Part shown: piece after piece, positions 1-64,000 of the stretch
Layout: each line of letters opens with the position of its first letter
How positions within the stretch are numbered: the first letter of the stretch is position 1
DNA from: Faecalibacterium sp. HTF-F
GTDB lineage: Bacteria; Bacillota; Clostridia; Oscillospirales; Ruminococcaceae
DNA: 64,000 nt
Assembly (NCBI RefSeq): GCF_023347535.1
Contig: NZ_CP094473.1
Span: 1,240,001 to 1,304,000, forward strand
Reading direction: 5' to 3'
Translations under genes and position numbers: made by a program
Notes under the pieces: model-generated
What the model was told of the DNA's origin: nothing
What the model saw: the letters and a program-made list of their open reading frames with translations, nothing else
Databases searched by the model: none

Positions 1-2
1 TC

Positions 3-518
3 GTACTGGGCGCAGTGGGCCTTTTGCAGGTGGAGCAGTTTGCCGGGCAGCTGCTGGCAGGCGGGGCAGGGCACAGCGGCCGCATGATCCTGGCTGTGAC
101 CTTACACAATCTGCCCGAGGGCATGGTGGCAGGGCTTGCCGCTGCCATGGCGTCGACCGGGGAGCCGGATGCCATCAGCGGGGCACTGGCACTGAGCCTT
201 GGCATCGGCCTGCAGAATATCCCGGAAGGTGCGGCGGTCAGTCTGCCGCTGGCCCATGGCTCCTGTACACGGCTTCGGGCGTTTCTGGCGGGCGCTGCGT
301 CCGGGCTGGTGGAGCCGCTGGGCGCATTGCTGGCCTTCGCCCTTGCGGAGCAGGTCGGTGCTGCACTGCCGTGGCTGCTCAGTGCGGCGGCAGGCTGCAT
401 GGTGTGCGTGACCGCGCAGGAGATGATCCCGCAGGCGGTGGAAGAGGATGAGCCTGCCGGTGTGGTGAGCATCGTGCTGGGGTTTGCGCTGATGATGGCG
501 CTTGATGTGGCATTATAA
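3..518 (+). CDS. ZIP family metal transporter, C-terminal part (5' end outside window)
   Basis: The reading frame is already open at the window edge and ends at a TAA at 516-518, giving about 171 residues of the C-terminal part. Two ZIP signature motifs are visible, HNLPEG and QNIPEG, in the amphipathic metal-binding helices, separated by hydrophobic Ala/Leu/Gly-rich membrane segments; the protein ends in a last hydrophobic helix. In the family these motifs line the pathway for uptake of Zn(II) and other divalent cations across the cytoplasmic membrane. ZupT-like bacterial members are the nearest description. The N-terminal helices and the true start lie upstream of base 1, so the substrate cannot be refined. 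Confidence 0.9.
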   Translation, partial: VLGAVGLLQVEQFAGQLLAGGAGHSGRMILAVTLHNLPEGMVAGLAAAMASTGEPDAISGALALSLGIGLQNIPEGAAVSLPLAHGSCTRLRAFLAGAASGLVEPLGALLAFALAEQVGAALPWLLSAAAGCMVCVTAQEMIPQAVEEDEPAGVVSIVLGFALMMALDVAL

Positions 519-529
519 CCGATGAAAAG

Positions 530-787
530 TCATACGATAACAAAATTCAGCACAGGCGTGGTCAAACTGAAAATTCCTGCATTTTTCGGAAAATCTTGCG
601 TATGCGGAAATTTTATGATACCCTGTATGCAACGTATCCGCAAGAGGGTACGGGGCAAGAACGAACAGACACAAAGGTGTGACTGCCTGCTGAGGTGCGC
701 ACCGGAGTGTGGAATAAGCATCCTGACATGCGGGCAGAGCCTTGAAAGGTTCCTGCCCGCATTTTTTAACAAGAGGGGGAAATCAGG
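530..787 (+). promoter_or_regulatory. Attenuator-like leader of the AGCS symporter gene
   Basis: There is no coding gene here. A near-perfect hairpin (arm GCGGGCAG 730-737, arm CTGCCCGC 753-760, with further pairing inside) is followed by a T-run at 762-767, so it reads as an intrinsic terminator only about 20 bases before the symporter start. Upstream, CTGCCTGC at 683-690 could pair with the 5' arm 730-737, which would be mutually exclusive with the terminator. This is the layout of an attenuator or riboswitch. I do not recognise the aptamer: the glycine-riboswitch core, common for AGCS genes, is not visible. A shorter possibility is a simple read-through terminator. Confidence 0.5.
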
Positions 788-2302
788 ATGCTGGATACCA
801 TCACAAGCATCAACAGCGCGGTCAATGGAGTGGTCTGGGGGCCGATCGGTCTGGCGCTGCTGTTCGGCACCGGTCTGGTCATGACGGTGCGGACAGGCGG
901 ATTTCAGTTCGGGCACGTTGGCCACTGGATGAAAAACACCATTGGAGCCATCTTTACCAACAAAAAGGTAACGGCCCATACGAACAAAGAGGATATGGCC
1001 ATCAGCCAGTTCCAAAGCCTTTGTACGGCGCTTGCGGCCACCATTGGTACGGGCAACATCGTGGGTGTTGCCACGGCGATCATCAGCGGCGGCCCGGGTG
1101 CCATCTTCTGGATGTGGGTCATGGCGATCCTCGGCATGATGACCAACTACTCCGAGAATGTTCTGGGTATTTTCTACCGCCGTAAGAACGAAAAGGGCGA
1201 GTGGTCCGGCGGTGCCATGTATTATCTGGCTGACGGTCTGGGGGCCAAGAAGGGCTGCAGGGCTCTGGGCCGGGTGCTGGCGGTCCTGTTCTCCTGCTTC
1301 TGCGTGCTGGCATCTTTCGGCATTGGCAACATGAGCCAGATCAACTCCATTGCAGGCAATATGAGCTCTGCGTTCAACATCCCGAACGTGGTCACAGGCG
1401 TTGCGCTGGTGCTTCTGTCCGCTCTGGTCATTCTGGGCGGTCTGAAGCGTGTGGCGGCTGTCACAGAGAAGATCGTCCCCGTTATGGCGATCATGTACAT
1501 TGTAGGCGCGCTGATCGTGGTGGGTGCACATTTCACGGCGATCCCTGCCGCATTTGCAGCCATCTTCAAGGGTGCGTTTGCACTGCCTGCAGCGGGCGGC
1601 GGTATTCTGGGCTACGGCATCTCGCAGGCCATCACATGGGGCTTCAAGCGCGGCGCATTCTCCAACGAAGCGGGCCTTGGCTCATCGGTCATGGTGCACT
1701 CGTCCTCCAATGTCCGGGAACCGGTGCAGCAGGGCATGTGGGGCATCTTTGAGGTCTTTGCTGACACCATCGTGGTCTGTACGCTTACGGCGCTGGTGGT
1801 GCTGACCACTGGCTTTGTGGATCTGGAAACCGGACACATGCTCTCCGATGTGCAGGGCAGTGCACTGGTGGGGCAGGCATTCTCCACCGTGTTCGGGCAC
1901 TACGGGCCCAAGTTCGTTGCAGTATCCATCCTGCTGTTTGCCTACTCCACTGTGCTGGGCTGGAGCCACTACGGCACCAAGGCCTTTGAGTATCTCTTTG
2001 GCACGAAGGCCAGCGTTGGCTACAAGGTCGTGTTCGTGGGCATGGTGATGGTAGGTGCCACCATGAAGCTGGGCCTTGCATGGGACCTGTCCGATACCTT
2101 CAATGGTCTGATGATGCTGCCGAACCTGATCGGTGTGCTGGCACTGTCCGGCACGGTGGCAAAGATCACGAAGAACTACATTGAGCGCCAGCTCTGCGGC
2201 AGGAACATTGCCCCCATGTGGTCGGCATTTGAAATCTATCAGAAGGAAGAAGAGGCGCAAGAAGCTGCAGAGGTGCAGCTGGATAAGGCTGCAAATGAAT
2301 AA
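788..2302 (+). CDS. AGCS family sodium:alanine/glycine symporter
   Basis: The protein has 504 residues, the usual length for the AGCS (alanine or glycine:cation symporter) family, and is hydrophobic throughout with about ten predicted membrane segments. Family hallmarks are seen: an N-terminal GTGNIVGVATA stretch near residue 90, the GGGILGYGISQAITWGFKRGAFSNEAG region around residue 270-300, and the NYSENVLGIFYR segment. It should import alanine or glycine with Na+ through the cytoplasmic membrane. The start ATG follows AGAGGGGGAAATC. It is a single gene behind the terminator-like leader at 730-767 and is closed by a bidirectional terminator at 2305-2346. Substrate choice between Ala, Gly and related amino acids is not readable. 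Confidence 0.93.
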   Translation: MLDTITSINSAVNGVVWGPIGLALLFGTGLVMTVRTGGFQFGHVGHWMKNTIGAIFTNKKVTAHTNKEDMAISQFQSLCTALAATIGTGNIVGVATAIISGGPGAIFWMWVMAILGMMTNYSENVLGIFYRRKNEKGEWSGGAMYYLADGLGAKKGCRALGRVLAVLFSCFCVLASFGIGNMSQINSIAGNMSSAFNIPNVVTGVALVLLSALVILGGLKRVAAVTEKIVPVMAIMYIVGALIVVGAHFTAIPAAFAAIFKGAFALPAAGGGILGYGISQAITWGFKRGAFSNEAGLGSSVMVHSSSNVREPVQQGMWGIFEVFADTIVVCTLTALVVLTTGFVDLETGHMLSDVQGSALVGQAFSTVFGHYGPKFVAVSILLFAYSTVLGWSHYGTKAFEYLFGTKASVGYKVVFVGMVMVGATMKLGLAWDLSDTFNGLMMLPNLIGVLALSGTVAKITKNYIERQLCGRNIAPMWSAFEIYQKEEEAQEAAEVQLDKAANE

Positions 2303-2304
2303 AC

Positions 2305-2346
2305 AAAAAAATGCCGCTCCGGTTTGGCTGGAGCGGCATTTTTTCT
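2305..2346. terminator. Bidirectional terminator between convergent symporter and MscS genes
   Basis: Arms AATGCCGCTCC (2310-2320) and GGAGCGGCATT (2330-2340) with flanking A- and T-runs form an intrinsic terminator for both strands. Confidence 0.9.
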
Positions 2347-2350
2347 GGTG

Positions 2351-3436
2351 TCAGGAATTTTTTTCAATGTACACGCTGGTGGAGGGAAAGGCAAAATCCA
2401 CACCGTCAGCCTGCATGATATCCATGATGTTCAGGTTCAGGTCGTTCTGCATCTGCAGGAACTCGGCGTAGACATTGGTCACCAGATAGGCGGAGACCAG
2501 AATGTTGATGCTGGAATCCCCAAAGTTTGCCAGCTGCACGATGTTGGTGCCCTTGTTGGTATACGGGCTGGCATCCAGCATGGCCTGCAGGTCTTTCATC
2601 AGCTTTTCCAGCTTGGGACGGGTAGTATTGTAGGTGACGCCAAGGTTGAATTTATAGGGACGCATGGTGCGCAGGGCCGCGTTCTTTACCGTGGAAGCAC
2701 AGATCTGGCTGTTGGTGACGATATTGATGGTCTTATCCAGAGAGCGGATGCGGGTGGAGCGGAAATTGATGTCGATCACTTCGCCCTCCACACTGCCCAC
2801 GGTGATCCAGTCACCCACCGAGAAGGGCTTATCCAGCAGGATGACGATGCCGGAAAACAGGTTGCTGGCGCTTTCCTGTGCAGCCAGCGAAATGGTCAGG
2901 CCGACAAGCCCGGCACCGGCTACGATGCTGCCGATGGGAAAGCCCACCTCCTGCGCCAACGCAGCCACGCACAGCACGATGACCAGCACCTTGTAGGTGG
3001 TATCCAGCAGAGAGCGCAGCGTTTTGTTGGAGCGGATCTCCGGGCTGCAGGAAGCCAGCAGCAGGTCGGCCAGATCGGATGCGGCATGCAGCCCTTCGCA
3101 GACCAGAAGGGTCATGGCGAGACGGAAACAGAGCAGCAGCAGCTTTGGAATGCCGGAAATGGCCCATGGCAGGGAAGCGGCGGCCAGATACACACCAATG
3201 ACGCTGCACATGCGCAGGATGGGGGTGGAAAAACTGCGCAGCAGGATGGGCGTGCCGGTAAAATACCAGCTGCGGGCAAGCAGCGCCGGAATGCCCTTTT
3301 TGTTCAGCCAGCGGCGCACGAGCCATGCGGCCAGCAGGATGAGCAGGGCGCACACCGCACGCGCAGCCAGCGCCAGCCAGCCTTCCAGAAGCAGCGAGCC
3401 AAGTTCAAACGAGAGATCACGGATCGAGAAAATCAT
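2351..3436 (-). CDS. MscS family small-conductance mechanosensitive channel
   Basis: This 361-residue protein has N-terminal membrane segments, then a glycine/alanine-rich pore helix region (GSIVAGAGLVGLTISLAAQESASNLFSG split over residues about 165-195) and the beta domain motif PFSVGDWITVGSVEGEVIDINFRSTRI, which is the classical MscS-domain signature. The C-terminal alpha/beta part follows. In the family such channels release solutes during hypo-osmotic shock. The start ATG is preceded by CAGGAGG. The gene is convergent with the symporter and shares its terminator. Nothing unusual was seen. Confidence 0.93.
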   Translation of the reverse strand: MIFSIRDLSFELGSLLLEGWLALAARAVCALLILLAAWLVRRWLNKKGIPALLARSWYFTGTPILLRSFSTPILRMCSVIGVYLAAASLPWAISGIPKLLLLCFRLAMTLLVCEGLHAASDLADLLLASCSPEIRSNKTLRSLLDTTYKVLVIVLCVAALAQEVGFPIGSIVAGAGLVGLTISLAAQESASNLFSGIVILLDKPFSVGDWITVGSVEGEVIDINFRSTRIRSLDKTINIVTNSQICASTVKNAALRTMRPYKFNLGVTYNTTRPKLEKLMKDLQAMLDASPYTNKGTNIVQLANFGDSSINILVSAYLVTNVYAEFLQMQNDLNLNIMDIMQADGVDFAFPSTSVYIEKNS

Positions 3437-3558
3437 TTTAACCTCCTGAATTTTTACAGCGCATCCATGATATCATATCACACCCGCCGGAGCAAGGCTG
3501 AGAGGAAAACAAAAAAGGAATACTTTGATAAAAAATATACAAATCAAAAAGTTTCCTC

Positions 3559-3587
3559 TTGACAAGCCGGGGCCGGCACGCTATACT
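3559..3587 (+). promoter_or_regulatory. Promoter of the ribU leader
   Basis: TTGACA (3559-3564), 17-bp spacer, TATACT (3582-3587). Transcription would start near 3595, just before the FMN aptamer. Confidence 0.85.
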
Positions 3588-3599
3588 CTGTGCCAGAAA

Positions 3600-3858
3600 G
3601 TTCGTTTCAGGGCGGGGCGTGATTCCCCACTGGCGGTAAGGAAGTTGCTTTCGTTGCCGGAGCGTGCCAAAGGAACAAAAAAGTTCAAACGGCGCGCAAT
3701 GACAATGAGAGAGATCTCCAAGTCCGCGACCACCTTTTGTGGGTGCTGACCCGGTGCGATTCCGGGACCAACGGTATAGTCCGGATGTAAGAAACGGCAG
3801 GCAAATTGTTGTCTACGCGCCCTGTTGCAGTGTTTTTTGTTGCAGCAGGGCGCTTTTC
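3600..3858 (+). promoter_or_regulatory. FMN riboswitch (RFN element) with terminator platform
   Basis: The conserved RFN blocks are present in order: GGGCGGGGCGTGATTCCCC, ACTGGCGGTAA, AGTCCGCGA, GGTGCGATTCCGGGACCAAC, and AGTCCGGATG followed by GAAAC. The closing P1 stem pairs CGTTTC (3603-3608) with GAAACG (3791-3796). Downstream, GCGCCCTGTTGCA (3817-3829) pairs with TGCAGCAGGGCGC (3841-3853) and is followed by TTTT, a terminator that is the expression platform. High FMN should stop transcription before ribU. Recognition is from family knowledge and is very secure. Confidence 0.97.
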
Positions 3859-4026
3859 TGTTTGTCCTTCCCGTTCCAAAATAAGAAACTGCTTTCATGA
3901 GCAGGGCGTAACGAATGACAAAGACGCTCAGGCGGTGTGCAATGCTTACGGGAACAGCTTCTGCGATACGAAAAGAGCTTTCGGAACATTTTTACAGGGC
4001 CTTTTGCCCGGGAAGGAATCATAACC

Positions 4027-4626
4027 ATGAAAAAGAACACGACCCACAATCTTACCGTTGCCGCCATGCTCAGCGCGGTGGCCTTTATCCTGATGTTCAT
4101 TGAGTTTCCCATCCCGATGCTCATCCCGTCCTTCGTCAAGATGGACTTCTCCGACCTGCCCGCTCTGCTGGGCGCATTCGCACTTGGCCCGGTGTACGGC
4201 GTGGTCATCAGCTTTATGAAGAACCTGCTGCACATCGTCATCAAGGGCACCTCCACCGCGTGTGTGGGTGAGCTGTGCAACTTTATGCTGGGTGCGGTTT
4301 TCTCCGCTGTGGCAGGCGTTGTCTATAAGCACCACAAGAGCCGCAAGACCGCCATCATTGGTGCTATTGCAGGCGCTGCAGCCATGGCTGTGTTCAGCGT
4401 ACCGTCCAACTACTTTATTACTTATCCGGCCTATGTCACCTTCTACCATATGCCGCTGGAGGCGATCCTTGGCATGTATCAGGCGATCCTGCCCTCCGCA
4501 GACAGCCTCATCAAGTGTCTGGTCATCTTTAACATGCCCTTTACGCTGGTCAAGGGCCTGCTGGACGCAGCACTGTGCCTGCTGATCTACAAGCCGCTGT
4601 CTCCCATCCTGCACGGCAGAAAGTAA
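4027..4626 (+). CDS. ribU: ECF riboflavin transporter substrate-binding subunit RibU
   Basis: The 199-residue hydrophobic protein has the RibU signatures: an early MLSAVAFILMFIEFPIP segment, KMDFSDLPALLGAFALGP near residue 38-55, and the GVVISFMKNLLH region. RibU is the S component that binds riboflavin and works with the shared EcfA/A'/T energy-coupling module, which is not in this window. The start at 4027 is chosen because AAGGAA lies about 9 bases upstream; an in-frame ATG at 3937 would fall right after the riboswitch and lacks a site. Control by the FMN riboswitch directly upstream supports the substrate assignment. A terminator follows at 4673-4720. Confidence 0.95.
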   Translation: MKKNTTHNLTVAAMLSAVAFILMFIEFPIPMLIPSFVKMDFSDLPALLGAFALGPVYGVVISFMKNLLHIVIKGTSTACVGELCNFMLGAVFSAVAGVVYKHHKSRKTAIIGAIAGAAAMAVFSVPSNYFITYPAYVTFYHMPLEAILGMYQAILPSADSLIKCLVIFNMPFTLVKGLLDAALCLLIYKPLSPILHGRK

Positions 4627-4672
4627 CTTGTTCTCCACTTTTTTCTTCTCAAATCAAATAACCACAGCAAAA

Positions 4673-4720
4673 CTCCCCGGTCAGGTCCCGCAGTGCGGTT
4701 CCCGGTCGGGGAGCTGTTTA
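4673..4720 (+). terminator. Terminator of ribU
   Basis: CTCCCCG (4673-4679) pairs with CGGGGAG (4707-4713); a T-rich stretch follows. Confidence 0.75.
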
Positions 4721-4751
4721 TTTACAGGAAAATAGATTCGCCAGCAGTCGA

Positions 4752-6170
4752 TCAGGCCAGTGCGCCCTTGTCCAGCCATCTGCCGCGTGCCAGCCGCACA
4801 AGGAACAGCACGCCGCGCATGGTCAGCTCAAAGCTCATGGCAAACCACACGCCCACCAGCTCAAAACGCGGGGCCAGCAGGGTGGCAAGGGTGAGCCGGA
4901 TGCCCCACATGCTGACGAGGTTCAGCACAAAGCAGCCGGCACTGTCGCCGGCGCCCTGCATGGCCCCGCTGGCAACGATGCTGGCTCCGAACATGGGCTC
5001 GGCCAGAGCTTCGATCCGCAGCACCTGCGCACCCAGTGCAATGACTGCGGTGTCTGCGGTGAAGATGCCCATCAGATTGGGCGCAAACAGATACATGCCT
5101 GCACCGGTCAGAGCCATGATGCCTATGCCCATGCAGGTGCACAGCCATGCAAAACGTCTGGACATATCCCGGCGGTTTGCGCCTACAGCCTGACCGACCA
5201 GTGCAAGGGCGGCATCCTGAATGCCGTAGCCTGCCATATAGCACAGGCTTTCGGCGCTTACGCCCAGACTATTGGCAGCAATGGCAGTGGTGCCAAGGCC
5301 GGACACGATGCGGATGAGCAGGACCTGTGCGGAGGAAAGGGCCGCGCGTTCGGCGGCCAGCGGTGTGCCCACCTTCCAGAGGTTCTGCAGGCAGGCTCTG
5401 GTGATCTGCCAGGAGCCGGGCTTGCGGATGCACAGCGGGCCATCGCGGAGCAGCAGCAGTGCCAGCGTCAGCGTGCCGCTGATGGCAGTGGCAAAGGCGG
5501 TGCCCAGCGCCGCGCCCGGCACGCCCCAGCCGAGACCCCATACGGTCATGGTGCGGCCCAGCACCGTCATCTGCCGGGTGGGGTTGATGAAGAAGAAGTT
5601 GAAGATCACATCCAGCACGCAGGTCAATACGCTGATCAGGCCCGGCGTCAGGGCGTCGCCGCAGGAACGCAGCATAGAGGAATAGGTGCCCATGACCATC
5701 AAAAAGGGCAGGGAAGCGGACCAGATGGCAAAATAAGCCGATGCATCCGCCCGCAGGGACGGGTCTGCCCCCAGCCATCCGGGCAGAAACCGGCTGATGC
5801 CGATGCCAAAGGCGGCTGCCGCAAGGCCCACTGCAAGGTTGAAGATCATAGACTGGCGCAGCACACCGCGGGCGTCTGCCTGCCGGTCGGCCCCCAGATA
5901 CTGCGCCACCTGAATGGCAAAGGACATGTACAGACCGGCCAGCATCCCATGCATGAGCCAGGTGCTGGAGCTGACGATGCCGATGGAGGCTGTAGCCGAT
6001 GCACCGATGTGGCCTACCATGGCCGCGTCGATGTATTCCACCGCTGTTACCACGATCTGCTGCAGGATGGACGGAATGCTCAGAGTCAGCACCACCTGCA
6101 TGGTGTGCCGCAGCGGTACCTGTTCGCCCCGGCGCATCTGTGCCGAGAGCTGCTCAAGGGAAATGGTCAT
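4752..6170 (-). CDS. MATE family multidrug/toxin exporter
   Basis: The 472-residue protein has twelve likely membrane helices in two homologous halves, with the MATE N-terminal region LTLSIPSILQQIVVTAVEYID and the second-half SLGVSAESLCYMAGYGIQDAALALVGQAVGANR motif region. The family exchanges Na+ or H+ for cationic drugs and metabolites. The ATG follows AGGAGAACCA. It has its own promoter (AGTCAA/ATTATA on the plus strand, 6359-6387) and a long leader of about 180 nt that carries a structured element also found near 39.6 kb. Substrate unknown. Confidence 0.93.
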   Translation of the reverse strand: MTISLEQLSAQMRRGEQVPLRHTMQVVLTLSIPSILQQIVVTAVEYIDAAMVGHIGASATASIGIVSSSTWLMHGMLAGLYMSFAIQVAQYLGADRQADARGVLRQSMIFNLAVGLAAAAFGIGISRFLPGWLGADPSLRADASAYFAIWSASLPFLMVMGTYSSMLRSCGDALTPGLISVLTCVLDVIFNFFFINPTRQMTVLGRTMTVWGLGWGVPGAALGTAFATAISGTLTLALLLLRDGPLCIRKPGSWQITRACLQNLWKVGTPLAAERAALSSAQVLLIRIVSGLGTTAIAANSLGVSAESLCYMAGYGIQDAALALVGQAVGANRRDMSRRFAWLCTCMGIGIMALTGAGMYLFAPNLMGIFTADTAVIALGAQVLRIEALAEPMFGASIVASGAMQGAGDSAGCFVLNLVSMWGIRLTLATLLAPRFELVGVWFAMSFELTMRGVLFLVRLARGRWLDKGALA

Positions 6171-6239
6171 TGGTTCTCCTTATCCTGATTACACATTAAA
6201 AAATGGCGCCGCATACGCTTTGCCATATTCAGCGGAAAA

Positions 6240-6298
6240 TATATTTTTATAGTTTGCGTTTGCTGTGGGCTGCGGCCCGCTCCAAACGCTTTTTCACG
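6240..6298 (-). ncRNA. Structured leader element shared with 39566-39620
   Basis: In the matE leader, read on the minus strand, GTGAAAAAGC is followed by GCGTTTG (plus 6283-6289), a GGAGCGGGCCGCAG loop region, and CAAACGC (plus 6256-6262). The same arrangement occurs at 39566-39620 with stem GTGTTTG/CAAACAC, so the stem is kept while one base pair changes. The function is unknown; it might be part of an attenuator or a small mobile hairpin. See findings. Confidence 0.45.
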
Positions 6299-6358
6299 AA
6301 TAAAAGCCCGGAAAGCAAGCAACAGCCCAAACAGCAAAATTTGACAAACTAATACACT

Positions 6359-6387
6359 ATTATAGGTGCAGGCACGACAAAAGTCAA
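6359..6387 (-). promoter_or_regulatory. Promoter of the MATE exporter gene
   Basis: On the minus strand TTGACT (6387-6382), 17-bp spacer, TATAAT (6364-6359). Confidence 0.8.
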
Positions 6388-6415
6388 TCAAAGACACATT
6401 TTTCGCTGTGAGTGA

Positions 6416-6444
6416 TTGATTTTTTACGGGCAGCGTGATACACT
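6416..6444 (+). promoter_or_regulatory. Promoter of the MraY-like gene
   Basis: TTGATT (6416-6421), 17-bp spacer, TACACT (6439-6444), about 40 bases before the start. The 313-bp gap 6171-6483 holds this promoter, the divergent matE promoter and the leader element. Confidence 0.6.
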
Positions 6445-6483
6445 TCTTTCACAGTAAGAATAAAAGAAAGAGGAACTTTGAAT

Positions 6484-7437
6484 ATGATCGAACTGCTGCT
6501 TTCGGTCGTGGGACAGCGCGGCGTGGATGCTCTGGCATTTCTGCTGGCATTTGCTCTCACGGCTCTGATGGATTCCGTTTTTCATGACAGGCTCCCCCAT
6601 GACCATGGCCGCGAGTTTGCGGTGAATGGTGCACTTTCCAAGGGCAAGGCCCGCGGTTCCGGCCTGATCTTCGTGCTGTGCATCGCGCTGGTGTCGATGG
6701 CCTTCCTGCCCTTCAAGGTGGAGTATGTCATCTATACCGTGCTGCTTATTGCGTCCATGCTGTCCGGTTACTTTGACGATGCGGCAGAGACCGCATGGAA
6801 TGAGTACAAAAAAGGCCTGATCGATTTTGTGATCGCCATTGTAGCCGGTGCCACTTACCTGAACTTCAACGGCTGCGGCGTGCACTTTTTGCAGTGGAGT
6901 TTCACCCTGCCGTATGCAGTGTACCTGCTGCTCATCGTCATTCTGATCTGGGCCAGCATCAATGTGGTCAACTGCACCGACGGCGTGGACGGTCTGTCTG
7001 CCAGCGTGGCAGTCGTGACCATCGGCACCTACCTGCTGGCCTATAAAACAGAGCTGGCCGAGTACGGCACTGCAGGCGTTGTGTTCATGGGTGCACTGCT
7101 GGCCTATCTGTGGTCCAACGCAAAACCTTCCAGCCTGCTGATGGGCGACGCCGGAAGCCGCGCCATGGGCTTTTTCATTGCAATGCTGTCGCTCAAGTGC
7201 GGCCACCCCTTTGCCTTCCTGCTGGCTGCCATCGTGTTCATCGTGGATGGAAGTCTGGGCATTATCAAGATCAGCCTGAAGCGCTTCCTGCATATTTCGA
7301 TCCTCAAGAACACCCGCACCCCGCTGCACGACCATGTGCGCAAAAACAAGGGTTGGAGCGACGAACAGGTGGTGGCCCGCTGGCTGATCCTGCAGTGCGT
7401 GGCGTCGGCCTTGCTGCTGCTCCTTGTCCGCGGCTAA
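6484..7437 (+). CDS. MraY-type phospho-N-acetylmuramoyl-pentapeptide transferase
   Basis: The 317-residue polytopic membrane protein belongs to the polyprenyl-phosphate phospho-sugar transferase superfamily. Visible motifs are YFDDAAETAWNEYKKGL, the nucleotide-binding NCTDGVDGLSA near residue 163, MGDAGSRAMGF near 220, and LHDHVRKNKGW near 282, matching the MraY order (Asp-rich loops then the His motif before GW). MraY joins the UDP-MurNAc-pentapeptide to undecaprenyl phosphate, making lipid I. ATG 6484 is preferred over TTG 6478 because AGAGGAA sits 8 bases before it. It stands alone, away from a division/cell-wall cluster, so it may be a paralogue rather than the sole MraY. Confidence 0.85.
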   Translation: MIELLLSVVGQRGVDALAFLLAFALTALMDSVFHDRLPHDHGREFAVNGALSKGKARGSGLIFVLCIALVSMAFLPFKVEYVIYTVLLIASMLSGYFDDAAETAWNEYKKGLIDFVIAIVAGATYLNFNGCGVHFLQWSFTLPYAVYLLLIVILIWASINVVNCTDGVDGLSASVAVVTIGTYLLAYKTELAEYGTAGVVFMGALLAYLWSNAKPSSLLMGDAGSRAMGFFIAMLSLKCGHPFAFLLAAIVFIVDGSLGIIKISLKRFLHISILKNTRTPLHDHVRKNKGWSDEQVVARWLILQCVASALLLLLVRG

Positions 7438-7449
7438 AATATAGCAATA

Positions 7450-7526
7450 AAAAAGACGCTTGGCCTTGTCTGAATAGGTTTCCCCGGCAGGGAAGCATAC
7501 AGCAGTGGATCAAGCGTCTTTTATTT
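7450..7526. terminator. Terminator between mraY-like gene and folD
   Basis: AAGACGCTTG (about 7452) pairs with CAAGCGTCTT (about 7513) across a long loop, with flanking A- and T-runs. It serves the convergent pair. Confidence 0.7.
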
Positions 7527-7543
7527 TATAGTTCTATGATTCG

Positions 7544-8398
7544 TTACAGCCCGGCCTTTTTCGCTGCGGCCTGCACCACGTGGCCTACCAGCACCGAGGT
7601 GGTCACAGTGCCAACGCCGCCGGGCACAGGGGTAATGGCATCCACGATGGGTTCAGCCTCGGCAAATTTCACGTCACCGCACAGCCTGCCCTCTTCGTTC
7701 ACATGGATGCCCACATCCACCACGGTCTGGCCCTCCCGCAGGCAGTCGGCACCCACGGCACCCATTTTGCCCATGGCGACCACGACCACATCGGCTTCTC
7801 TGCACAGGGCGGGAAGATCCCGGGTGCGGGAATTGCAGATGGTCACAGTGGCGTTCTCACGATCCAGCATCATGGCGGCGGGCTTGCCCACCACAAGGCT
7901 GCGTCCCACTACGACAGCACGCCTGCCGGAAAGCGGAATGTTGTAATACTTCAGGATCTCAAGGCAGGCCTGTGCAGTGCAGGGAGCGTAGCCGAGGTCG
8001 GTATTGGTGAATACTCCGGCCAGCGATCCGTCTGTGATGCCGTCAATGTCCTTTTCCGGAGCCAGAGCCGCACGCACAGTGCGGTCGTCAAACTGTTTGG
8101 GCAGAGGACGGAACAGCAGACAGCCATGGATGGCATCCTCTGCGTTGATCTCTGCGATCACCTTCAGCAGCTCGTCCTGAGAGGCATCGGCAGGCAGCAG
8201 AAACTGCTTTACCTCCACGCCGACCTTGCCGCAGCGGGCGATCACGCCGCGCTCGTAGGAGAGGTCGTCCTCCCGTTCGCCCACACGAACTACGGCCAGC
8301 GTGGGCACGACGCCTTTTGCTTTGAGCTGCTCGCACAATGCGGCGTTGCGCTCGTTCATGGCGGCCACAACCGGCGCACCTTTTAAAATCGTTGCCAT
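7544..8398 (-). CDS. folD: Bifunctional 5,10-methylene-THF dehydrogenase / methenyl-THF cyclohydrolase
   Basis: The 284-residue protein carries the FolD pattern: LSYERGVIARCGKVGVEVKQF near residue 48, LFRPLPKQFDD (the family LPLP-type motif is here RPLP), EKDIDGIT near 115, the Rossmann segment VVVGRSLVVGKPAAMML, and PVPGGVGTVTTSVL near the C terminus. It interconverts methylene-, methenyl- and formyl-THF. It is the last gene of a minus-strand folate operon with the cyclo-ligase and cyclodeaminase upstream; a 112-nt branched hairpin lies between its start and the previous stop. The ATG follows GAGAGAGGGAAAGTATT. Confidence 0.95.
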   Translation of the reverse strand: MATILKGAPVVAAMNERNAALCEQLKAKGVVPTLAVVRVGEREDDLSYERGVIARCGKVGVEVKQFLLPADASQDELLKVIAEINAEDAIHGCLLFRPLPKQFDDRTVRAALAPEKDIDGITDGSLAGVFTNTDLGYAPCTAQACLEILKYYNIPLSGRRAVVVGRSLVVGKPAAMMLDRENATVTICNSRTRDLPALCREADVVVVAMGKMGAVGADCLREGQTVVDVGIHVNEEGRLCGDVKFAEAEPIVDAITPVPGGVGTVTTSVLVGHVVQAAAKKAGL

Positions 8399-8443
8399 AA
8401 TACTTTCCCTCTCTCGATGATTGATAGTAAAAGCAGCTTCTCA

Positions 8444-8555
8444 GGTCGGAGGGCAGGAAATTTCTCCGGCGAATGTCCTGGGGCCCCGGCGCGTAAGCGT
8501 TGGGGCGGGACTGGAGTCCCGGGCTGTTCGCGGAGAAAGCTTCCTGCCTTCGACC
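8444..8555 (-). ncRNA. Branched, highly structured intercistronic element before folD
   Basis: This interval starts right after the cyclodeaminase stop. Nested pairings in plus coordinates are: 8444-8448 with 8551-8555 (GGTCG/CGACC), 8452-8459 with 8541-8548, 8462-8473 with 8527-8537 (one bulge), and inside them two hairpins, 8484-8505 (CCCC-GGCGC-GTAA-GCGTT-GGGG) and 8507-8520 (GGGAC/GTCCC). It is therefore a long stem ending in a multi-branch junction. Being transcribed with folD it could be a cis-regulatory RNA, a processing site, or a mobile palindromic element. It does not match ZTP or THF riboswitch consensus well enough to be named. Confidence 0.55.
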
Positions 8556-8560
8556 GTAGG

Positions 8561-9196
8561 TCACCGCATCCGTAATTTCTCCGTCACCGATGCAAACACG
8601 GCATCTGCTTTCGGTACAAATTCACCCAGCAATTTATCCGCCTTGGCATCCAGTTCCGCAGCGTGTGCACGGTCTGTCATCAGCTTTGTGTTGATGAACA
8701 CATTCAGGCTTGCGGCCTGCAAGGCTGCCTTGCACAGAGCGGCTGCGCAGCCTGCGTCCGAGACGGCCAGCACGCTGCCCTTGGCGGCGTATTCTTCCAC
8801 CAGCACAATGCCCTCGGCGCATTTTTCCATGATCTGCAGCGGCACCGCACAGGCGGCGTCCAGTGCGCTTTCCAGCACGGCGGCTTTGTGTGCGGCCTGT
8901 TCCGGCGTGTCCTTTGGCAGGCCATAGGCTGCGGCCAGCGGCGCAAAGGCCTCCGCGTCGGCCTGCACCAGAGCTTCCAGCTCTTTGCGCAGGATGTCAG
9001 ACCGGGCATTCAGGGCCTGAATGTCCGCTTCCGCAGCAGCATATTTCTTTTTGCCGATGGTCAGGCTGCCCACCATGCTGCCCAGTGCTACACCGGCGGC
9101 ACCCACCAGTGCCGCTGTGCCGCCGCCGCCCGGCGTGGGCGCTTTGCCGGCCAGTTCTGCCAGAAACTGCTCACAGCTCCGCTTCATCATTTCCAT
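8561..9196 (-). CDS. fchA: Cyclodeaminase/cyclohydrolase family protein (FTCD C-terminal-domain type)
   Basis: The 211-residue, helix-rich protein matches the formimidoyl-THF cyclodeaminase / methenyl-THF cyclohydrolase (FchA) family: N-terminal FLAELAGKAPTPGGGGTAALVGAAGVALGSMV is the diagnostic glycine-rich segment, followed by a helical bundle with ALDAACAVPLQIMEKCAEG. It would act on formimino- or methenyl-THF in the cytosol. Its start overlaps the stop of the 5-formyl-THF cyclo-ligase by 10 bases, and folD follows, so the three form a one-carbon operon. Whether its real reaction is the deamination or only the hydrolysis cannot be seen. Confidence 0.9.
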   Translation of the reverse strand: MEMMKRSCEQFLAELAGKAPTPGGGGTAALVGAAGVALGSMVGSLTIGKKKYAAAEADIQALNARSDILRKELEALVQADAEAFAPLAAAYGLPKDTPEQAAHKAAVLESALDAACAVPLQIMEKCAEGIVLVEEYAAKGSVLAVSDAGCAAALCKAALQAASLNVFINTKLMTDRAHAAELDAKADKLLGEFVPKADAVFASVTEKLRMR

Positions 9197-9759
9197 TGGT
9201 AAATACCTCTCTCTGTTACATAGGCGTCCAGCCGCTGGTCATGCCCGTCCACGGCGGCATGGGTGACCCGCTGCGCTTCAAATGCAATGCCGATCTTTCC
9301 CGCATGGGTGCAGCGGGGAAGAAAGCGGTCGTAATAACCCTTGCCCATGCCGACCCGGAAGCAGTCTGCATCAAAAGCCGTGCAGGGCACAAGGACCAGA
9401 TCCAGCGCTTCCGGCAGCAGGATCTCCGACCGGCTCAGGATGGGGGTGCGGATGCCGTACTGCCCCACCTCCCAGCCGTCCGGGCCGGGCACAGCGGCGG
9501 TAAGGGAATACGCCTCGCCGCATACCGGATAGGCCAGCGTTTTGCCTTGCGCCTGCGCCTTTTCCGCAAAGGCAGAAAGGTCGGCTTCGGAACCAGACGC
9601 CGCGTACAGCAGGATGGTCTGCGCATTCTGTACGGCATCCAGCCGCCAGAGGTTCGCACACAGGGCTGCATTTGCTGCGGCGCGTGCCTGAGCAGAAAGC
9701 GCCCTGCGTGCGGCACGGCCTGCCCGGCGCTGTGCCTGCTTTTGTTCACTGACCGTCAC
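9187..9759 (-). CDS. 5-formyltetrahydrofolate cyclo-ligase (MTHFS)
   Basis: The protein (190 residues from GTG 9759) has the MTHFS pattern: a basic N-terminal helix with QKQAQRRAGRAARRAL, the ATP-site stretch, the segment ILLPEALDLVLVPCTAFDADCFRVGMGKGYYDRFL with the family GxGxGYYDR motif, and a C-terminal FEAQ.V region. It converts 5-formyl-THF plus ATP into 5,10-methenyl-THF. The start is set at GTG 9759 because GAGGTG precedes it by 7 bases and the length then fits the family; an upstream ATG at 9834 would add an atypical 25-residue head. It overlaps the next gene by 10 bp. Confidence 0.92.
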   Translation of the reverse strand: MTVSEQKQAQRRAGRAARRALSAQARAAANAALCANLWRLDAVQNAQTILLYAASGSEADLSAFAEKAQAQGKTLAYPVCGEAYSLTAAVPGPDGWEVGQYGIRTPILSRSEILLPEALDLVLVPCTAFDADCFRVGMGKGYYDRFLPRCTHAGKIGIAFEAQRVTHAAVDGHDQRLDAYVTERGIYQWK

Positions 9760-9885
9760 CGGAGAACACCTCGCTTCATCTGAGGGTTGACTGATTTGAA
9801 AAATATACAAAAACAACATTGCATTTTTATACAAGTATAATAAACACTTCAGACGAAAAAAGCAAGCCTTTTGTCAAAATGGAAG

Positions 9886-9914
9886 TTGAAGATTCTGCAG
9901 CTTTCTGCTATGAT
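9886..9914 (+). promoter_or_regulatory. Promoter of glyA
   Basis: TTGAAG (9886-9891), 17-bp spacer, extended TGC-TATGAT (-10 at 9909-9914). The 5' leader is about 80 nt and contains a short GATCCGGGG/TCTCCGG-type hairpin before the ribosome site GAGAGGGG. Confidence 0.8.
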
Positions 9915-10001
9915 AAGAGAAAGCAATTCGGTTCGTGCGCGGAGCAGGGTGGCTTGAAGAGATCCGGGGCTTTCTCCGGAAATTGAGAGGGGTAGAATAT
10001 T

Positions 10002-11255
10002 ATGTACAATGAAATGATGGACACCATCGGTCTGGTCAATACCGTTGATCCGGAGCTGGCTGCAGCCATGGATCGCGAGCTGAACCGTCAGCGCCAGAAC
10101 ATTGAACTGATCGCCAGCGAGAACATCGTCTCTCCCGCCGTCATGGCCGCAATGGGCAGCATCCTGACCAACAAGTACGCCGAGGGCCTGCCCGGCAAGC
10201 GCTACTATGGCGGCTGCGTCTATGTGGACGAGGTGGAAAACATCGCCATTGAGCGTGCCTGCAAACTGTTCGGCGCAAAATATGCCAATGTTCAGCCGCA
10301 CTCCGGTGCACAGGCCAATCTGGCAGTTTATTTTGCTCTGCTGGATCTGGGCGATACCGTCATGGGCATGGATCTGTCTCAGGGCGGTCATCTGACCCAC
10401 GGCTCTCCGGTGAACATGTCCGGCAAGAACTATAACTTCGTCTCTTACGGTGTCAACGCCGACGGCGTGATCGATTACGCCGAGCTGGAAAAGCAGGTCA
10501 GGAAGGTCCGCCCCAAGCTGATCGTAGCCGGTGCATCCGCCTATCCGCGTGCCATCGACTTTGAAAAGATCGCTGAGATCGCCCACGGCTATGGTGCATA
10601 TCTGATGGTGGATATGGCCCACATTGCCGGTCTGGTGGCAGGCGGCTATCACCAGAGCCCCGTGCCCTATGCAGATGTTGTGACCACCACCACCCACAAG
10701 ACCCTGCGCGGCCCCCGCGGCGGCCTGATCCTAACCAACAACCCGATCCTTGCAAAGCGCATCAACTCCGCTGTGTTCCCCGGCACGCAGGGCGGCCCGC
10801 TGGAGCATGTCATTGCTGCAAAGGCTGTCTGCTTTGGCGAGGCGCTGAAGCCTGAGTTCAAGGAGTATGCCCGCAAGATCGTAGAAAATGCAAAGGCTCT
10901 GGCAGATGCGCTGCAGGCTCGCGGCGTCAAGCTGGTATCCGGCGGCACCGACAACCATCTGATGCTCATTGACCTGCGCGACGAGGAGTGCACCGGCAAG
11001 GAACTGGAAGCACGTCTGGACAGTGTGCACATCACCGCCAACAAAAACACCGTTCCCGGCGAGACCCGCAGCCCCTTTGTGACTTCCGGCGTGCGTCTGG
11101 GCACTCCGGCTGTCACCACCCGCGGCATGGGCGTGGCCGAAATGAAGGTCATTGCGGACTGCATTGCCGACTGCATTTGGCATTATGACGAAAAGAAGGA
11201 CGAGATCAGCGACCGTGTGCTGAAGCTGACTCAGGACTTCCCGCTGTATCAGTAA
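10002..11255 (+). CDS. glyA: Serine hydroxymethyltransferase
   Basis: The 417-residue PLP enzyme is of normal length. It shows [23 protein letters not shown] at the N terminus, the [13 protein letters not shown] active-site segment, the substrate region [14 protein letters not shown], and [15 protein letters not shown] containing the PLP lysine near residue 230. It interconverts serine and glycine with transfer of one carbon to THF, linking to the adjacent, divergently arranged folate operon. The gene is monocistronic, with its own promoter and a strong terminator at 11271-11309. Confidence 0.98.
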
Positions 11256-11270
11256 ATATCGCTCTGTTTG

Positions 11271-11309
11271 AAAGAGGAAGCGCCTTCGGGCGCTTCCTCT
11301 TTCTTTTTT
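11271..11309 (+). terminator. Terminator of glyA
   Basis: AAAGAGGAAGCGCC-TTCG-GGCGCTTCCTCTTTC followed by T6; one of the strongest hairpins in the window. Confidence 0.95.
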
Positions 11310-11356
11310 GCTGGGTTTGTGTTACCATAAACGCAAAGACAAAAGGAGAAATGACT

Positions 11357-11872
11357 ATGGAGCGTACAGGGCTGTTACATCTATACTACGGCGACGGCAA
11401 GGGCAAGACCACCGCTGCCATGGGCCTTGCGCTGCGAGCGCTGGGCAGCGGAAAAAAGGTGGTGGTCCTGCAGTTTCTCAAGGGAGGACAGAGCGGCGAG
11501 ATCCCGCTGCTGGAGCAGCTGGGCGCAAAGATCTACCGGGGCAAGGCCGGGCAGAAATTTGTGTTCCAGATGGACGAAGCAGAAAAGGCCGCCACCCGCG
11601 ATCTGCAAAACCGGAACCTTGCTGCTGCTATGACCGAAGACGCTGACCTGCTGGTGCTGGACGAAGCGGGCAGTGCGTGGGAACTGGATATGGTGGATAA
11701 GGCCCTGCTGCAAAAAGCTGTGCTGGCCCGGCCTGCAGCACAGGAGTGTGTCCTGACCGCTCATGCCGCTCCGCAGTGGATGCTGGACGCTGCGGACTAT
11801 GTGACCGAGATGAAGTGCTGCCGCCACCCGTACCAGAAGGGCATCGCGGCCCGGAAGGGCATTGAATACTGA
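11357..11872 (+). CDS. cobO: CobO/BtuR-type cob(I)yrinic acid a,c-diamide adenosyltransferase
   Basis: The 171-residue protein contains the CobA/CobO/BtuR P-loop GDGKGKTTAAMG near its start, then VVVLQFLKGG, and the motif LLVLDEAGSAWELDMVD corresponding to the family LDEi block. It adenosylates corrinoids with ATP. AAAAGGAG favours ATG 11357 (8 bases) over ATG 11351 (2 bases). It stands without other cobalamin genes here, so salvage rather than full synthesis is as likely; a nearby corrinoid riboswitch was not seen. Confidence 0.85.
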   Translation: MERTGLLHLYYGDGKGKTTAAMGLALRALGSGKKVVVLQFLKGGQSGEIPLLEQLGAKIYRGKAGQKFVFQMDEAEKAATRDLQNRNLAAAMTEDADLLVLDEAGSAWELDMVDKALLQKAVLARPAAQECVLTAHAAPQWMLDAADYVTEMKCCRHPYQKGIAARKGIEY

Positions 11873-12112
11873 CACAGACAGGACACCGGTGCGGGGTATT
11901 TTTATCTTGCATTTATCCGACCGGTGTGATATGATGAAAGCAAGAAACCATGCGTGCATTTTTCTGAGCAGACCCGACAGCAGAAAGGGAACCGCTCCGC
12001 ACCGCTGCCGGGGCAGTTCCCGGCGGCGTTTTGTTTGAAACGGCGGTTAGCATTTCCTAACAGAGCGGATACCTGTGGGCCGGTGTGCGCAGGACATCTG
12101 GAGGGGAATAAA

Positions 12113-12373
12113 ATGATTGAAACGATCGTAAAAGTAGATGGTATGATGTGCGGCATGTGCGAGAGCCATGTCAACGAAGCTGTGCGCAAGGCCTTTCCGG
12201 AGGCGAAAAAGGTCACATCCTCGCAGGCCAAGGGGCAGACCGTGATCCACTCGGAGCAGCCGCTGGATGAGCAGAAGCTGCAGGATGCCATCAATGCCAC
12301 CGGTTACGAGGTCAAAGGCGTAAAGAGTGCACCTTACGAGAAAAAAGGCTTTTTCTCGTTCTTGAAAAAATAA
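12113..12373 (+). CDS. Heavy-metal-associated (HMA) domain protein
   Basis: The 86-residue protein is a single HMA fold with the metal-binding motif GMMCGMCESH near residue 10-19 (CxxC), ending in a short lysine-rich tail with KKGFFSFLKK. Such domains bind Cu(I) or similar ions and hand them to P-type ATPases; it resembles CopZ and the C-terminal domain of CopA at 57.9 kb. ATG 12113 is chosen because GAGGGG lies 6 bases upstream. The 240-bp stretch before it (11873-12112) contains no gene I can support. Confidence 0.88.
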   Translation: MIETIVKVDGMMCGMCESHVNEAVRKAFPEAKKVTSSQAKGQTVIHSEQPLDEQKLQDAINATGYEVKGVKSAPYEKKGFFSFLKK

Positions 12374-12409
12374 GCGGACCCTAACACACATCAAGGGAGG
12401 CGTATCGGT

Positions 12410-13369
12410 ATGAGGATCCTGGTTTATGGTGCGGGCGTTTTGGGCTGTGAGCTGACACATGTGCTGCTGCAGAACAAAAAGAACGTTGTGACGCTGCTTG
12501 CACGCGGTGAGTGGAAGGAGATGATCGACCAGAAAGGTCTGGTCATCCGCCACTGGGCGCAGCGCAGAACGACCACAGAACGTGTAAAGACCATTGATGT
12601 CCTTGCACCGGATGACTTCTATGACCTTGTTTTTGTGGTGGTGCAGGCAGGGCAGCTGCCGGATGTGCTGCCTGTGCTCAAGGCGAACAGGAGCCAGTAC
12701 TTTGTGTTCGTGGGCAACGACCCTCATGCAAAGCAGGTCTTGGAGTACATGCAGCGTCCGGCTGATAAGATCGCATTCGGCTTCCAGAACTCCGCAGGGC
12801 ACCGGGAACATGGCCGCGTGGTCAGCGCACACGTCGGGGTGGGCATGACGGCAGGCGGCGCAACAGCACCGCTGTCCGGTGCGTTCCGCATCCGGCTCAA
12901 GACTGCCTTTGACGGCACGAAATATAAGCTTACCTTCTACAGTGATATGGACGAGTGGCTCAAGTGTCACATTGCTTTTATCCTGCCGGTGTGCTATGTC
13001 TGCTACGCCTGCAATGGAGACCTGACCCGCGCCACCCGACAGCAGCGCGGAGCGATGATCGATGCCGCCTATGAAGCCTGTCTGATGCTCAAGGATGCCG
13101 GCATCCCGGTGAATGACAAGGAAAACACGGATGTTTACAAGCCGGGTTCTGCAGGCCGCCGTCAGGTGGAAGCCATGGTGCTCGTGATGGCAAAAACGCC
13201 GCTGGGCCGTTTGTGCGCATCGGACCACGCAATGAACGCGGTGTCCGAAATGAAATATCTGGATGAGGCCTTTGAGGCTCTGCGCAGGCAGACCGGTACG
13301 GCAATGCCCATGTGGGAAAAGCTGCGCAGCGAGATGCCGCCCTGGGAGACGCTGCAGCACCAGAAATGA
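12410..13369 (+). CDS. Ketopantoate reductase-like protein (ApbA/PanE N-terminal domain)
   Basis: The 319-residue protein begins with the NAD(P)-binding Rossmann motif GAGVLGCELTHVLLQ and continues with the ApbA-type pattern of about 150 residues. The C-terminal half is helical and has the ASDHAMNAVSEMKYLDEAF segment, but I do not see the standard PanE catalytic Lys/Asn/Ser motifs clearly, so the specific reaction is open. No pantothenate genes adjoin. It follows the HMA gene by 36 bp and is closed by the terminator at 13398-13445. Confidence 0.7.
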   Translation: MRILVYGAGVLGCELTHVLLQNKKNVVTLLARGEWKEMIDQKGLVIRHWAQRRTTTERVKTIDVLAPDDFYDLVFVVVQAGQLPDVLPVLKANRSQYFVFVGNDPHAKQVLEYMQRPADKIAFGFQNSAGHREHGRVVSAHVGVGMTAGGATAPLSGAFRIRLKTAFDGTKYKLTFYSDMDEWLKCHIAFILPVCYVCYACNGDLTRATRQQRGAMIDAAYEACLMLKDAGIPVNDKENTDVYKPGSAGRRQVEAMVLVMAKTPLGRLCASDHAMNAVSEMKYLDEAFEALRRQTGTAMPMWEKLRSEMPPWETLQHQK

Positions 13370-13397
13370 TGCCGGGCCGTCGCAAATAAGACAAAAT

Positions 13398-13445
13398 AAA
13401 ACCACCGCCGGACCGATCAGAAGATCGGAAAGGCGGTGGTTTTTG
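13398..13445. terminator. Bidirectional terminator
   Basis: AAACCACCGCC and GGCGGTGGTTT arms with an internal GATC-rich hairpin and flanking A/T runs, between convergent genes. Confidence 0.9.
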
Positions 13446-13452
13446 TCTGCGG

Positions 13453-15942
13453 CTATTTCTGCCAGAAATCCTGCAGCGCCTGCCCAAGCTCCTCGGCGCT
13501 GTGCAGATACCGGATGTGCTGCCAGTGCGGCGGGAACAGCCGGGCATAATCCGGCCGGGCAAAGCGGTCGTCCAGCAAAAGCACTACACCCCTGTCCTCC
13601 GGTGTGCGGATGACCCTCCCGGCGGCCTGCAGCACCTTGTTCATGCCGGGATAGCGGTAGGCATAGTCGAATCCGGAGCCGTTTTGTGCATCGTAATAGC
13701 GGCGCAGCATTTCCTGCTGGGGGTTCACCTGCGGCAGACCGACCCCCACGATCGCACACCCGATGAGCCGGTCGCCTGCAAGATCCACACCTTCGCCAAA
13801 AACACCGCCCAGCACCCCAAAACCCAGCAGAGTTTCTTTTGGCTGCGGCACAAATTGTGCAAGAAATTCTGCCCGGGCAGCATCGTCTGCGCCGCTCTCC
13901 TGCACAAGCGTGCGGATGTCCGGGTGACGTGTTGCAAAATCTTCATATACCTGCCGGAGATAGGCGTAGCTTGGAAAAAACGCCAGATAGTTTCCGGTTT
14001 TTCCACTGGTCAGCCGGGCCAGTGCGTCCGAAACGGCCTGCACACTGGTTTCCCGGTCGCGGTAGCGGGTGGAAATATTTGCCATGCAGTAAAGACCGAG
14101 ATTTTCGGCGGGGAAGGGACTGGGCAGTGCCACGGCCCGGGCATCCGCGCAGCCCAGTACACCGCGATAATAGCTGGGCGGGGTAAGTGTTGCACTGAAC
14201 AATGCGGCACAGCGCCCGGCGGAAAGGCTGGCCTCCACAAAGGGCGCCGGGTCCAGACACAACAGCTGCAGTTCCAGCTCACTGCTGCGGGCAGTCAGCT
14301 GGGTGACAAAATGGCTGTCGTACCGTTCGGAAGAGCGGAGGATATCCTGCACCGCAAAATAAAGCTCCAACAGCTGTGCATGGGCATCCGCGTCCGGGTT
14401 CGCTTCCAGCCAATCCTGCAAGGGAGCCTGCACCGCCCGCAGCGGGCTGAGCAGGGCAGACGGAAGCTCCCGCAAAAACACGGTACCGTCCTGTGCATAC
14501 AGCGGCTCGGGCAGTTCCGGCACAGGGTCCTGCAAAGACGGCAGAAGGGTGGTCTGAGCGGTGTCGGTTTCCGGTGCGCCGGTCTGGCCGCGGCGCGGTG
14601 CCAGACGCACGCAGGCTTTCCGGATATCCAGAAACGCCCGGTCTGCGCGGGTCAGCGCGGTCCGGAGGGAACTTTTCCCTTTGCCAAGGGCGCGTTTTGC
14701 CTCGGTCAGACTGCTTTTGAAAAAGCGTGCGGAGTACATGGCTCTGGCCCGGTCCGGAAGATTGTGTGCCTCGTCGATCAGGAACAGCCAGTCGCCGGAA
14801 GCATCAAAGAACCGCTTCAGGTGTACGACGGGGTCGAACAGATAATTGTAGTCGCCGATCACCACATCGCACCATTCGCTCAGGTCCAGCCCCAGCTCAA
14901 AGGGACACACCGAAAAACGCTTTGCCGCCCCGGCCAGCGCGGCGCGGTCAAAGCTGCCGGTATCGTCCAGCAGTGCGGACAGGGCATCTTTGATGCGATC
15001 ATAGTAGCCGTTGGCATAGGGACAGAGTTCCGGCAGACAGGCGGGATGCCCTTCTGAGTCCGGGTGAAGACAGACCTTTTCCTTGGCGGTCAGGGTCACG
15101 CTGCGCAGAGCAAGCTCCGGCGCGGCAGTGCGCAGCCGGGCAATGGCATCCTCGGCCGCGGCCTGAGTCGTATTGCGGGCGGTGAGGTAAAAGAGCTTTT
15201 CGCCGCTGCCCTCACCCATGGCCCGCAGGGCGGGGAAGAGGACGCTCATGGTCTTGCCGATGCCGGTGGGTGCCTGACAGAACAGACGGCTGCCGCCTTT
15301 GTGGTCGGCATCCCTTCCGGCGCGGCAGGCACGGTAGACTTCCCCCGCCAGTGCCCGCTGCCCGGGGCGGTACTGCGCAAAAGGAAACGGCAGAGCGGCA
15401 AGGCTCTGGCTGCGCCTTGCCGCCCAGTCCAGCTGCTGCCGTGCCCATGGTGCGTACTGACAAAGAAGTTTGTGCAGAAACTGCTCCAGCTCCGGTGCGG
15501 AAAAGCGGCGCATAAAGCGGATGATCTGATCCGTATCGATCTGATAATAGGTCAGCTGGACGTTCAATTCCGGCAGACTTTGCCGGGAACAGTAAATGGC
15601 ACCGTATACCATGCCCTGCGCCCAGTGACAGGGGTTCATATCCTCGGTGATCGCTTCATAGGGGACAGCGGTGGTCTTGATCTCGTCAATGACCGTCGTG
15701 CCGGAACCGTCGGTAAAAATGCCGTCTGCACGTCCTTCCAGAAGGAACGTGAGCCCCTCTGCCTGCCGCTCGGCAGAGAAAAACACCTCGGCCTGATAGT
15801 CTTCTCCGGCCGCTTTTTGCAGCTTGCGGTGAATGCGTGCACCTTCCAGTGCACGGTCAAAGCCGGTAAAACGGCTGTCGATGCTGCCGGTGCGCAGCAG
15901 AAACTCCACCAGCTGGCGGATGGGCAGATGGATAGAGGACAA
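13453..15942 (-). CDS. PD-(D/E)XK nuclease fused to XPD/DinG-type DNA helicase
   Basis: The 829-residue protein joins two parts. Residues about 30-180 resemble a RecB/Cas4-like PD-(D/E)XK nuclease: LEGRADGIF, then VIDEIKTT, then a QGMVYGAIY helix. From about residue 205 it is a superfamily 2 helicase of the XPD/DinG branch: Walker A APTGIGKT near 235, a cysteine cluster (CLHPDSEGHPACLPELCPYANG, then CPFELGL) suited to an Fe-S cluster, VIGDYNYLFDP, and the DEAH box LIDEAHNLPDRA. The C-terminal half holds motif VI-like QAAGRVIRTPEDRG. It starts at TTG 15942 with GGAAG upstream. It probably unwinds and trims DNA in repair; the partner pathway is not shown. Confidence 0.85.
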   Translation of the reverse strand: MSSIHLPIRQLVEFLLRTGSIDSRFTGFDRALEGARIHRKLQKAAGEDYQAEVFFSAERQAEGLTFLLEGRADGIFTDGSGTTVIDEIKTTAVPYEAITEDMNPCHWAQGMVYGAIYCSRQSLPELNVQLTYYQIDTDQIIRFMRRFSAPELEQFLHKLLCQYAPWARQQLDWAARRSQSLAALPFPFAQYRPGQRALAGEVYRACRAGRDADHKGGSRLFCQAPTGIGKTMSVLFPALRAMGEGSGEKLFYLTARNTTQAAAEDAIARLRTAAPELALRSVTLTAKEKVCLHPDSEGHPACLPELCPYANGYYDRIKDALSALLDDTGSFDRAALAGAAKRFSVCPFELGLDLSEWCDVVIGDYNYLFDPVVHLKRFFDASGDWLFLIDEAHNLPDRARAMYSARFFKSSLTEAKRALGKGKSSLRTALTRADRAFLDIRKACVRLAPRRGQTGAPETDTAQTTLLPSLQDPVPELPEPLYAQDGTVFLRELPSALLSPLRAVQAPLQDWLEANPDADAHAQLLELYFAVQDILRSSERYDSHFVTQLTARSSELELQLLCLDPAPFVEASLSAGRCAALFSATLTPPSYYRGVLGCADARAVALPSPFPAENLGLYCMANISTRYRDRETSVQAVSDALARLTSGKTGNYLAFFPSYAYLRQVYEDFATRHPDIRTLVQESGADDAARAEFLAQFVPQPKETLLGFGVLGGVFGEGVDLAGDRLIGCAIVGVGLPQVNPQQEMLRRYYDAQNGSGFDYAYRYPGMNKVLQAAGRVIRTPEDRGVVLLLDDRFARPDYARLFPPHWQHIRYLHSAEELGQALQDFWQK

Positions 15943-15987
15943 GGCGGTTCACTTCCTTTGCTTTGAAATGCTCTTTCCGTAAAAAAG

Positions 15988-17073
15988 CTAATCCAATTCA
16001 AACATTCTAATGCATTCCTTTGCTGCTGCATCCACCTTGCCAAAATCCACGGCTGCACGGTAGTAGGTCTCCAGCTCGTCGTGGCAGCTCTTGGCCTGTG
16101 CCATCAGGGCACTGGCCTGTTCCAGCAATTCTGCAGCCGCACGCTCGTTGAAGCGCAGCCGTGCACGATACCCGGCCAGATTTTCCCGGTCAAGGAAGCG
16201 GCTGCATCGCACGGCCTGCACGCCGGGCAGCTGCACCGGATGCCAGCGATTGTCCGTGAGGAAGGCAAGCTTCAGCTCCGGGATGAGGATGTGGTCGATC
16301 TTGTCATCCGGGTGCATGGCGCAGGGGCAGGTGATGAGGTGGTAGCCCCGGGTCAGGGCTTCGGCGCGGATGAGTTCCAGCAAAAGCCGCGACACTGCGC
16401 CGTAATCGTCCCGGAACACGATGAACTTGCTGGCAAGTGCCTGCACGGTGCCCTGATAGAATACCTCACCCTTGGGCGTGACGGCGGAGAGCAGCCGCAG
16501 CTCCTCGGTGCCGGTGCCCTCGGTGCGCGGCAGCATCCGGGCGCACAAACGCTTGACGTAGCGGCGCACCTTGTCAAAATTGGCACTGCATGCCTCGGCC
16601 CGGCGGCTGTCCAGGAGCAGACTGCCCGCCGAAGCGATATACCGTGCCGCCCGGATGCGCAGGATGGCGTTGCGGGCAAACAGCGCTTTTACCTCCTCAG
16701 TGTGCAGATGCAGCTTTTCAGCATCGATGGTATGATACAGGCTCACCACCACCTCATCCGCTCCCGGGGCATCCGGTTCCACCACGTGGGGCGCGGTGGC
16801 GTCCACAATGGCCCGATGCTGCCCGGGCAGGATCACGCCGTCCAGACTGTCCGGGTCGCTGGCACAGTGGATGCGCTGGGTAAGCAGCCCGTTCTGCTCT
16901 GCAGCACGGGCCAGCCGCTTCATCAAAGTGGATTTGCCGCAGCCCGGCCCGCTTTTGATCAGGTACATCTGCATCCCGGGTTCGCGGCGCAGCGGTTCAA
17001 AGTAGCCCTTGAACCCGGCGGGTGTGGTCGCACCCAGAAAAAAATCAATGGGATCGTGCCGTGTGGTTTCCAT
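15988..17073 (-). CDS. P-loop ATPase, PRK06851-like
   Basis: The 361-residue protein has one clear Walker A, IKSGPGCGKSTLMKRLARAA, near residue 40, and an N-terminal FFLGATTPAGFKGYFEPL phrase typical of this Bacillota family of unknown function. A second P-loop, present in some relatives, is not obvious. The C-terminal 60 residues are helical and alanine-rich. It lies between the nuclease-helicase and the uracil-DNA glycosylase on the same strand, which hints at but does not prove a DNA-related role. Confidence 0.75.
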   Translation of the reverse strand: METTRHDPIDFFLGATTPAGFKGYFEPLRREPGMQMYLIKSGPGCGKSTLMKRLARAAEQNGLLTQRIHCASDPDSLDGVILPGQHRAIVDATAPHVVEPDAPGADEVVVSLYHTIDAEKLHLHTEEVKALFARNAILRIRAARYIASAGSLLLDSRRAEACSANFDKVRRYVKRLCARMLPRTEGTGTEELRLLSAVTPKGEVFYQGTVQALASKFIVFRDDYGAVSRLLLELIRAEALTRGYHLITCPCAMHPDDKIDHILIPELKLAFLTDNRWHPVQLPGVQAVRCSRFLDRENLAGYRARLRFNERAAAELLEQASALMAQAKSCHDELETYYRAAVDFGKVDAAAKECIRMFELD

Positions 17074-17130
17074 AACTGAACACCTCTCTTTTGCTTTACA
17101 GTATGCAAAAGGGAAGGGTTTGGTTCGTTC

Positions 17131-17700
17131 TTATTGATAGGTATGGTCACACACCTTTTCAATGGTCTCCCGCAGGGCGACAAAATCCTCGAAAGCAGTG
17201 GGCTTGTTCTGCGGCTGACGCAGCAGGGCAGCAGGGTGGAAGGTGCCCATGAACAGGATGCCGCCCTTCTCGATGAACTGTCCGTGCTCCTTTGTCACCG
17301 AAAAGTCCGGGCGGATCATCCGCTGCGCGGCAATGCGGCCCAGACAGACCACGATCTTTGGCCGCAGCAGACGGAACTGTTCCCGCAGCCAGGGCATGCA
17401 GGCCTCGCTCTCGGCGGGCAGCGGGTCCCGGTTCTGGGGCGGGCGGCATTTGACGATGTTGGCAATATAGCAGTTCCGGCTGCGGTCCAGATCGATGGCG
17501 AACAGATATCGATCCAGCAGCTGGCCGCTGCGGCCCACAAAAGGCAGGCCCTGCTCATCCTCGCTCTGGCCGGGGCCTTCGCCTACAAACAATACTTCGG
17601 CATTTTCAACACCCTGACCGAACACCACGTTGGTGCGGGTCTTGCACAGCTCGCAGCGTGTGCAGGCCAGACAGCCCGATCGCAAAGTTTCCCAATCCAT
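17131..17700 (-). CDS. Uracil-DNA glycosylase, Fe-S family 4 type
   Basis: The 189-residue protein begins with CLACTRCELCKTRTNVVFG, providing clustered cysteines for the [4Fe-4S] site, followed by the family motif FVGEGPGQSEDEQGLPFVGRSGQLLD and later NIVKCRPPQNRDPLP. A late FHPAALLR segment matches the conserved His-Pro motif. It removes uracil from DNA as the first step of base excision repair. Length and motifs are standard. Confidence 0.93.
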   Translation of the reverse strand: MDWETLRSGCLACTRCELCKTRTNVVFGQGVENAEVLFVGEGPGQSEDEQGLPFVGRSGQLLDRYLFAIDLDRSRNCYIANIVKCRPPQNRDPLPAESEACMPWLREQFRLLRPKIVVCLGRIAAQRMIRPDFSVTKEHGQFIEKGGILFMGTFHPAALLRQPQNKPTAFEDFVALRETIEKVCDHTYQ

Positions 17701-17795
17701 GACGACACGATCTCCTCTTGAAACAGTATGATATTTTATTCACAAATGGAAACGCTTTTTCTCCTAAAATAATAGCACAAAAAGCTAATTTTGTC

Positions 17796-17823
17796 TTGAA
17801 CTTTTTGCCGGGTGTGCTAGAAT
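17796..17823 (+). promoter_or_regulatory. Promoter of pta
   Basis: TTGAAC (17796-17801), 16-bp spacer, extended TGC-TAGAAT (17818-17823); about 70-nt leader. Confidence 0.75.
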
Positions 17824-17898
17824 AAAGAAGAAAGGCATCCTTGTGTCCAACAGACGCCGGGATGCGAATATTGGAAAGTTAATTCGGAGGTAATCACA

Positions 17899-18924
17899 AT
17901 GGCTGATATGTTTGCACCGCTGGTAGCACAGCTGAAGGCAAATCCCAAGACGATCGTTTTCACCGAGGGCAATGATCCCCGTATTCTGGAGGCTGCTGCA
18001 AAGCTGCTGGCTGAGGGCGTGCTGAAGGTCGTCATGGTGGGCAACGAGGCTGAGTGCAAGGCTGCTGCCGCCGCCGGTAATTTTGATATTTCCGCTGCCG
18101 AGATCATCGACCCTGAGAACTACGCAGGCTTCGATGAGATGGTCAGCACCATGGTGGAGCTGCGCAAGGGCAAGCAGACCGCTGAGGAGTGCACTGCTCT
18201 GCTGAAAAAGTCCAACTACTTTGGCACCATGCTGGTGAAGATGGGCAAGGCTGACTGCCTGCTGGGCGGCGCTACCTACTCCACCGCCGATACCATCCGT
18301 CCCGCCCTGCAGCTGGTCAAGACCAAGAAGGGCGCACATCTGGTGAGCTCCTGCTTTATTCTGGACCGCGACTGCGGCGAAGAGGGCCTGAAGCGCATTG
18401 CCATGGGCGACTGCGCCGTGAACATCGACTACACCGATACCGTTGATAAGGCTACCGGCGAGGTCAAGATCCCTGCTGCCGCAAAGCTGGCTGAGGTCGC
18501 TGTTGAGACTGCCAAGACCGCAAAGCTGTTCGGCATTGACCCGAAGGTCGCAGTGCTGAGCTTCTCCACCAAGGGCTCCGGCAAGGGCGGCACGGTCGCT
18601 CTGAGCCATGACGCTGTCATCAAGGCTCAGGAAATGGATCCCGAGCTGGCTGTGGACGGCGAGCTGCAGTTTGACGCTGCCGTTGCTCCCGAGGTTGCAC
18701 AGGTCAAGTGCAAGGGCAGCAAGGTGGCTGGTCAGGCCAACACCTTCATCTTCCCCTGCATCGAGGCCGGCAACATCGGCTACAAGATCGCTCAGCGTCT
18801 GGGCGGCTACGCAGCTTACGGCCCCATCCTGCAGGGCCTGAACGCTCCCATCAACGACCTGTCCCGTGGCTGCAACGCCGACGAGGTCTACAAGATGAGC
18901 CTGATCACTGCCTGCCAGTCCTGA
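17899..18924 (+). CDS. pta: Phosphate acetyltransferase
   Basis: The 341-residue protein is a short-form Pta without the N-terminal P-loop domain. It shows TIVFTEGNDPRILEAAAKLLAEG, MLVKMGKADCLLGGATYSTADTIRPALQ, and the C-terminal VAGQANTFIFPCIEAGNIGYKIAQRLGGY typical of the phosphotransacetylase family. It converts acetyl-CoA and phosphate into acetyl phosphate. Codon use is strongly biased toward GCT/CTG/AAG, as in highly expressed genes. No acetate kinase gene is adjacent. Terminated at 18957-18996. Confidence 0.95.
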   Translation: MADMFAPLVAQLKANPKTIVFTEGNDPRILEAAAKLLAEGVLKVVMVGNEAECKAAAAAGNFDISAAEIIDPENYAGFDEMVSTMVELRKGKQTAEECTALLKKSNYFGTMLVKMGKADCLLGGATYSTADTIRPALQLVKTKKGAHLVSSCFILDRDCGEEGLKRIAMGDCAVNIDYTDTVDKATGEVKIPAAAKLAEVAVETAKTAKLFGIDPKVAVLSFSTKGSGKGGTVALSHDAVIKAQEMDPELAVDGELQFDAAVAPEVAQVKCKGSKVAGQANTFIFPCIEAGNIGYKIAQRLGGYAAYGPILQGLNAPINDLSRGCNADEVYKMSLITACQS

Positions 18925-18956
18925 TAAGGCGTTGAGTACGTCTCATAAATAATTGA

Positions 18957-18996
18957 AAATACACAGCATCTCAAAAGGGATGCTGTGTATTTTTTG
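18957..18996 (+). terminator. Terminator of pta
   Basis: AAATACACAGCATC and GATGCTGTGTATT arms followed by T-run. Confidence 0.93.
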
Positions 18997-19032
18997 TCTG
19001 TAAGAGTTATGAAACTTGATTTCACATAAACA

Positions 19033-19076
19033 GAGCAGGAGCCGCTGCCCGTAACAAGGGACAGCGGCTCCTGCTC
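19033..19076 (-). terminator. Long hairpin after the small peptide gene
   Basis: GAGCAGGAGCCGCTG (19033-19047) pairs with CAGCGGCTCCTGCTC (19062-19076). On the minus strand it follows the 74-codon peptide gene and is followed by a weak T-rich stretch; a terminator role is likely but not certain. Confidence 0.5.
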
Positions 19077-19117
19077 AAAAGATAAAACGATTCTTTATCC
19101 GTAAGTTTTAAATTGAA

Positions 19118-19342
19118 TTACTGAAATCTGCTCGGAAGATAGCTGCTGAAAGTGATTCTTTCACGGACACAAAGGGAGCAGAAATTCTTGTGAAGCGCAA
19201 CTGCTGAATACGCAAAAGGCTGAGTGAAATAACTATTGCTTGTTACGTAGTTCTGGCAATACGGGCTGGTAGTATACCAGTATGTTACTGTTCCGCCACC
19301 GGAAATCTCGTACTGCTCTTCTTTCGGAATCAAAGTCATCAT
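19118..19342 (-). CDS. Candidate double-glycine-leader peptide (bacteriocin/RiPP precursor-like)
   Basis: A 74-codon gene begins at ATG 19342 with an excellent site, GAGGTGG, 6 bases upstream. The first 17 residues, MMTLIPKEEQYEISGGG, look like a double-glycine export leader (Glu at -8, Ile at -4, Gly-Gly). The remaining about 58 residues are rich in Tyr, Ser, Thr and Phe with three Cys (SPYCQN and NFCSLC), unlike a typical cytosolic protein. It has a perfect consensus promoter and an AT-rich context, divergent from an XRE regulator. I recognise no close family and no adjacent transporter or modification gene is present, so export and activity are inference. A longer frame upstream exists but lacks a ribosome site. 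Confidence 0.5.
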   Translation of the reverse strand: MMTLIPKEEQYEISGGGTVTYWYTTSPYCQNYVTSNSYFTQPFAYSAVALHKNFCSLCVRERITFSSYLPSRFQ

Positions 19343-19489
19343 ATAATTCCACCTCAACATTCTTGACGAAGATGATTTATACTGCCTGCAAATGGAATCG
19401 TCATTTGTCAGCAATATGCAATATAATGAAAATTGAAAAATATAAAATGAAGCAATAAAAACTATAGAATTATCGTAGTTTTCAATATA

Positions 19490-19518
19490 ATTATATGATA
19501 CATGCAATAGCTTGTCAA
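19490..19518 (-). promoter_or_regulatory. Perfect consensus promoter of the small peptide gene
   Basis: On the minus strand TTGACA (19518-19513), exactly 17 bp, TATAAT (19495-19490). The predicted leader is about 140 nt, AT-rich and without clear hairpins. The 263-bp gap between the two divergent genes holds this and the XRE promoter region. Confidence 0.88.
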
Positions 19519-19605
19519 GCAAAAATATAAAATAAGGAATAGTTTTACAATTCGACTATCAAGACTGACTATACTTAAAACAGTTTGACAGTTGGAGGCT
19601 GAATC

Positions 19606-19929
19606 GTGTTTGGCGAATTGTTGTGTGAATTGAGAAAAGACCGTGGAATGACTCAGGCAGAGCTTGCAAGATTGCTCTCGCTTTCTCCACTGACGGTTTC
19701 TTCTTATGAGTGCGGGCGCAGTACGCCAGACGATGCGACAAAAGTGAAAATTGCAAAAATCTTCAATGTTTCGCTGGATTATCCACTTGGACTGATTCGG
19801 GAACCATTGCCGTATGAGAGAGATGCTCACATCATTTATTGCGTGCCGGAATTTACACCAGAAGAAATTCAAAAAGTACAAGAATACACGGAATTTCTAC
19901 AGTATCGCAAGGAAAACAATAAAAAATAA
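19606..19929 (+). CDS. XRE family helix-turn-helix regulator
   Basis: This is a 107-residue protein with an N-terminal HTH_3/Cro-CI domain at about residues 4-60 (LRKDRGMTQAELARLLSLSPLTVSSYECGRSTPDDATKVKIAKIFNVS, seen here in pieces), followed by a short charged tail. It starts at GTG with GGAGG 7 bases upstream. It is AT-rich like the neighbouring peptide gene, which is divergent, and a likely role is control of the shared intergenic region; a TATACT -10 lies at 19570-19575 with a poorly spaced -35. Target genes are not proven. Confidence 0.88.
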   Translation: MFGELLCELRKDRGMTQAELARLLSLSPLTVSSYECGRSTPDDATKVKIAKIFNVSLDYPLGLIREPLPYERDAHIIYCVPEFTPEEIQKVQEYTEFLQYRKENNKK

Positions 19930-19979
19930 AAGTTAATTGAAGGGAAGATTCAAGAGGGGAAAATTGAGAAGTTTTACTC

Positions 19980-20008
19980 TTGCAATCTGCCTGCGTTTAT
20001 GGTACAAT
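19980..20008 (+). promoter_or_regulatory. Promoter of the SRP RNA
   Basis: TTGCAA (19980-19985), 17-bp spacer, TACAAT (20003-20008); start expected near 20015. Confidence 0.8.
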
Positions 20009-20027
20009 ATTCTAGCATTCAATGAAT

Positions 20028-20216
20028 GTGTCGGACAGCGCCTGCTGCGTGGTTCGGCATACGGATGCGGGTCCTGTACGATGGATTCGCTGTGAACCAG
20101 GTCAGGTGGGGAACCAAGCAGCCTTAAGCAGTGCGTTCGTGCGTTTCAGTAAGCCTGCATCCGTATGCCGAGTTACGCAAGGCGGGGACAAAACCCCGTC
20201 GTGCGCTGTCCTTTTT
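20028..20216 (+). ncRNA. ffs: Signal recognition particle RNA (Gram-positive long type)
   Basis: The diagnostic S-domain apical sequence is present: GAACCAGGTCAGG (20094-20106), then GGGGAACCAAGCAGCC. The two ends pair (GGACAGCGC 20033-20041 with GCGCTGTCC 20203-20211), and an interior helix of 14 perfect pairs joins 20055-20068 with 20157-20170. About 60 bases at the 5' side plus the GCGGGGACAAAACCCCGTC hairpin give the Alu-type extension known from Bacillota. A T-run at 20212-20216 ends it. The RNA scaffolds Ffh in co-translational membrane targeting. Its place before dnaX-recR matches other Bacillota. Confidence 0.92.
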
Positions 20217-20249
20217 GTTTGCAGATTTGCCGGGAAGGGGGAACAGACC

Positions 20250-22112
20250 ATGTATCGCGCATTGTACCGTAAGTGGAGACCCCAGCGTTTTGAAGACGTG
20301 GTGGGCCAGCGGGCCATCGTCACCGCTCTGAAAAATCAGATCACGGCAAACCGTGTGGGCCACGCCTATCTGTTCACCGGTGTGCGCGGCACCGGCAAAA
20401 CCACCTGCGCTAAAATTTTTGCAAAGGCGGTCAACTGCCTGCATCCGGTAAATGGCGACCCCTGCGGCGAGTGCGAGATCTGCAGGGGCATCGACAACGG
20501 CAGCATTCTGGATGTGGTGGAAATGGATGCCGCCTCCAACAACGGCGTGGATGATATCCGCGACCTGCGCGATGAGACTGCTTACACGCCCAGTGCCTGT
20601 AAATATAAGGTATACATTATCGATGAGGTGCACATGCTGTCCACAGCAGCCTTCAATGCACTGCTCAAGACACTGGAAGAGCCGCCTGCCCATGTCATCT
20701 TTATTCTGGCAACGACCGAGATCCAGAAGGTGCCTGCCACCATTCTGTCCCGCTGTCAGCGGTATGACTTTACCCGCATCGGGCCGGAGGACATTGCCCG
20801 CCGGGTGGAGTATATCGCAGGGGAGGAAAAGCTGGAGCTGACCCCGGACGGAGCTGAGCTGATCGCCCGTCTGGCAGATGGCGCACTGCGTGATGCGCTG
20901 TCCATTCTGGACACCTGCGCCGGCGTGACGGCGAAGATCGACGCAGATGTGGTGCGCCGTATGGCCGGCGTGACCGACCGCAGCTATTTGTTCCGTATTT
21001 CGGATGCGCTGGAAGCGCAGGACGGTGCTGCGGCACTGGCACAGCTTGCCCAGCTGCGTCAGCAGTCGGTGGACGTTAAGCGCCTGACAGAGGAGCTGAT
21101 CGCCCACTATCGTGCTCTGATGCTGGCGGCACTGCCCGGCGGACAGGCCCTGCTGTCCGGTGTTTCGCCGGAAGAGGAAGCACTTTATCTGGAAAAAGGC
21201 CCTCAGCTGGGACAGCGGGAGGCCATCCGTGCGATCCGTGCTCTGGGCAGTGCGCTGGAGCACATGACCCGCGGCAGCGACCAGCGCATTGAGCTGGAAC
21301 TTGCCTTGTTCAGCCTTTCGGAGCCGCCTCAGCAGATGCAGGCGGTACCCGTACAGGCCGTGCCTGCCCGTGCGGCGGCTCAGCCTGCAGTCGTGCAGCC
21401 GTTTGCTTCGGCACCGGCGGCGCAGCCATTTGCAAGTGCTCCGGCCCGGCTTGCTCCGACCGCCGAACCGACACCGGCGCAGCCCCAGGAAGCTGTTCCG
21501 GTGCAGCCGGCGGTGCCTGCTGCATCCGTGCCGCAGACTGCAGTATCGGAACAGGCAGAAATATCTTCTGCTCCGGCAGAGGAAACACTGCCGCTTCCCG
21601 AGGAACCTCCGGTGCAGCAGACAGAAACTCCTTTGCCGTGGGAGGAACCACCCGCATCGGTGGAGCAGCCCACTGCCCCGGAACCGGTTCAGCAGCCGTC
21701 TGTCCCGCCGGTGCAGGAAAAAACGGCAGACCCTGTACCCGGCAAGTCCGATAAGACGGTACAGGAGGGAATCGCTCCCTTCCCGTACTGGGAGCAGGTG
21801 GTGCAGCAGCTGCAGGAAAAAGACCCCATGCTGTATACCTACCTGCGCAAGTCAAAAGCCTATTTCGACGGTACCCGTGTGCTGATCGACGGCGGAAAGA
21901 CCTTCCGGGATTTTATCCGTGCCAATAGAGACAGCCAGCGGCTCATCAAAAAGCTGATCGCCAATGTATCCGGCGTGGCAGTGCCCATCGGACCCTATGA
22001 GCCCAAAACGGCAGGCAAGGCTGTTTCCAATGCGGAACAGTCTCTCCGAGCACTGGAAAAACTGGGCCTGGATGTGTCCATTGAAGATTCCGCAAGAAAA
22101 AAGAGATCATAA
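20250..22112 (+). CDS. dnaX: DNA polymerase III subunits gamma/tau
   Basis: The protein of 620 residues starts MYRALYRKWRPQRFEDVVGQ at ATG 20250, with AAGGGGG upstream; earlier open frame belongs to the SRP RNA. It has Walker A GVRGTGKTTCAKI, the zinc-binding cysteines in CLHPVNGDPCGECEIC, the DEVHM Walker B and LLKTLEEPPAHVIFILATTE. From about residue 350 to 520 there is a Pro/Ala/Gln/Glu-rich linker of low complexity, then a compact C-terminal domain for polymerase contact. It is the clamp-loader motor. Operon dnaX-ybaB-recR follows. Confidence 0.97.
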   Translation: MYRALYRKWRPQRFEDVVGQRAIVTALKNQITANRVGHAYLFTGVRGTGKTTCAKIFAKAVNCLHPVNGDPCGECEICRGIDNGSILDVVEMDAASNNGVDDIRDLRDETAYTPSACKYKVYIIDEVHMLSTAAFNALLKTLEEPPAHVIFILATTEIQKVPATILSRCQRYDFTRIGPEDIARRVEYIAGEEKLELTPDGAELIARLADGALRDALSILDTCAGVTAKIDADVVRRMAGVTDRSYLFRISDALEAQDGAAALAQLAQLRQQSVDVKRLTEELIAHYRALMLAALPGGQALLSGVSPEEEALYLEKGPQLGQREAIRAIRALGSALEHMTRGSDQRIELELALFSLSEPPQQMQAVPVQAVPARAAAQPAVVQPFASAPAAQPFASAPARLAPTAEPTPAQPQEAVPVQPAVPAASVPQTAVSEQAEISSAPAEETLPLPEEPPVQQTETPLPWEEPPASVEQPTAPEPVQQPSVPPVQEKTADPVPGKSDKTVQEGIAPFPYWEQVVQQLQEKDPMLYTYLRKSKAYFDGTRVLIDGGKTFRDFIRANRDSQRLIKKLIANVSGVAVPIGPYEPKTAGKAVSNAEQSLRALEKLGLDVSIEDSARKKRS

Positions 22113-22123
22113 GCAATAAAATC

Positions 22124-22178
22124 CTCTCAGGCGCATGCGCGCCAGCTCTCCCGAAGGGGTTGACTGAGAGGGTCAAAT
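22124..22178. repeat. Short hairpin with arms like the dispersed palindromic repeat
   Basis: CCTCTCAG (near 22126) and CTGAGAGG (near 22164) flank a CCAGCTCTCCC-AAGGGG core. The words match the arms of the ~138-bp repeats at 42.9, 49.5 and 52.3 kb, so this may be a deleted copy sitting between dnaX and ybaB. Confidence 0.45.
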
Positions 22179-22200
22179 AAATAAAAGGAGTAAACCAACT

Positions 22201-22539
22201 ATGAAAGCAAGAATGCCCGCAGGCTTTGGCCGCCCCGATATGAACGCCCTCATGCGTCAGGCACAGAAGATGCAGGAGGACATGAAGGCAAAGCAGGCCG
22301 AACTGGAAGCTGCTGAGTACACTGGCAGTGCTGCCGGTGAAATGGTCACGGTCAGGATGAATGGCAAGCACGAGGTGCTGTCCATCAGCATCAAGCCGGA
22401 GGCTGTGGACCCGGATGATATTGAAATGCTGGAAGATATGGTGGCTGCAGCCATCAATGCTACCGTCAAGCAGGTGGACGAAACGGCCGAAGCTGAAATG
22501 GGCAAGCTGACCGGCGGCATGAACATCCCCGGTCTCTGA
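22201..22539 (+). CDS. YbaB/EbfC family nucleoid-associated protein
   Basis: The 112-residue protein has the YbaB pattern: N-terminal MNALMRQAQKMQEDMKAKQAELEA helix, then a central sheet with VTVRMNGKHEVLSISIKPEAVDPDD, and a C-terminal helix with VAAAINATVKQ. The family binds DNA as a dimer. It is coupled to recR 19 bp downstream as in most bacteria. Confidence 0.95.
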   Translation: MKARMPAGFGRPDMNALMRQAQKMQEDMKAKQAELEAAEYTGSAAGEMVTVRMNGKHEVLSISIKPEAVDPDDIEMLEDMVAAAINATVKQVDETAEAEMGKLTGGMNIPGL

Positions 22540-22558
22540 TCCGGCAGGAGGGAAGAAC

Positions 22559-23158
22559 ATGGGCTATACTGCAGCCCCGCTGGAAAAGCTGATCGAAGAG
22601 TTCAGCAAATTTCCGGGCATCGGGCGCAAGGGTGCTACCCGTATGGCATATCAGGTGCTGAGCATGTCGGATGAAGACGCTGCAGCTCTGGCAGGTGCGA
22701 TCCAGGGTGCTCACACCAAGCTTCATCGCTGCCGCATCTGCCAGAACTATACGGAGGCAGAGCTTTGCCCCATCTGTGCCAGCACAAAGCGGGATCCCTC
22801 TGTCATCTGCGTGGTGGAAACGCCCCGCGATGTTCAGGCATTTGAGCGCACCCGGGAGTATCATGGCCTGTACCATGTGCTGCACGGTCTGCTCAGCCCG
22901 ATGGACGGCATCACCGCAGAGCAGCTGTGCGTCAAGGAGCTTCTGGCCCGCCTGGGGGATGGCAAAGTGAAAGAGGTCATCATGGCTATGAACCCGACGG
23001 TAGAAGGAGAGGCTACTGCCATGTATCTGGCAAAGCTCATCAAACCGCTGGGCATCAAAACCACCCGTCTGGCCTACGGTCTGCCGGTAGGTGCAAGTCT
23101 GGAGTACACAGACGAGACCACCTTGTACCGTGCACTTTCTGGCCGTGGCGAGCTGTAA
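22559..23158 (+). CDS. recR: Recombination mediator RecR
   Basis: The 199-residue protein shows the helix-hairpin-helix FPGIGRKGATRMAYQVL, the four-cysteine zinc finger CRICQNYTEAELCPIC, and the Toprim domain starting ICVVETPRDVQAFERTREYHGLYHVLHG. It works with RecF/RecO to load RecA at gaps. Gene order and length are standard. Confidence 0.97.
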   Translation: MGYTAAPLEKLIEEFSKFPGIGRKGATRMAYQVLSMSDEDAAALAGAIQGAHTKLHRCRICQNYTEAELCPICASTKRDPSVICVVETPRDVQAFERTREYHGLYHVLHGLLSPMDGITAEQLCVKELLARLGDGKVKEVIMAMNPTVEGEATAMYLAKLIKPLGIKTTRLAYGLPVGASLEYTDETTLYRALSGRGEL

Positions 23159-23257
23159 TTTGGAAATAATTTACAGTTTCTTCAAAAAACAGCTCTTGCA
23201 AAACCGTGAAAAAATGGTATACTGATACAACAGAAACGGAGAAAGGAGGCGCGCAGC

Positions 23258-23740
23258 ATGGCATCCACCAAAGAGCGTCCGGCGACCAAAACCATCGCCA
23301 CAAACCGTGAAGCGCGCCACGAGTATTTTGTTCTGGAAGCGCTGGAAACAGGTGTGGAGCTGAAAGGCACAGAGGTGAAAAGCCTGCGTGCCGGAGGCGT
23401 CAACCTGAAAGACAGCTGGGTCGATATTGAAGATGGTGAGCTGCTGGTGAAGGGGATGCATATCAGCCCCTACGACCACGGAAACATGTTCAATCAGGAC
23501 CCCATGCGTGTCCGGCGTCTGCTGGCACACAAAAGTGAGATCCGGCGGCTGCACCAGCAGTGCAAGCTGCAGGGCTACACCCTTGTGCCGCTCTCGCTTT
23601 ATTTCAAGCATGGCCGCGTAAAAATGGAAGTGGGCCTTTGCAAAGGCAAAAAGCTCTACGACAAGCGTGCAGACGCCGCACAGCGCGACGCAAAGCGTTC
23701 CATTGACCGTGCCATGAAGTCCAACGGCAAGTATTATTGA
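23258..23740 (+). CDS. smpB: SsrA-binding protein SmpB
   Basis: This 160-residue protein has TIATNREARHEYFVLEALETGVELKGTEVKSLRAG, which is the SmpB core beta-barrel, and the C-terminal basic tail GKKLYDKRADAAQRDAKRSIDRAMK that mimics an mRNA in the A site. It binds tmRNA, encoded 70 bp downstream, for rescue of stalled ribosomes. The start follows GAAAGGAGGCGCGCAGC. Confidence 0.97.
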   Translation: MASTKERPATKTIATNREARHEYFVLEALETGVELKGTEVKSLRAGGVNLKDSWVDIEDGELLVKGMHISPYDHGNMFNQDPMRVRRLLAHKSEIRRLHQQCKLQGYTLVPLSLYFKHGRVKMEVGLCKGKKLYDKRADAAQRDAKRSIDRAMKSNGKYY

Positions 23741-23810
23741 TCCTTTCAGACCGCTTCCTGAAGCGGAACTTTTCCAAAGCTTTCTGCACACCGCAGGGTG
23801 TGCTTTATAA

Positions 23811-24161
23811 GGGGGCGTAAAGGTTTCGACGGGGAGAGCGAGGTCTGGGCAGCGGGTAGCAGTGGGGGAACTGCTCTATAACTCCTCCAAAAAAATTAAC
23901 TGACAATAACAATTCTCAGTTGCTCGCAGCCTGAGTGCTGCGCGTTCCGCCCACTCTTGTGTCGTGTGGGGCCGGGGCGTCCTTTAGACACAGCACCTGA
24001 ACGGACCTAAGCTTTGCGGACCGGCAGGAACTCATGAAGCTACCAATGCGCTAGCCTGACGATCGGCGTGGCGCGGCGGGAATGTTGTAGATCGCCTGCA
24101 CCCGGAGACACCTGCACTGAACTCTTTTCGGACATGGGTTCGACTCCCATCGCCTCCACCA
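23811..24161 (+). ncRNA. ssrA: Transfer-messenger RNA (tmRNA)
   Basis: The 5' end GGGGGCG-TAAAGGTTTCGACGGGG and the 3' end GGGTTCGACTCCCATCGCCTCCACCA form the tRNA-like domain; the acceptor pairs GGGGGCG (23811-23817) with CGCCTCC (24151-24157) with one G.U, and CCA is encoded. A tag-like frame ends in ...AACAATTCTCAG, then TTG CTC GCA GCC TGA, i.e. a tag ending NNSQLLAA. The exact resume codon cannot be fixed by eye. It lies just behind smpB, and its 3' side adjoins the AT-rich inserted segment. Confidence 0.97.
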
Positions 24162-24167
24162 CTTGAA

Positions 24168-24229
24168 AGGGCGAGGGTATTTAGTACTGTTATTTTCGGA
24201 CAGTATCGGATACTCTCGCCTTTATTTTT
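24168..24229 (+). terminator. ssrA terminator
   Basis: GGGCGAGGGTAT (24169-24180) pairs with ATACTCTCGCC (24210-24220) with an inner TACTGT/ACAGTA stem; T-rich tail. The tail contains the stop codon of the inverted transposase gene. Confidence 0.85.
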
Positions 24230-25328
24230 GTTGCTGATATGATTCCTCAAATTGATTTGGGGTTTGCTGTTTAAGACATTCATGTAGTCGGTAATTGTTA
24301 TAAAAATCAATATATTCTGATAGACTTTCCTCTAATTCGGAGACAGTTTCATAAAAATGAAATTTGAACTGTTCCTTTTTAAGCGAAGCAAAGAAAGATT
24401 CCGCCACAGCATTATCAAGTGGATTGCCTATATTGGAAAAAGATTGGTGTACATTAAAGTCAAGAAGTAGTTGACGAAAGTTGAAGGCGGTATACTGTGC
24501 GCCTTGGTCACTATGAAATGTTACCCCTTGCGGATGGTTCCGATTTTGATAGGCCAATTTGAATGTGTGGATCGTGAGTTCTGCATCGGCGAATTCGGCA
24601 ACGGCATGTGAAACGACTTTTCGAGAAAACAGGTCGATGATAACACAGACATATGCGACAGAAGTGTTTACCTTAACATAGGTGATGTCACTGACCTAAA
24701 TGCTGTTTGGTTTTTCAACGATAAAATTTTGCTTTACGAGATTGGGACGATAAGTATAGTGCCGCTGAAAAGTAGCATTCTCTGGAAGTGCTTGTTTACG
24801 TTTTAATCCGTGCTCTTTCATGAGCCGCACAATACGTTTTGTGCTAACGGTATAGCCTTGCTCCATCAATTTTGCGCGAATCTTTTTTGCACCGAAACGG
24901 TAATCGCTTTTCTGGAAGATGATAGCGATTCTTTCTTTCAAAAGCGTATCTTCTACATCTAGTTGTTTTTCAATCAGTGCACTTTTCTGCCTATTTATGT
25001 AAGTGGATTTTGAAAGATTCAGCAAACGGCAAAGTGTGTAGAGGCTGTATTCTGACTTTAAGGCATCAATAATTTGCACCTTGTTGTCTATGGACAAATC
25101 AAGAGCAGCAAGAGATTTTTGATAGATGGAATTTTCATTTTCCAAGGTTGCAACATGGCGTTGAAGCGTTGCAAGATCGCGTTTAGAAATGTTTGAGACT
25201 TTTGCTTCTTCGATCCATTGGTATAAGATACTGCGAGAAATATGGAACTGGGCACAGAGATCAGCGGTACTTGTGCCACCGTTGTATAGCTGGACAACAT
25301 GATTTCTAAGGTCAGCAGAGTAAGTCAT
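24222..25328 (-). pseudogene. IS3-family transposase with an in-frame amber codon
   Basis: The frame starts at ATG 25328 (AAGGAG upstream) and runs to TAA at 24222-24224, 369 codons, but is cut by TAG at 24696-24698. The first part has the OrfA-type HTH (HFISRSILYQWIEEAK) and a leucine-zipper region, fused without frameshift to the OrfB-type core. After the amber the sequence resumes in frame with VSDITYV (first Asp), HSDQGAQY (second Asp) and AESFFASLKKE (catalytic Glu). The position of TAG corresponds to the Trp before VSDIT in relatives, a TGG-to-TAG change. It is either inactive or needs read-through. Confidence 0.85.
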
Positions 25329-25426
25329 AGTGTTCTCCTTTGTAATATGAAATATTGTTAGTATCTCACAAAGAAGAAAATATGTAAACTTTATATGAAG
25401 TACTTGACAATTAACGAAAAGTAACA
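24222..25426 (-). mobile_element. IS3-family insertion sequence, ends not fixed
   Basis: The element holds the broken transposase and is markedly richer in A+T than the flanks. The right end is probably between 25340 and 25426. A similarity between TGTTATTTTCG (24188-24198) and the complement of 25416-25426 (TGTTACTTTTCG) could be terminal repeats, but the left copy lies inside the ssrA terminator stem, so that reading is doubtful. No clear target duplication was found. Confidence 0.6.
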
Positions 25427-25432
25427 TATACT
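25404..25432 (+). promoter_or_regulatory. Strong promoter at the right edge of the IS
   Basis: TTGACA (25404-25409), 17 bp, TATACT (25427-25432), pointing into the DUF3800 unit. The -35 may belong to the IS end and the -10 to the flank. Confidence 0.85.
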
Positions 25433-25439
25433 ATTCTTG

Positions 25440-25540
25440 CAGGTAGAAATACGCTGTATACTCGTGTATCCGAATTTACGTTTAAGCGACATGTAATGTC
25501 GTCGGGCACGAGGGATGAGCCGCCTTCGGGCGGCTTTTCT
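25440..25540 (+). ncRNA. Small structured RNA upstream of the DUF3800 gene
   Basis: Starting about 8 bases after the -10, this roughly 100-nt RNA folds as CTCGTG (25461-25466) with CACGAG (25507-25512), then TCCGA (25469-25473) with TCGGG (25502-25506), and an inner CGACAT-GTA-ATGTCG hairpin (25487-25501). It ends in GAGCCGCC-TTCG-GGCGGC-TTTT (25517-25538), an intrinsic terminator 12 bases before the gene's ribosome site. Several DUF3800 RNA motifs have been described upstream of such genes; this layout fits them, but the class cannot be assigned by eye. Confidence 0.65.
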
Positions 25541-25559
25541 GTTTATATGGAGGATTTTC

Positions 25560-26240
25560 ATGGACGTTTATGTATATTCGGATGAGTCTGGAGTATTTGA
25601 TAAGAAGCATAACGACATATATGTGTTTGGCGGACTTATCTTGCTAGGAAAAGACTCAAAAGATGAATGGAGCAGGCGTTATATTGCAGCGGAAAAAGCA
25701 ATTCGGTCTAACTATGAGGAAAAGGCTGAATTAAAAGCATCTTACGTTCGCAACAAAGATAAGTATAAGCTATTCCGATCATTAAATGGTTGCTATAAGT
25801 TCGGAGTGGTTATTCAGCAGCAAAGAGTCCTTGATCGAATTTATAAAAGTAAAAAGGACAAGCAGCGATATTTAGATTACGCATATAAAATTGGATTAAA
25901 GAGAGCGATGGAGGCTTTGATTCGAGATGGCCTTGTTTCGGATAAGGATGTAAAAAATTTGAGGGTGTATGTGGATGAACATACAACAGCGACAAATGGA
26001 AGGTATGAATTAAGAGAAGGTCTTGAACAAGAGTTTAAGAATGGTACATATAATTATAACTATGGAACATTCTATGAACCACTGTTTGGTGGCTTGCAGA
26101 GTGTACAACTTACGTTTTGTAACTCGGCAACAACTACGTTAGTACGGGCAGCGGATCATGTTGCAAATAGAATATATCATGAATCGTTGACATGTATTCC
26201 GGCTAGTAAAGAAAAGATGACGATTACGATTTTACCTTAG
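25560..26240 (+). CDS. DUF3800 domain protein
   Basis: The 226-residue protein starts at ATG 25560 with GGAGG 8 bases upstream. It has the DUF3800 pattern: N-terminal YVYSDESGVFD with the conserved acidic pair, the central VYVDEHTTATNGRYELREGLEQEF, and late RAADHVANRIYH. These Asp/Glu positions suggest an RNase H-like metal fold, but the function of the family is not established. The gene is AT-rich, like the IS next to it, and unlike the surrounding chromosome, suggesting transfer. It probably depends on read-through of the RNA terminator at 25517-25538. Confidence 0.85.
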   Translation: MDVYVYSDESGVFDKKHNDIYVFGGLILLGKDSKDEWSRRYIAAEKAIRSNYEEKAELKASYVRNKDKYKLFRSLNGCYKFGVVIQQQRVLDRIYKSKKDKQRYLDYAYKIGLKRAMEALIRDGLVSDKDVKNLRVYVDEHTTATNGRYELREGLEQEFKNGTYNYNYGTFYEPLFGGLQSVQLTFCNSATTTLVRAADHVANRIYHESLTCIPASKEKMTITILP

Positions 26241-26396
26241 TTAGAAAGACTGTAATTGTTACAGAATAAGGACAGATAATAATCGAACAGTTCGTCTGGC
26301 GTTGCAGTTCGTCCACCAAATGTGAATCAGGCGAACCACCCACGATCTGCTTCGTGGGCGCGTTCTTCGTCCTGACCATGCCGCTCTTCGAGCGGT

Positions 26397-26439
26397 AAAA
26401 AATAAGCACTCGGCTTTCGTTGCCGGGTGCTTATTTTTT
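26397..26439. terminator. Bidirectional terminator
   Basis: AAAAAATAAGCAC and GTGCTTATTTTTT arms. The stretch 26241-26396 before it has two more small hairpins (CCCACGA/TCGTGGG, CCGCTC/GAGCGG) but no gene I can support. Confidence 0.9.
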
Positions 26440-26475
26440 GCTCGCATCGTTTTGACAGAATGCCTCTAAAAGAGA

Positions 26476-27345
26476 TCAATCTTCGGCATGAAATTCCTGC
26501 TCTTTTTCGTTGAAGCGTTCCAGAAAGCTGTGCTCCACACCTTCGGACTTATAGCCCGGCATGGTGTCCAGCGCCACAGCGTGGATGCTGCGGAAAATGC
26601 TGTTTTCGATGTTGGGATTCTCACGCTTCAGGCGGCGCAGCAGAGTCTTGACCTCCTGCCGTTTGGAACCGCCGCCGCCGTTGTCGCACATGGTGCAGTT
26701 CTCCGTAAAGCGGCAGGCGCACTGGATGAATTCCAGTTCGTTGTAGCGCTTCCAGGCCAGAATGTCCTCTTCACGGATGCAGTACATCGGGCGGATGAGG
26801 GTCATGCCGGGGAAACTGGTGCTGTGGAGCTTGGGCGGCATGGCCTGCAGCTGGGAACCGTAGAACATGCTCATCACGGTGGTCTCGATCACATCATTGA
26901 AGTGATGGCCCAGCGCGATTTTATTGCAGCCCAGCTCCCGGGCCTTGCTGTACAGGTGGCCGCGGCGCATCCGGGCGCAGAGGTAGCAGGGGTTTTTGTC
27001 GGTGTTGTTGGCTACGGCAAAGATGTTGCTCTCAAAAATCGTTACCGGGATGTGCAGCAGTTCGGCATTGCTCTCGATCTTCTGGCGGTTGATCTCGTTA
27101 TAGCCGGGGTCCATGACCAGAAATACCAGCTCAAAGGGCACATCGCTGTGGCGCTGCAGCTCCTGCATGAGCTTTGCCATAAGCATGGAATCCTTGCCGC
27201 CGGAAATGCACACGGCAATGCGGTCGCCGGCCTGCACCAGTTCGTAGCGCTTTACCGCCACGATGAAGGGGGTCCACAGCTCTTTGCGGTATTTTTTGAT
27301 GATGCTGCGTTCGATCAGCTGATAGGGCTCTAAAGTCTTTTTCAT
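26476..27345 (-). CDS. TtcA-like tRNA 2-thiolation ATPase
   Basis: The 289-residue protein has the PP-loop SGGKDSM near residue 49, the CxxC pair in NPCYLCARMRRG near 122, LGHHFNDVIETTVMSMFYG, and a C-terminal cysteine pair in CRFTENCTMC. This matches the TtcA/TtuA type enzymes that adenylate a tRNA cytidine or uridine and insert sulfur using an Fe-S cluster. It follows a cysteine desulfurase gene by 17 bp, an obvious sulfur donor. Which nucleoside it modifies is not decided by the sequence. Confidence 0.85.
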   Translation of the reverse strand: MKKTLEPYQLIERSIIKKYRKELWTPFIVAVKRYELVQAGDRIAVCISGGKDSMLMAKLMQELQRHSDVPFELVFLVMDPGYNEINRQKIESNAELLHIPVTIFESNIFAVANNTDKNPCYLCARMRRGHLYSKARELGCNKIALGHHFNDVIETTVMSMFYGSQLQAMPPKLHSTSFPGMTLIRPMYCIREEDILAWKRYNELEFIQCACRFTENCTMCDNGGGGSKRQEVKTLLRRLKRENPNIENSIFRSIHAVALDTMPGYKSEGVEHSFLERFNEKEQEFHAED

Positions 27346-27362
27346 GGGTCACCTCATATATC

Positions 27363-28484
27363 TCACTGAGTCAGAGCGTTGTAACAGACATCGAAGGCCT
27401 GCATAAAATCGTTGAGTTCCTGTTCGGTGGTCAGGTGGCTCAGGCTGATGCGCCACGAGGACAGTGCGTTGCGCCGGTCATGGCTCACGGCAAATACCGC
27501 TCGGGAGGGCAGACCGTCCGAAGAACAGGCAGATTTGACCGAGACGCAGACGCCTCTGGCGTCCAGCTCCCGCTGGAACACGGTGCCCTTTACATTCTGC
27601 ACACTCAGATTCAGGATCTGCGGCACAGCCCCTTCCGGACTGTTGATGCGCACCTTGGGGTATTTTGCAAGGACGGTGCGCAGGCGGGCGTTCAGGGCGC
27701 GGATGTGCTCCACCCGGGCGGGCAGCTCGGTGACGGCCTTATCCAGCGCCAGCGCCAGCGAACAGGCCAGCGCCACGGTAGGGGTGCCGCTGCGGTAAAT
27801 GGTGGTGCTCTCGCCGCCATGGATGAGCGGCTCCAACGCAAGGCCGCGCCGTTTGACCAGCACACCAATGCCGTTCAGCCCGTAGAACTTGTGGGCAGTC
27901 AGGCTCATGGTGTCGATGCCTTCAAAGCTGACCGGAAGCTTTCCGATGGCCTGCGTGGCATCCACATGGAAATGGCAGTGGGGATAGGCCTTTAAGATCT
28001 CTGCGATCTCGGCCACCGGCTGCACCACGCCCAGCTCGCTGTCCACAGCGGTGACGGCCACCAGAATGGTGTCCGGGCGCAGCAGTTCTTTCAGGTGGGC
28101 AAGGTCCACCGTGCCGTTCTGCCGGATGTCCAAAAGATCGATCTCGTAACCCTGCTCCTGCAAAGCGGTCAGACTGCCGCTCACCGAGGAATGCTCCAGC
28201 GGCGTGGAAATAATGTGTTTGCCATGGTGGCGCTCCAGCCGGGCGATGCTTTTGATAGCAAAGTTGTTAGCTTCACTGGCACCGGATGTATAGATGATCT
28301 CGGCGGGCTGCACATTCAGACTGCGGGCAATGCTCTGGGTGGCGGCGTCGATGGCAGCCTTTGCGGCAGTGCCTGCTGCATGGCGGGAATTTGCATTGCC
28401 CGGGCAATTGCGCTCTACTTCGCAAAAACGCTGCAAAACCGCTTCGTCTACCGGGGTATTGGCGGAATAATCCAGATAGATCAT
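27363..28484 (-). CDS. Cysteine desulfurase (NifS/IscS type)
   Basis: The 373-residue PLP enzyme opens MIYLDYSANTPVDEAVLQ, has YTSGASEANNFAIKSIAR, the PLP lysine in SLTAHKFYGLNGIG near residue 197, and the sulfur-carrying Cys in VSVKSACSSDGLPS near 319. It mobilises sulfur from cysteine as a persulfide. It precedes the ttcA-like gene in one minus-strand operon, so tRNA thiolation is the likely use; Fe-S assembly is also possible. Confidence 0.93.
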   Translation of the reverse strand: MIYLDYSANTPVDEAVLQRFCEVERNCPGNANSRHAAGTAAKAAIDAATQSIARSLNVQPAEIIYTSGASEANNFAIKSIARLERHHGKHIISTPLEHSSVSGSLTALQEQGYEIDLLDIRQNGTVDLAHLKELLRPDTILVAVTAVDSELGVVQPVAEIAEILKAYPHCHFHVDATQAIGKLPVSFEGIDTMSLTAHKFYGLNGIGVLVKRRGLALEPLIHGGESTTIYRSGTPTVALACSLALALDKAVTELPARVEHIRALNARLRTVLAKYPKVRINSPEGAVPQILNLSVQNVKGTVFQRELDARGVCVSVKSACSSDGLPSRAVFAVSHDRRNALSSWRISLSHLTTEQELNDFMQAFDVCYNALTQ

Positions 28485-28615
28485 AAACTCTCCTGATAAT
28501 TCTCTTATAATACAGATTGCAATGGTAGGTTATATTATAGTGCGATTTGGGTTGGATTGCAAGAGAGCAGGCGCGATCTTCCGGGCTGAAAATACAGGAG
28601 AATTGTGCAAAATGG

Positions 28616-28644
28616 TTGCACACGGGCCAAAAGTCTGCTATAAT
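28616..28644 (+). promoter_or_regulatory. Promoter of the NCS2 permease leader
   Basis: TTGCAC (28616-28621), 17 bp, TGC-TATAAT (28639-28644). Confidence 0.85.
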
Positions 28645-28649
28645 CTCTT

Positions 28650-28876
28650 GAAGGACTGCCCGCTGCGGCCTTTTGCGGGGCTTGGGCGGTGGTTTGGAAA
28701 GAGCCTGAATGAAAGGGGGAGCGCACCATGCTGCACAAGAATCATCGACTGCGCTGCATTGCACTTCTCATTTCCGGGCGGAATCATTGTTCCCAAATTT
28801 CAAGGGCATTGCCGTTTTGCTGACGGCGGTGCCTCTTTTTTTGGGCTGCGAGTTCTGTAGGAGGCAGAAAAACTTC
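28650..28876 (+). promoter_or_regulatory. Leader with peptide ORF overlapping a terminator (attenuator)
   Basis: A 31-codon frame begins ATG 28728 (site GGGGGAG 6 bases upstream; MLHKNHRLRCIALL...) and ends at TGA 28821-28823. A terminator, GGCATTGCCGT (28805-28815) with ACGGCGGTGCC (28823-28833) and T-run 28836-28842, overlaps its end, so the stop codon is in the hairpin. A ribosome close behind the polymerase would prevent the hairpin. This is the architecture of the enterobacterial pyrBI leader. The 392-bp gap 28485-28876 is explained by this leader and the promoter. Confidence 0.6.
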
Positions 28877-30238
28877 ATGAGTGAAAAGATCGATTACTCC
28901 AAAGGCGTTTACGACGCGCGCCAGCTGGGCGCAGGCCGCATGTTCATTCTGGGCGTGCAGCACATGTTTGCCATGTTCGGTGCAACGGTGCTGGTGCCGC
29001 TGCTCACCGGCCTGAGCGTTTCCACCACCCTGCTGTGCGCAGGTCTGGGCACCCTGCTGTTCCACCTCATCACCAAAAAGAAGGTGCCTGCTTTTCTGGG
29101 CTCTTCCTTTGCGTATCTGGGCGGCTTCTCCATCGTGGCCCCCATGCTGGCTGATGCGGACGGCAACCTGACCGTGGCCAATACCAAGATGCTGCCTTAT
29201 GCCTGTGCAGCCATCGCATTCTCCGGGTTGGTGTATCTGGCAGCCAGCGTGCTGATCTCCACCTTCGGCATCCGCCGCATCATGAAATTCTTCCCGCCGG
29301 TGGTCACTGGCCCCATTATCATTTCCATCGGCCTGATCCTGGCCCCCTCTGCTATCAACAACTGCCAGTCCAACTGGATCCTGGCCTTTGTGGCGCTGGG
29401 TACCGTCATTGCATGCAATATCTGGGGCAAGGGCATGGTCAAGATCCTGCCCATCCTCATCGGCGTGCTGGTATCCTACGCAGTGGCGCTGGTCACCGGT
29501 GCGGTGGACTTCCAGCGCATTTCTGAGGCAGCATGGGTGGGCATCCCCCTGCACAGGGAAGCCATGGGTCTGTTTGCGATCGACGGCAGCCCGGAGTTTA
29601 TCAGCGCCCTGTTCACCATCATCCCCATTGCACTGGCTACCATGATGGAGCATGTGGGCGACATCGCCGCCATCAGCGCTACTGTTGGCCACAACTATAT
29701 CAACGACCCCGGCCTGAACCGTACCCTGCTGGGTGACGGTCTGGCAACCACCATGGCCGGCCTGCTGGGCGGCCCGGCCAACACCACCTACGGCGAGAAC
29801 ACCGGCGTGCTGGCTCTGAGCAAGATCTACGATCCGCTGGTCATCCGCATTGCTGCCGTGCTGGCCATCATCCTGAGCTTCAGCCCCAAGTTTGAGGCTG
29901 TCATCAACACCATCCCCACCGGCATCATCGGCGGTATCAGCTTTGTGCTGTACGGCATGATCTCCGCCATCGGTGTGCGCAATGTGGTGGAGAACCGCGT
30001 GGACTTTACCAACAGCCGCAACCTGATCGTGGCCGCTGTCATTCTGGTGTGCGCTCTGGGCTTCAACTCTGTGGGCGGCGTCAGCTTTGCCGTTGCAGGC
30101 GTCACCATCAACCTGTCCGGTCTGGCTGTGGCCGCGATCGCCGGCATCCTGCTGAACGCTGTGCTGCCCGGCAACGACTACGAGTTCGATGCTGCCGATG
30201 GCTCCGAGGCTGCTTCCAGCAGCAACCTGCAGGTGTGA
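28877..30238 (+). CDS. NCS2 family uracil/xanthine permease
   Basis: The 453-residue protein has about twelve to fourteen membrane segments and NCS2 signatures: LGVQHMFAMFGATVLVPLLTGLSVSTTLLCAGLGTLLFH, later IALATMMEHVGDIAAISATVGHNY, and TLLGDGLATTMAGLLGGPANTTYGENTGVLALSKIYDP with the family QNxGxxxxT-type site written as EN-TGV. These features fit the UraA/PyrP subgroup more than purine permeases. Start ATG 28877 has AGGAGG 12 bases upstream. Expression is likely set by the leader-peptide attenuator. Terminator at 30271-30324. Confidence 0.92.
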   Translation: MSEKIDYSKGVYDARQLGAGRMFILGVQHMFAMFGATVLVPLLTGLSVSTTLLCAGLGTLLFHLITKKKVPAFLGSSFAYLGGFSIVAPMLADADGNLTVANTKMLPYACAAIAFSGLVYLAASVLISTFGIRRIMKFFPPVVTGPIIISIGLILAPSAINNCQSNWILAFVALGTVIACNIWGKGMVKILPILIGVLVSYAVALVTGAVDFQRISEAAWVGIPLHREAMGLFAIDGSPEFISALFTIIPIALATMMEHVGDIAAISATVGHNYINDPGLNRTLLGDGLATTMAGLLGGPANTTYGENTGVLALSKIYDPLVIRIAAVLAIILSFSPKFEAVINTIPTGIIGGISFVLYGMISAIGVRNVVENRVDFTNSRNLIVAAVILVCALGFNSVGGVSFAVAGVTINLSGLAVAAIAGILLNAVLPGNDYEFDAADGSEAASSSNLQV

Positions 30239-30270
30239 TCGGACCTGACTGAAATACAGCAGTTCTTTCT

Positions 30271-30324
30271 GGGCACGCTTTCCCGGTTCCGCTTTGGCGG
30301 GGCCGGGGAGGGCGTGCCCTTTTT
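30271..30324 (+). terminator. Terminator of the NCS2 permease gene
   Basis: GGGCACGC (30271-30278) pairs with GCGTGCCC (30312-30319), inner CCCGG/CCGGG, T5. Confidence 0.9.
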
Positions 30325-30356
30325 GGAATGCCAACGGGTTTATTTTTTAAAAAGTA

Positions 30357-30407
30357 GGAATAATTCTTAAAATTATCCTTGACTAACTAGGAATCATTCG
30401 CTATAAT
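30357..30407 (+). promoter_or_regulatory. Promoter and repeated operator-like words of rubrerythrin
   Basis: TTGACT (30379-30384), 17 bp, TATAAT (30402-30407). The word GGAATAATTC (30357-30366) recurs as GGAATCATTC (30390-30399), 33 bp apart and on both sides of the -35; the first also belongs to GGAATAATT-CTTA-AAATTATCC, an inverted repeat. This suggests a redox or iron regulator of the Fur/PerR kind. Confidence 0.65.
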
Positions 30408-30493
30408 AGAGCCATGAGAAGGGCCGGTGAGTACCAACACCCGCACTTCAAAAACCAGTGAATGATAAAAGATAATGATGGAGGTCAATTCTT

Positions 30494-31045
30494 ATGAAGA
30501 AATATGTTTGCACCGTCTGTGGTTATATTGCTGAGGGCGAGATCCCCGCTCAGTGCCCCGTTTGCAAGGCTCCTGCTTCCGCTTTTGTGGAAAAGACCGG
30601 CAACACCTATGTGACCGAGCATGTTGTGGGCATCGGCAAGGCTGAGGGCGTGCCTCAGGAGATCGTGGACGGCCTGCGCGCAAACTTTGAGGGTGAGTGC
30701 AGCGAGGTCGGCATGTATCTGGCAATGGCTCGTGTGGCTGAGCGTGAGGGCTATCCTGAGATCGCCGAAGCTTACAAGCGCTATGCCTACGAGGAAGCAG
30801 ATCACGCTTCCCGCTTTGCAGAGCTGCTGGGCGAAGTTGTCACCGACAGCACCAAGAAGAACCTGATGATGCGTGCTGAGGCCGAGTGCGGCGCCTGTGC
30901 CGGCAAGATGGACCTGGCCAAGAAGGCAAAGGCTCTGAATCTGGATGCCATCCACGACACTGTCCACGAGATGGCAAAGGACGAGGCCCGTCATGGCCGC
31001 GGCTTTGAGGGCCTGCTGAAGCGCTACTTCAACACCGAAGTCTGA
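30494..31045 (+). CDS. Reverse rubrerythrin (N-terminal rubredoxin domain)
   Basis: The 183-residue protein begins with a rubredoxin-like site, [19 protein letters not shown], and continues with a ferritin-like diiron domain with the ligands in [20 protein letters not shown] and [14 protein letters not shown]. In reverse rubrerythrins the order of the domains is inverted relative to classical ones; they reduce peroxide with NADH-derived electrons and protect strict anaerobes. Strong SD (GATGGAGG) and a near-consensus promoter indicate high expression. Confidence 0.95.
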
Positions 31046-31070
31046 TAAGGTTTCCCCAGTTATCCATTTG

Positions 31071-31107
31071 ACCGCTGCATGGCTTTGCCGCTGTGCAGCG
31101 GTTTTTT
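31071..31107 (+). terminator. Terminator of rubrerythrin
   Basis: CCGCTGCA (31072-31079) with TGCAGCGG (31094-31101), T6. Confidence 0.9.
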
Positions 31108-31116
31108 GTTCAACCT

Positions 31117-31160
31117 ACGGAACGGTTCCGTTGACAGACACAGCGGCGGCGGGTTATAAT
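31117..31160 (+). promoter_or_regulatory. Promoter with abutting palindrome
   Basis: TTGACA (31131-31136), 18 bp, TATAAT (31155-31160). A 15-bp palindrome ACGGAAC-G-GTTCCGT (31117-31131) touches the -35 and may be an operator. Confidence 0.7.
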
Positions 31161-31201
31161 TTATCTCATGTCAAATGAACTGCGAAAGGGGAGACGGGGG
31201 A

Positions 31202-31972
31202 ATGAAAAACGGACACACCACCCGGCAAAAGGCCCCGGCGGGCCGCTACGCCCTGCTGGACGAGCTGCGCAGGCTGGATCTGATCAGCATGATGCTGTTC
31301 CATGTCTGCTGGGATCTGGTGTTTCTGTTTGACGTGAATATGAGGTGGTATGCCGGTACGCCGGGCCGTTTGTGGCAGCAGACCATCTGCTGGGTGTTCA
31401 TTCTGCTGTCCGGCTTCTGTGCGCCCTTTGGGCGGCATATGCTGCGGCGCGGTGTTACCGTGTTTGCCGCCGGAGCGCTGGTAACGGCGGTGACGCTGGT
31501 GTTCATGCCGGGAGGCCGGGTCGTTTTTGGCGTGCTGACCTTTCTGGGTACGGCCATGCTGCTGACCGGTGTGCTGGAACCGCTGCTGAAAAAAGTGATG
31601 CCCGCTGTGGGCCTTGCGGTGTCGGCGGTGCTGTTTGCGGTGTGCTACCCGGTCGGCTTGGGCTGGGTGGGCCTTGGCGGCTGGAAGCTGATGCTGCCGC
31701 AGAGCCTGTATGCCAACTACTTTACTGCATTTTTTGGCTTTTACCCGGACTGGTTCTACTCCGCCGATTACTTTGGCCTGCTGCCGTGGCTGCTTTTGTT
31801 CTGGGCGGGGTACTACCTGCACAAGGCGGTGGGCCGCAGACGCATGGAACCGCTGCGCCGCTCGGTGTGCCCGGCGCTGGGCTGGATGGGCCGGCACTCG
31901 CTTTTGCTGTATCTGCTGCATCAGCCGGTGATCTATGGCGTACTTTCGGCTGCGGCAGTTCTTTTTGCATAA
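31202..31972 (+). CDS. DUF1624-type membrane acetyltransferase-like protein
   Basis: The 256-residue protein has about seven membrane helices and the DUF1624 (heparan-alpha-glucosaminide N-acetyltransferase-like) start RYALLDELRRLDLISMMLFHVCWDLVF, followed by GFC and C-terminal GWMGRHSLLLYLLHQPVIYG, the motif shared with acyltransferase_3-like proteins. Family members are thought to move acyl groups across the membrane to sugars. The start ATG 31202 follows GGGAGACGGGGGA. Substrate unknown; no surface-sugar genes adjoin. Confidence 0.8.
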   Translation: MKNGHTTRQKAPAGRYALLDELRRLDLISMMLFHVCWDLVFLFDVNMRWYAGTPGRLWQQTICWVFILLSGFCAPFGRHMLRRGVTVFAAGALVTAVTLVFMPGGRVVFGVLTFLGTAMLLTGVLEPLLKKVMPAVGLAVSAVLFAVCYPVGLGWVGLGGWKLMLPQSLYANYFTAFFGFYPDWFYSADYFGLLPWLLLFWAGYYLHKAVGRRRMEPLRRSVCPALGWMGRHSLLLYLLHQPVIYGVLSAAAVLFA

Positions 31973-31977
31973 AAGGC

Positions 31978-32030
31978 TTGACACAGCCGGGAAGCTGTGG
32001 TATTCTATCGGTGGTTAGAAGACACTAACC
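31978..32030 (+). promoter_or_regulatory. Flavodoxin promoter with operator GTTAG-N6-CTAAC (site 1)
   Basis: TTGACA (31978-31983), 17 bp, TATTCT (32001-32006). GGTTAG-AAGACA-CTAACC (32013-32030) covers the transcription start. Confidence 0.75.
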
Positions 32031-32078
32031 AAATGGGAATGCGTCTGCGTGGTTGGACGCATTTTCATGGAACATAAA

Positions 32079-32094
32079 GTTAGATATATCTAAC
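32079..32094 (+). promoter_or_regulatory. Operator-like palindrome GTTAG-N6-CTAAC (site 2)
   Basis: A perfect 16-bp palindrome, GTTAG-ATATAT-CTAAC, in the flavodoxin leader. Confidence 0.65.
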
Positions 32095-32123
32095 TAATAT
32101 TGATTTGAGAGAGGACGATCTTT

Positions 32124-32540
32124 ATGAGCAAAGTAGCAGTCGTATTCTGGAGCGCAACCGGCAACACCGAGACCATGGCAAACTGCGTCGCAGAGGGCGC
32201 AAACGGCACCATCGTGCCCTGCAGCGAAATGAACGCCGCAAAGCTGGCTGAGTTTGATGCAGTTGCTTTTGGCTGCCCTGCAATGGGTGCTGAGCAGCTG
32301 GAGGAGAGCGAGTTTGAGCCGATGTTCTCTGATCTGGAGGGCTCGCTGAACGGCAAGAAGATCGCCCTGTTCGGCTCCTACGGCTGGGGCGACGGCCAAT
32401 GGATGCGCGATTGGGTGGAGCGTGCTCAGGGCGACGGCGCGCAGGTGCTGAACGGCGAGGGCCTGATCTGCAACGAGGCTCCGGACGATGATGTTCAGGC
32501 TGCATGCCGCAAGCTGGGCGCTGATCTGGCTGCATGGTAA
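32124..32540 (+). CDS. Flavodoxin
   Basis: The 138-residue protein has the FMN-phosphate loop SATGNTETMA near residue 11, the second flavin loop with ALFGSYGWGDGQWM, and the usual 130-150 residue length. Short-chain flavodoxins replace ferredoxin when iron is scarce. Two operator-like palindromes in the promoter region and a third one downstream suggest an iron- or redox-responsive repressor. A terminator-like hairpin CACCG-CAAAA-CGGTG-TTTTT is at 32593-32612. Confidence 0.93.
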   Translation: MSKVAVVFWSATGNTETMANCVAEGANGTIVPCSEMNAAKLAEFDAVAFGCPAMGAEQLEESEFEPMFSDLEGSLNGKKIALFGSYGWGDGQWMRDWVERAQGDGAQVLNGEGLICNEAPDDDVQAACRKLGADLAAW

Positions 32541-32592
32541 GCCGGAGAAGCTTCTCTTGACAAACAGAGACTGCTGCGATAAACTATGAGAG

Positions 32593-32612
32593 CACCGCAA
32601 AACGGTGTTTTT
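32593..32612 (+). terminator. Terminator of flavodoxin
   Basis: CACCG, loop CAAAA, CGGTG followed by T5. Confidence 0.75.
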
Positions 32613-32624
32613 ACAGAACAGAAA

Positions 32625-32640
32625 GTTAGTAAACACTAAC
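32625..32640 (+). promoter_or_regulatory. Operator-like palindrome GTTAG-N6-CTAAC (site 3)
   Basis: AAAGTTAG-TAAACA-CTAACTTT (32622-32643) is perfect over 8-bp arms, upstream of the small membrane peptide and the YgbA-like gene. A TTTACA at 32610-32615 could be a -35; the -10 would fall inside the palindrome. Confidence 0.65.
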
Positions 32641-32685
32641 TTTCACGCAAAAGCAGCAGCCTCTGTACAGGATGCATCAAAACTG

Positions 32686-32731
32686 CGGCAGGGGACGGCA
32701 GACGGAAAGGTCTGTGCTCCTGCCGCTTTGA
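32686..32731 (+). other. Long hairpin upstream of the small membrane peptide
   Basis: GCGGCAGG (about 32684) pairs with CCTGCCGC (about 32719), with an inner GCAGAC/GTCTGTGC stem, followed by TTTGATTT. It may be an attenuator. Confidence 0.4.
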
Positions 32732-32749
32732 TTTCAGAAGGCGGTGTAT

Positions 32750-32851
32750 ATGGCAGTGGCTGCAGCAATTGGTGTTACAGTAGGCTTTGCACTTCTGCGC
32801 AGTATGGTGCGCCGCGCTGCGATCCGGTCGGGCCGCTGTAAAAAGGAATAA
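32750..32851 (+). CDS. Small membrane peptide, 33 residues
   Basis: A short gene starting ATG 32750 with AGAAGGCGG upstream codes for one hydrophobic helix (AAAIGVTVGFALL) and a basic tail ending GRCKKE. It lies between the operator-like palindrome and the YgbA-like gene, 20 bp before the latter, so both are probably co-transcribed. It recalls FeoB-associated small proteins, but has only one cysteine, so I do not name it. Confidence 0.5.
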   Translation: MAVAAAIGVTVGFALLRSMVRRAAIRSGRCKKE

Positions 32852-32871
32852 AACTACAGGAGGCCCGCCCC

Positions 32872-33228
32872 ATGCAGGATACCCCAAAGGATCTGGACAA
32901 AAAACGCGCAGACGAAAAGCTGCTGGTCAGTGAAATGATCGCTCTTTACTGCCGCAGGCAGCACAGAACACCCAAAGGAACCCTGTGCCCGGAATGCAGG
33001 CAGCTGCACGACTATGCCCTGATGCGCATTGATAAGTGCCCATTCATGGAGACCAAGAGCTTCTGCTCAGCCTGCAGGGTGCACTGCTACCAGCCCGCCA
33101 TGCGGGAAAAGATCCGCACGGTGATGCGCTGGGCAGGCCCCCGGATGCTGCCGGTGCACCCGGTGCTGTCCATCCGGCATGTGGCAGTCACACTCCGGTC
33201 TAAGCGCGAAGCAAAAAAGGCTGGATGA
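32872..33228 (+). CDS. YgbA-type (nitrous oxide-stimulated promoter) family protein
   Basis: The 118-residue protein has a cysteine-rich core: KGTLCPECRQLHDYALMRIDKCPF, then KSFCSACRVHCYQPAMREKIR and a GPRMLPVHPVLSIRH ending, matching the YgbA family. In enterobacteria ygbA is under NO-responsive control; the cysteines suggest a metal site. Here it follows an operator-like palindrome shared with flavodoxin, so iron or NO stress is a plausible signal. Confidence 0.85.
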   Translation: MQDTPKDLDKKRADEKLLVSEMIALYCRRQHRTPKGTLCPECRQLHDYALMRIDKCPFMETKSFCSACRVHCYQPAMREKIRTVMRWAGPRMLPVHPVLSIRHVAVTLRSKREAKKAG

Positions 33229-33286
33229 TATTTCCAGTATAAACCCGCTGCCTGCGGGCCATGCTAAGGGCAGTGAGGTGATAAAT

Positions 33287-33445
33287 ATGGAAAACATCGG
33301 CGTTACCTGTGATGTCTGCGAGTGCAGCCACAATGTGAGCGGCTGCAAGTGCGAGCTGCCCCAGATCAAAGTGACAGAGCAGTGCACCTGCAATACGCAG
33401 CAGGTGGAGACCCCGCACTACTGCCAGAACTACGAGAAAAAGTAA
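33287..33445 (+). CDS. DUF1540 domain protein
   Basis: The 52-residue protein has eight cysteines, in CDVCECSHNVSGCKCELPQIKV and a C-terminal CTCNTQQ...HYC, a typical single DUF1540 unit. GTGAGGTG precedes the ATG. A metal-binding role is likely; function not established. Confidence 0.85.
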   Translation: MENIGVTCDVCECSHNVSGCKCELPQIKVTEQCTCNTQQVETPHYCQNYEKK

Positions 33446-33456
33446 CCCCAGCGCAC

Positions 33457-33494
33457 AGCAGCCCCCGCCGGATGGACCATCCGGCGGGGGCTGC
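33457..33494. terminator. Palindrome between convergent DUF1540 and HAD genes
   Basis: AGCAGCCCCCGCCGGATGG and its complement flank a very short loop; a bidirectional terminator without long T-runs. Confidence 0.6.
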
Positions 33495-33511
33495 TGCTGG
33501 TTCTATGGAAA

Positions 33512-34126
33512 TTACCGCAGGGTCACATTGCAGGTGGCAAGGCTGCGCACCAGAGTGCCTACGTTCTCCTTCATCTGGATGCCGGCAAAGCCCAGCGCAA
33601 AGGCGGCCTGCACGTTGGCCAGATTGTCATCGATGAAAACGCACTCGCTGGCCCGGAGGCTGTATTTGTCCAGCAATGCCTGATAGATGCGGGGGTCTGG
33701 CTTGTTGATGTGTACCTCACAGGAGGCCACGCCGCCGTCGAAGTTGTCCAGAATGCCCCGCGTCTGGAACAGCTCCAGCACGTCCTGCGGGATGTTGCTC
33801 AGGTAATACACGCTGTAGCCATGGTTCTTCAGGCGCTGTACCAGCTCCTGCATCCGGCGGCGCGGACGCAGAATGTGCAGCCAGTCGTCCAGCACGCCCT
33901 GCACCTCGAACTCACGCCCGGCGGCCTTTGCCTTTTTGAGCATGGAGCTGTTGCCGTTAAAGCGGGAGACCAGCCCGGCATCCAGCTGCTGCCATTCTTC
34001 ACTGCCAAAGGTCAGGTCGTAGACCTGCTCTTCAATGGCGGCGTTGCACAGGCGGTCTACCAGATAGGCTTTGGGATCAAAATCCACCATGACGCCGCCC
34101 AGATCAAAAATGATGCTTTTATACAT
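33512..34126 (-). CDS. HAD superfamily phosphatase (class I)
   Basis: The 204-residue protein has MYKSIIFDLGGVMVDFDPKAYL (motif I with the second Asp replaced by Gly-Val spacing typical of the YihX-like group), YYLSNIPQDVLE (motif II Ser), the Lys region HINKPDPRIYQ, and FIDDNLANVQAAFALGF (motif IV). It should hydrolyse small phosphoesters such as sugar phosphates. Substrate unknown. Confidence 0.88.
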   Translation of the reverse strand: MYKSIIFDLGGVMVDFDPKAYLVDRLCNAAIEEQVYDLTFGSEEWQQLDAGLVSRFNGNSSMLKKAKAAGREFEVQGVLDDWLHILRPRRRMQELVQRLKNHGYSVYYLSNIPQDVLELFQTRGILDNFDGGVASCEVHINKPDPRIYQALLDKYSLRASECVFIDDNLANVQAAFALGFAGIQMKENVGTLVRSLATCNVTLR

Positions 34127-34256
34127 TTATAATATCCTCGATTTTCTGATGGAATGCTTTCTCTCAGTATACCACAATCTGCCATGCGGTTTCCACTGCT
34201 TTTTGCATGAGCAGCCCGGCGGCTGCATAAGCTGTGGCAGAAAGGGGAGAGCAGCA

Positions 34257-34556
34257 TTGACCATCCGGGAATTGTGTGAAAAGGAAGTGGTGCAGCTGGA
34301 GCAGGGCGTCTGCCTTGGCCGGGCCGATGATCTGGCCTTTGACCCCGCCACCGCCCAGCTGCAAAACCTGATCCTGCTGGGCAGGCCCCGGCTGTTTGGG
34401 CTGCTGGGCCGGGATGAGAGCCTGACCATCCCATGGCAGGAGATCGAGACCATTGGCGCGGATGCCATCCTGGTGCACACGGCCCTGCCGCAGGCACCAC
34501 CGCAGCCGGAAAAGCCCGCGTTCTGGCGAAAGCTGCTGGCAAAATGGGGAACATGA
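34257..34556 (+). CDS. YlmC/YmxH family PRC-barrel-like protein
   Basis: The 99-residue protein starts at TTG 34257 (GGGGAGAGCA upstream): TIRELCEKEVVQLEQGVCLGRADDL matches the YlmC/YmxH family, which is common in spore-forming Bacillota, with a PRC-barrel fold. The C-terminal 25 residues are Pro-rich. Role not defined. Confidence 0.8.
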   Translation: MTIRELCEKEVVQLEQGVCLGRADDLAFDPATAQLQNLILLGRPRLFGLLGRDESLTIPWQEIETIGADAILVHTALPQAPPQPEKPAFWRKLLAKWGT

Positions 34557-34577
34557 AAATTTTTTGTAAAATCGGGG

Positions 34578-34605
34578 TAGACTTTTTCGGTAAAGTGACT
34601 ATAAT
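34578..34605 (+). promoter_or_regulatory. Promoter of the LTA-synthase-like gene
   Basis: TAGACT (34578-34583), 16 bp, TATAAT (34600-34605). Confidence 0.6.
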
Positions 34606-34691
34606 AATCGCAGGAGCTTTGTGCAAAAAGCGTAGAAAACGTTGTTTCTGCGTTGAATGAAACCATCGGGATGAGGAAAGGAACAGGAACT

Positions 34692-36629
34692 ATGAAAACT
34701 CCAAAACCGCTTTTGACGCTGCGGATGGTGTTTCCGCTGGCGGCATCGCTGATCGCGCTGCTGCTGGGCGAATGGATCGCCCGCGGAAGCCTGAGCGCAG
34801 ATGTATTTGCAGAATTTATCTTTCCGCATATCGGGGCCTACCTGCTGGCATGGCTGCTGCTGTTTCTGGTGTGGCTGCTGCTGGACTGGGTATTCCGCTG
34901 CCCGCCGCTGTCCACGCTGGGCATGGCGGTGCTGGGCTGTGCGCCCTGTGCGGTGAACTTCTATACCTTGCAGCTGCGCGGCGAGCCCTTTCTGCCGTGG
35001 GATCTGGCACAGGTGTCGGAAGCTGCCGGTGTGGCGTCCGCTGCAGGCCTCAAGATCCAGACCAGCATGGTCGTCACCATCATCGTGGTGCTGGCACTGA
35101 CGGTGGGCAGCTTCTTCCTGTTCCGCGGCCGTCACAAACAGCGCTGGCTGCCCCGGCTGGCGGGCTCTGCCGCCACGGTTGCAGCCCTCTGCCTGCTGGT
35201 GTTCGGCGTGTACTTACAGCCTGCCGTCACCCGGGCCGTCGGCATTGTGCCGGACGCATGGATGCAGGATCGTTACTATCGCTACTATGGCGTGATCACC
35301 GGCTTTATGACGAACCTTACCAATCTGGAGATCGACAAGCCTGAGGAATACTCGCAGGAAGCAGTGGATGCTCTGCTGGACAATGTGGACGAGAGCCAGA
35401 AGTTCAACACCAGTCCGCTGTATTCCACCAGCTACAGTGCCGTCACTCCCAAGGACGAGCAGGTGAAGGACCCCACCATCATCTATGTGATGGACGAGTC
35501 CTATTGGGATGTCTCGGAGCTGGAACAGTACGGCATCACCTTTGATACGGATGTCTCCCAAAACCTGCATGCATTGCAGCAGACCAGCGCCTACGGCCGG
35601 GCCTACAGTCCCAGCTTTGGCGGCGGCACCTGCGATGTGGAGTTTGAGGCGTTGACCGGCTATTCGGTGTCCTTCCTGCCCAGCGGCAGCAAGCCCTACC
35701 AGCAGCATGTGACCAAGCCCATGTTCGCCATGCCCAATTATCTCAAGAGCCGGGGCTATCAGACCGCTGCCGTGCACTGCTTCTGGGCAAAATACTGGAG
35801 CCGCGACAAGGCTTACCCCAATCTCGGCTTTGACGATTTTATCAGCCTTGAGGATATGCATGGCGTGACCAAGGTCCGGAAACACTACTGGACGAGCGGC
35901 CTTGTTACCGATGATTCCATGGCAGACCAGATCATCCAGCAGTACGAGAGCATGAAGGCATCCTCGGATAAGCCGGTGTTCCTGCACGCCGTCACCATGC
36001 AGAACCATACCAATTATAATAAGGACAACTACCCGGACGACGAGCGCGTAAAGGTGGTGTCCCATCCCACGGGCCTCAAGCCCAGCACCGTGGGTGCACT
36101 GGAGGACTTTGCCACCGGCATCCGGGACGCGGACGCCATGCTGGGCAGGCTGACCGAATACTTCTCTCAGATAGACGAGCCGGTCATTCTGGTGCTCTGG
36201 GGCGACCACTACAACCCTATCGACTCCAATTATGACGTTTATACCGCCACCGGCTATGCCAGCGATTCCAGCGCAGACCCCCGCCTGCACCAGACCACCC
36301 TGCTGATGTGGTCCAACTACTCCGACCAGCAGGTAGACCTTGGCACCATTGCCGCTTACGATATCTCGCCGGTGATGATGGATATCTACGGTCTGGAAGA
36401 GCCGCTCTACTTCCAGTTCCTGAACCGTCAGCTGCGTGTGGCCAGCCGCACCAACACCCGCGGAACCACCATGAATCTGGACGGCACCACCACGCAGGAG
36501 CCCACAGAGTTCCAGCAGCGGTGGTGCGCGGAGCACTGGCTGCTGCAGTACGATCTGATGTTCGGCAAAGGATATGCGCTGGATCGCATGGGCCTTTCGG
36601 CCTTCAGCGCACCGCCAAAGGGCAAATAA
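34692..36629 (+). CDS. LTA synthase family sulfatase (phosphoglycerol transferase)
   Basis: The 645-residue protein has about five N-terminal membrane segments, then an extracellular alkaline-phosphatase-like domain. Expected active-site pieces are present: MDESYWD (Glu269), [16 protein letters not shown] with the nucleophile Thr313, and [10 protein letters not shown] (Asp505-His506). LtaS-type enzymes transfer glycerol phosphate from phosphatidylglycerol to polymers or glycans. Start ATG 34692 follows AGGAACAGGA. Whether it makes true LTA or decorates another polymer cannot be told. Confidence 0.92.
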
Positions 36630-36672
36630 GAGAAAAATAACGTTTTTCTTTGTAAAAAACAGAGAAAAACAC

Positions 36673-36701
36673 TTGCAACCGCATTCTTTTTGTGGTACTA
36701 T
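36673..36701 (+). promoter_or_regulatory. Promoter of rpsB-tsf
   Basis: TTGCAA (36673-36678), 17 bp, TACTAT (36696-36701). The 130-nt leader has the complementary words GCCGGTACC/GGTGTGCGG and may hold an S2-type control site, but I cannot identify it. Confidence 0.6.
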
Positions 36702-36831
36702 AACAAAGCATTACACACGCATCACTATGCCCTTTTGTGCTCTTACGAGTGGAGGGCAGTCTGCCGGTACCCGATGTACTGTGCAGATCACGGTGTGCGG
36801 AGGCAAAACAATATCTGGAGGTATTTTTATT

Positions 36832-37554
36832 ATGGCAGTCGTTTCTATGAAGCAGCTTCTCGAGGCAGGCGTGCACTTCGGTCACCAGACCCGCCGTTGG
36901 AACCCCAAGATGGCTAAGTACATCTTCACCGAGCGCAACGGCATCTATATCATCGATCTGCAGAAGACCGTGAAGAAGCTGGACGAGGCTTACAACTACG
37001 TGAAGGAAGTTGCAGCTGAGGGCGGCGACATCCTGTTCGTCGGCACCAAGAAGCAGGCTCAGGAGTCCATCCGTGACGAGGCTCTGCGCTGTGGCATGCA
37101 CTATGTCAATGCTCGCTGGCTGGGCGGTATGCTGACCAACTTCCGCACCATCCGCAAGCGCATCGACCGTATGGATCAGCTGGCTAAGATGAAGGAGAAC
37201 GGCACCTTCGAGCTGCTGCCCAAGAAGGAAGTTGCCAAGCTGGAGCTGGAGATGGAGAAGCTGGACAAGTACCTGGGCGGCGTCAAGAACATGAAGACCC
37301 TGCCGAAGGCTATGTTCATCGTCGATCCTCACAAGGAGCGCATCGCTGTTGCTGAGGCCCGCAAGCTGAACATCCCCATCGTTGCTATCGTTGATACCAA
37401 CTGCAACCCCGACGAGATCGATTACGTGATCCCCGGCAACGACGACGCAATCCGTGCTGTCAAGCTGATTGCTGGCGCTATGGCTGACGCTGCGCTGGAA
37501 GGCAAGCAGGGCAACCAGGAGGCCGCTCCCGCTGAGGATGCAGCAAACGCCTGA
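36832..37554 (+). CDS. rpsB: 30S ribosomal protein S2
   Basis: The 240-residue protein starts [32 protein letters not shown] after GGAGGT, and contains [20 protein letters not shown] and [27 protein letters not shown], all S2 hallmarks. Codon bias is extreme, as expected for ribosomal genes. It is followed by tsf in the conserved order. Confidence 0.98.
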
Positions 37555-37602
37555 TTTCCCATCCCACAAACAACAAAATAACGTGTAAGGGAGAATACGA
37601 AA

Positions 37603-38526
37603 ATGGCTATTTCTGCAAAGGACGTTATGGAACTGCGCAAGCAGACCGACTGCGGCATGATGGAGTGCAAGAAGGCTCTGACCGAGGCTGACGGCAACTT
37701 CGAGAAGGCAATCGAGATCCTGCGTGAGCGTGGTCTGGCTACCGCTGCCAAGAAGGCAAGCCGCACCGCTGCCGAGGGTATGGTCTACGCTGACTACTGC
37801 CCCGAGTGCAAGGTGGGTGTTGTCATCGAGGTCAACGCTGAGACCGACTTCGTTGCCAAGAACGACAAGTTCGTTGCTTTCGTCAAGGAGGCAACTCAGG
37901 TCATCATGAAGCAGAACCCTGCTGATGTTGAGGCTCTGATGGCTTGCAAGACCGAGTCTGGCGAGACCGTTGACGAGGCTCTGAAGAACCTGATCCTGGT
38001 CATCAAGGAGAACATCAAGGTTCGCCGTTTCGTCCGTTACGAGGGCGTCTGCTCTGCATACGTCCACGGCGGCGGCACCCACGGCATTCTGGTCAACTTC
38101 GAGACCACCAACGGCATCGAGGCTAAGGACGAGTTCGCTGCTTACGGCAAGGACATCGCCATGCAGGTCGCAGCTGCAAACCCCGGCTATGTCGATGAGG
38201 CTTCTGTCCCCGCTGAGGTCGTGGCTAAGGAGAAGGAGATCATGCTGGCTCAGATGGCTGGCGATCCCAAGACCGCTAACAAGCCCGAGGCTGTGAAGCA
38301 GAAGATGATCGAGGGCAAGATCAAGAAGTTCTTCAAGGAGAACTGCCTGGTCGATCAGGAGTTCGTCAAGGACGGCGACCTGACCGTTGCTCAGTACACC
38401 GCTAAGGTCGCTAAGGATCTGGGCGGCGACATCAAGATCGTCAAGTTCACCCGCTTCCAGAAGGGCGAAGGCCTGGAGAAGCGTGCTGACGACTTCGCTG
38501 CTGAAGTTGCAAGCATGGTGAAGTAA
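37603..38526 (+). CDS. tsf: Translation elongation factor Ts
   Basis: The 307-residue protein has the N-terminal UBA-like domain (VMELRKQTDCGMMECKKALTEADGNFEKAIEILRERG) with the TDCG-type TDxG motif, and a core domain with VVIEVNAETDFVAKN. It exchanges GDP on EF-Tu. It is coupled to rpsB and terminated at 38549-38590. Confidence 0.98.
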   Translation: MAISAKDVMELRKQTDCGMMECKKALTEADGNFEKAIEILRERGLATAAKKASRTAAEGMVYADYCPECKVGVVIEVNAETDFVAKNDKFVAFVKEATQVIMKQNPADVEALMACKTESGETVDEALKNLILVIKENIKVRRFVRYEGVCSAYVHGGGTHGILVNFETTNGIEAKDEFAAYGKDIAMQVAAANPGYVDEASVPAEVVAKEKEIMLAQMAGDPKTANKPEAVKQKMIEGKIKKFFKENCLVDQEFVKDGDLTVAQYTAKVAKDLGGDIKIVKFTRFQKGEGLEKRADDFAAEVASMVK

Positions 38527-38548
38527 TTTAACCTTTGGGTTGAATCTG

Positions 38549-38590
38549 GGAGCTGCAGTACCCGTAACAGGGCGCTGCGGCTCCTTTTTT
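38549..38590 (+). terminator. Terminator of rpsB-tsf
   Basis: GGAGCTGCAG with CTGCGGCTCC arms (one mismatch), inner CCC/GGG, T6. Confidence 0.85.
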
Positions 38591-38654
38591 GTTTGTGTTT
38601 GCCGGGCGGATGTGCTATCATAGAGAAAACAGAAAGAAGGGAGGACGAAAAGCA

Positions 38655-38705
38655 ATGCGCAGTGTAAACAAAACGTCTCTCCGAATGGAGAGCATGATCG
38701 GATAA
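38655..38705 (+). CDS. 16-codon upstream frame of the alpha/beta hydrolase
   Basis: ATG 38655 has AAGGGAGG 12 bases upstream; the frame (MRSVNKTSLRMESMIG) ends with TAA inside TAAGGAG, the ribosome site of the next gene. This arrangement suggests translational coupling or a leader peptide. It also contains a CTCTCC-GAAT-GGAGAG hairpin. Confidence 0.4.
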   Translation: MRSVNKTSLRMESMIG

Positions 38706-38717
38706 GGAGAATCCCTT

Positions 38718-39410
38718 ATGAAAAAACAAACCATGACTCTTGCGGGCGTCCCTGCCGTCCTGTACGGCGAACGGAGCCGCAGAGCCTATCTCTATCTCCA
38801 TGGTAAGAACGGCTGCAAGGAAGAGGCAGAACGTTTTGCTGCTACAGCCTGTGAAGCTGGCTGGCAGGTGCTGGCTATCGACCTGCCCGAGCATGGCGCA
38901 CGGAAAAACAGCCCGGAGCAGCTACTGCCATGGGTGGTGGTCCCGGAACTGCAGGCTGTCTATGCCCGCATGAAGCCGGTGTGGGCGCATATCCGGCTGT
39001 ATGGCGTGAGCATCGGCGCATGGCTTGCCATGCAGGCACTGCAGGCCGACGCCCCGGAAAAGACCCTGCTGGTCTCTCCGGTGGTGGATATGGAAGCTCT
39101 CATCACGAATATGATGCAATATGCCCATGTGACCGAGGAACAGCTGCGGCGGGCAGGGGAAATCCCCACGGATCTCGGTGAGACCCTCTCATGGCCGTAT
39201 CTGTGCTGGGTGCGGGAACATCCGCTGAGCTGGCATGGCCGCACGCAGGTGCTCTACGGAGATCAGGATGCCCTGACCAGCCGCACCATGATCGAGCGCT
39301 TCCGTCAGGAAAGCGGGGCGCATCTGACGATCATGGAAGGCGGGGAGCACTGGTTCCATACCCCGGTGCAGATGGCGGTCCTTCAAACGTGGGAAGAAGC
39401 GAATTTTTGA
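38718..39410 (+). CDS. Alpha/beta hydrolase
   Basis: The 230-residue protein has YLYLHGKNGCKEEAERFA (oxyanion strand-loop), the nucleophile elbow LYGVSIGAWLAMQALQ (GVSIG), LYGDQDALT (acid), and GGEHWFHT (His), i.e. a complete catalytic triad in order. Substrate unknown; probably a small ester or thioester hydrolase. TAAGGAGAATCCCTT precedes the ATG. Confidence 0.88.
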   Translation: MKKQTMTLAGVPAVLYGERSRRAYLYLHGKNGCKEEAERFAATACEAGWQVLAIDLPEHGARKNSPEQLLPWVVVPELQAVYARMKPVWAHIRLYGVSIGAWLAMQALQADAPEKTLLVSPVVDMEALITNMMQYAHVTEEQLRRAGEIPTDLGETLSWPYLCWVREHPLSWHGRTQVLYGDQDALTSRTMIERFRQESGAHLTIMEGGEHWFHTPVQMAVLQTWEEANF

Positions 39411-39470
39411 TTTAGAATGCCCTCCGTTTCACTCTGGGCATAAATAGAGGTATCATTATCTTTAGTTTCT

Positions 39471-39511
39471 GTATTTTAGAAACGACTGCGGTCGTTTCTA
39501 AAATACTTTTT
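39471..39511 (+). terminator. Very strong hairpin after the hydrolase
   Basis: GTATTTTAGAAACGAC (39471-39486) pairs perfectly over 16 bp with 39491-39506, loop TGCG, then a T-run. Confidence 0.8.
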
Positions 39512-39565
39512 CACGGGAAGAGTCCCAAAGGCAAAATGCAGCTATGTACAGTTACAATTCCTCTG

Positions 39566-39620
39566 GTGAAAAAGTGTTTGGAGCGGCCCGCAGAACGCCA
39601 CAAACACGAATCATATAAAA
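39566..39620 (+). ncRNA. Structured element shared with the matE leader
   Basis: GTGAAAAAGT (39566-39575), GTGTTTG (39574-39580) pairing with CAAACAC (39601-39607), and the shared GGAGCGG-CCGCAG core. GTGAAAAAGT can also pair with ACTTTTTCAC at 39503-39512. The gap 39411-39697 is filled by this and the two terminators. Confidence 0.45.
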
Positions 39621-39622
39621 TA

Positions 39623-39662
39623 AAAATGCCGCCGACGGCTTTTATTCCGTCAGCGGCATTTT
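39623..39662. terminator. Terminator of cstA (bidirectional)
   Basis: AAAATGCCGCCGACGG and CCGTCAGCGGCATTTT arms (one mismatch). Confidence 0.9.
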
Positions 39663-39697
39663 GCCTATTCTGTTAAGCGATGCTCAAACCTGAGAGA

Positions 39698-41425
39698 TCA
39701 GACCTTTGCCTCGCTGTTGTGCTCAGCGTTTTTATAGGCCTTGAAGGAGTGGAACACGATGTTCAGGCCCAGAACGATCAGCAGCACAGCCAGGATCAGC
39801 TGCAGGCCGTTTGCAATGAACACAGCACCCCAAGTGGTCTCGCCAGCGGGGATGGTGACAGCAGCGGCATTGCTGATGGCCTTGACCATAGCAATCAGGC
39901 GCTGCACCAGAGCGGTGAAGGTGACGCACAGCATGATGACCAGCGGAGGGAAGATCATCTTGTTGCTGCGGCCGGTGACCTTCAGGAACACGCACAGAGT
40001 GGCCAGAACCAGAGCGCTCAGCAGCTGGTTTGCAGAACCGAACAGGGGCCAGATGTTGGCGTAGCCGATCTTGGTCAGCAGGAAGCCGAAAGCCAGAGTC
40101 AGGAAGGTGGAGAAGTACACGTTGCACAGCAGCTTGCGCCAGCCCTCAGCATGCTCCATGTCATCCACGCTGAACAGCTCCTGGAAGCTCATGCGGCCGA
40201 TACGGGCCACAGCATCCAGACTGGTCAGAGCCAGTGCGGAAACGCACATGGTCATAAACACAGAGGCAAAGTGCTGGTTCAGGCCGAAGCCCACGAAGAA
40301 GCTGGCAACGCCGCGGCTGAAGATCTGGAACGGAGTGCCGTCTGCGGGGGTGCCGTCTGCAGCAGCAGAAGCACCGGCAACACACAGAGCGATGACAGCC
40401 AGCAGGCTTTCCAGCACCATGGCACCATAGCCGACCTTCAGCATATCCTTCTCATTGGTAACGGTCTTGGAGGAAGTGCCGGAAGACACCAGACTGTGGA
40501 AACCGGAAACAGCGCCGCAGGCAACGGTAACGAACAGGATGGGGAACATGGTGCCCAGCTTGGCGTTGGTAAAGCCGGTGAACACCGGCAGGTTCATGAC
40601 GGGATGGTTGACGATCAGGCCCAGAACAGCGCCCACGATCATGGCCACGAACATAAAGGTGGTCATGTGGTCACGGGGCTGCTTCAGCAGCCACATGGGC
40701 AGGACAGCGGCAAAGAAGATGTACACAAAGGTGATGTAGCTCCATGCAGCCTTACCCAGAATGATGGGGAAGTTTGCACCCACCACAAAAGACAGCACGA
40801 TGAATACAATGCTGATCACATTCTCTTTCCAGCCGGTGAAGTGCAGGTTCTTCTGCAACAGGCCAAAGACCACGGCGAACACCATGAACATGATGGAGAC
40901 CATGCCAGCAGCACCGTTGGTCTGGGCAGCCTCCACCAGAGCACCGTCAGCACCGTAGGCATTGAAGGTGCCGGCCACCATGTCGGCAAAGGCGGCAATA
41001 ACAATGCCGCAGAACAGCCAGCAGAACAGCAGGAACAGCTTGCGGCCGGTCTTGCCGATGTACTTTTCGATCAGCATGCCCATGCTCTTGCCGTCGTTCT
41101 TAACGGAAGCGTACAGAGCGCCGAAGTCGGTGACGGCACCGAAGAAGATGCCGCCCAGCAGCACCCACAGCAGCACCGGCAGCCAGCCGAAAGCAGCGGC
41201 CTGGATCGCACCGGTGACAGGGCCTGCACCGGCAATGGAGCTGAACTGGTGTGCAAACACGGTCCAGCCGTCGGTGGGAACATAGTCCCGGCCGTCCTCA
41301 TGGACAACTGCCGGGGTCTTGGCAGAGGGGTCGATGCCCCACTTGTTAGCCAGCCAGCGGCCGTAAAGCATATAAGCGCCAAACAGACACACGGCTGCGA
41401 TCAATACGATGACCAGCGTATTCAT
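39698..41425 (-). CDS. cstA: Carbon starvation CstA family transporter
   Basis: The 575-residue protein begins MNTLVIVLIAAVCLFGAYMLYGRWLANKWGID and carries the CstA signatures GWTVFAHQFSSIAGAGPVTGAIQAAAFGWLP and VLLGGIFFGAVTDFGALYASVKNDGKSMG, plus about fifteen membrane segments. Start ATG 41425 has AAAGAGG upstream. CstA-type proteins import peptides or pyruvate under starvation. The gene is directly preceded by a T-box leader, so it should respond to uncharged tRNA. Terminator at 39623-39662. Confidence 0.95.
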   Translation of the reverse strand: MNTLVIVLIAAVCLFGAYMLYGRWLANKWGIDPSAKTPAVVHEDGRDYVPTDGWTVFAHQFSSIAGAGPVTGAIQAAAFGWLPVLLWVLLGGIFFGAVTDFGALYASVKNDGKSMGMLIEKYIGKTGRKLFLLFCWLFCGIVIAAFADMVAGTFNAYGADGALVEAAQTNGAAGMVSIMFMVFAVVFGLLQKNLHFTGWKENVISIVFIVLSFVVGANFPIILGKAAWSYITFVYIFFAAVLPMWLLKQPRDHMTTFMFVAMIVGAVLGLIVNHPVMNLPVFTGFTNAKLGTMFPILFVTVACGAVSGFHSLVSSGTSSKTVTNEKDMLKVGYGAMVLESLLAVIALCVAGASAAADGTPADGTPFQIFSRGVASFFVGFGLNQHFASVFMTMCVSALALTSLDAVARIGRMSFQELFSVDDMEHAEGWRKLLCNVYFSTFLTLAFGFLLTKIGYANIWPLFGSANQLLSALVLATLCVFLKVTGRSNKMIFPPLVIMLCVTFTALVQRLIAMVKAISNAAAVTIPAGETTWGAVFIANGLQLILAVLLIVLGLNIVFHSFKAYKNAEHNSEAKV

Positions 41426-41498
41426 TGTTTTTACCTCTTTCCTTTCTTGGCATCCGGCAAATGTCAGCGGCATGGGCTCTTTTGCGGCGGCAGGGTGT

Positions 41499-41833
41499 AA
41501 AAAAGGCCCCGTCCTCCCGGGCTCGTTCCATTTGGGACGAACCATCGAAGACGAAGGCCTTCACATACACTGCACATTGTGTATGGAATACTCCGCGGTA
41601 CCACTTCGTTTGCTGCACAGGCAGCCACTCCCAGCGTACATACATACGCAGCCCCGTAACGTGGGCAAAACGGCCATACATTACTGCGGACGGGGTCGGC
41701 GTCCGGTTCACACAGGCTGCTCGCAGGGGAGAACGCTTTGCTCCTGACTACCGCCGTTGCATCAGATGGGCGGCTCTCTGGGAGAGGGTGCTGCAAAGAA
41801 TCATGTCCTGTTCATCGCATTTGCCGAATGATT
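41499..41833 (-). promoter_or_regulatory. T-box riboswitch leader of cstA
   Basis: On the minus strand the T-box core AACGAAGTGGTACCGCGG is at 41610-41593 (TGGTACCGCGG is invariant in the class). Downstream a terminator (AAGGCCTTCGTC..., 41561-41503) ends in TTTTTT. The upstream 200 nt hold the expected stem I region, including AGAGAGCCG and GTGTGAACCGG, where the specifier should lie, though the codon cannot be fixed by eye. Uncharged tRNA binding should favour the antiterminator. It is 70 bases before cstA with no gene between. Confidence 0.9.
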
Positions 41834-41839
41834 GTCCGT

Positions 41840-41868
41840 ATTTTAGTGCGGAATTCACAAATTGTCAA
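41840..41868 (-). promoter_or_regulatory. Promoter of the T-box-cstA transcript
   Basis: On the minus strand TTGACA (41868-41863), 17 bp, TAAAAT (41845-41840). The gap 41426-42126 holds the T-box, this promoter, and an AT-rich divergent region. Confidence 0.85.
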
Positions 41869-42126
41869 TATCTTTGGCACAAGTTCGGAGGATGCACTAA
41901 TTCAGAAAAGCGTTCTGCAAAAATTTTTAGGTGATTTTTGTTCATGCGTGAAACGAAAAAAACTATACACGTCCACGAATGAAAAGAGTTCACACTCAGG
42001 GCTTGACTTTCACACTTTGATGTGCTAAAGTGATGATGCAAGAAAGAATCTGAATATTTCCGAAACATTTAAGATAGGGAACGCCCCAAAACCGGACAGT
42101 CCGCTGCGGCGGCAAGGAGAACATTT

Positions 42127-42444
42127 ATGGCAGAAAAAAATTCCAGAAGAAACCAGACCACTGATGCACTGTTTGATGCGATCCTCAGCCTGAGAACACG
42201 GGAAGAATGCTACAATTTTTTTGAGGATCTGTGCACGGTAAAGGAGATCTCCGATATGGCGCAGCGGCTGGAAGCGGCCAAAATGCTGCTGGACGGCAGT
42301 ACCTACGACCAGATCGTGAAGGCGGTGGAGATCAGCACGGCGACCATCAGCCGCATCAACCGCTGCATCCAGTACGGCTCCGGCGGCTACCGCGCGACCA
42401 TTGAAAAGGTGCGCGGCACCCAGAATCCACAAAAGCAGGAGTAA
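42127..42444 (+). CDS. YerC/YecD family TrpR-related DNA-binding protein
   Basis: The 105-residue protein is all-helical with DALFDAILSLRTREECYNFFEDLCTVKEISDMAQRLEAAKMLLDG and a TrpR-type HTH TYDQIVKAVEISTATISRINRCIQYG. These YerC/YecD proteins resemble TrpR but have no proven ligand. It diverges from the T-box-regulated cstA. Confidence 0.92.
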   Translation: MAEKNSRRNQTTDALFDAILSLRTREECYNFFEDLCTVKEISDMAQRLEAAKMLLDGSTYDQIVKAVEISTATISRINRCIQYGSGGYRATIEKVRGTQNPQKQE

Positions 42445-42518
42445 CACCGGCACACCCGGCAGACATAGAATGGGGCGTACACCGCCCCTGACCTGATGAA
42501 CGAAAGGAAGGTTTTGTC

Positions 42519-42842
42519 ATGTCTGCTGAAAACTGTATCGATACCACCCGCTGCCCCTGCCCCTGCCTGCCCAAGGTGACGCTGGAGCAGGCGGTCGTTG
42601 ATCTGGTAGAGAGCATCGCGCTGCAGGAAAATGCCCTGAGCCACATCCTCTGTGCCGAAAGCCGGAAGATGGACGCCGCCATGAAACTGGACGGTCTGGA
42701 TCTGTGCAAGCTGCTGGAAGTAAACGATTCGGCCACCAACATGGTGCACGCCGTGGCAAATCTGGAACTGGTGCTCAAGGATAAGCTGGAGTTCGTCTCC
42801 AACAACCTGTACTATCCGCCTGCGGATGCCGCAGCGAAGTAA
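42519..42842 (+). CDS. Uncharacterised helical protein with Cys-Pro-rich N terminus
   Basis: The 107-residue protein starts MSAENCIDTTRCPCPCLPKV and then has an amphipathic helical pair (VDLVESIALQENALSHILCAESRKM and LLEVNDSATNMVHAVANLELVLKDKLE). Similar ESIAL...ALSHILNAE helices occur in hypothetical Clostridia proteins, often near spore or surface genes, but no function is known to me. GAAAGGAAGG precedes the start; terminator at 42856-42886. Confidence 0.7.
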   Translation: MSAENCIDTTRCPCPCLPKVTLEQAVVDLVESIALQENALSHILCAESRKMDAAMKLDGLDLCKLLEVNDSATNMVHAVANLELVLKDKLEFVSNNLYYPPADAAAK

Positions 42843-42855
42843 GAAGATGTTGAAA

Positions 42856-42886
42856 GGCCTGTCCGGATGCCGGGCGGGCTTTTTAT
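42856..42886 (+). terminator. Terminator
   Basis: GCCTGTCCGG (42858-42867) with CCGGGCGGGC (42871-42880), T5. Confidence 0.85.
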
Positions 42887-42896
42887 ATTAACGGGC

Positions 42897-43033
42897 TCGC
42901 CCTCTCAGTCTCGCATTCGCTCGACAGCTTCCCCAAAGTGGGAGCCTTTGGCAGTCCATGCAAAGTTTATCTATATGCCAAGGCCTCTCCCTTTGGGAGA
43001 GGTGTCACCGAAGGTGACGGAGAGGGCGAGGAC
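42897..43033 (-). repeat. Dispersed palindromic repeat, copy A (inverted relative to B and C)
   Basis: The ends CTCGCCCTCTC and GAGAGGGCGAG pair; the interior has a CTCTCCC-TTTGGGAGAG hairpin, a second arm pair and CTTTGGCA/TGCCAAGG words. Its reverse complement is closely similar to copy C (52334-52470). The gap 42843-43177 holds the terminator, this repeat and a promoter. Confidence 0.9.
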
Positions 43034-43110
43034 GCTGGCCTTGTGCTGCGGCTGTTTGAAATACTGACAATAACCAAATGCATAATTTTTGTAAAAACCA
43101 TTTGTTGGAA

Positions 43111-43139
43111 TTGCTGATAACGGGATTCTGTGCTATACT
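43111..43139 (+). promoter_or_regulatory. Promoter of the HAD phosphatase gene
   Basis: TTGCTG, 17 bp, TGC-TATACT just before 43140. Confidence 0.6.
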
Positions 43140-43177
43140 ATAGGATGTATCACCATGAAAGTGAGGAAAGTTGAACA

Positions 43178-43822
43178 TTGCTGAATTACGATGCGATCCT
43201 GTTCGATGTGGACGGAACCCTGATCGATTCTGCCCCGGGTATTATAAATACATTAAAAGAAGTCTTTGATAAGATGGGCGTGGACACCACGCACGTCAAC
43301 CTGCGCCGCTATCTCGGGCCGCCGCTGCGCAAAAGCTTTGGCGAACATTTCACGGACCCGGCCCTCATTGAAAAGGCCACGAACCTTTACCGTGACAGCT
43401 ACGCCGTCAAGGGCAGCCACGAGTGTGCCGCCTATCCGGGCGCAGCAGAGATGCTGCAGCACCTGAAGGCTGCGGGCCTGATCCTGTGCACGGCCACCTC
43501 CAAGCCCACGCAGGTCGTTACGCCGATTCTGAAAGAAAAGGGTCTTGCAGATTATTTTGATTTTATCGGCGGCGCGTCCATGGACGAGAGCCGCGATACC
43601 AAGACCGATGTGGTACGCCATGTGCTTGCTCAGCCCATGATGCAGGGCAAGCGGGTGCTGATGGTGGGCGATCGCAACGATGATATGCGCGGCGCAGCAG
43701 ACTGCGGTCTGGACGCCGCCGGTGCGCTGTATGGTTACGGCAGCAGGGAGGAACTGGCCCCCTTCCACCCCATGCTGCTGGCAGAAAGCTGTGCCGACCT
43801 TGCAGCGCAGATCCTGGACTGA
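43178..43822 (+). CDS. HAD family hydrolase, phosphoglycolate-phosphatase-like
   Basis: The 214-residue protein starts at TTG 43178 (GAGGAAAG 8 bases upstream) with LNYDAILFDVDGTLIDSAPGI (motif I DxDGT), a helical cap, CTATSKPTQVV (motif II), and VLMVGDRNDDMRGAADCGLDAAGALYGYG (motif IV). The Gph/PhnX-type substrates are phosphoglycolate and related phosphates. Substrate not proven. Confidence 0.9.
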   Translation: MLNYDAILFDVDGTLIDSAPGIINTLKEVFDKMGVDTTHVNLRRYLGPPLRKSFGEHFTDPALIEKATNLYRDSYAVKGSHECAAYPGAAEMLQHLKAAGLILCTATSKPTQVVTPILKEKGLADYFDFIGGASMDESRDTKTDVVRHVLAQPMMQGKRVLMVGDRNDDMRGAADCGLDAAGALYGYGSREELAPFHPMLLAESCADLAAQILD

Positions 43823-43943
43823 AGTGGAAACGCATAGACCCAGTGTTTACGCCGGAAAATAAGAAGCCGCTCCGGGAGCAGAAAGAACCGCGTAAACGGT
43901 ACGATGCTCCGGAAAAACGGTTTTCAGGTGAATGGTGAGAGAT

Positions 43944-45836
43944 ATGAAAAAAACACAACCGGAAAAGCAATCACTTACCCCCATGCAGAAGCAGGCGGTG
44001 CTGGTGTGCGCGGTGTGCGCGCTGGCCGCTGTTTTGACCATCGGCATCACGCTGACCCTGCTCAAGCGCGGCAAGAACCCCTCCGCCCCGGTGGAGCAGC
44101 CCTCCAGTGAGGTTCTGGTGCCGGGTGAAGAGGATATCTCGGATCACTATCAGATCAACGAGACCTCCAGCGCCCTGCTGCCGGAGACCGCCGATGCGGG
44201 CGAGGACTATCAGAAAGAGACCCTGTTCATCGGTGATTCCAACACGGTGCGCCTGTATGCAAACGGCCTTGTCAGCCTGCAGCAGTTCTGCGCCAAGGAG
44301 GGCATTGGCACCCACGCGGCCCTGACCGAGGGCATCGTCACCTTTAAAAAGGACAACAACAGCTACACCATCGCGCAGGCAGTGGCCAAAATGAAGCCCC
44401 GCCGCGTGGTCATTATGCTGGGCACCAACGACAACGGCATGGCGGTGGAGGAGTTCATCAATAATTACACCGCGCTGGTGCAGGCCATTCAGGAAAGCTA
44501 CCCCTATACCGACATCATCGTGAACACGGTGCCGCCGGTGCCTGCAAACCACGCAAACTATCCCAATATGGATCAGACCAAGATCGACGACTTCAACATG
44601 GCGCTGCTGTCCATGTGTGAGCAGATGGGCCTGAAGTTCCTCAATACGGCTGAGGTGCTGAAGGATGCCAACGGCTATGGCCGTGAGGACTACTATCAGA
44701 GCGGGGACATTCACCTGAAGCCCGCCGGCCTCAAGGCATTGCTGAGCTACCTGCGCACCCATGCTTACCAGACCGACGACCGCCGCCCGGACACCGCCAA
44801 CATTCCCAAACGCGCGGAATACACGGCAAATCCCAGTTCTGCGGTGGCAGCACCCAGCAGCTCGGAGGCTGCGAGCTCTTCCGAAGGGCAGAGCGTGCTG
44901 TATCAGGCCGCCTATCGTGTGGATAAGAACGGCGGCGGTACCCTGTCCAGCGGCAGCGACAGCGGCAAGACGGCACTGACCTATGATGTGACCAACACAG
45001 CTCAGTCTGTCAGCGTGACTGCCGTGCCGCAGGAGGGTCATGTGTTCGTCCGCTGGAGCGACGGCGTCACCCAGAAGACCCGCACAGACACCAATTTCAA
45101 GCAGAATGTGGATGTGACCGCCATGTTTGCACAGGCATCCATCAGCATCAGCAGCACCGGCAAGGCGGTTTTGGGCGATTACTACACCTTTACCGCAAAG
45201 CTGGGCGGTAAGCATCTCACTGCCGACAGCATCCGCTGGTACGCCAACGGTGTGGAAGTGCCGCAGGCTGCGGGCAAGACCGCTGTGAAGGTGGAGATCG
45301 ATCCTTCCATGCTCAATGCGACCTTCAAGGTCTATGCAGTGGCAAGCTACAACGGCTGCACCGTTGCCAGCAACACCCTGAACGTGACGGTCAGCGGCGT
45401 GAGCGCTGGCTCTGCCAGCTCTTCCGGCAGCACGTCCAGCTCTTCCAGCGGCAGCACCAGCAGTTCTGGCAGCTCTTCCGCTGCTTCGTCCGGAGCTTCC
45501 TCCGGATCTACATCCGCTTCCGACAGCACCTCGCACGGCACTTCCAGCAGCGAGAGCACGGCTCCCTCGGCAAGCACGTCCAGCTCCAACGGTGAGTCCA
45601 GCTTCTCCCACAGTACGAGCAGCAACACCTCTTCCGGCTCTTCTCATAGTACGGGCAGCAGCGTTTCTTCCAGTGAGAGCACCTCGTCCTCCCATAGCAG
45701 TTCTGCGACGGAGAGCGGTTCTCACACAGGCAGCAGTTCCACGACGGAAAGCGGTTCTCACACAGAGCCTTCGGAAGCAAATGCCAGCAAGGAAACTACC
45801 AACGAGCAGGCAGCACCCACGGACTCTGTGTCCTGA
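43944..45836 (+). CDS. Membrane-anchored SGNH/GDSL hydrolase with Ser-rich tail
   Basis: The 630-residue protein has an N-terminal membrane anchor (AVLVCAVCALAAVLTIGITLTLL, given in pieces in the family), an SGNH domain (FIGDSNTV, MLGTNDNG, GDIHLKPAG), then an InlB-type repeat (VRWSDGVTQKT region), an Ig-like beta domain (YYTFTAKLGG... NTLNVTVSG), and a final about 125-residue region made almost only of Ser with Gly, Thr and Ala. The enzyme probably deacetylates cell-wall glycans or lipids outside the cell. ATG 43944 is chosen over ATG 43932, whose ribosome site would overlap it. Confidence 0.88.
   Translation: MKKTQPEKQSLTPMQKQAVLVCAVCALAAVLTIGITLTLLKRGKNPSAPVEQPSSEVLVPGEEDISDHYQINETSSALLPETADAGEDYQKETLFIGDSNTVRLYANGLVSLQQFCAKEGIGTHAALTEGIVTFKKDNNSYTIAQAVAKMKPRRVVIMLGTNDNGMAVEEFINNYTALVQAIQESYPYTDIIVNTVPPVPANHANYPNMDQTKIDDFNMALLSMCEQMGLKFLNTAEVLKDANGYGREDYYQSGDIHLKPAGLKALLSYLRTHAYQTDDRRPDTANIPKRAEYTANPSSAVAAPSSSEAASSSEGQSVLYQAAYRVDKNGGGTLSSGSDSGKTALTYDVTNTAQSVSVTAVPQEGHVFVRWSDGVTQKTRTDTNFKQNVDVTAMFAQASISISSTGKAVLGDYYTFTAKLGGKHLTADSIRWYANGVEVPQAAGKTAVKVEIDPSMLNATFKVYAVASYNGCTVASNTLNVTVSGVSAGSASSSGSTSSSSSGSTSSSGSSSAASSGASSGSTSASDSTSHGTSSSESTAPSASTSSSNGESSFSHSTSSNTSSGSSHSTGSSVSSSESTSSSHSSSATESGSHTGSSSTTESGSHTEPSEANASKETTNEQAAPTDSVS
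45410..45780 (+). repeat. Low-complexity Ser-codon tract inside the SGNH gene
   Basis: AGC/TCC/TCT-rich imperfect repeats encode the Ser-rich tail; two copies of an ACGGAAAGCGGTTCTCACAC-like word occur near 45710 and 45737. Confidence 0.85.
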
Positions 45837-45892
45837 GGCTGTCACCCCTTCCTGCCGTGCCGCATAGGCTGGCAGGAAGGGAGGCGTTTTGA

Positions 45893-46114
45893 TTGTACTA
45901 CGAGGAGCCCCGCACCCCGGCTCTGCCGGGCGAAGAGAACGTGACCGACGGCAGTGTGGACGATTACGGCACCGATTGGGAGAATGTGGACAACGGCGCG
46001 CTGGAAGAGGAAATGGCAAAGTGCGCCGCCACCCCCTGCGATGCAAAAACCACCTGCCCGGATAACGACCCGGAGCAAACCGATGCACCGATGTACGAAA
46101 TGATCTCAGAATAA
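45893..46114 (+). CDS. Small acidic protein, 73 residues
   Basis: A TTG-started frame with GGGAGGCG upstream codes for a very acidic protein (YYEEPRTPALPGEENVTDG..., many Asp/Glu) with three Cys. It follows the SGNH gene by 56 bp. No family recognised; could be a real co-transcribed gene or a leftover. Confidence 0.5.
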   Translation: MYYEEPRTPALPGEENVTDGSVDDYGTDWENVDNGALEEEMAKCAATPCDAKTTCPDNDPEQTDAPMYEMISE

Positions 46115-46169
46115 TATGAAGCTGTTTTTGCAGCCAGTGCAGAGCGCCTGACGATGAAAGCAGCTTCCG

Positions 46170-46206
46170 GAAGCCAGCTCTGCGGGGGCAGGGCTGGCTT
46201 CTCCCT
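46170..46206 (+). terminator. Terminator
   Basis: GAAGCCAGC (46170-46178) with GCTGGCTTC (46193-46201), T-rich tail. Confidence 0.75.
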
Positions 46207-46260
46207 GTTGTTGAGCGCATGGCATTTGCGGCCATGGCAGAAGGAAAAGAGGGAAGACAT

Positions 46261-47001
46261 ATGGCAAAATACTATTGCATCCTGTTCGATGCAGACAACA
46301 CGCTGCTGAATTTTGACGTAGCAGAAAGCAAGGCACTGGCCGAAACGCTGGTGAACTACGGCATTGAGCCGGACGCTGAGACCGTGCAGACCTACCGCAC
46401 CATCAACGAGGAGCTGTGGCGTCAGCTGGAAAAGGGCCAGATCAAGCGGGAAAAGCTCATGGCGGAGCGGTTCACCCGCTTCCTCAAGGCCGTTGATGCC
46501 GCCGGTGACGGAGCCGAGATGAACCGCTTCTATCTGGAGCAGCTCTCCACCCACCCGGATCTGATGGGGCCGGAAGTGCTGGATGTGCTGCGGGAGCTCT
46601 CCGAGGTGGCAACGCTGGCCGTTGTGACCAACGGCTTCCAAAAGGTGCAGACCCGCCGTCTGGCAGAAAGCGGCATCCTGAACTTTATGGAGGATGTATT
46701 CGTTTCCGAGAAGATGGACGCCGAAAAACCCAACCGGAAGATCTTTGACGCAGCCCTGCGCGCCCTTGGCGTGGAGAACCGGGAGCATGTGCTGATGGTG
46801 GGCGACGGCCTGAGCAGCGACATTCAGGGCGGCGCGAATGCAGGTCTGGACACCTGCTGGTATAATCCCAATCACGCTGAGAATCCCGGCAAGGTGGTGC
46901 CCACCTACGAGATCGCAGACCTGAAGGAGCTGTATCCTCTGGTGATGGAGCAGGAAGAGCTGGTCAATGTGGGCCTGAAAAACCGCCGCCACCAGTGTTG
47001 A
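46261..47001 (+). CDS. YjjG family noncanonical pyrimidine nucleotidase (HAD)
   Basis: The 246-residue protein has YYCILFDADNTLLNFD (motif I), TLAVVTNGFQKVQTRRLAESGI (motif II), EKPNRKIFD (Lys), and VLMVGDGLSSDIQGGANAGLDTCWYN (motif IV), the typical YjjG/YfnB pattern of class I HAD proteins. These hydrolyse pyrimidine nucleoside monophosphates, including damaged ones. Start at ATG 46261 after AGAGGGAAGACAT. Confidence 0.9.
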   Translation: MAKYYCILFDADNTLLNFDVAESKALAETLVNYGIEPDAETVQTYRTINEELWRQLEKGQIKREKLMAERFTRFLKAVDAAGDGAEMNRFYLEQLSTHPDLMGPEVLDVLRELSEVATLAVVTNGFQKVQTRRLAESGILNFMEDVFVSEKMDAEKPNRKIFDAALRALGVENREHVLMVGDGLSSDIQGGANAGLDTCWYNPNHAENPGKVVPTYEIADLKELYPLVMEQEELVNVGLKNRRHQC

Positions 47002-47035
47002 GCCAATAAGTGGATAGAGAACGGATCATAAAACT

Positions 47036-48928
47036 ATGCTGATACATTTGGAAAAACTAGGCAAAAGCTTTGGCGAAAAGATCGTCCTGCATGATGTGAC
47101 CGCCAGCGTCGAGCGGGAGGACCGCATTGGCATTGTGGGCCAGAACGGCGCGGGCAAGACCACCCTGCTCAAGATCCTTACCGGCGAATATCAGGACTAC
47201 GACGGGGAATTCAGCGTGACCCACGGCGTGATGCTGGGCTATCTGGAACAGAACGCAAAGCTGGATGCCACGCTGGATATCTACGGCGAAATGCGCTCCA
47301 CCTTTGCGCCGGTGCTGGACGCCATGGCTCAGATGCAGGTGCTGGAGCGCCGGATGGCTGCAAACCCGGAGGACGCATCCCTGCTGGCCCAGCACGACCA
47401 GCTGCAGAACATCGTGGATGCCGCCGACGGCTACAACATGGATGTGAACATCAAAAAGGTGCTGTCCGGCATGGGCTTTCCGCAGGATACATGGCAGAAG
47501 AACATTGCGGTGCTCTCCGGCGGCGAGCTGACGAGACTGCGGCTGGCCAAGCTGCTTTTGAAAAAGCCGGATGTGCTCATTCTGGACGAGCCCACCAACC
47601 ATCTGGACTTTGCCACCATGGAATGGCTGGAAAACTACCTTAAGGGCTATTCCGGCGCGGTGCTGGTGGTCAGCCATGACCGCTATTTTCTGGATAACGT
47701 GTGTACAAAGATCTGGGAAGTCTCGTTCCAGACCATGACCACCTACAAGGGCAACTTCTCGACCTACCTGCCCCAGAAGGAAGCTGCCGATGCCCTGCGC
47801 CAGAAGCAGCACGATGCGGACGTGGCGCTGGCTGAAAAGCTGCAGGACTACGTGGACCGCAACCTTGTGCGCGCCTCCACCACCAAAATGGCCCAGAGCC
47901 GCCGCAAGCAGCTGGAAAAGCTGGAGATCACCGAAGCACCCAAGGACGAGACCAACCAGCTCAAGTTTCGGTTTGAATATGACGTAGAACCGTGGAATGA
48001 GCTGGTGCTGCTCAAGAACCTGACCATCAAAATAGGGGAGCGCACCCTGCTGGAGCCCTTCACCTACACGGTGTGCCGCGGCCAGAGACTGGTGATCGCA
48101 GGTCCCAACGGCGCAGGCAAATCCACCCTGATGCAGGTGCTGGACGGCAAGCGCCGTCCTTCCGGCGGTATGGTGCGGCTGGGCACCGGTGCACGGCCCA
48201 GCATTTTTGCTCAGCAGCAGAACCGTCTGGGTCAGGGCCGGGTCATCGATGTGATCTGGAACAAGTATCCCCGCATGACCGAGCTGGAAGTGCGCAGCCA
48301 TCTGGCAAAGCTGGGCTTCCGGGGGGAGACGGTGTTCAAGCCCTGCGAGGCGCTTTCCGGCGGCGAGCTGGCACGCCTGCGCTTTGCGGAGATCGTGCTG
48401 GAACGGCCCAATCTGCTGTTTCTGGACGAGCCCACCAACCATTTGGACATTTACACCCGCGAAAATCTTACCGAGGCCCTCATGGCCTACACCGGCACGC
48501 TGCTGCTGGTCACCCATGACCGCCACCTGATGAACAGTCTGGCCTGTCCTATCCTCTACCTTGAGGACGGCAAGGCCACCATCTACCCCAGCTACGACGC
48601 GCTGATGGGCCGCAGCGCCCCGGCCCCTGCCGTGCAGAAGGCCGCCGAGCCCGCTAAGATCGGTTATGGCAAGGAACAGCGCCGCCGCCGCGCCGAGCTG
48701 AGGGCCAAGATCAAAGCCTGTGAGGATGAGATGGAAGCCTGCGGTGCCCGCGAGGTGGAACTGGACAACGAGATCAACTCCCCTGAGGTGTACAACGACC
48801 CCGACCTGCTGCGCCAGAAGAGCGACGAGCTGAGCGACCTGCGCTTCCATCAGGAGGAGCTGTTTGCCGCATGGGAAGCTGCCATGGAAGAGCAGGAAAG
48901 CTACGAGCAGAGCCAGACCGAAGAATAA
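47036..48928 (+). CDS. ABC-F family ATPase (Uup/YdiF/YfmR-like)
   Basis: The 630-residue cytosolic protein has two ABC domains: Walker A GQNGAGKTTLLKIL near residue 37 and GPNGAGKSTLMQVL near 353, signature LSGGELTRLRLAKLL and LSGGELARLRFAEIV, and DEPTNHLDFATMEWL and DEPTNHLDIYTRENL. No membrane segments are present. A linker between the domains and a coiled-coil C terminus complete the ABC-F plan. These proteins act on the ribosome; antibiotic protection is possible in some subgroups but not indicated here. Confidence 0.95.
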   Translation: MLIHLEKLGKSFGEKIVLHDVTASVEREDRIGIVGQNGAGKTTLLKILTGEYQDYDGEFSVTHGVMLGYLEQNAKLDATLDIYGEMRSTFAPVLDAMAQMQVLERRMAANPEDASLLAQHDQLQNIVDAADGYNMDVNIKKVLSGMGFPQDTWQKNIAVLSGGELTRLRLAKLLLKKPDVLILDEPTNHLDFATMEWLENYLKGYSGAVLVVSHDRYFLDNVCTKIWEVSFQTMTTYKGNFSTYLPQKEAADALRQKQHDADVALAEKLQDYVDRNLVRASTTKMAQSRRKQLEKLEITEAPKDETNQLKFRFEYDVEPWNELVLLKNLTIKIGERTLLEPFTYTVCRGQRLVIAGPNGAGKSTLMQVLDGKRRPSGGMVRLGTGARPSIFAQQQNRLGQGRVIDVIWNKYPRMTELEVRSHLAKLGFRGETVFKPCEALSGGELARLRFAEIVLERPNLLFLDEPTNHLDIYTRENLTEALMAYTGTLLLVTHDRHLMNSLACPILYLEDGKATIYPSYDALMGRSAPAPAVQKAAEPAKIGYGKEQRRRRAELRAKIKACEDEMEACGAREVELDNEINSPEVYNDPDLLRQKSDELSDLRFHQEELFAAWEAAMEEQESYEQSQTEE

Positions 48929-48941
48929 AGGAGGGGACAGA

Positions 48942-49490
48942 ATGCCAGGGAATCGACGCAGCTATGAAAAAACACGGCACATTGCGCTTTCCGGCCTGCT
49001 GTTTGCGCTGGCCATGGCGCTGTCCTTTATTGAGGGCACACTCACCATCCCGGGCCTGCTGCCGGGTATGAAGCTGGGCCTTGCTAACATCGTAGTGATG
49101 TACGCGCTGTTTTTCATGGGGCCAAAGCAGGCACTGGTGCTGGATGTGCTCAAGGCGCTGTTCATGTTTCTGGTGTCCGGCTTCACGGCGGGCTTCCTCT
49201 CGCTGTGCGGCGGCCTTTTGTCCCTGCTGGTGATGTGGGTGCTCTACTATCTGCTGCCGGTGCGGCCCACATGGTTCATCCTGTCCGTATGCGGCGCACT
49301 GGCCCACAACATCGGCCAGCTGCTGGGTGCAGGTGTGATCATTTCGTCCTCGCTGTCCTTCTACTATGCGCCGGTCATGCTGGTGCTGGGCCTTGTGATG
49401 GGCGCACTGACCTCCATCACCCTCAGGGCCCTGCTGCCCGCTCTGGGCAAAATGGGTTTTTCCACGCAGGAAAAACGGAAGGAAGATTAA
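48942..49490 (+). CDS. Gx transporter / heptaprenyl diphosphate synthase component I family
   Basis: The 182-residue protein has five or six membrane segments with LSGLLFALAMALSFIEGTLTIPGLLPGMKLGLANIVVMYALFFMG, the characteristic start of the Hpre_diP_synt_I (Gx transporter) family, often found near Rnf or isoprenoid genes. The function is not settled; transport of a small substrate is likely. It follows the ABC-F gene by 13 bp after AGGAGGGGACAG. Confidence 0.85.
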   Translation: MPGNRRSYEKTRHIALSGLLFALAMALSFIEGTLTIPGLLPGMKLGLANIVVMYALFFMGPKQALVLDVLKALFMFLVSGFTAGFLSLCGGLLSLLVMWVLYYLLPVRPTWFILSVCGALAHNIGQLLGAGVIISSSLSFYYAPVMLVLGLVMGALTSITLRALLPALGKMGFSTQEKRKED

Positions 49491-49511
49491 AGAATTCTTT
49501 GTTTTTAACGG

Positions 49512-49651
49512 CCTCGCCCTCTCCGTCACGGCTTACGCCGTGCCACCTCTCCCAAAGTGAGAGGCCTTGGCAGTACGGTAAACTTTCCGGTTTTGCCAAA
49601 GGCTCCCCCTTTGGGGGAGCTGGCGAACGGAGTGAGACTGAGAGGGCGAGG
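49512..49651 (+). repeat. Dispersed palindromic repeat, copy B
   Basis: CCTCGCCCTCTC ... GAGAGGGCGAGG. Inner hairpins are CACGGCTTACGCCGTG and CTCCCCCTTTGGGGGAG. It lies between the Gx transporter and lon, which may make it act as terminator. Confidence 0.9.
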
Positions 49652-49687
49652 ACGCTGACGAAAAAACCAACGAGCCATGCACCACAG

Positions 49688-49715
49688 TTGCATTTTGGCC
49701 GGAAATCAGTATAAT
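49688..49715 (+). promoter_or_regulatory. Promoter of lon
   Basis: TTGCAT (49688-49693), 16 bp, TATAAT (49710-49715). No CIRCE or CtsR box was recognised. Confidence 0.7.
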
Positions 49716-49804
49716 AAGGAAACAACATACTTTATAGATAGGAACTCTTGCATACGGCGCTGCCGCCGTGGGAAAGTACGCGGCAGCCGGGAGGTGTTTG
49801 CACA

Positions 49805-52264
49805 ATGAGTGAAAAAGTTACCATCAAGGTGGAGCGCAAAACGCTGCATCTGCCCACCATCGCCCTGCGGGGTCTGGTGGTGTTCCCCAACAATCTTGTC
49901 CACTTTGAGGTGGGCCGCGAAAAAAGCATTGCCGCCGTGGAGTGGGCAATGGCAAATAATTCCAACGTTTTTCTGGTGGCGCAGAAGTCCATGGATACCA
50001 CGGACCCCGCTCAGGCCGACCTGTTCACCTACGGCGTAGTGGCCGAGGTGAAGCAGGTGCTGCGGGTCTCCGAGGACCTTGTAAAGGTTCTGGTGGAGGG
50101 TAAGTACCGTGCAAAGCTCACGGAGCTGGATGCCAGCGGCGATTTCCTGCTTTCGGAAGTGCGCCCGGCCCCGGTACGCCCCGGCAAGCCCGAGGAAGCC
50201 GTGGAGACCGAAGCGTTGCTGCGCGCCCTCAAGACCGGGTTTGACGAGTATCTCGGCATGAACCCGCGCCTTGGCAAGGACGTGGTGTTTGCCATCGTTT
50301 CCAGCGACGACCCTGCCTTCCTCAGCGAGTATATGCCCGCGAACCTGCTGTTCCGCTACGAGGACAAGCAGGCTGTCATGGATGAGGGCACCCTGAACGG
50401 GCGGCTGAAAAAGCTGGTCGAGATGCTGCGCCGCGAGTGTCAGGTGATGAAAATTGAAAAGGAGATCGCGGAAAAGGTCAACGAGTCCATGGACAAGAAC
50501 CAGCGCGATTATTACCTGCACGAACAGCTGCACATCATCAGCGATGAACTGGGCGAGGGCGACGACACCCACGCTGAGGCCGACGAGTACCGCCGCAGGA
50601 TCACGGAACTGCACCTTGCAGAGGACAGCGAGAAAAAGCTGCTCAAGGAGGTAGACCGTCTTTCCAAGATGCAGGGCTCCAATCAGGAGGCAACGGTCAT
50701 CCGTACCTATCTGGACACCTGTCTGGATCTGCCGTGGAACACTTTCACGGTGGATGACCTTGATATCGGCCGTGCGCAGCAGATTTTGGACCGCGACCAC
50801 TATGGCCTGAAAAAGGTGAAGGATCGCATTCTGGAAACGCTGGCCGTGCGCAAGCTGGCACCGGACGTCAAAGCCCAGATCATCTGTCTGGTGGGCCCTC
50901 CGGGCGTCGGCAAAACCAGTATTGCACGCTCCATCGCTGAAAGCCTTGGCCGCAAGTATGTGCGCATCAGTCTGGGCGGCGTGCGGGATGAAGCTGAGAT
51001 CCGCGGCCACCGCCGCACCTACATCGGTGCCATGCCCGGCAAGATCATCAATGCCATGATCACCGCCAAGAGCGCGAACCCTCTGATGCTGCTGGACGAG
51101 ATCGACAAGCTGGCAGGTGACTTCCGGGGAGACCCGGCCGCAGCCCTGCTGGAAGCGCTGGACCCGGAGCAGAACAGCACCTTCAACGACCATTTCATCG
51201 ATATCCCGTTTGATCTGAGCCATGTATTCTTCATTACCACGGCCAACGATTTGGGCAGCATCCCCGGCCCCCTGCGTGACCGCATGGACGTCATCGAACT
51301 GCCCAGCTATACCCGTGTGGAGAAATATAACATTGCCCGCAAGCATCTGCTGCCCAAGCAGCTCAAGGCCTGCGGCCTGACCGGCAAGGTCACTCTGAGC
51401 CAGAGCGCGCTCTACGGCATCATCGACGGCTACACCCGCGAGGCCGGTGTGCGCAATCTGGAACGCACCATCACCAGTGTACTGCGCAAGTGCGCCCGTA
51501 AGATCGCCTCCGGCGAGGTGGAGAGCGTGTCTGTCACCGGCACCATGCTGGAAGATCTGCTGGGCCCCCGCTTTGTCAAGCCCGATTTCCTCAACCGTAC
51601 CAATATGGTGGGCGTTGCCAACGGTCTGGCATGGACCAGCGTAGGCGGCGAGACCCTGCCCATTGAGGTGCAGGTCATTCCGGAGGGCAGCGGCAAGATC
51701 ACCGTCACCGGTTCGCTGGGCGACGTGATGAAGGAGAGCGCTCAGCTGGCCGTTACGTGGGTGCGGGTGCACGCCGACGAGTACGGCATCGACCCGGAAA
51801 AGCTCAAGAAATGTGATCTGCATATCCATGCCCCCGAGGGAGCAGTGCCCAAGGATGGCCCTTCTGCCGGTGTCACCCTGACCACGGCGCTGGTATCCTG
51901 CCTGTCCGGCATCCCGGTGCGCGGCGATGTTGCCATGACTGGCGAGATCACCCTGCACGGCAATGTGCTGCCCATCGGCGGCCTGCGGGAAAAGAGCATG
52001 GCAGCCTACCGCGAGGGCATGAAAACGGTGCTCATCCCCAAGGACAACGAGCCCGACCTCTACGATGTGGACGATGAGGTGAAGAAGAGCCTTACCTTCC
52101 TGCCCATGCAGAGCCTGACGCAGGTGCTGAATGCAGCCCTGCTCAAGCCCCAGAACGCAAAGAAGACCAAGGCTCCCAGCCGCACCCATGCAAAGAAAAA
52201 GGCGGCAGACGCCGCCATTGTGCCGCCTACCGCAGAAAAGCCCCAGCCCGGCGCGGTGTGCTGA
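49805..52264 (+). CDS. lon: ATP-dependent protease Lon (LonA)
   Basis: The 819-residue protein has the N-terminal substrate domain ([23 protein letters not shown]), Walker [17 protein letters not shown] near residue 364, LLDEIDKL, and the Ser-Lys protease domain with DGPSAGVT (Ser687) and [15 protein letters not shown] (Lys). It degrades misfolded and regulatory proteins. The start at ATG 49805 has GGAGGTG 8 bases upstream. The C terminus ends in an Ala/Lys-rich tail. It is bracketed by repeats B and C. Confidence 0.97.
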
Positions 52265-52333
52265 GAATAGGGCAGGAATCTGCCCGGCCTGCGGGTCTGG
52301 AGTTTCTCTGAGAAATGAGAGAATTGTAAGCAT

Positions 52334-52470
52334 CCTCGCCCTCTCAGTCACCTGCGGTGACAGCTCTCCCAAAGGGAGAGCCCTTGGCATAAAGATGCAC
52401 TGTATGTGGATTGCCAAAGGCTCCCACTTTGGGGGAGCTGTCGAGCGAATGCGAGACTGAGAGGGCGAGG
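52334..52470 (+). repeat. Dispersed palindromic repeat, copy C
   Basis: CCTCGCCCTCTCAGTC ... GACTGAGAGGGCGAGG, with inner TCACCTGCGGTGA, CTCTCCCAAAGGGAGAG and TCGAGCGAATGCGAGA hairpin arms. Located between lon and engB. Confidence 0.9.
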
Positions 52471-52538
52471 CCGCTGTCCGGGAGAATCTGTCCCGACGGG
52501 ATATATTTGAAAGACGTACCACAAGAAAGGAAAGCTCC

Positions 52539-53138
52539 ATGAATTACAACAAAGCTGATTTCATTGCCAGCTACGGCATTTCCAGCCAGCTGCCCGAGAG
52601 CGACCGCCCGGAACTGAGCTTTTCGGGGCGGTCCAACGTGGGCAAATCCAGCCTCATCAATAAGCTGTGCAGCCGCAAAAACCTCGCCCGCGTGTCCAGC
52701 ACGCCGGGCAAAACGGCCACCATCAATTTCTATTCGGTGGACGACTGCTATTTTGTGGATCTGCCCGGCTATGGCTACGCCAAGGTGAGCAACGCTGACC
52801 GTGAGCGCTGGGACGACCTCATCAACAGCTATTTTGAGGCCCCGCGCAACCACACCCTGCTGGTGCAGCTGCTGGACTGCCGCCATGCACCCAGCGCTGA
52901 CGATGAGCAGATGCTGCGCTACCTGCACTATCACCAGATTCCCTATGTGGTGGCCCTGACCAAGGCTGATAAGCTCAAAAAGAGCCAGCTGGCCAAGACG
53001 CTGGAAGACTTTGAAAACCTCTGCCGCCCCTATGGCTGCCAGAAGGTGGTGCTGACCAGCGGCGAGAATGGCTACGGCATCCCGGAGCTGCAGGCGGTGC
53101 TAAACGCCGCTGTGGCCGGGGAACAGGAAGCGGAGTAA
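52539..53138 (+). CDS. engB: Ribosome biogenesis GTP-binding protein YihA/YsxC
   Basis: The 199-residue GTPase has GRSNVGKSSLINKLC (G1), STPGKTATINFY (G2), DLPGYGYAKV (G3) and TKADKL (G4). It aids 50S subunit assembly. Its neighbour lon upstream is a conserved pairing in Bacillota. AAAGGAAAGCTCC precedes the ATG. Confidence 0.96.
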   Translation: MNYNKADFIASYGISSQLPESDRPELSFSGRSNVGKSSLINKLCSRKNLARVSSTPGKTATINFYSVDDCYFVDLPGYGYAKVSNADRERWDDLINSYFEAPRNHTLLVQLLDCRHAPSADDEQMLRYLHYHQIPYVVALTKADKLKKSQLAKTLEDFENLCRPYGCQKVVLTSGENGYGIPELQAVLNAAVAGEQEAE

Positions 53139-53141
53139 ACC

Positions 53142-53891
53142 ATGGCCTACAACGAATTTGCCTATTTCTACGATGAATTCAACGGCGAGGCCGATTATGA
53201 CGCGCTGTATGCGCACATCCGTGCCGAACTGCAAGCCCATGGCATCCAGGACGGCATCCTTGCCGACCTTGGCTGCGGTACCGGTGAGCTGACCCTGATG
53301 CTCACGCAGGCGGGCTATGATATGATCGGCATTGACCAGTCAGAGGAAATGCTCTGCGTTGTGCGGGACAAGGCCGAACAGCTGGGCCTTTCCGGCAGGC
53401 TGCTGCTTTTGCGGCAGGATCTGCTCAAGCTAGATCTGTACGGCACCATCCGGGGCGCAGTGTCCACCTTTGACACCTTCAACCACATCCCGGATCTGGA
53501 CACGGCCATTGCCAACGCAGGCTTCTTTATGGAGAAGGACGGCGTGTTCCTCTTTGATATGAACACGCCCTACAAGCACCGGAACGTGTTGGGCGACAAC
53601 GAATTCACCTTTGAGGAAGAGGATGCCGCCTGTGTGTGGCGCAACCACTACGATGCCGTGAACCGCCGTGTGGAGATCACCGTGGACATCGACTACCACG
53701 AGACCGGCGAGCACTTCCACGAGCAGTTCTACGAGTACACCTACGACCTTGACACCATCCGCACCGCGCTGGAAAAGCACGGCTTTGCGCTGGAAAGCGT
53801 CTGCGATGGCGAGACCTTCGGCCCGCTGACCGAGGACAGCCAGCGCTATTTCTTCTGCGCAGTCAAGCAGTATACACAATTGGAGGAATAA
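53142..53891 (+). CDS. Class I SAM-dependent methyltransferase
   Basis: The 249-residue protein starts MAYNEFAYFYDEFNGEADYDALYAHI, has motif I ILADLGCGTGELTLMLTQAGYDMIGIDQSEEML, and a C-terminal sheet of the Ubie/small-molecule type. It follows engB by 3 bp and precedes hslO by 3 bp, so the three form an operon. The substrate is not readable. Confidence 0.9.
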   Translation: MAYNEFAYFYDEFNGEADYDALYAHIRAELQAHGIQDGILADLGCGTGELTLMLTQAGYDMIGIDQSEEMLCVVRDKAEQLGLSGRLLLLRQDLLKLDLYGTIRGAVSTFDTFNHIPDLDTAIANAGFFMEKDGVFLFDMNTPYKHRNVLGDNEFTFEEEDAACVWRNHYDAVNRRVEITVDIDYHETGEHFHEQFYEYTYDLDTIRTALEKHGFALESVCDGETFGPLTEDSQRYFFCAVKQYTQLEE

Positions 53892-53894
53892 CCT

Positions 53895-54806
53895 ATGGCA
53901 AATCTGATCCGCGGCCTGTCGGAGAACGGCGGCGTCGTGTTCTGCGGCGTGGACTCCACCCAGATCGTCCGCAAGGCCGAAAAGCTGCACACCACCAGCG
54001 CCACCTGCAGCGCGGCACTGGGTCGTCTGCTCACCGGCGCAGCCCTGATGGGCTCCATGCTCAAGGACGACCGCGATAAGATCACCCTGCGTGTGTCCGG
54101 CGGCGGCCCCGCCGGCGTGGTCATTGCCTGCACCGACGGTACCGGCAACGTGAAAGGATGCATCGATAACCCGCTGGTGGAGCTGCCTGCAAAGCCGAAC
54201 GGCCATCTGGATGTGGGCGGCGCTGTGGGCAAAGACGGTGTGCTCACCGTCATCCGGGACAACAGCCTGCAAAAGGAGCCTACCGTGGGTCAGGTGCCGC
54301 TGGTCTCCGGCGAGATCGCCGAGGATCTGACCGCCTACTACGCCTACAGCGAGCAGGTGCCCACCGTCATGGCACTGGGCGTGCTGGTGGACAAGGACCT
54401 GTCCATCCTGTGCGCAGGCGGTTTTATGGTGCAGCTGCTGCCCGGTGCTACCGATGCAGAGATCGATCAGCTGGAAAAAAATATCGCAGCCATGCCTTCC
54501 GTCACCACCATGCTGCACGAGGGCAAGACCCCCGAGGACATGATGCAGCTGGCTCTGGCGGGTTTTGAACCCAACGTGCTGGACGAGCGCGACGTGCACT
54601 ACCAGTGCGACTGCAGTGCGGAACGCACGAAGGAAATGCTGTTCAGCCTTGGCCGCAAGGAGCTGGTGAAAATGCGTGACGAGGACCCGAACTGTGAAGT
54701 GGTGTGCCACTTCTGTCACAGCAAGTACCAGTACGACCTGAACGACCTGATCGCGGAGTATGACGCGCAGGCAGCGGAACGTGCCGCTGCAGAGCAGGGG
54801 ACTTGA
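53895..54806 (+). CDS. hslO: Hsp33 redox-regulated chaperone
   Basis: The 303-residue protein has a N-terminal AADCxxxGxRxxR-like chaperone core (RLLTGAALMGSMLKDDRDKITLRVSGGGPAG, GQVPLVSGEIAEDLTAYYAYSEQVPT) and the redox-switch cysteines YQCDC and CHFCHSKYQY, i.e. CXC and CXXC. Oxidation by HOCl or peroxide with heat turns the holdase on. The stop codon overlaps the promoter of the small antisense RNA that follows. Confidence 0.95.
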   Translation: MANLIRGLSENGGVVFCGVDSTQIVRKAEKLHTTSATCSAALGRLLTGAALMGSMLKDDRDKITLRVSGGGPAGVVIACTDGTGNVKGCIDNPLVELPAKPNGHLDVGGAVGKDGVLTVIRDNSLQKEPTVGQVPLVSGEIAEDLTAYYAYSEQVPTVMALGVLVDKDLSILCAGGFMVQLLPGATDAEIDQLEKNIAAMPSVTTMLHEGKTPEDMMQLALAGFEPNVLDERDVHYQCDCSAERTKEMLFSLGRKELVKMRDEDPNCEVVCHFCHSKYQYDLNDLIAEYDAQAAERAAAEQGT

Positions 54807-54831
54807 CAAACCGCTAAAAAACAACTATACT
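54803..54831 (+). promoter_or_regulatory. Promoter of the antitoxin-like RNA
   Basis: TTGACA (54803-54808), 17 bp, TATACT (54826-54831); it overlaps the hslO stop codon. Confidence 0.85.
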
Positions 54832-54837
54832 ACAAAT

Positions 54838-54935
54838 AGAAAAGGCGCTGTCCGCAATGGTCAGCTCCTTCCGGTTAGATCAATAAGAATGACCGCCACG
54901 GTTTGGAGATTGGGGCGGTCATTTCTTATTGTTAT
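54838..54935 (+). ncRNA. Antitoxin-like RNA (type I TA candidate)
   Basis: About 95 nt, with its own near-consensus promoter, ends at a bidirectional terminator AATAAGAATGACCGCC / GGCGGTCATTTCTTATT (54882-54930). Its last about 17 bases overlap the 3' end of the convergent toxin-like gene. Its 5' word GGCGCTGTCCGCAATGGTC resembles GGTGCTGTCTGCAAG...GGTC in the toxin mRNA leader. Confidence 0.6.
54882..54930. terminator. Shared bidirectional terminator of the toxin-antitoxin pair
   Basis: Arms 54882-54897 and 54914-54930. Confidence 0.85.
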
Positions 54936-55029
54936 GGATCTCTTTGAAGATTGCCCATGCGATCTGAAATGTAATCCCAACTGTGCCGCCAACAATGACG
55001 AACAGCTGCAGAACATCGTTCAACACCAT
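54919..55029 (-). CDS. Holin-like type I toxin candidate, 36 residues
   Basis: The peptide (MVLNDVLQLFVIVGGTVGITF..., ending KEIHNNKK) has one membrane helix and a short basic tail, the form of Fst/TxpA/holin-like toxins of Bacillota type I systems. GGAAGGGGGG lies upstream of ATG 55029. The mRNA has a long (about 130-nt) leader with a hairpin at its 5' end, and overlaps an antisense RNA at its 3' end. Toxicity is inference. Confidence 0.65.
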   Translation of the reverse strand: MVLNDVLQLFVIVGGTVGITFQIAWAIFKEIHNNKK

Positions 55030-55141
55030 GATGCATCCCCCCTTCCGCGTTTGCGAACGGGGGAACAAACAATAAGCTTTTACGTCCCCCGGACGCTTGC
55101 CGGAGGGAAGCATGACCACCTGCGCTTGCAGACAGCACCTT

Positions 55142-55198
55142 AACGCCACCCTTTTGGGGTGGCATTTTTAGTTTAGCATACTTTTTGACGAATTACAA
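55142..55198 (-). promoter_or_regulatory. Promoter and 5' hairpin of the toxin-like mRNA
   Basis: On the minus strand TTGTAA (55198-55193), 17 bp, TGC-TAAACT (55175-55170), then the hairpin GCCACCC-CAAAA-GGGTGGC at the RNA's 5' end. Confidence 0.75.
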
Positions 55199-55209
55199 CG
55201 GGAATCCTT

Positions 55210-56352
55210 TCACCCGCAAATATCAGCCACAACGGTATACGTCACGGTGTAATTCAACCTGCCGTCGTTCACAGTGCAGTCCTCTTTGCGGGCAATGCGC
55301 TCCGCATCCGGCCATGCGGCGTACAAAGCCTGCAGGCTCTGCAGCCGGGCCAGTGCCGCCGCCTGCTCCTCGGTGCGGCAGAGCGTTTCCGGCTGCTGCC
55401 CGTACCGGCAGGTCTCCCGGATGGAGCAGGGGAGCGCAAGGCCAAGCAAAGGCAGCTCCGGCTGGTAATGCCGGGCGGTGAGAACGGCGTTTTTCGGCGC
55501 AGACGCGGCAGGCAGGGCAAATGCCTGCCCGAACACCAAAAGCTCTATGCTGTGGGTACAGCCTCCGGTGTATTGAAAGATATTCTCTTCCAGCAGCACA
55601 GTGCGGGTGTCGTTCCATTCAAACTGCGCAAGCACCGTCCCGGCGGCGGGGGCAAAGATCAGCGTACCGTCGCGCTCACTGCGCGCCGTGCCAATGAGGC
55701 CCTGCCCGGCTTCCACCTGCTGCCCGGGCACCACCAGCATGGTGCCGCTGACAAGGTTCGTGCGCACCACGGTGCCGCTGCATCGGGCCCGGATGCCGTG
55801 CAGCGTCCCGGCGGCAATGTCGGGCTTGGGCTTGGCCGCAGCGGCTTCCACTTCCAGCCGTCCTTTGGCAAAATTCAGGCTGGCCCATGAGAACTCACCA
55901 CTGTGCAGCAGGGCGTATTCCCCGGCGGCGAGCTTTGCTTCGGTCACGGCAGAGCCGGGCTGCAGGCCCGCCTCTCGCAGGATGGCAGACGTCCGCGCAG
56001 CCTGTCCGGCGGTGAGGGTGGAGACGTCAGCAAACCAGATGAACTGCTGCGTCCAGAGCAAAAGCGGCAGAAACACCGCCAGCCCGGCCCAGAGCCCGGC
56101 CCGGCGCAGCAACGGGCGCACCCGGAAGTACAGCCCCTGCTTCTTGCGCACCCGCAGCCGTACCCGGTATCTGTGGGCCAAAGCAGCAAGGCGCGGATAC
56201 TGCCGGGCGGCACAGTGGCCGCAGAAGCCCCCGGGCAGAGCCGTCACGCCGTAGAGATGCAGCCCGGCCCGGGCGGCAGCGGTGAGCAGGGCCTCGGTGC
56301 TGCCGCTGCGTGCAGTGAACTCCACTGCGGCCCAAAGCCTTACCGGTTCCAT
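55210..56352 (-). CDS. yqfD: Sporulation protein YqfD family
   Basis: The 380-residue protein has an N-terminal domain (VEFTARSGSTEALLTAAARAGLHLYGV), one membrane segment (LWAGLAVFLPLLLWTQQFIW) near residue 90, and an extracytoplasmic C-terminal domain. This matches YqfD (PF06898). In spore formers YqfC/YqfD act in engulfment. It is preceded by yqfC with 12-bp spacing, the conserved order. Confidence 0.85.
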   Translation of the reverse strand: MEPVRLWAAVEFTARSGSTEALLTAAARAGLHLYGVTALPGGFCGHCAARQYPRLAALAHRYRVRLRVRKKQGLYFRVRPLLRRAGLWAGLAVFLPLLLWTQQFIWFADVSTLTAGQAARTSAILREAGLQPGSAVTEAKLAAGEYALLHSGEFSWASLNFAKGRLEVEAAAAKPKPDIAAGTLHGIRARCSGTVVRTNLVSGTMLVVPGQQVEAGQGLIGTARSERDGTLIFAPAAGTVLAQFEWNDTRTVLLEENIFQYTGGCTHSIELLVFGQAFALPAASAPKNAVLTARHYQPELPLLGLALPCSIRETCRYGQQPETLCRTEEQAAALARLQSLQALYAAWPDAERIARKEDCTVNDGRLNYTVTYTVVADICG

Positions 56353-56363
56353 GGGGGCACCTC

Positions 56364-56648
56364 CTATTCATCTGCGAAGTCCGTCCGCAGAAAGCGGCCC
56401 CGCAGGGTCAGGCGGGTGGCGGTGAGGGTGATGATCTTCAGCTCATCGCCGTGAACGGTGAAACGGCCATGGGGCATCTGCAGGCAAAGACAGTCCGGGC
56501 TGTAGGTCAGGATGCACCGGAAATGCTCGATCTCCATCTGTCCGCCGCTCAGGTAGACGGCGGGTGTGCGGTAAAACCCCTTGGGCGGCTGACGGAACAG
56601 TGCTGCAAGCCAGCGGTGCGGCGGCTGCGTTTTGTGCTTGGCCCACAT
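56364..56648 (-). CDS. yqfC: YqfC/YabP family sporulation protein
   Basis: The 94-residue protein (from ATG 56648, with GGAGGGAG upstream) has the YabP/YqfC beta-rich fold pattern: PAVYLSGGQMEIEHFRCILTYSPDCLCLQMPHGRFTVHGDELKIITLTATRLTLRGRF. It pairs with yqfD. A slightly longer start at ATG 56663 is possible. Confidence 0.85.
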   Translation of the reverse strand: MWAKHKTQPPHRWLAALFRQPPKGFYRTPAVYLSGGQMEIEHFRCILTYSPDCLCLQMPHGRFTVHGDELKIITLTATRLTLRGRFLRTDFADE

Positions 56649-56720
56649 GCCACTCCCTCCCATCCCGCAGTTCTGCCCGCGGCGCGCTGCTACATATATA
56701 TGGATGCGGAGGGCTTGCTT

Positions 56721-57815
56721 ATGAATCGAACCCACAAATTCCGGCAGGGGCTGCTGCTGGCGCTGGCAATGTTCACGGCAGTTTTGGTGTTTGCCGCACC
56801 GCAGCGCTGCGCGGATGCCCTGCATGCAGGCCTTGTGCTCTGCGGCGGGCCGCTGCTGGTATCGCTGTTTCCATTCCTCATCGTTTCGGCGCTGCTCATG
56901 GGCTGCGGGGCCGGACCGCTGCTGGGCTTTGCGTTCCAGCCGGCAGCCCGGGTCATCGGGGTGCGGGCAAAGGCCGCAGGCAGTGTGCTGCTCATAGGTT
57001 TTCTGGGCGGGTTTGCACCGGCAGCGGCCGCAGCGGCACAGGCGGTACGCACCGGTCAGCTGACGCCCCGGCAGGCATCGGCGCTGCTGCCTGCCTGTGT
57101 GTGCAGCGGGCCGTCCTTTGTCATCCTCACGGTAGGGGAGCAGATGCTGGGCAGCCGGGCGCTGGGGGTGCGGTTGTTTGCAGCCCAGCTGCTGGCGGGG
57201 TATCTTACGGCTGCGCTGCTCTGCCGGATGCAGGGCGGTGCCGGACAGTGTCTGCCCGCAAAGGCAGAGGATATCCCGCCGCCCACTCTGGATGCCGTGG
57301 TGTCGCAGGCAGCGGTCACGTACCTGAAACTGTGCGGTTTTGTGCTGTATTTCCGGCTGCTGGCGGCGGGAGTGGAGACTTTGCTGCCAAAACCGTGGTC
57401 GGTGCTGCCTGCAATGTTGCTGGAGGTTTGCTCCGGCTGCGACTGCGCGTCCCGCACCGGACTGTGGGCCAGCACCCTTTGCTGTGCAGCCCTCAGCATG
57501 CAGGGAGCCTCGGTGCTTTTGCAGGTGCGTACTATCTGCCCGCCGGAGGTGTCACTGAGGCCATTGCTGGCCGCGCGGGTGCTGCATCTGCCCCTGTCAC
57601 TGGCACTGTTCTGGCTGGTGATGCCGGGGACAGAGCAGGCTGTGCAGGCGTTCAGCACCCTGTCCGGGCGGGTGGCGGTCATGCACCGCGTGCCGCTGGA
57701 CTGCGCGCTGCTGGCCTTTGCCGTGTGCTGCATTACTGTGGCAGAGCTGCAGAAGAGGTGCAGCGGACAGTGCGGGGCGCTCCATGACCAACACAAAAAG
57801 ACCGCTGCACGTTGA
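56721..57815 (+). CDS. YlbJ-like sporulation integral membrane protein
   Basis: The 364-residue protein has about eight membrane segments and nucleoside-recognition-type motifs: LVSLFPFLIVSALLMGCG, LLIGFLGGFAPAAAAAAQ and CSGPSFVILTVGEQMLGS. YlbJ is needed for spore cortex formation in Bacillus. Start ATG 56721 after GGAGGG. It is divergent from yqfC and ends in a terminator shared with copA. Confidence 0.75.
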   Translation: MNRTHKFRQGLLLALAMFTAVLVFAAPQRCADALHAGLVLCGGPLLVSLFPFLIVSALLMGCGAGPLLGFAFQPAARVIGVRAKAAGSVLLIGFLGGFAPAAAAAAQAVRTGQLTPRQASALLPACVCSGPSFVILTVGEQMLGSRALGVRLFAAQLLAGYLTAALLCRMQGGAGQCLPAKAEDIPPPTLDAVVSQAAVTYLKLCGFVLYFRLLAAGVETLLPKPWSVLPAMLLEVCSGCDCASRTGLWASTLCCAALSMQGASVLLQVRTICPPEVSLRPLLAARVLHLPLSLALFWLVMPGTEQAVQAFSTLSGRVAVMHRVPLDCALLAFAVCCITVAELQKRCSGQCGALHDQHKKTAAR

Positions 57816-57835
57816 TGTTTCGTGCAGCGGTCTTT
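57797..57835. terminator. Bidirectional terminator
   Basis: AAAGACCGCTGCACG and CGTGCAGCGGTCTTT arms. Confidence 0.93.
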
Positions 57836-57858
57836 CGCTTGCGGTCAGGCTGTTTGGG

Positions 57859-58068
57859 TCACTGGATGTCGGTTACGGGATAGTCCTGATCCTCAACGGC
57901 CTTTTTCAGCACGTCATCGGCGACATCGGCGTTCAGGGTGACTATGGCGGTGCCGGCCTCGTGGCTCACCACGGCCTCGGTCACTTCGGGCAGGGCTTCC
58001 AGAGCCTTCTTTACGCGGGCCTCGCAGTGGCCGCACATCATGCCTTCAACCTTCAGGGTCTTTTTCAT
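57859..58068 (-). CDS. Possible internally initiated CopZ-like chaperone
   Basis: Inside copA, ATG 58068 is preceded by AAGGAGGA (58083-58076) with a 7-base spacer, an ideal ribosome site. Translation from it would give the 69-residue HMA domain MKKTLKVEGMMCGHCEARV... in the same frame. This is inference; it may also be a vestige of a former copA-copZ gene pair. Confidence 0.5.
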   Translation of the reverse strand: MKKTLKVEGMMCGHCEARVKKALEALPEVTEAVVSHEAGTAIVTLNADVADDVLKKAVEDQDYPVTDIQ

Positions 58069-60429
58069 AGCAGTGTCCTCCTTGATGGAACTCTCTTTAT
58101 TCTCATCCACTGCGGGCTGCGTGAGGGCAGCAGGCAGGGAAGCGGCGTTTTTGGGTGCACGGTCATGCTTGGTGCTGTGCACATCGAACAGATTCAGACG
58201 CAGGGCATTGCTCACCACGCAGAAGCTGGAAAGGCTCATGGCGGCGGCACCGAACATCGGGTTCAGGGTCAGGCCGAAGGGGATGAACACACCGGCCGCC
58301 AGCGGGATGCCGATGATGTTGTAGATAAAGGCCCAGAACAGATTTTCGTGGATGTTGCGCAGGGCAGCGCGGCTCAGGCGGATGGCAGCAGGTACGTCCG
58401 AAAGACGGGAGTTCATCAGCACCACGTCTGCCGCGTCAATGGCAACATCGGTGCCTGCGCCGATGGCAATGCCGGTGTCGGCACGGGTCAGAGCCGGGGC
58501 GTCGTTGATGCCATCGCCCACCATCGTCACCTTGCCGTAGGCCTGCAGCTGGCGGATGACAGCTTCCTTGCCGTCAGGCAGCACGCCTGCAATGACCTCG
58601 TCCACACCTGCCTGCCTGCCGATGGCGTCGGCAGTGCGCTGGTTGTCGCCGGTGAGCATCACCACGCGGATGCCCATGGCCTGCAGCTCCCGGATGGCAC
58701 GGGGACTGTCCTCCTTGAGGGTGTCGGCCACTGCAATGATGCCCAGCAGATGGCCCGCCCCGCCGAAGAAGAGGGGAGTCTTGCCCTGTGCGGAGAGGGC
58801 TGCGGCCTTCTCCTGCAGCTGTGCAGGCACGGTGACTTTGGTACCAATAAAGGACGCGCTTCCGCCAAAGATCTCCACGCCGTCTAGCTTTGCAGCCAGA
58901 CCGTTGCCCGGCAGTGCAGTAAAGTCGGATACCTCGGGGGCGGCGAGCTTCTGCTCGTCGGTGCAGGCCAGCACGGCCTTGGCCAGCGGATGCTCGCTCT
59001 TGCGTTCCAGTGCGGCGGCAAGGGTGAGCAGCTCGGTCTCGGAAACGCCACCGGCGGGCAGAATGTCGGTGACCTTGGGCTCACCGCTGGTGATGGTGCC
59101 GGTCTTGTCCAAAGCCACGATCTGGGTGCGGCCTGCAGCTTCCAGCGAAGCGGCGGTCTTGAACAGGATACCATTTTTGGCACCCAACCCGTTGCCTACC
59201 ATGATGGCAACGGGCGTAGCCAGACCCAGCGCACAGGGACAGCTGATGACCAGCACGGAAATGCCGCGGGCCAGTGCATAGCCCAGCTCACGGCCCAGCA
59301 GCAGCCACACGATGGTGGTAATCACTGCAATGGAAATGACCGCAGGCACGAAGAAACCGGACACGGTATCGGCGATCTTTGCAATGGGGGCCTTGGTGGC
59401 AGCGGCATCGCTGACCATCTTGATGATCTGGGACAGGGTGGTGTCCTCGCCCACACGGGTGGCCTGACACCGGAGGAAGCCGGACTGGTTGGTGGTGGCG
59501 GCACTTACCTTATCGCCCTCGGCCTTGTCTACGGGGATGCTCTCGCCGGTCAGGGCGCTCTCATTCACGGCGCTGCTGCCTTCCAGCACGATGCCGTCCA
59601 CGGGCACATTCTCGCCCGGGCGCACCACAAAGATGTCTCCCTTCTGCACCTGCTCGATGGGCACAGTCATTTCGGCACCGTCCCGCAGCAGGTTGGCGGT
59701 CTTGGGGGCCAGCTTCATCAGGCTCTTAAGGGCATCGGTGGTCTTGCCCTTGGAACGGGCTTCCAGCATTTTGCCCACCGTGATGAGGGTCAAAATCATG
59801 GCAGCCGATTCGAAGTAGAACTCCATCATATAGTGCATGACCAGCTCATTGTTGCCGTCCACCTGAGCGCGGGTCATGGCGAACAGGGCGTAGGTGCTCC
59901 ACACAAAGCTTGCCATGGAGCCCATGGCCACCAGCGTATCCATGTTGGGAGCGCCGTGGAGTAGCCCTTTGAAGCCGCTGATGAAGAATTTCTGGTTGAT
60001 GACCATTACGATGCCTGCCAGCAGGAGCTGCACAAGGCCCATGGCAATGTGGTTGCCATCAAACCAGTGGGGCAGGGGCCAGCCCCACATCATGTGCCCC
60101 ATGGAAAAGTACATCAGCACCAGCAGAAAGCCCAGTGATGCGATCAGGCGGCGCTTGAGCTTGGGGGTCTCGTGGTCGGTCAGGGCATCAAGGTCGGCAC
60201 TGGTGCCGGGCGCAGCCGAAGCCGTCCCCGCCTTTTTGGGGCTGGCACCGTAGCCTGCATCCTGCACGGCCCGGATGATAGCGGCGTCGGATGCTGTGCC
60301 TTCCACACCCATGGAGTTGGTCAGCAGGCTCACCGAGCAGCTGGTGACGCCGGGCACCTTCTTCACGGCCTTTTCCACCCGGGCAGAGCAGGCCGCGCAG
60401 CTCATGCCGGTAACATTGAATTGTTCCAT
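57859..60429 (-). CDS. copA: Copper-exporting P1B-type ATPase with C-terminal HMA domain
   Basis: The 856-residue protein starts with an HMA domain (FNVTGMSCAACSARVEKAV), followed by eight membrane helices, the SCPCAL metal motif near residue 398, DKTGTITSGEP with the phosphorylated Asp near 441, and GDGINDAPAL. It ends in a second HMA (VEGMMCGHCEARVKKAL) after a charged linker. This C-terminal domain is unusual for CopA and looks like a fused CopZ. CopA pumps Cu(I) out of the cytosol. It follows csoR in one operon. Confidence 0.96.
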   Translation of the reverse strand: MEQFNVTGMSCAACSARVEKAVKKVPGVTSCSVSLLTNSMGVEGTASDAAIIRAVQDAGYGASPKKAGTASAAPGTSADLDALTDHETPKLKRRLIASLGFLLVLMYFSMGHMMWGWPLPHWFDGNHIAMGLVQLLLAGIVMVINQKFFISGFKGLLHGAPNMDTLVAMGSMASFVWSTYALFAMTRAQVDGNNELVMHYMMEFYFESAAMILTLITVGKMLEARSKGKTTDALKSLMKLAPKTANLLRDGAEMTVPIEQVQKGDIFVVRPGENVPVDGIVLEGSSAVNESALTGESIPVDKAEGDKVSAATTNQSGFLRCQATRVGEDTTLSQIIKMVSDAAATKAPIAKIADTVSGFFVPAVISIAVITTIVWLLLGRELGYALARGISVLVISCPCALGLATPVAIMVGNGLGAKNGILFKTAASLEAAGRTQIVALDKTGTITSGEPKVTDILPAGGVSETELLTLAAALERKSEHPLAKAVLACTDEQKLAAPEVSDFTALPGNGLAAKLDGVEIFGGSASFIGTKVTVPAQLQEKAAALSAQGKTPLFFGGAGHLLGIIAVADTLKEDSPRAIRELQAMGIRVVMLTGDNQRTADAIGRQAGVDEVIAGVLPDGKEAVIRQLQAYGKVTMVGDGINDAPALTRADTGIAIGAGTDVAIDAADVVLMNSRLSDVPAAIRLSRAALRNIHENLFWAFIYNIIGIPLAAGVFIPFGLTLNPMFGAAAMSLSSFCVVSNALRLNLFDVHSTKHDRAPKNAASLPAALTQPAVDENKESSIKEDTAMKKTLKVEGMMCGHCEARVKKALEALPEVTEAVVSHEAGTAIVTLNADVADDVLKKAVEDQDYPVTDIQ

Positions 60430-60472
60430 AAAATCTCACTCCTGCGTTCAGTATGCTTGTAAAAGGAGCTTT

Positions 60473-60865
60473 TTATTTCATGAGCTTGGGCAGAAGCTTT
60501 ATCAGTTCGTCCAGCTTTTCCTCGCTGCCCGCGCGCAGGTCGTCAGCGACGCAGGTGGAGATGTGCTGTGCCAGCAGCTCTTTGGAAAAGCTGTTCAGCG
60601 CGGAGTTTGCTGCTGCCACCTGCACAAGAATGTCCACACAGTAGGCGTCTTTTTCCAGCATTCCGCGGATGCCGCGCACCTGACCCTCGATACGGCTGAG
60701 CCGATTGAGCAGGGCCCTGTGCTCCTCAGGGGTGCGGTCTTTGTGGCGGCAGCAGGCTATACCTTCGGTGTCGGCTGCAGCGGGACAGCAGCTTTCGGCA
60801 GCTGCCTCGGGGGCTGTTTGGGCGGGTGTGCCGCAACGGCAGCAGGATTTTTTTTCGTTATCCAT
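60473..60865 (-). CDS. csoR: CsoR/FrmR family metal-sensing repressor
   Basis: The 130-residue protein has a Cys-rich N-terminal extension (KKSCCRCGTP, CC, ACCRHKDR) and the CsoR core LLNRLSRIEGQVRGIRGMLEKDAYCVDILVQVAAANSALNSF, with Cys and downstream HISTC as Cu(I) ligands. It represses itself and copA until Cu(I) binds. A pseudo-palindrome TACCC-TAATG-GGGTA (60878-60892) is next to its start. Confidence 0.93.
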   Translation of the reverse strand: MDNEKKSCCRCGTPAQTAPEAAAESCCPAAADTEGIACCRHKDRTPEEHRALLNRLSRIEGQVRGIRGMLEKDAYCVDILVQVAAANSALNSFSKELLAQHISTCVADDLRAGSEEKLDELIKLLPKLMK

Positions 60866-60877
60866 AAAAATCTCCTT

Positions 60878-60937
60878 TACCCTAATGGGGTATATAGCTT
60901 ACAATGTGAGTATAGCACGGCATATCCGATAAATCAA
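60878..60937 (-). promoter_or_regulatory. csoR-copA promoter and CsoR operator
   Basis: On the minus strand TTGATT (60937-60932), 17 bp, TGC-TATACT (60914-60909), with the operator TACCCTAATGGGGTA at 60878-60892 just downstream of the start site. A further TACCCTGC-TACCCTA pair lies upstream at 60959-60977. Confidence 0.85.
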
Positions 60938-60994
60938 GTAGGGATTTGAAATTTTCACAAATAGGGTAGCAGGGTATACAACAAAACAAAAAAG

Positions 60995-61041
60995 AACCCT
61001 CTCAGTCTTGCTGACGTTGCGCAGCAATGACTGAGAGGGTT
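60995..61041 (-). terminator. Terminator of the esterase-like gene
   Basis: AACCCTCTCAGTC (60995-61007) and GACTGAGAGGGTT (61029-61041); on the minus strand followed by TTCTTTTTTG. Its arms equal the outer arms of the dispersed repeat. Confidence 0.85.
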
Positions 61042-61052
61042 AAAATGCTATT

Positions 61053-61808
61053 TTACTGTTCCAGAATCCGCGGCACGAACAGGCCCAGCATCTTGCCCCA
61101 CCAGTACCACTCGTGGGAGACATCGCCGCCCCACAGTTCCAGATGTGCAGGCAGGCCTTCCGCCTGCAGCAGGTCGGCCAGCGCCTGCGTGTCGGCTTTG
61201 GCATCGTCCTCGTAAGCACCCTGACCGGCACAGAGCATCAGGCTGTTTTCTTCGGCCTTTGCCAGAGTCAGCTTGTTGGCAATGCCCTTTTCGTCCAGAT
61301 ACAGCAGGGGAGAGGATCGCAGTACCAGATCATCCTTCTCGCTGCCCCAGAAGCGGGCCAGATCATAGATGCCGGAAAGGCCGATGGCCCCCGCAAACTG
61401 CTGCGGGCGGCGCAGGCGGCAGTTCACTGCGTGCACAGCGCCCAGATCAATGCCTACACACCACAGCCGGGTGCCCTTTGCGGCACCGTTCAGGGCCAGC
61501 ACACGGGGAGCCAGCTCAGCGGTAAGGTAGACGAAATACTTTTCTTCCATCTCGGCTCGGCGGCGCACCGGGGCATCGCCGTTCAGCACGGCCTCACCAT
61601 CGATGCTGTCAGCGCAGAACAGCTGCACCTTGCCTTCATTCAGCAGCTGGGCGATGGCGTCCGGCATACCGTTGTTCTCCCAATCGTAAAAGCGGCCGCC
61701 GCGGGCGGGCAGAGCCAGCACCGGAACACCGGCACTGCCATACACCTTGAACTCCATTTCGCGGTTCAGCACACTGCTCCACTCTTTGTAATAGGTACCC
61801 TGGATCAT
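61053..61808 (-). CDS. Putative esterase with altered nucleophile motif
   Basis: The 251-residue protein resembles a Clostridia esterase-like alpha/beta group: WSSVLNREMEFKVYGSAGVPVLALPARGGRFYDWENNGM, then the position where relatives have GCSMGAYHAAN is here CVGIDLGAVHAVN, i.e. Asp replaces the catalytic Ser (GAT codon at about 61455). The acid-side GQGAYEDD and His-side VSHEWYWWGKML remain. It might be catalytically inert or have another mechanism. Confidence 0.75.
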   Translation of the reverse strand: MIQGTYYKEWSSVLNREMEFKVYGSAGVPVLALPARGGRFYDWENNGMPDAIAQLLNEGKVQLFCADSIDGEAVLNGDAPVRRRAEMEEKYFVYLTAELAPRVLALNGAAKGTRLWCVGIDLGAVHAVNCRLRRPQQFAGAIGLSGIYDLARFWGSEKDDLVLRSSPLLYLDEKGIANKLTLAKAEENSLMLCAGQGAYEDDAKADTQALADLLQAEGLPAHLELWGGDVSHEWYWWGKMLGLFVPRILEQ

Positions 61809-61906
61809 AAATCAAGCACTCCTTGTTTCTATATTCACCAGCCCGGGCACAGTCGCTGCGCACCGGCACTGATCGTTAGCGATCAAAAGAAAGCTTTCTG
61901 GTAAAA

Positions 61907-62083
61907 TCACACAAACTGGTTGCGCTGGGCGTCGTACTCGTAGCCCACAGCTTTGAGCTTTGCACACAGATCTGCCTTGTCGGCATCCAGATCTTCGCAC
62001 AGAGCATCGAGATTTTTGTAAAAATCCCGCAGCTTCAGGTTCACCACGCTCAGCAGCATGATGGGGTCATTGGGCAGAGCCAT
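61907..62083 (-). CDS. DUF4250 domain protein
   Basis: The 58-residue protein (MALPNDPIMLLSVVNLKLRDFYKNLDALCEDL...) has the DUF4250 helical pattern. ATG 62083 is chosen because AAGGAGG lies upstream. It follows rpmB and its terminator. Function unknown. Confidence 0.85.
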   Translation of the reverse strand: MALPNDPIMLLSVVNLKLRDFYKNLDALCEDLDADKADLCAKLKAVGYEYDAQRNQFV

Positions 62084-62106
62084 TTGTTTTGCCTCCTTAC
62101 AGCAAC

Positions 62107-62139
62107 AAAAAAAGCCGGCCACTCGACAAAGTGACCGGC
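62107..62139 (-). terminator. Terminator of rpmB
   Basis: GCCGGTCAC / GTGGCCGGC hairpin, T7 on the minus strand. Confidence 0.9.
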
Positions 62140-62152
62140 CACATACACCAAA

Positions 62153-62341
62153 TTAGACAGCGCGGGTAACTTTGCCAGCGCGCAGGCAACGGGAGCATGC
62201 GTAGACGTACTTGGGAGAACCCTCAACGACCGCCTTGACACGACGGACATTCGGCTTCCAGGTACGGTTGGAACGACGATGAGAGTGAGAAACCTTGATA
62301 CCAAAGGTAACACCCTTGCCGCAGCATTCACATTTAGCCAT
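62153..62341 (-). CDS. rpmB: 50S ribosomal protein L28
   Basis: The 62-residue protein begins MAKCECCGKGVTFGIKVSHSHRRSNRTWKPN and has a second pair in ACSRCLRAGK, so it is a zinc-binding (C+) L28. It is monocistronic with a terminator directly behind. Confidence 0.97.
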   Translation of the reverse strand: MAKCECCGKGVTFGIKVSHSHRRSNRTWKPNVRRVKAVVEGSPKYVYACSRCLRAGKVTRAV

Positions 62342-62523
62342 GGTACTTGCACCTCCTGCAGTGAAGTAAGGAATCAAAATAATCAGCTTGACTATTGTAA
62401 CAGATTGACCTGCAAAATGCAAGCCTTTTTTCAAAAAATATCCGTGTTTTTTGCCGGGGACTTGTGTGCAGGGCAAAAAGATAGTATTATATATGGTATA
62501 ATGAAAAAAGGCAGGAATATCGC

Positions 62524-63198
62524 ATGACCTCTCAGGGCATCTATTATCTCATCCGCGCACTGGTGGCACTGGTGGCCATCCCCTTCCACGAAGCGGGCCA
62601 TGCGCTGGCCGCGTGGCTGCTGGGCGACGACACCGCAAAGCGGCAGGGCCGTCTTTCGCTGAACCCTTTTGTACACTTTGACCTGCTGGGTACGCTGTGC
62701 ATGGTGTTTGCGGGCGTGGGCTGGGCAAAGCCGGTCTCCACCGATCCCCGCAACTTCAAAAACCCGAAGTGGGGCATGGCCCTTACCGCGCTGGCAGGCC
62801 CTGCGGCAAACATGATCCTTGCCTATGTGGGCATGGTGGCGTGGAAGCTCATGTACTACTGGGCCCCGGTGAACGATGCCACCCTGTATGTTGCCATGTT
62901 CCTGCAGTACCTTGTGCTGATGAATGTGAGCCTTGCCGTGTTCAACTTCATCCCGGTGCCGCCGCTGGACGGCAGCCGCATCCTGCTGGTGGTGCTGCCC
63001 CGGCAGATGTACTTTGGCCTGATGCGGTACGAGCGCTACATCATGATCGCCCTGCTGGCTGCAGTGTGGTTTGGCGCGCTGGATACGCCGCTGTACTATC
63101 TGAACAACATTGTGTGGGATCTGCTGGGCAAGGGCACCGGATACATCGATAAGATCGCGTATTCCATCTACTACGCAGGCCTTGGGACGGTGGTGTGA
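62524..63198 (+). CDS. Site-2 protease family (M50) membrane protein
   Basis: The 224-residue protein has the zinc motif IPFHEAGHALAAW near residue 21-33 (HExxH) and the third ligand in NFIPVPPLDGSRIL near residue 140, with four to six membrane segments. This short form lacks PDZ domains, like SpoIVFB-unrelated YwhC-type members. It may cleave membrane-bound regulators. It overlaps scpA by 4 bases. Confidence 0.92.
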   Translation: MTSQGIYYLIRALVALVAIPFHEAGHALAAWLLGDDTAKRQGRLSLNPFVHFDLLGTLCMVFAGVGWAKPVSTDPRNFKNPKWGMALTALAGPAANMILAYVGMVAWKLMYYWAPVNDATLYVAMFLQYLVLMNVSLAVFNFIPVPPLDGSRILLVVLPRQMYFGLMRYERYIMIALLAAVWFGALDTPLYYLNNIVWDLLGKGTGYIDKIAYSIYYAGLGTVV

Positions 63199-63923
63199 GC
63201 GTGGCAGAGGAACTGACCTTCCATCTGGAAGATTTTGACGGCCCGCTGGAATTATTGCTGGCACTTGTGGCCAAACATAAGATGGATCTGCACAACATCC
63301 CCATTCTGGAGCTGATCGATCAGTACACCCGCACGGTGGAGCAGGCAGACCCCGACCCGGAAGCCGCCAGCGCTTTTATTGAAATGGCTGCGCGGCTTGT
63401 GGAGATGAAGAGCTATCTGCTGTTGCCCCGCAGCGAAGAGGGCGAGCGGCTCAAGCAGGAGTTTACCGGTCAGCTCATTGAGTACGACCAGTGCCGCCGT
63501 ATGGCTGCGCTGCTGCGCGAAAAAGCGGAGGCCGCGCCGGTGTTTGTGCGCCCGCCTGCAGAAATGGAGTTCGATACCGCCTATGACCTGCACCATGCGC
63601 CGCAGGTGCTGGCAGACTACTGGGCCGCACTTTCGGGCCGCACCAAACTGCGCAGGGAGCCCACACAGCAGCAGTTCGAGCCGCTGGTAACGGCACCCAT
63701 GGTGTCGGTGACGAGCCGGGTGGTGTACATTTTGCGGCACCTGATCAGCGGTACAGCGGCGAAAATGAGCCAGCTGTTCAGCCGCCAGCAGACCCGCAGC
63801 ACCAATGTGGCCACCTTTCTGGCCCTTTTGGAACTGGTGCGCGGCGGCCGCGTAAAGTTGGACGAACAGGGCCAGCTGACCATGCAGCGGGGCCGCATCC
63901 AACGTGACAAGGAGAAAGAATGA
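63195..63923 (+). CDS. scpA: Segregation and condensation protein A
   Basis: The 242-residue protein has LTFHLEDFDGPLELLLALVAKHKMDLHNIPILELIDQY, the ScpA N-terminal signature, and a C-terminal winged helix with TFLALLELVRGGRVKLDEQG. It is the kleisin of the SMC-ScpAB complex. It starts at GTG 63195, overlapping the protease stop (GTGA). Confidence 0.96.
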   Translation: MSVAEELTFHLEDFDGPLELLLALVAKHKMDLHNIPILELIDQYTRTVEQADPDPEAASAFIEMAARLVEMKSYLLLPRSEEGERLKQEFTGQLIEYDQCRRMAALLREKAEAAPVFVRPPAEMEFDTAYDLHHAPQVLADYWAALSGRTKLRREPTQQQFEPLVTAPMVSVTSRVVYILRHLISGTAAKMSQLFSRQQTRSTNVATFLALLELVRGGRVKLDEQGQLTMQRGRIQRDKEKE

Positions 63924-64000
63924 ACCAGAAACAGATCCGTGCAGCCGTGGAGGCTATGCTGTTTGCCTGTGGGGACCCCATTGGCGCAGACAAGCTGGCT
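63920..64000 (+). CDS. scpB: Segregation and condensation protein B (5' part only)
   Basis: ATG 63920 overlaps the scpA stop (ATGA) and codes for NQKQIRAAVEAMLFACGDPIGADKLA, the start of ScpB; the rest is beyond the window. Confidence 0.9.
   Translation, partial: MNQKQIRAAVEAMLFACGDPIGADKLA

Follow-up and report, generated by a model that had tools for sequence, protein, structure and literature searches.

What does a short gene with a double-glycine leader, transcribed away from a Cro/CI-type regulator in a Faecalibacterium chromosome, encode, what controls it, and by which route would its product leave the cell? Faecalibacterium is among the major commensals of the human gut. The source genome, that of Faecalibacterium sp. 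HTF-F (GCF_023347535.1), is a single contig of 2.78 Mb, of which a stretch of 64,000 nucleotides (NZ_CP094473.1, positions 1,240,001 to 1,304,000), here called the window, was analysed. A first-pass annotation had described the peptide gene, its ribosome-binding site, its promoter and the divergent regulator, all of which were found where it had placed them, and had proposed an exported peptide controlled by its neighbour. No literature on this cassette was found by title or abstract start. Our reading is that the peptide is a new orphan of the double-glycine type and that its gene is governed by a modular XRE switch, with export, repression and function presumed from sequence.

Peptide gene and insertion site

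The peptide gene (19118..19342, minus strand, stop codon included) encodes 74 residues beginning with MMTLIPKEEQYEISGGG and places cysteines at positions 29, 55 and 58, the three that had been counted in the 74-codon frame. A Shine-Dalgarno sequence, GAGGTGG (19349..19355, minus strand), is located 6 nt before the ATG, and the gene is preceded by an exact TTGACA-N17-TATAAT promoter (19490..19518, minus strand), which occurs once in the 64 kb and in 0/100 shuffles. From the position of this promoter the transcript would be expected to start at approximately 19483, about 141 nt ahead of the coding sequence; a structured RNA in this 5' leader was considered and rejected (z of -1.65, 16/200 shuffles folding equally well, no Rfam match there). 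A terminator-like 18-bp GC-rich hairpin with a weak T tail (19033..19076, minus strand) lies 41 nt past the peptide stop; it is present as a single copy in the window and has no strong T run. Judging from the protein cluster list, the gene is probably uncalled in the annotation of this genome.

Open reading frames (ORFs) of 25-110 aa carrying the pattern E...[ILVM].GG near their start were scanned in the window and in eight simulated windows for comparison. The window yielded seven start-codon matches, three within the peptide gene and four at one other place, and each simulated window yielded 0-4, so that the GG motif by itself is within chance. Among the window matches a Shine-Dalgarno site was carried by the peptide ORF only, and the eight simulated windows held one such match overall; the combination of motif, Shine-Dalgarno site, exact promoter and conservation is beyond chance.

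The peptide and regulator genes occupy an AT-rich insert of approximate extent 18996..19977, between the pta terminator and the promoter region of the SRP RNA, the ends being placed by eye against locus L068. The AT-rich patch of the first-pass description was recovered over about 1 kb, the GC content in 200-base windows being 26-46% at 18.9-20.1 kb. It reaches 57-62% within pta (17.9-18.9 kb) and 53-69% past 20.0 kb, and a second dip, to 38%, is seen in the gap upstream of pta. The flanking genes are pta, named by eye, and the small SRP RNA, identified with Rfam. A pta match was obtained in 27 other genomes of the genus, and the SRP core was found within 1.5 kb beyond pta in 11 of them; in the other 16 it was not found in the stretch available. 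The distance from pta to the SRP core is 184-313 nt in 10/11 genomes, 1,422 nt in the eleventh (L083), where a different long ORF occupies the interval, and 1,181 nt here. The site is variable, and the peptide-XRE pair looks like an insertion. Within the cassette, no transposase or integrase ORF was seen by eye, no inverted or direct repeat pairs the two ends, and no convincing third gene is present, the other ORFs of at least 40 aa overlapping the peptide gene, the XRE gene, pta or the SRP RNA. A phage or plasmid origin was rejected, as no match was found in phages or plasmids; the 25 PHROGs matches shown for the XRE protein are regulators, DNA-binding proteins, one transposition protein (E=0.002) and proteins of unknown function.

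Peptide family, leader and candidate exporter

Three relatives of the window peptide (P0001) were found among 5.8 billion proteins. P0002 (66 aa) is 98% identical over 80% and has a different tail, P0003 (78 aa) is 80% identical and has two extra residues directly after the GG, and P0004 (77 aa) is 62% identical, its called start lying five residues before the leader start. P0003 and P0004 come from metagenome contigs of 1,168 and 901 bases. The coding sequence is conserved, with the GG, C29, H51, C55, C58 and the stretch YWYTTSP after the leader kept in all four members; the GG motif is thus retained as far as the 62% relative. The tail of P0002 after FCSLC differs and is shorter, so that the last 16 residues of the peptide may vary. 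No credible match was obtained in the 30 other genomes of the genus (the source being one of 31), in 393 other genomes of the order or in 395 other genomes of the family (overlapping samples). Pattern scans of genome_contigs and viral contigs and tblastn searches of phages and plasmids, collections that may lack the closest records to this genome, likewise returned none. Weak matches at E values of 0.0363 or worse (genus) and of 9.6e-6 to 0.0089 (order and family) were rejected as short and partial, several of them with stops, and the best of these (L259), inspected by eye in three frames, bore no resemblance to the peptide.

The predicted leader, MMTLIPKEEQYEISGG (16 residues; 19295..19342, minus strand), has its GG at residues 15-16, after which cleavage is presumed to occur. 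Transporter contact or cleavage positions of GG leaders given in the available part of PMC7018657 include -4, -12, -15 and the GG itself. The window leader carries I, Q, I and M at -4, -7, -12 and -15 and is therefore hydrophobic at three of the four positions, the non-hydrophobic Gln at -7 being shared with P0002 and P0003. The corresponding region of P0004, MTPISEKEMNEIYGG, carries I, M, I and M and is hydrophobic at all four, with Glu at -8. The leaders of P0001 and P0004 are identical at 8/15 positions (-15, -14, -12, -8, -5, -4, -2 and -1), an agreement that covers these five of the positions named in that source. Against the TIGR01847 bacteriocin signal model, P0004 scored 15.3 bits, just under the cut-off of 15.7, and no match was obtained for P0001 or P0003, nor for the one MAM protein tested, itself a proposed GG protein. 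The likeness to bacteriocin-type leaders that had first been noticed was therefore approached by P0004 and not recovered by profile for the window peptide or P0003; the motif in all four members and the P0004 residues at -4, -7, -8, -12 and -15 nevertheless support an export-type leader.

In their short GG leader, in the hydrophobic residues at -4, -12 and -15 and the Glu at -8, and in the presence of a C39 transporter in the genome, the peptide and its setting resemble exported GG peptides as described in the available part of PMC7018657, where orphan GG peptides are counted among the substrates of peptidase-containing ABC transporters. They differ from these in that no transporter or modification gene was recognised adjacent to the gene, in the Gln at -7 of the window leader, and in the lack of any family over cut-off in Pfam or NCBIfam or of any match in PHROGs; a single chance Pfam match below cut-off was the sole curated family match of the window peptide. 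Cut after the GG, the peptide is predicted to be 58 residues long (6.8 kDa, pI 8.9, 22% aromatic), and it contains no membrane segment.

A candidate for an exporter encoded elsewhere, as the first-pass annotation had suggested, is available. One over-threshold C39-peptidase ABC transporter is present in the genome (G000:C1:1839637), approximately 580 kb from the cassette, and its link to this cargo is a proposal of ours. The gene is intact (777 aa, no stops) and scores over the Peptidase_C39 and TIGR01193 cut-offs (582.6 versus 523.85 bits for TIGR01193). A C39 domain over cut-off was detected in 27/31 genomes of the genus and in 21/22 of those of good quality, with a weak match in G028 and a short frame in G030. 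The transporter is 74-95% identical to those at the 19 relatives' loci compared (L265-L283) and 79% identical, over 463 residues, to the mam-adjacent one in G021. No GG-motif frame lies beside the transporter gene in the stretch read around it (L094). Candidate GG peptides from a motif scan of 20 transporter loci were rejected, being one MAM (L283) and four antisense-looking frames (L268, L271, L274 and L275).

This transporter has been proposed as the exporter of MAM, a GG-leader envelope protein (PMC8836110, PMC12184118), and MAM is the only client named in the available parts of these two sources; in the latter, the transporter-MAM interaction is argued to be extremely specific, which, like the 580 kb between transporter gene and cassette, counts against the export route proposed here, and the MAM leader motif is given as MMMPANx(8,11)VxGG. 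The MAM genes place the source genome in Faecalibacterium, since G021, a genome of the same genus, carries the first 42 residues printed for F. duncaniae MAM in the same part of PMC12184118. Of the 29 distinct MAM leader rows printed, 25 carry ENE[ML]xYVxGG and four EVVYGG. Two neighbouring mam copies are present in the source genome (G000:C1:1105640-1106917; L324), far from the C39 transporter gene, and have identical leaders, MMMPANFSAVAENELTYVVGG. The window peptide shares with MAM its genome, its candidate exporter and a double-glycine leader that starts with MM. However, MAM proteins are 124-156 aa long in the rows listed and carry MMMPAN, whereas the peptide has 74 aa, contains cysteines, adjoins its own XRE gene and does not match the MAM motif in its leader.

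The divergent regulator and its putative boxes

The divergent gene (19606..19929, plus strand, GTG start) encodes a 107-aa Cro/CI-type XRE regulator, as had been claimed (HTH_3, E=1.3e-12), and all 12 Pfam matches of the protein are helix-turn-helix types within residues 2-59. Its best NCBIfam match is the RstR-like repressor model NF041951, which spans residues 2-103; however, the score is 50.4 bits, below the cut-off of 80, and where close relatives have a divergent ORF, it mostly encodes a protein containing a hydrophobic segment. RRNPP/Rgg peptide receptors have a C-terminal peptide-binding repeat domain. This domain is absent from the XRE protein, and a peptide-receptor role was rejected, the 107-aa protein having the helix-turn-helix domain only.

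A search with the protein gave 104 clusters at E values of 1e-8 or below, its own among them, and its matches in the 30 other genomes of the genus reach 48% identity only. Thirty loci of close relatives (L099-L128), from at least 80 matches in genome_contigs, were examined, the nearest among the matches listed being two from Gemmiger (L099 and L100; 73-74% identical). As to the conserved pairing of peptide and regulator looked for in relatives, the peptide was found in none of these 30 loci, taken from the at least 80 matches. Cargo swapping around the regulator is observed instead. A divergent ORF of at least 50 aa led by a Shine-Dalgarno sequence is present in 23/30, and 22 of these 23 contain a hydrophobic segment (a 19-residue mean of at least 1.6), compared with 44/128 control ORFs of at least 100 aa from the same loci (Fisher 1.8e-8, a value that overstates independence because many loci are close kin). 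Close relatives of the regulator thus mostly face membrane- or secreted-protein genes, which is consistent with a cargo that is exported here too, by a different route. A divergent promoter matching at least 11/12 positions was found in 21/30 (12/12 in the window), with 77-108 nt between the far edge of the -35 hexamer and the XRE start (88 nt in the window); the promoters of the Gemmiger pair match at 10 and 9 of 12, with TTGACA retained. Fifteen further and mostly more distant XRE loci, of which L285 looks the same as L109, gave a promoter of at least 11 in 4/15, a divergent ORF in 6/15 and a hydrophobic segment in 3/6. This weaker pattern slightly lowers the odds for the reading, and the rule of divergent promoter and hydrophobic cargo is confined to the close XRE clade rather than extending to all relatives. 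In L116, L118 and L119, repeated boxes resembling CATAAG(T/A)TTTC were seen by eye around the promoter, and the divergent genes there have an N-terminus that we take to be TasA/CalY-like (AWFTDTE).

Three putative XRE sites were delineated around the two promoters. Box 1 (CGTAGTTTT; 19474..19482) lies at the expected start of the peptide transcript, box 2 (AATAGCTT; 19506..19513) shares one base with the peptide -35 hexamer, and box 3 (AATAGTTTT; 19538..19546) lies directly against the expected -35 of the XRE gene, whose probable -10, TATACT (19570..19575, plus strand), is invariant in the window and the Gemmiger pair. The TAG of each box (19476, 19508 and 19540) is invariant in the window and both Gemmiger loci, at a spacing of exactly 32 bp. 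These three loci hold 4, 4 and 3 sites that differ from AATAGTTT at no more than one position, against shuffle means of 0.76, 0.43 and 0.41; boxes 2 and 3 of the window count among these sites, and box 1 is two mismatches away. A 9-mer repeated at 31/32 bp with at most one mismatch was found in 11/24 anchored regions of the family (resampled mean 1.62, maximum 5) and in 7/16 when one locus per group, chosen by eye, was retained, whereas the window itself fails this strict test, its boxes being degenerate. The shared 32-bp boxes support direct repression by the XRE protein. The regulation by the divergent neighbour envisaged at the outset thus gains support at the promoter itself, more weakly so in the wider family.

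Proposed mechanism and competing readings

The following explanation, taken as a whole, is considered moderately probable. The two-gene cassette was probably acquired, and its XRE protein would bind boxes three helical turns apart, with dimers on one face of the DNA, two boxes bracketing the strong peptide promoter and one abutting the XRE gene's own promoter. The regulator would repress the peptide gene and itself, keeping both low until a signal relieves repression. The peptide would then be made with its double-glycine leader, which the C39-peptidase ABC transporter encoded in this genome would remove after the GG on export. The released product would be an aromatic peptide of 58 residues with three Cys, located outside the cell or in the envelope and probably unmodified or disulphide-bonded. 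An envelope or extracellular peptide is our first choice of function; from the features described above we infer repression of the gene, cleavage and export of the peptide, and any extracellular role it may have.

The same export route could serve a class II bacteriocin, the mature 58-residue peptide killing related bacteria and the XRE protein controlling its production. The GG leader, the cationic and aromatic mature part, the conserved Cys pattern and the occurrence of the peptide in 1/31 genomes of the genus and in few database proteins would suit such a role, which is nonetheless judged unlikely given that no immunity-type gene was seen among the cassette ORFs of at least 40 aa, that the peptide has no membrane segment and that no curated bacteriocin family was matched over cut-off, the profiles giving nothing for P0001 and P0003 and sub-cut-off matches for P0004. 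These last matches bear rather on a lanthipeptide or another RiPP modified by an enzyme encoded elsewhere: P0004 matches lichenicidin A2 (E=0.0067, 16.8 of 32.95 bits, residues 10-54), plantaricin C and an rSAM-target model, all below cut-off, the peptide is Ser/Thr-rich with three Cys, and RiPP-type clusters are described from Faecalibacterium genomes in the available parts of PMC11169845 and PMC12802319. However, no LanC-like domain was detected in the single-contig genome (PF05147, E up to 10, a model that detects 5/14 control genomes) and no enzyme gene was recognised by eye beside the peptide, and we regard a RiPP as very improbable. The step from the leader towards either class, which the first-pass annotation had left open, thus finds no support in a family match, a LanC-like domain or a third gene.

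A reading that dispenses with export takes the GG as incidental and the product as a cytosolic metal-binding peptide (through C29, H51, C55 and C58) or a small XRE-linked toxin. His51 and the three Cys are unchanged in 4/4 members, five close relatives of the regulator (L099, L100, L101, L110 and L111) drive proteins starting with CxxC pairs, and a 29-aa CxxC frame occurs in L287. Yet the leader contact positions and the GG are conserved as in transporter substrates, down to the 62% relative, and a hydrophobic segment is also present in each of the five CxxC proteins, which leaves this reading distinctly unlikely.

If export by the C39 transporter holds, the MAM exporter would have a second, conditionally made client, and with a second candidate client the specificity of the transporter would become directly testable with two leaders. 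More broadly, and tentatively, the XRE cassette of gut Clostridia would be a plug-in switch for exported products with swapped cargo, the window peptide representing a new family and being the second client of the MAM exporter; such a switch may combine a near-perfect divergent promoter and boxes at a spacing of three helical turns with a regulator that stays fixed while the cargo gene is exchanged between genomes. The regulator cassette in this sense predicts, in a form open to testing, that gut Clostridia possess a switch for exported products.

Elsewhere in the window, an FMN riboswitch was identified at 3599-3800 (Rfam, 96 bits), and a tmRNA gene (23811-24161) is followed by broken IS3-type transposase-like frames (24222-25427, by eye). 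Just past these split frames, a DUF3800-I RNA (25432-25548; Rfam, 98 bits) overlaps the start of a 241-aa ORF (25515-26240) that, going by the name of the RNA, probably encodes a DUF3800 protein.
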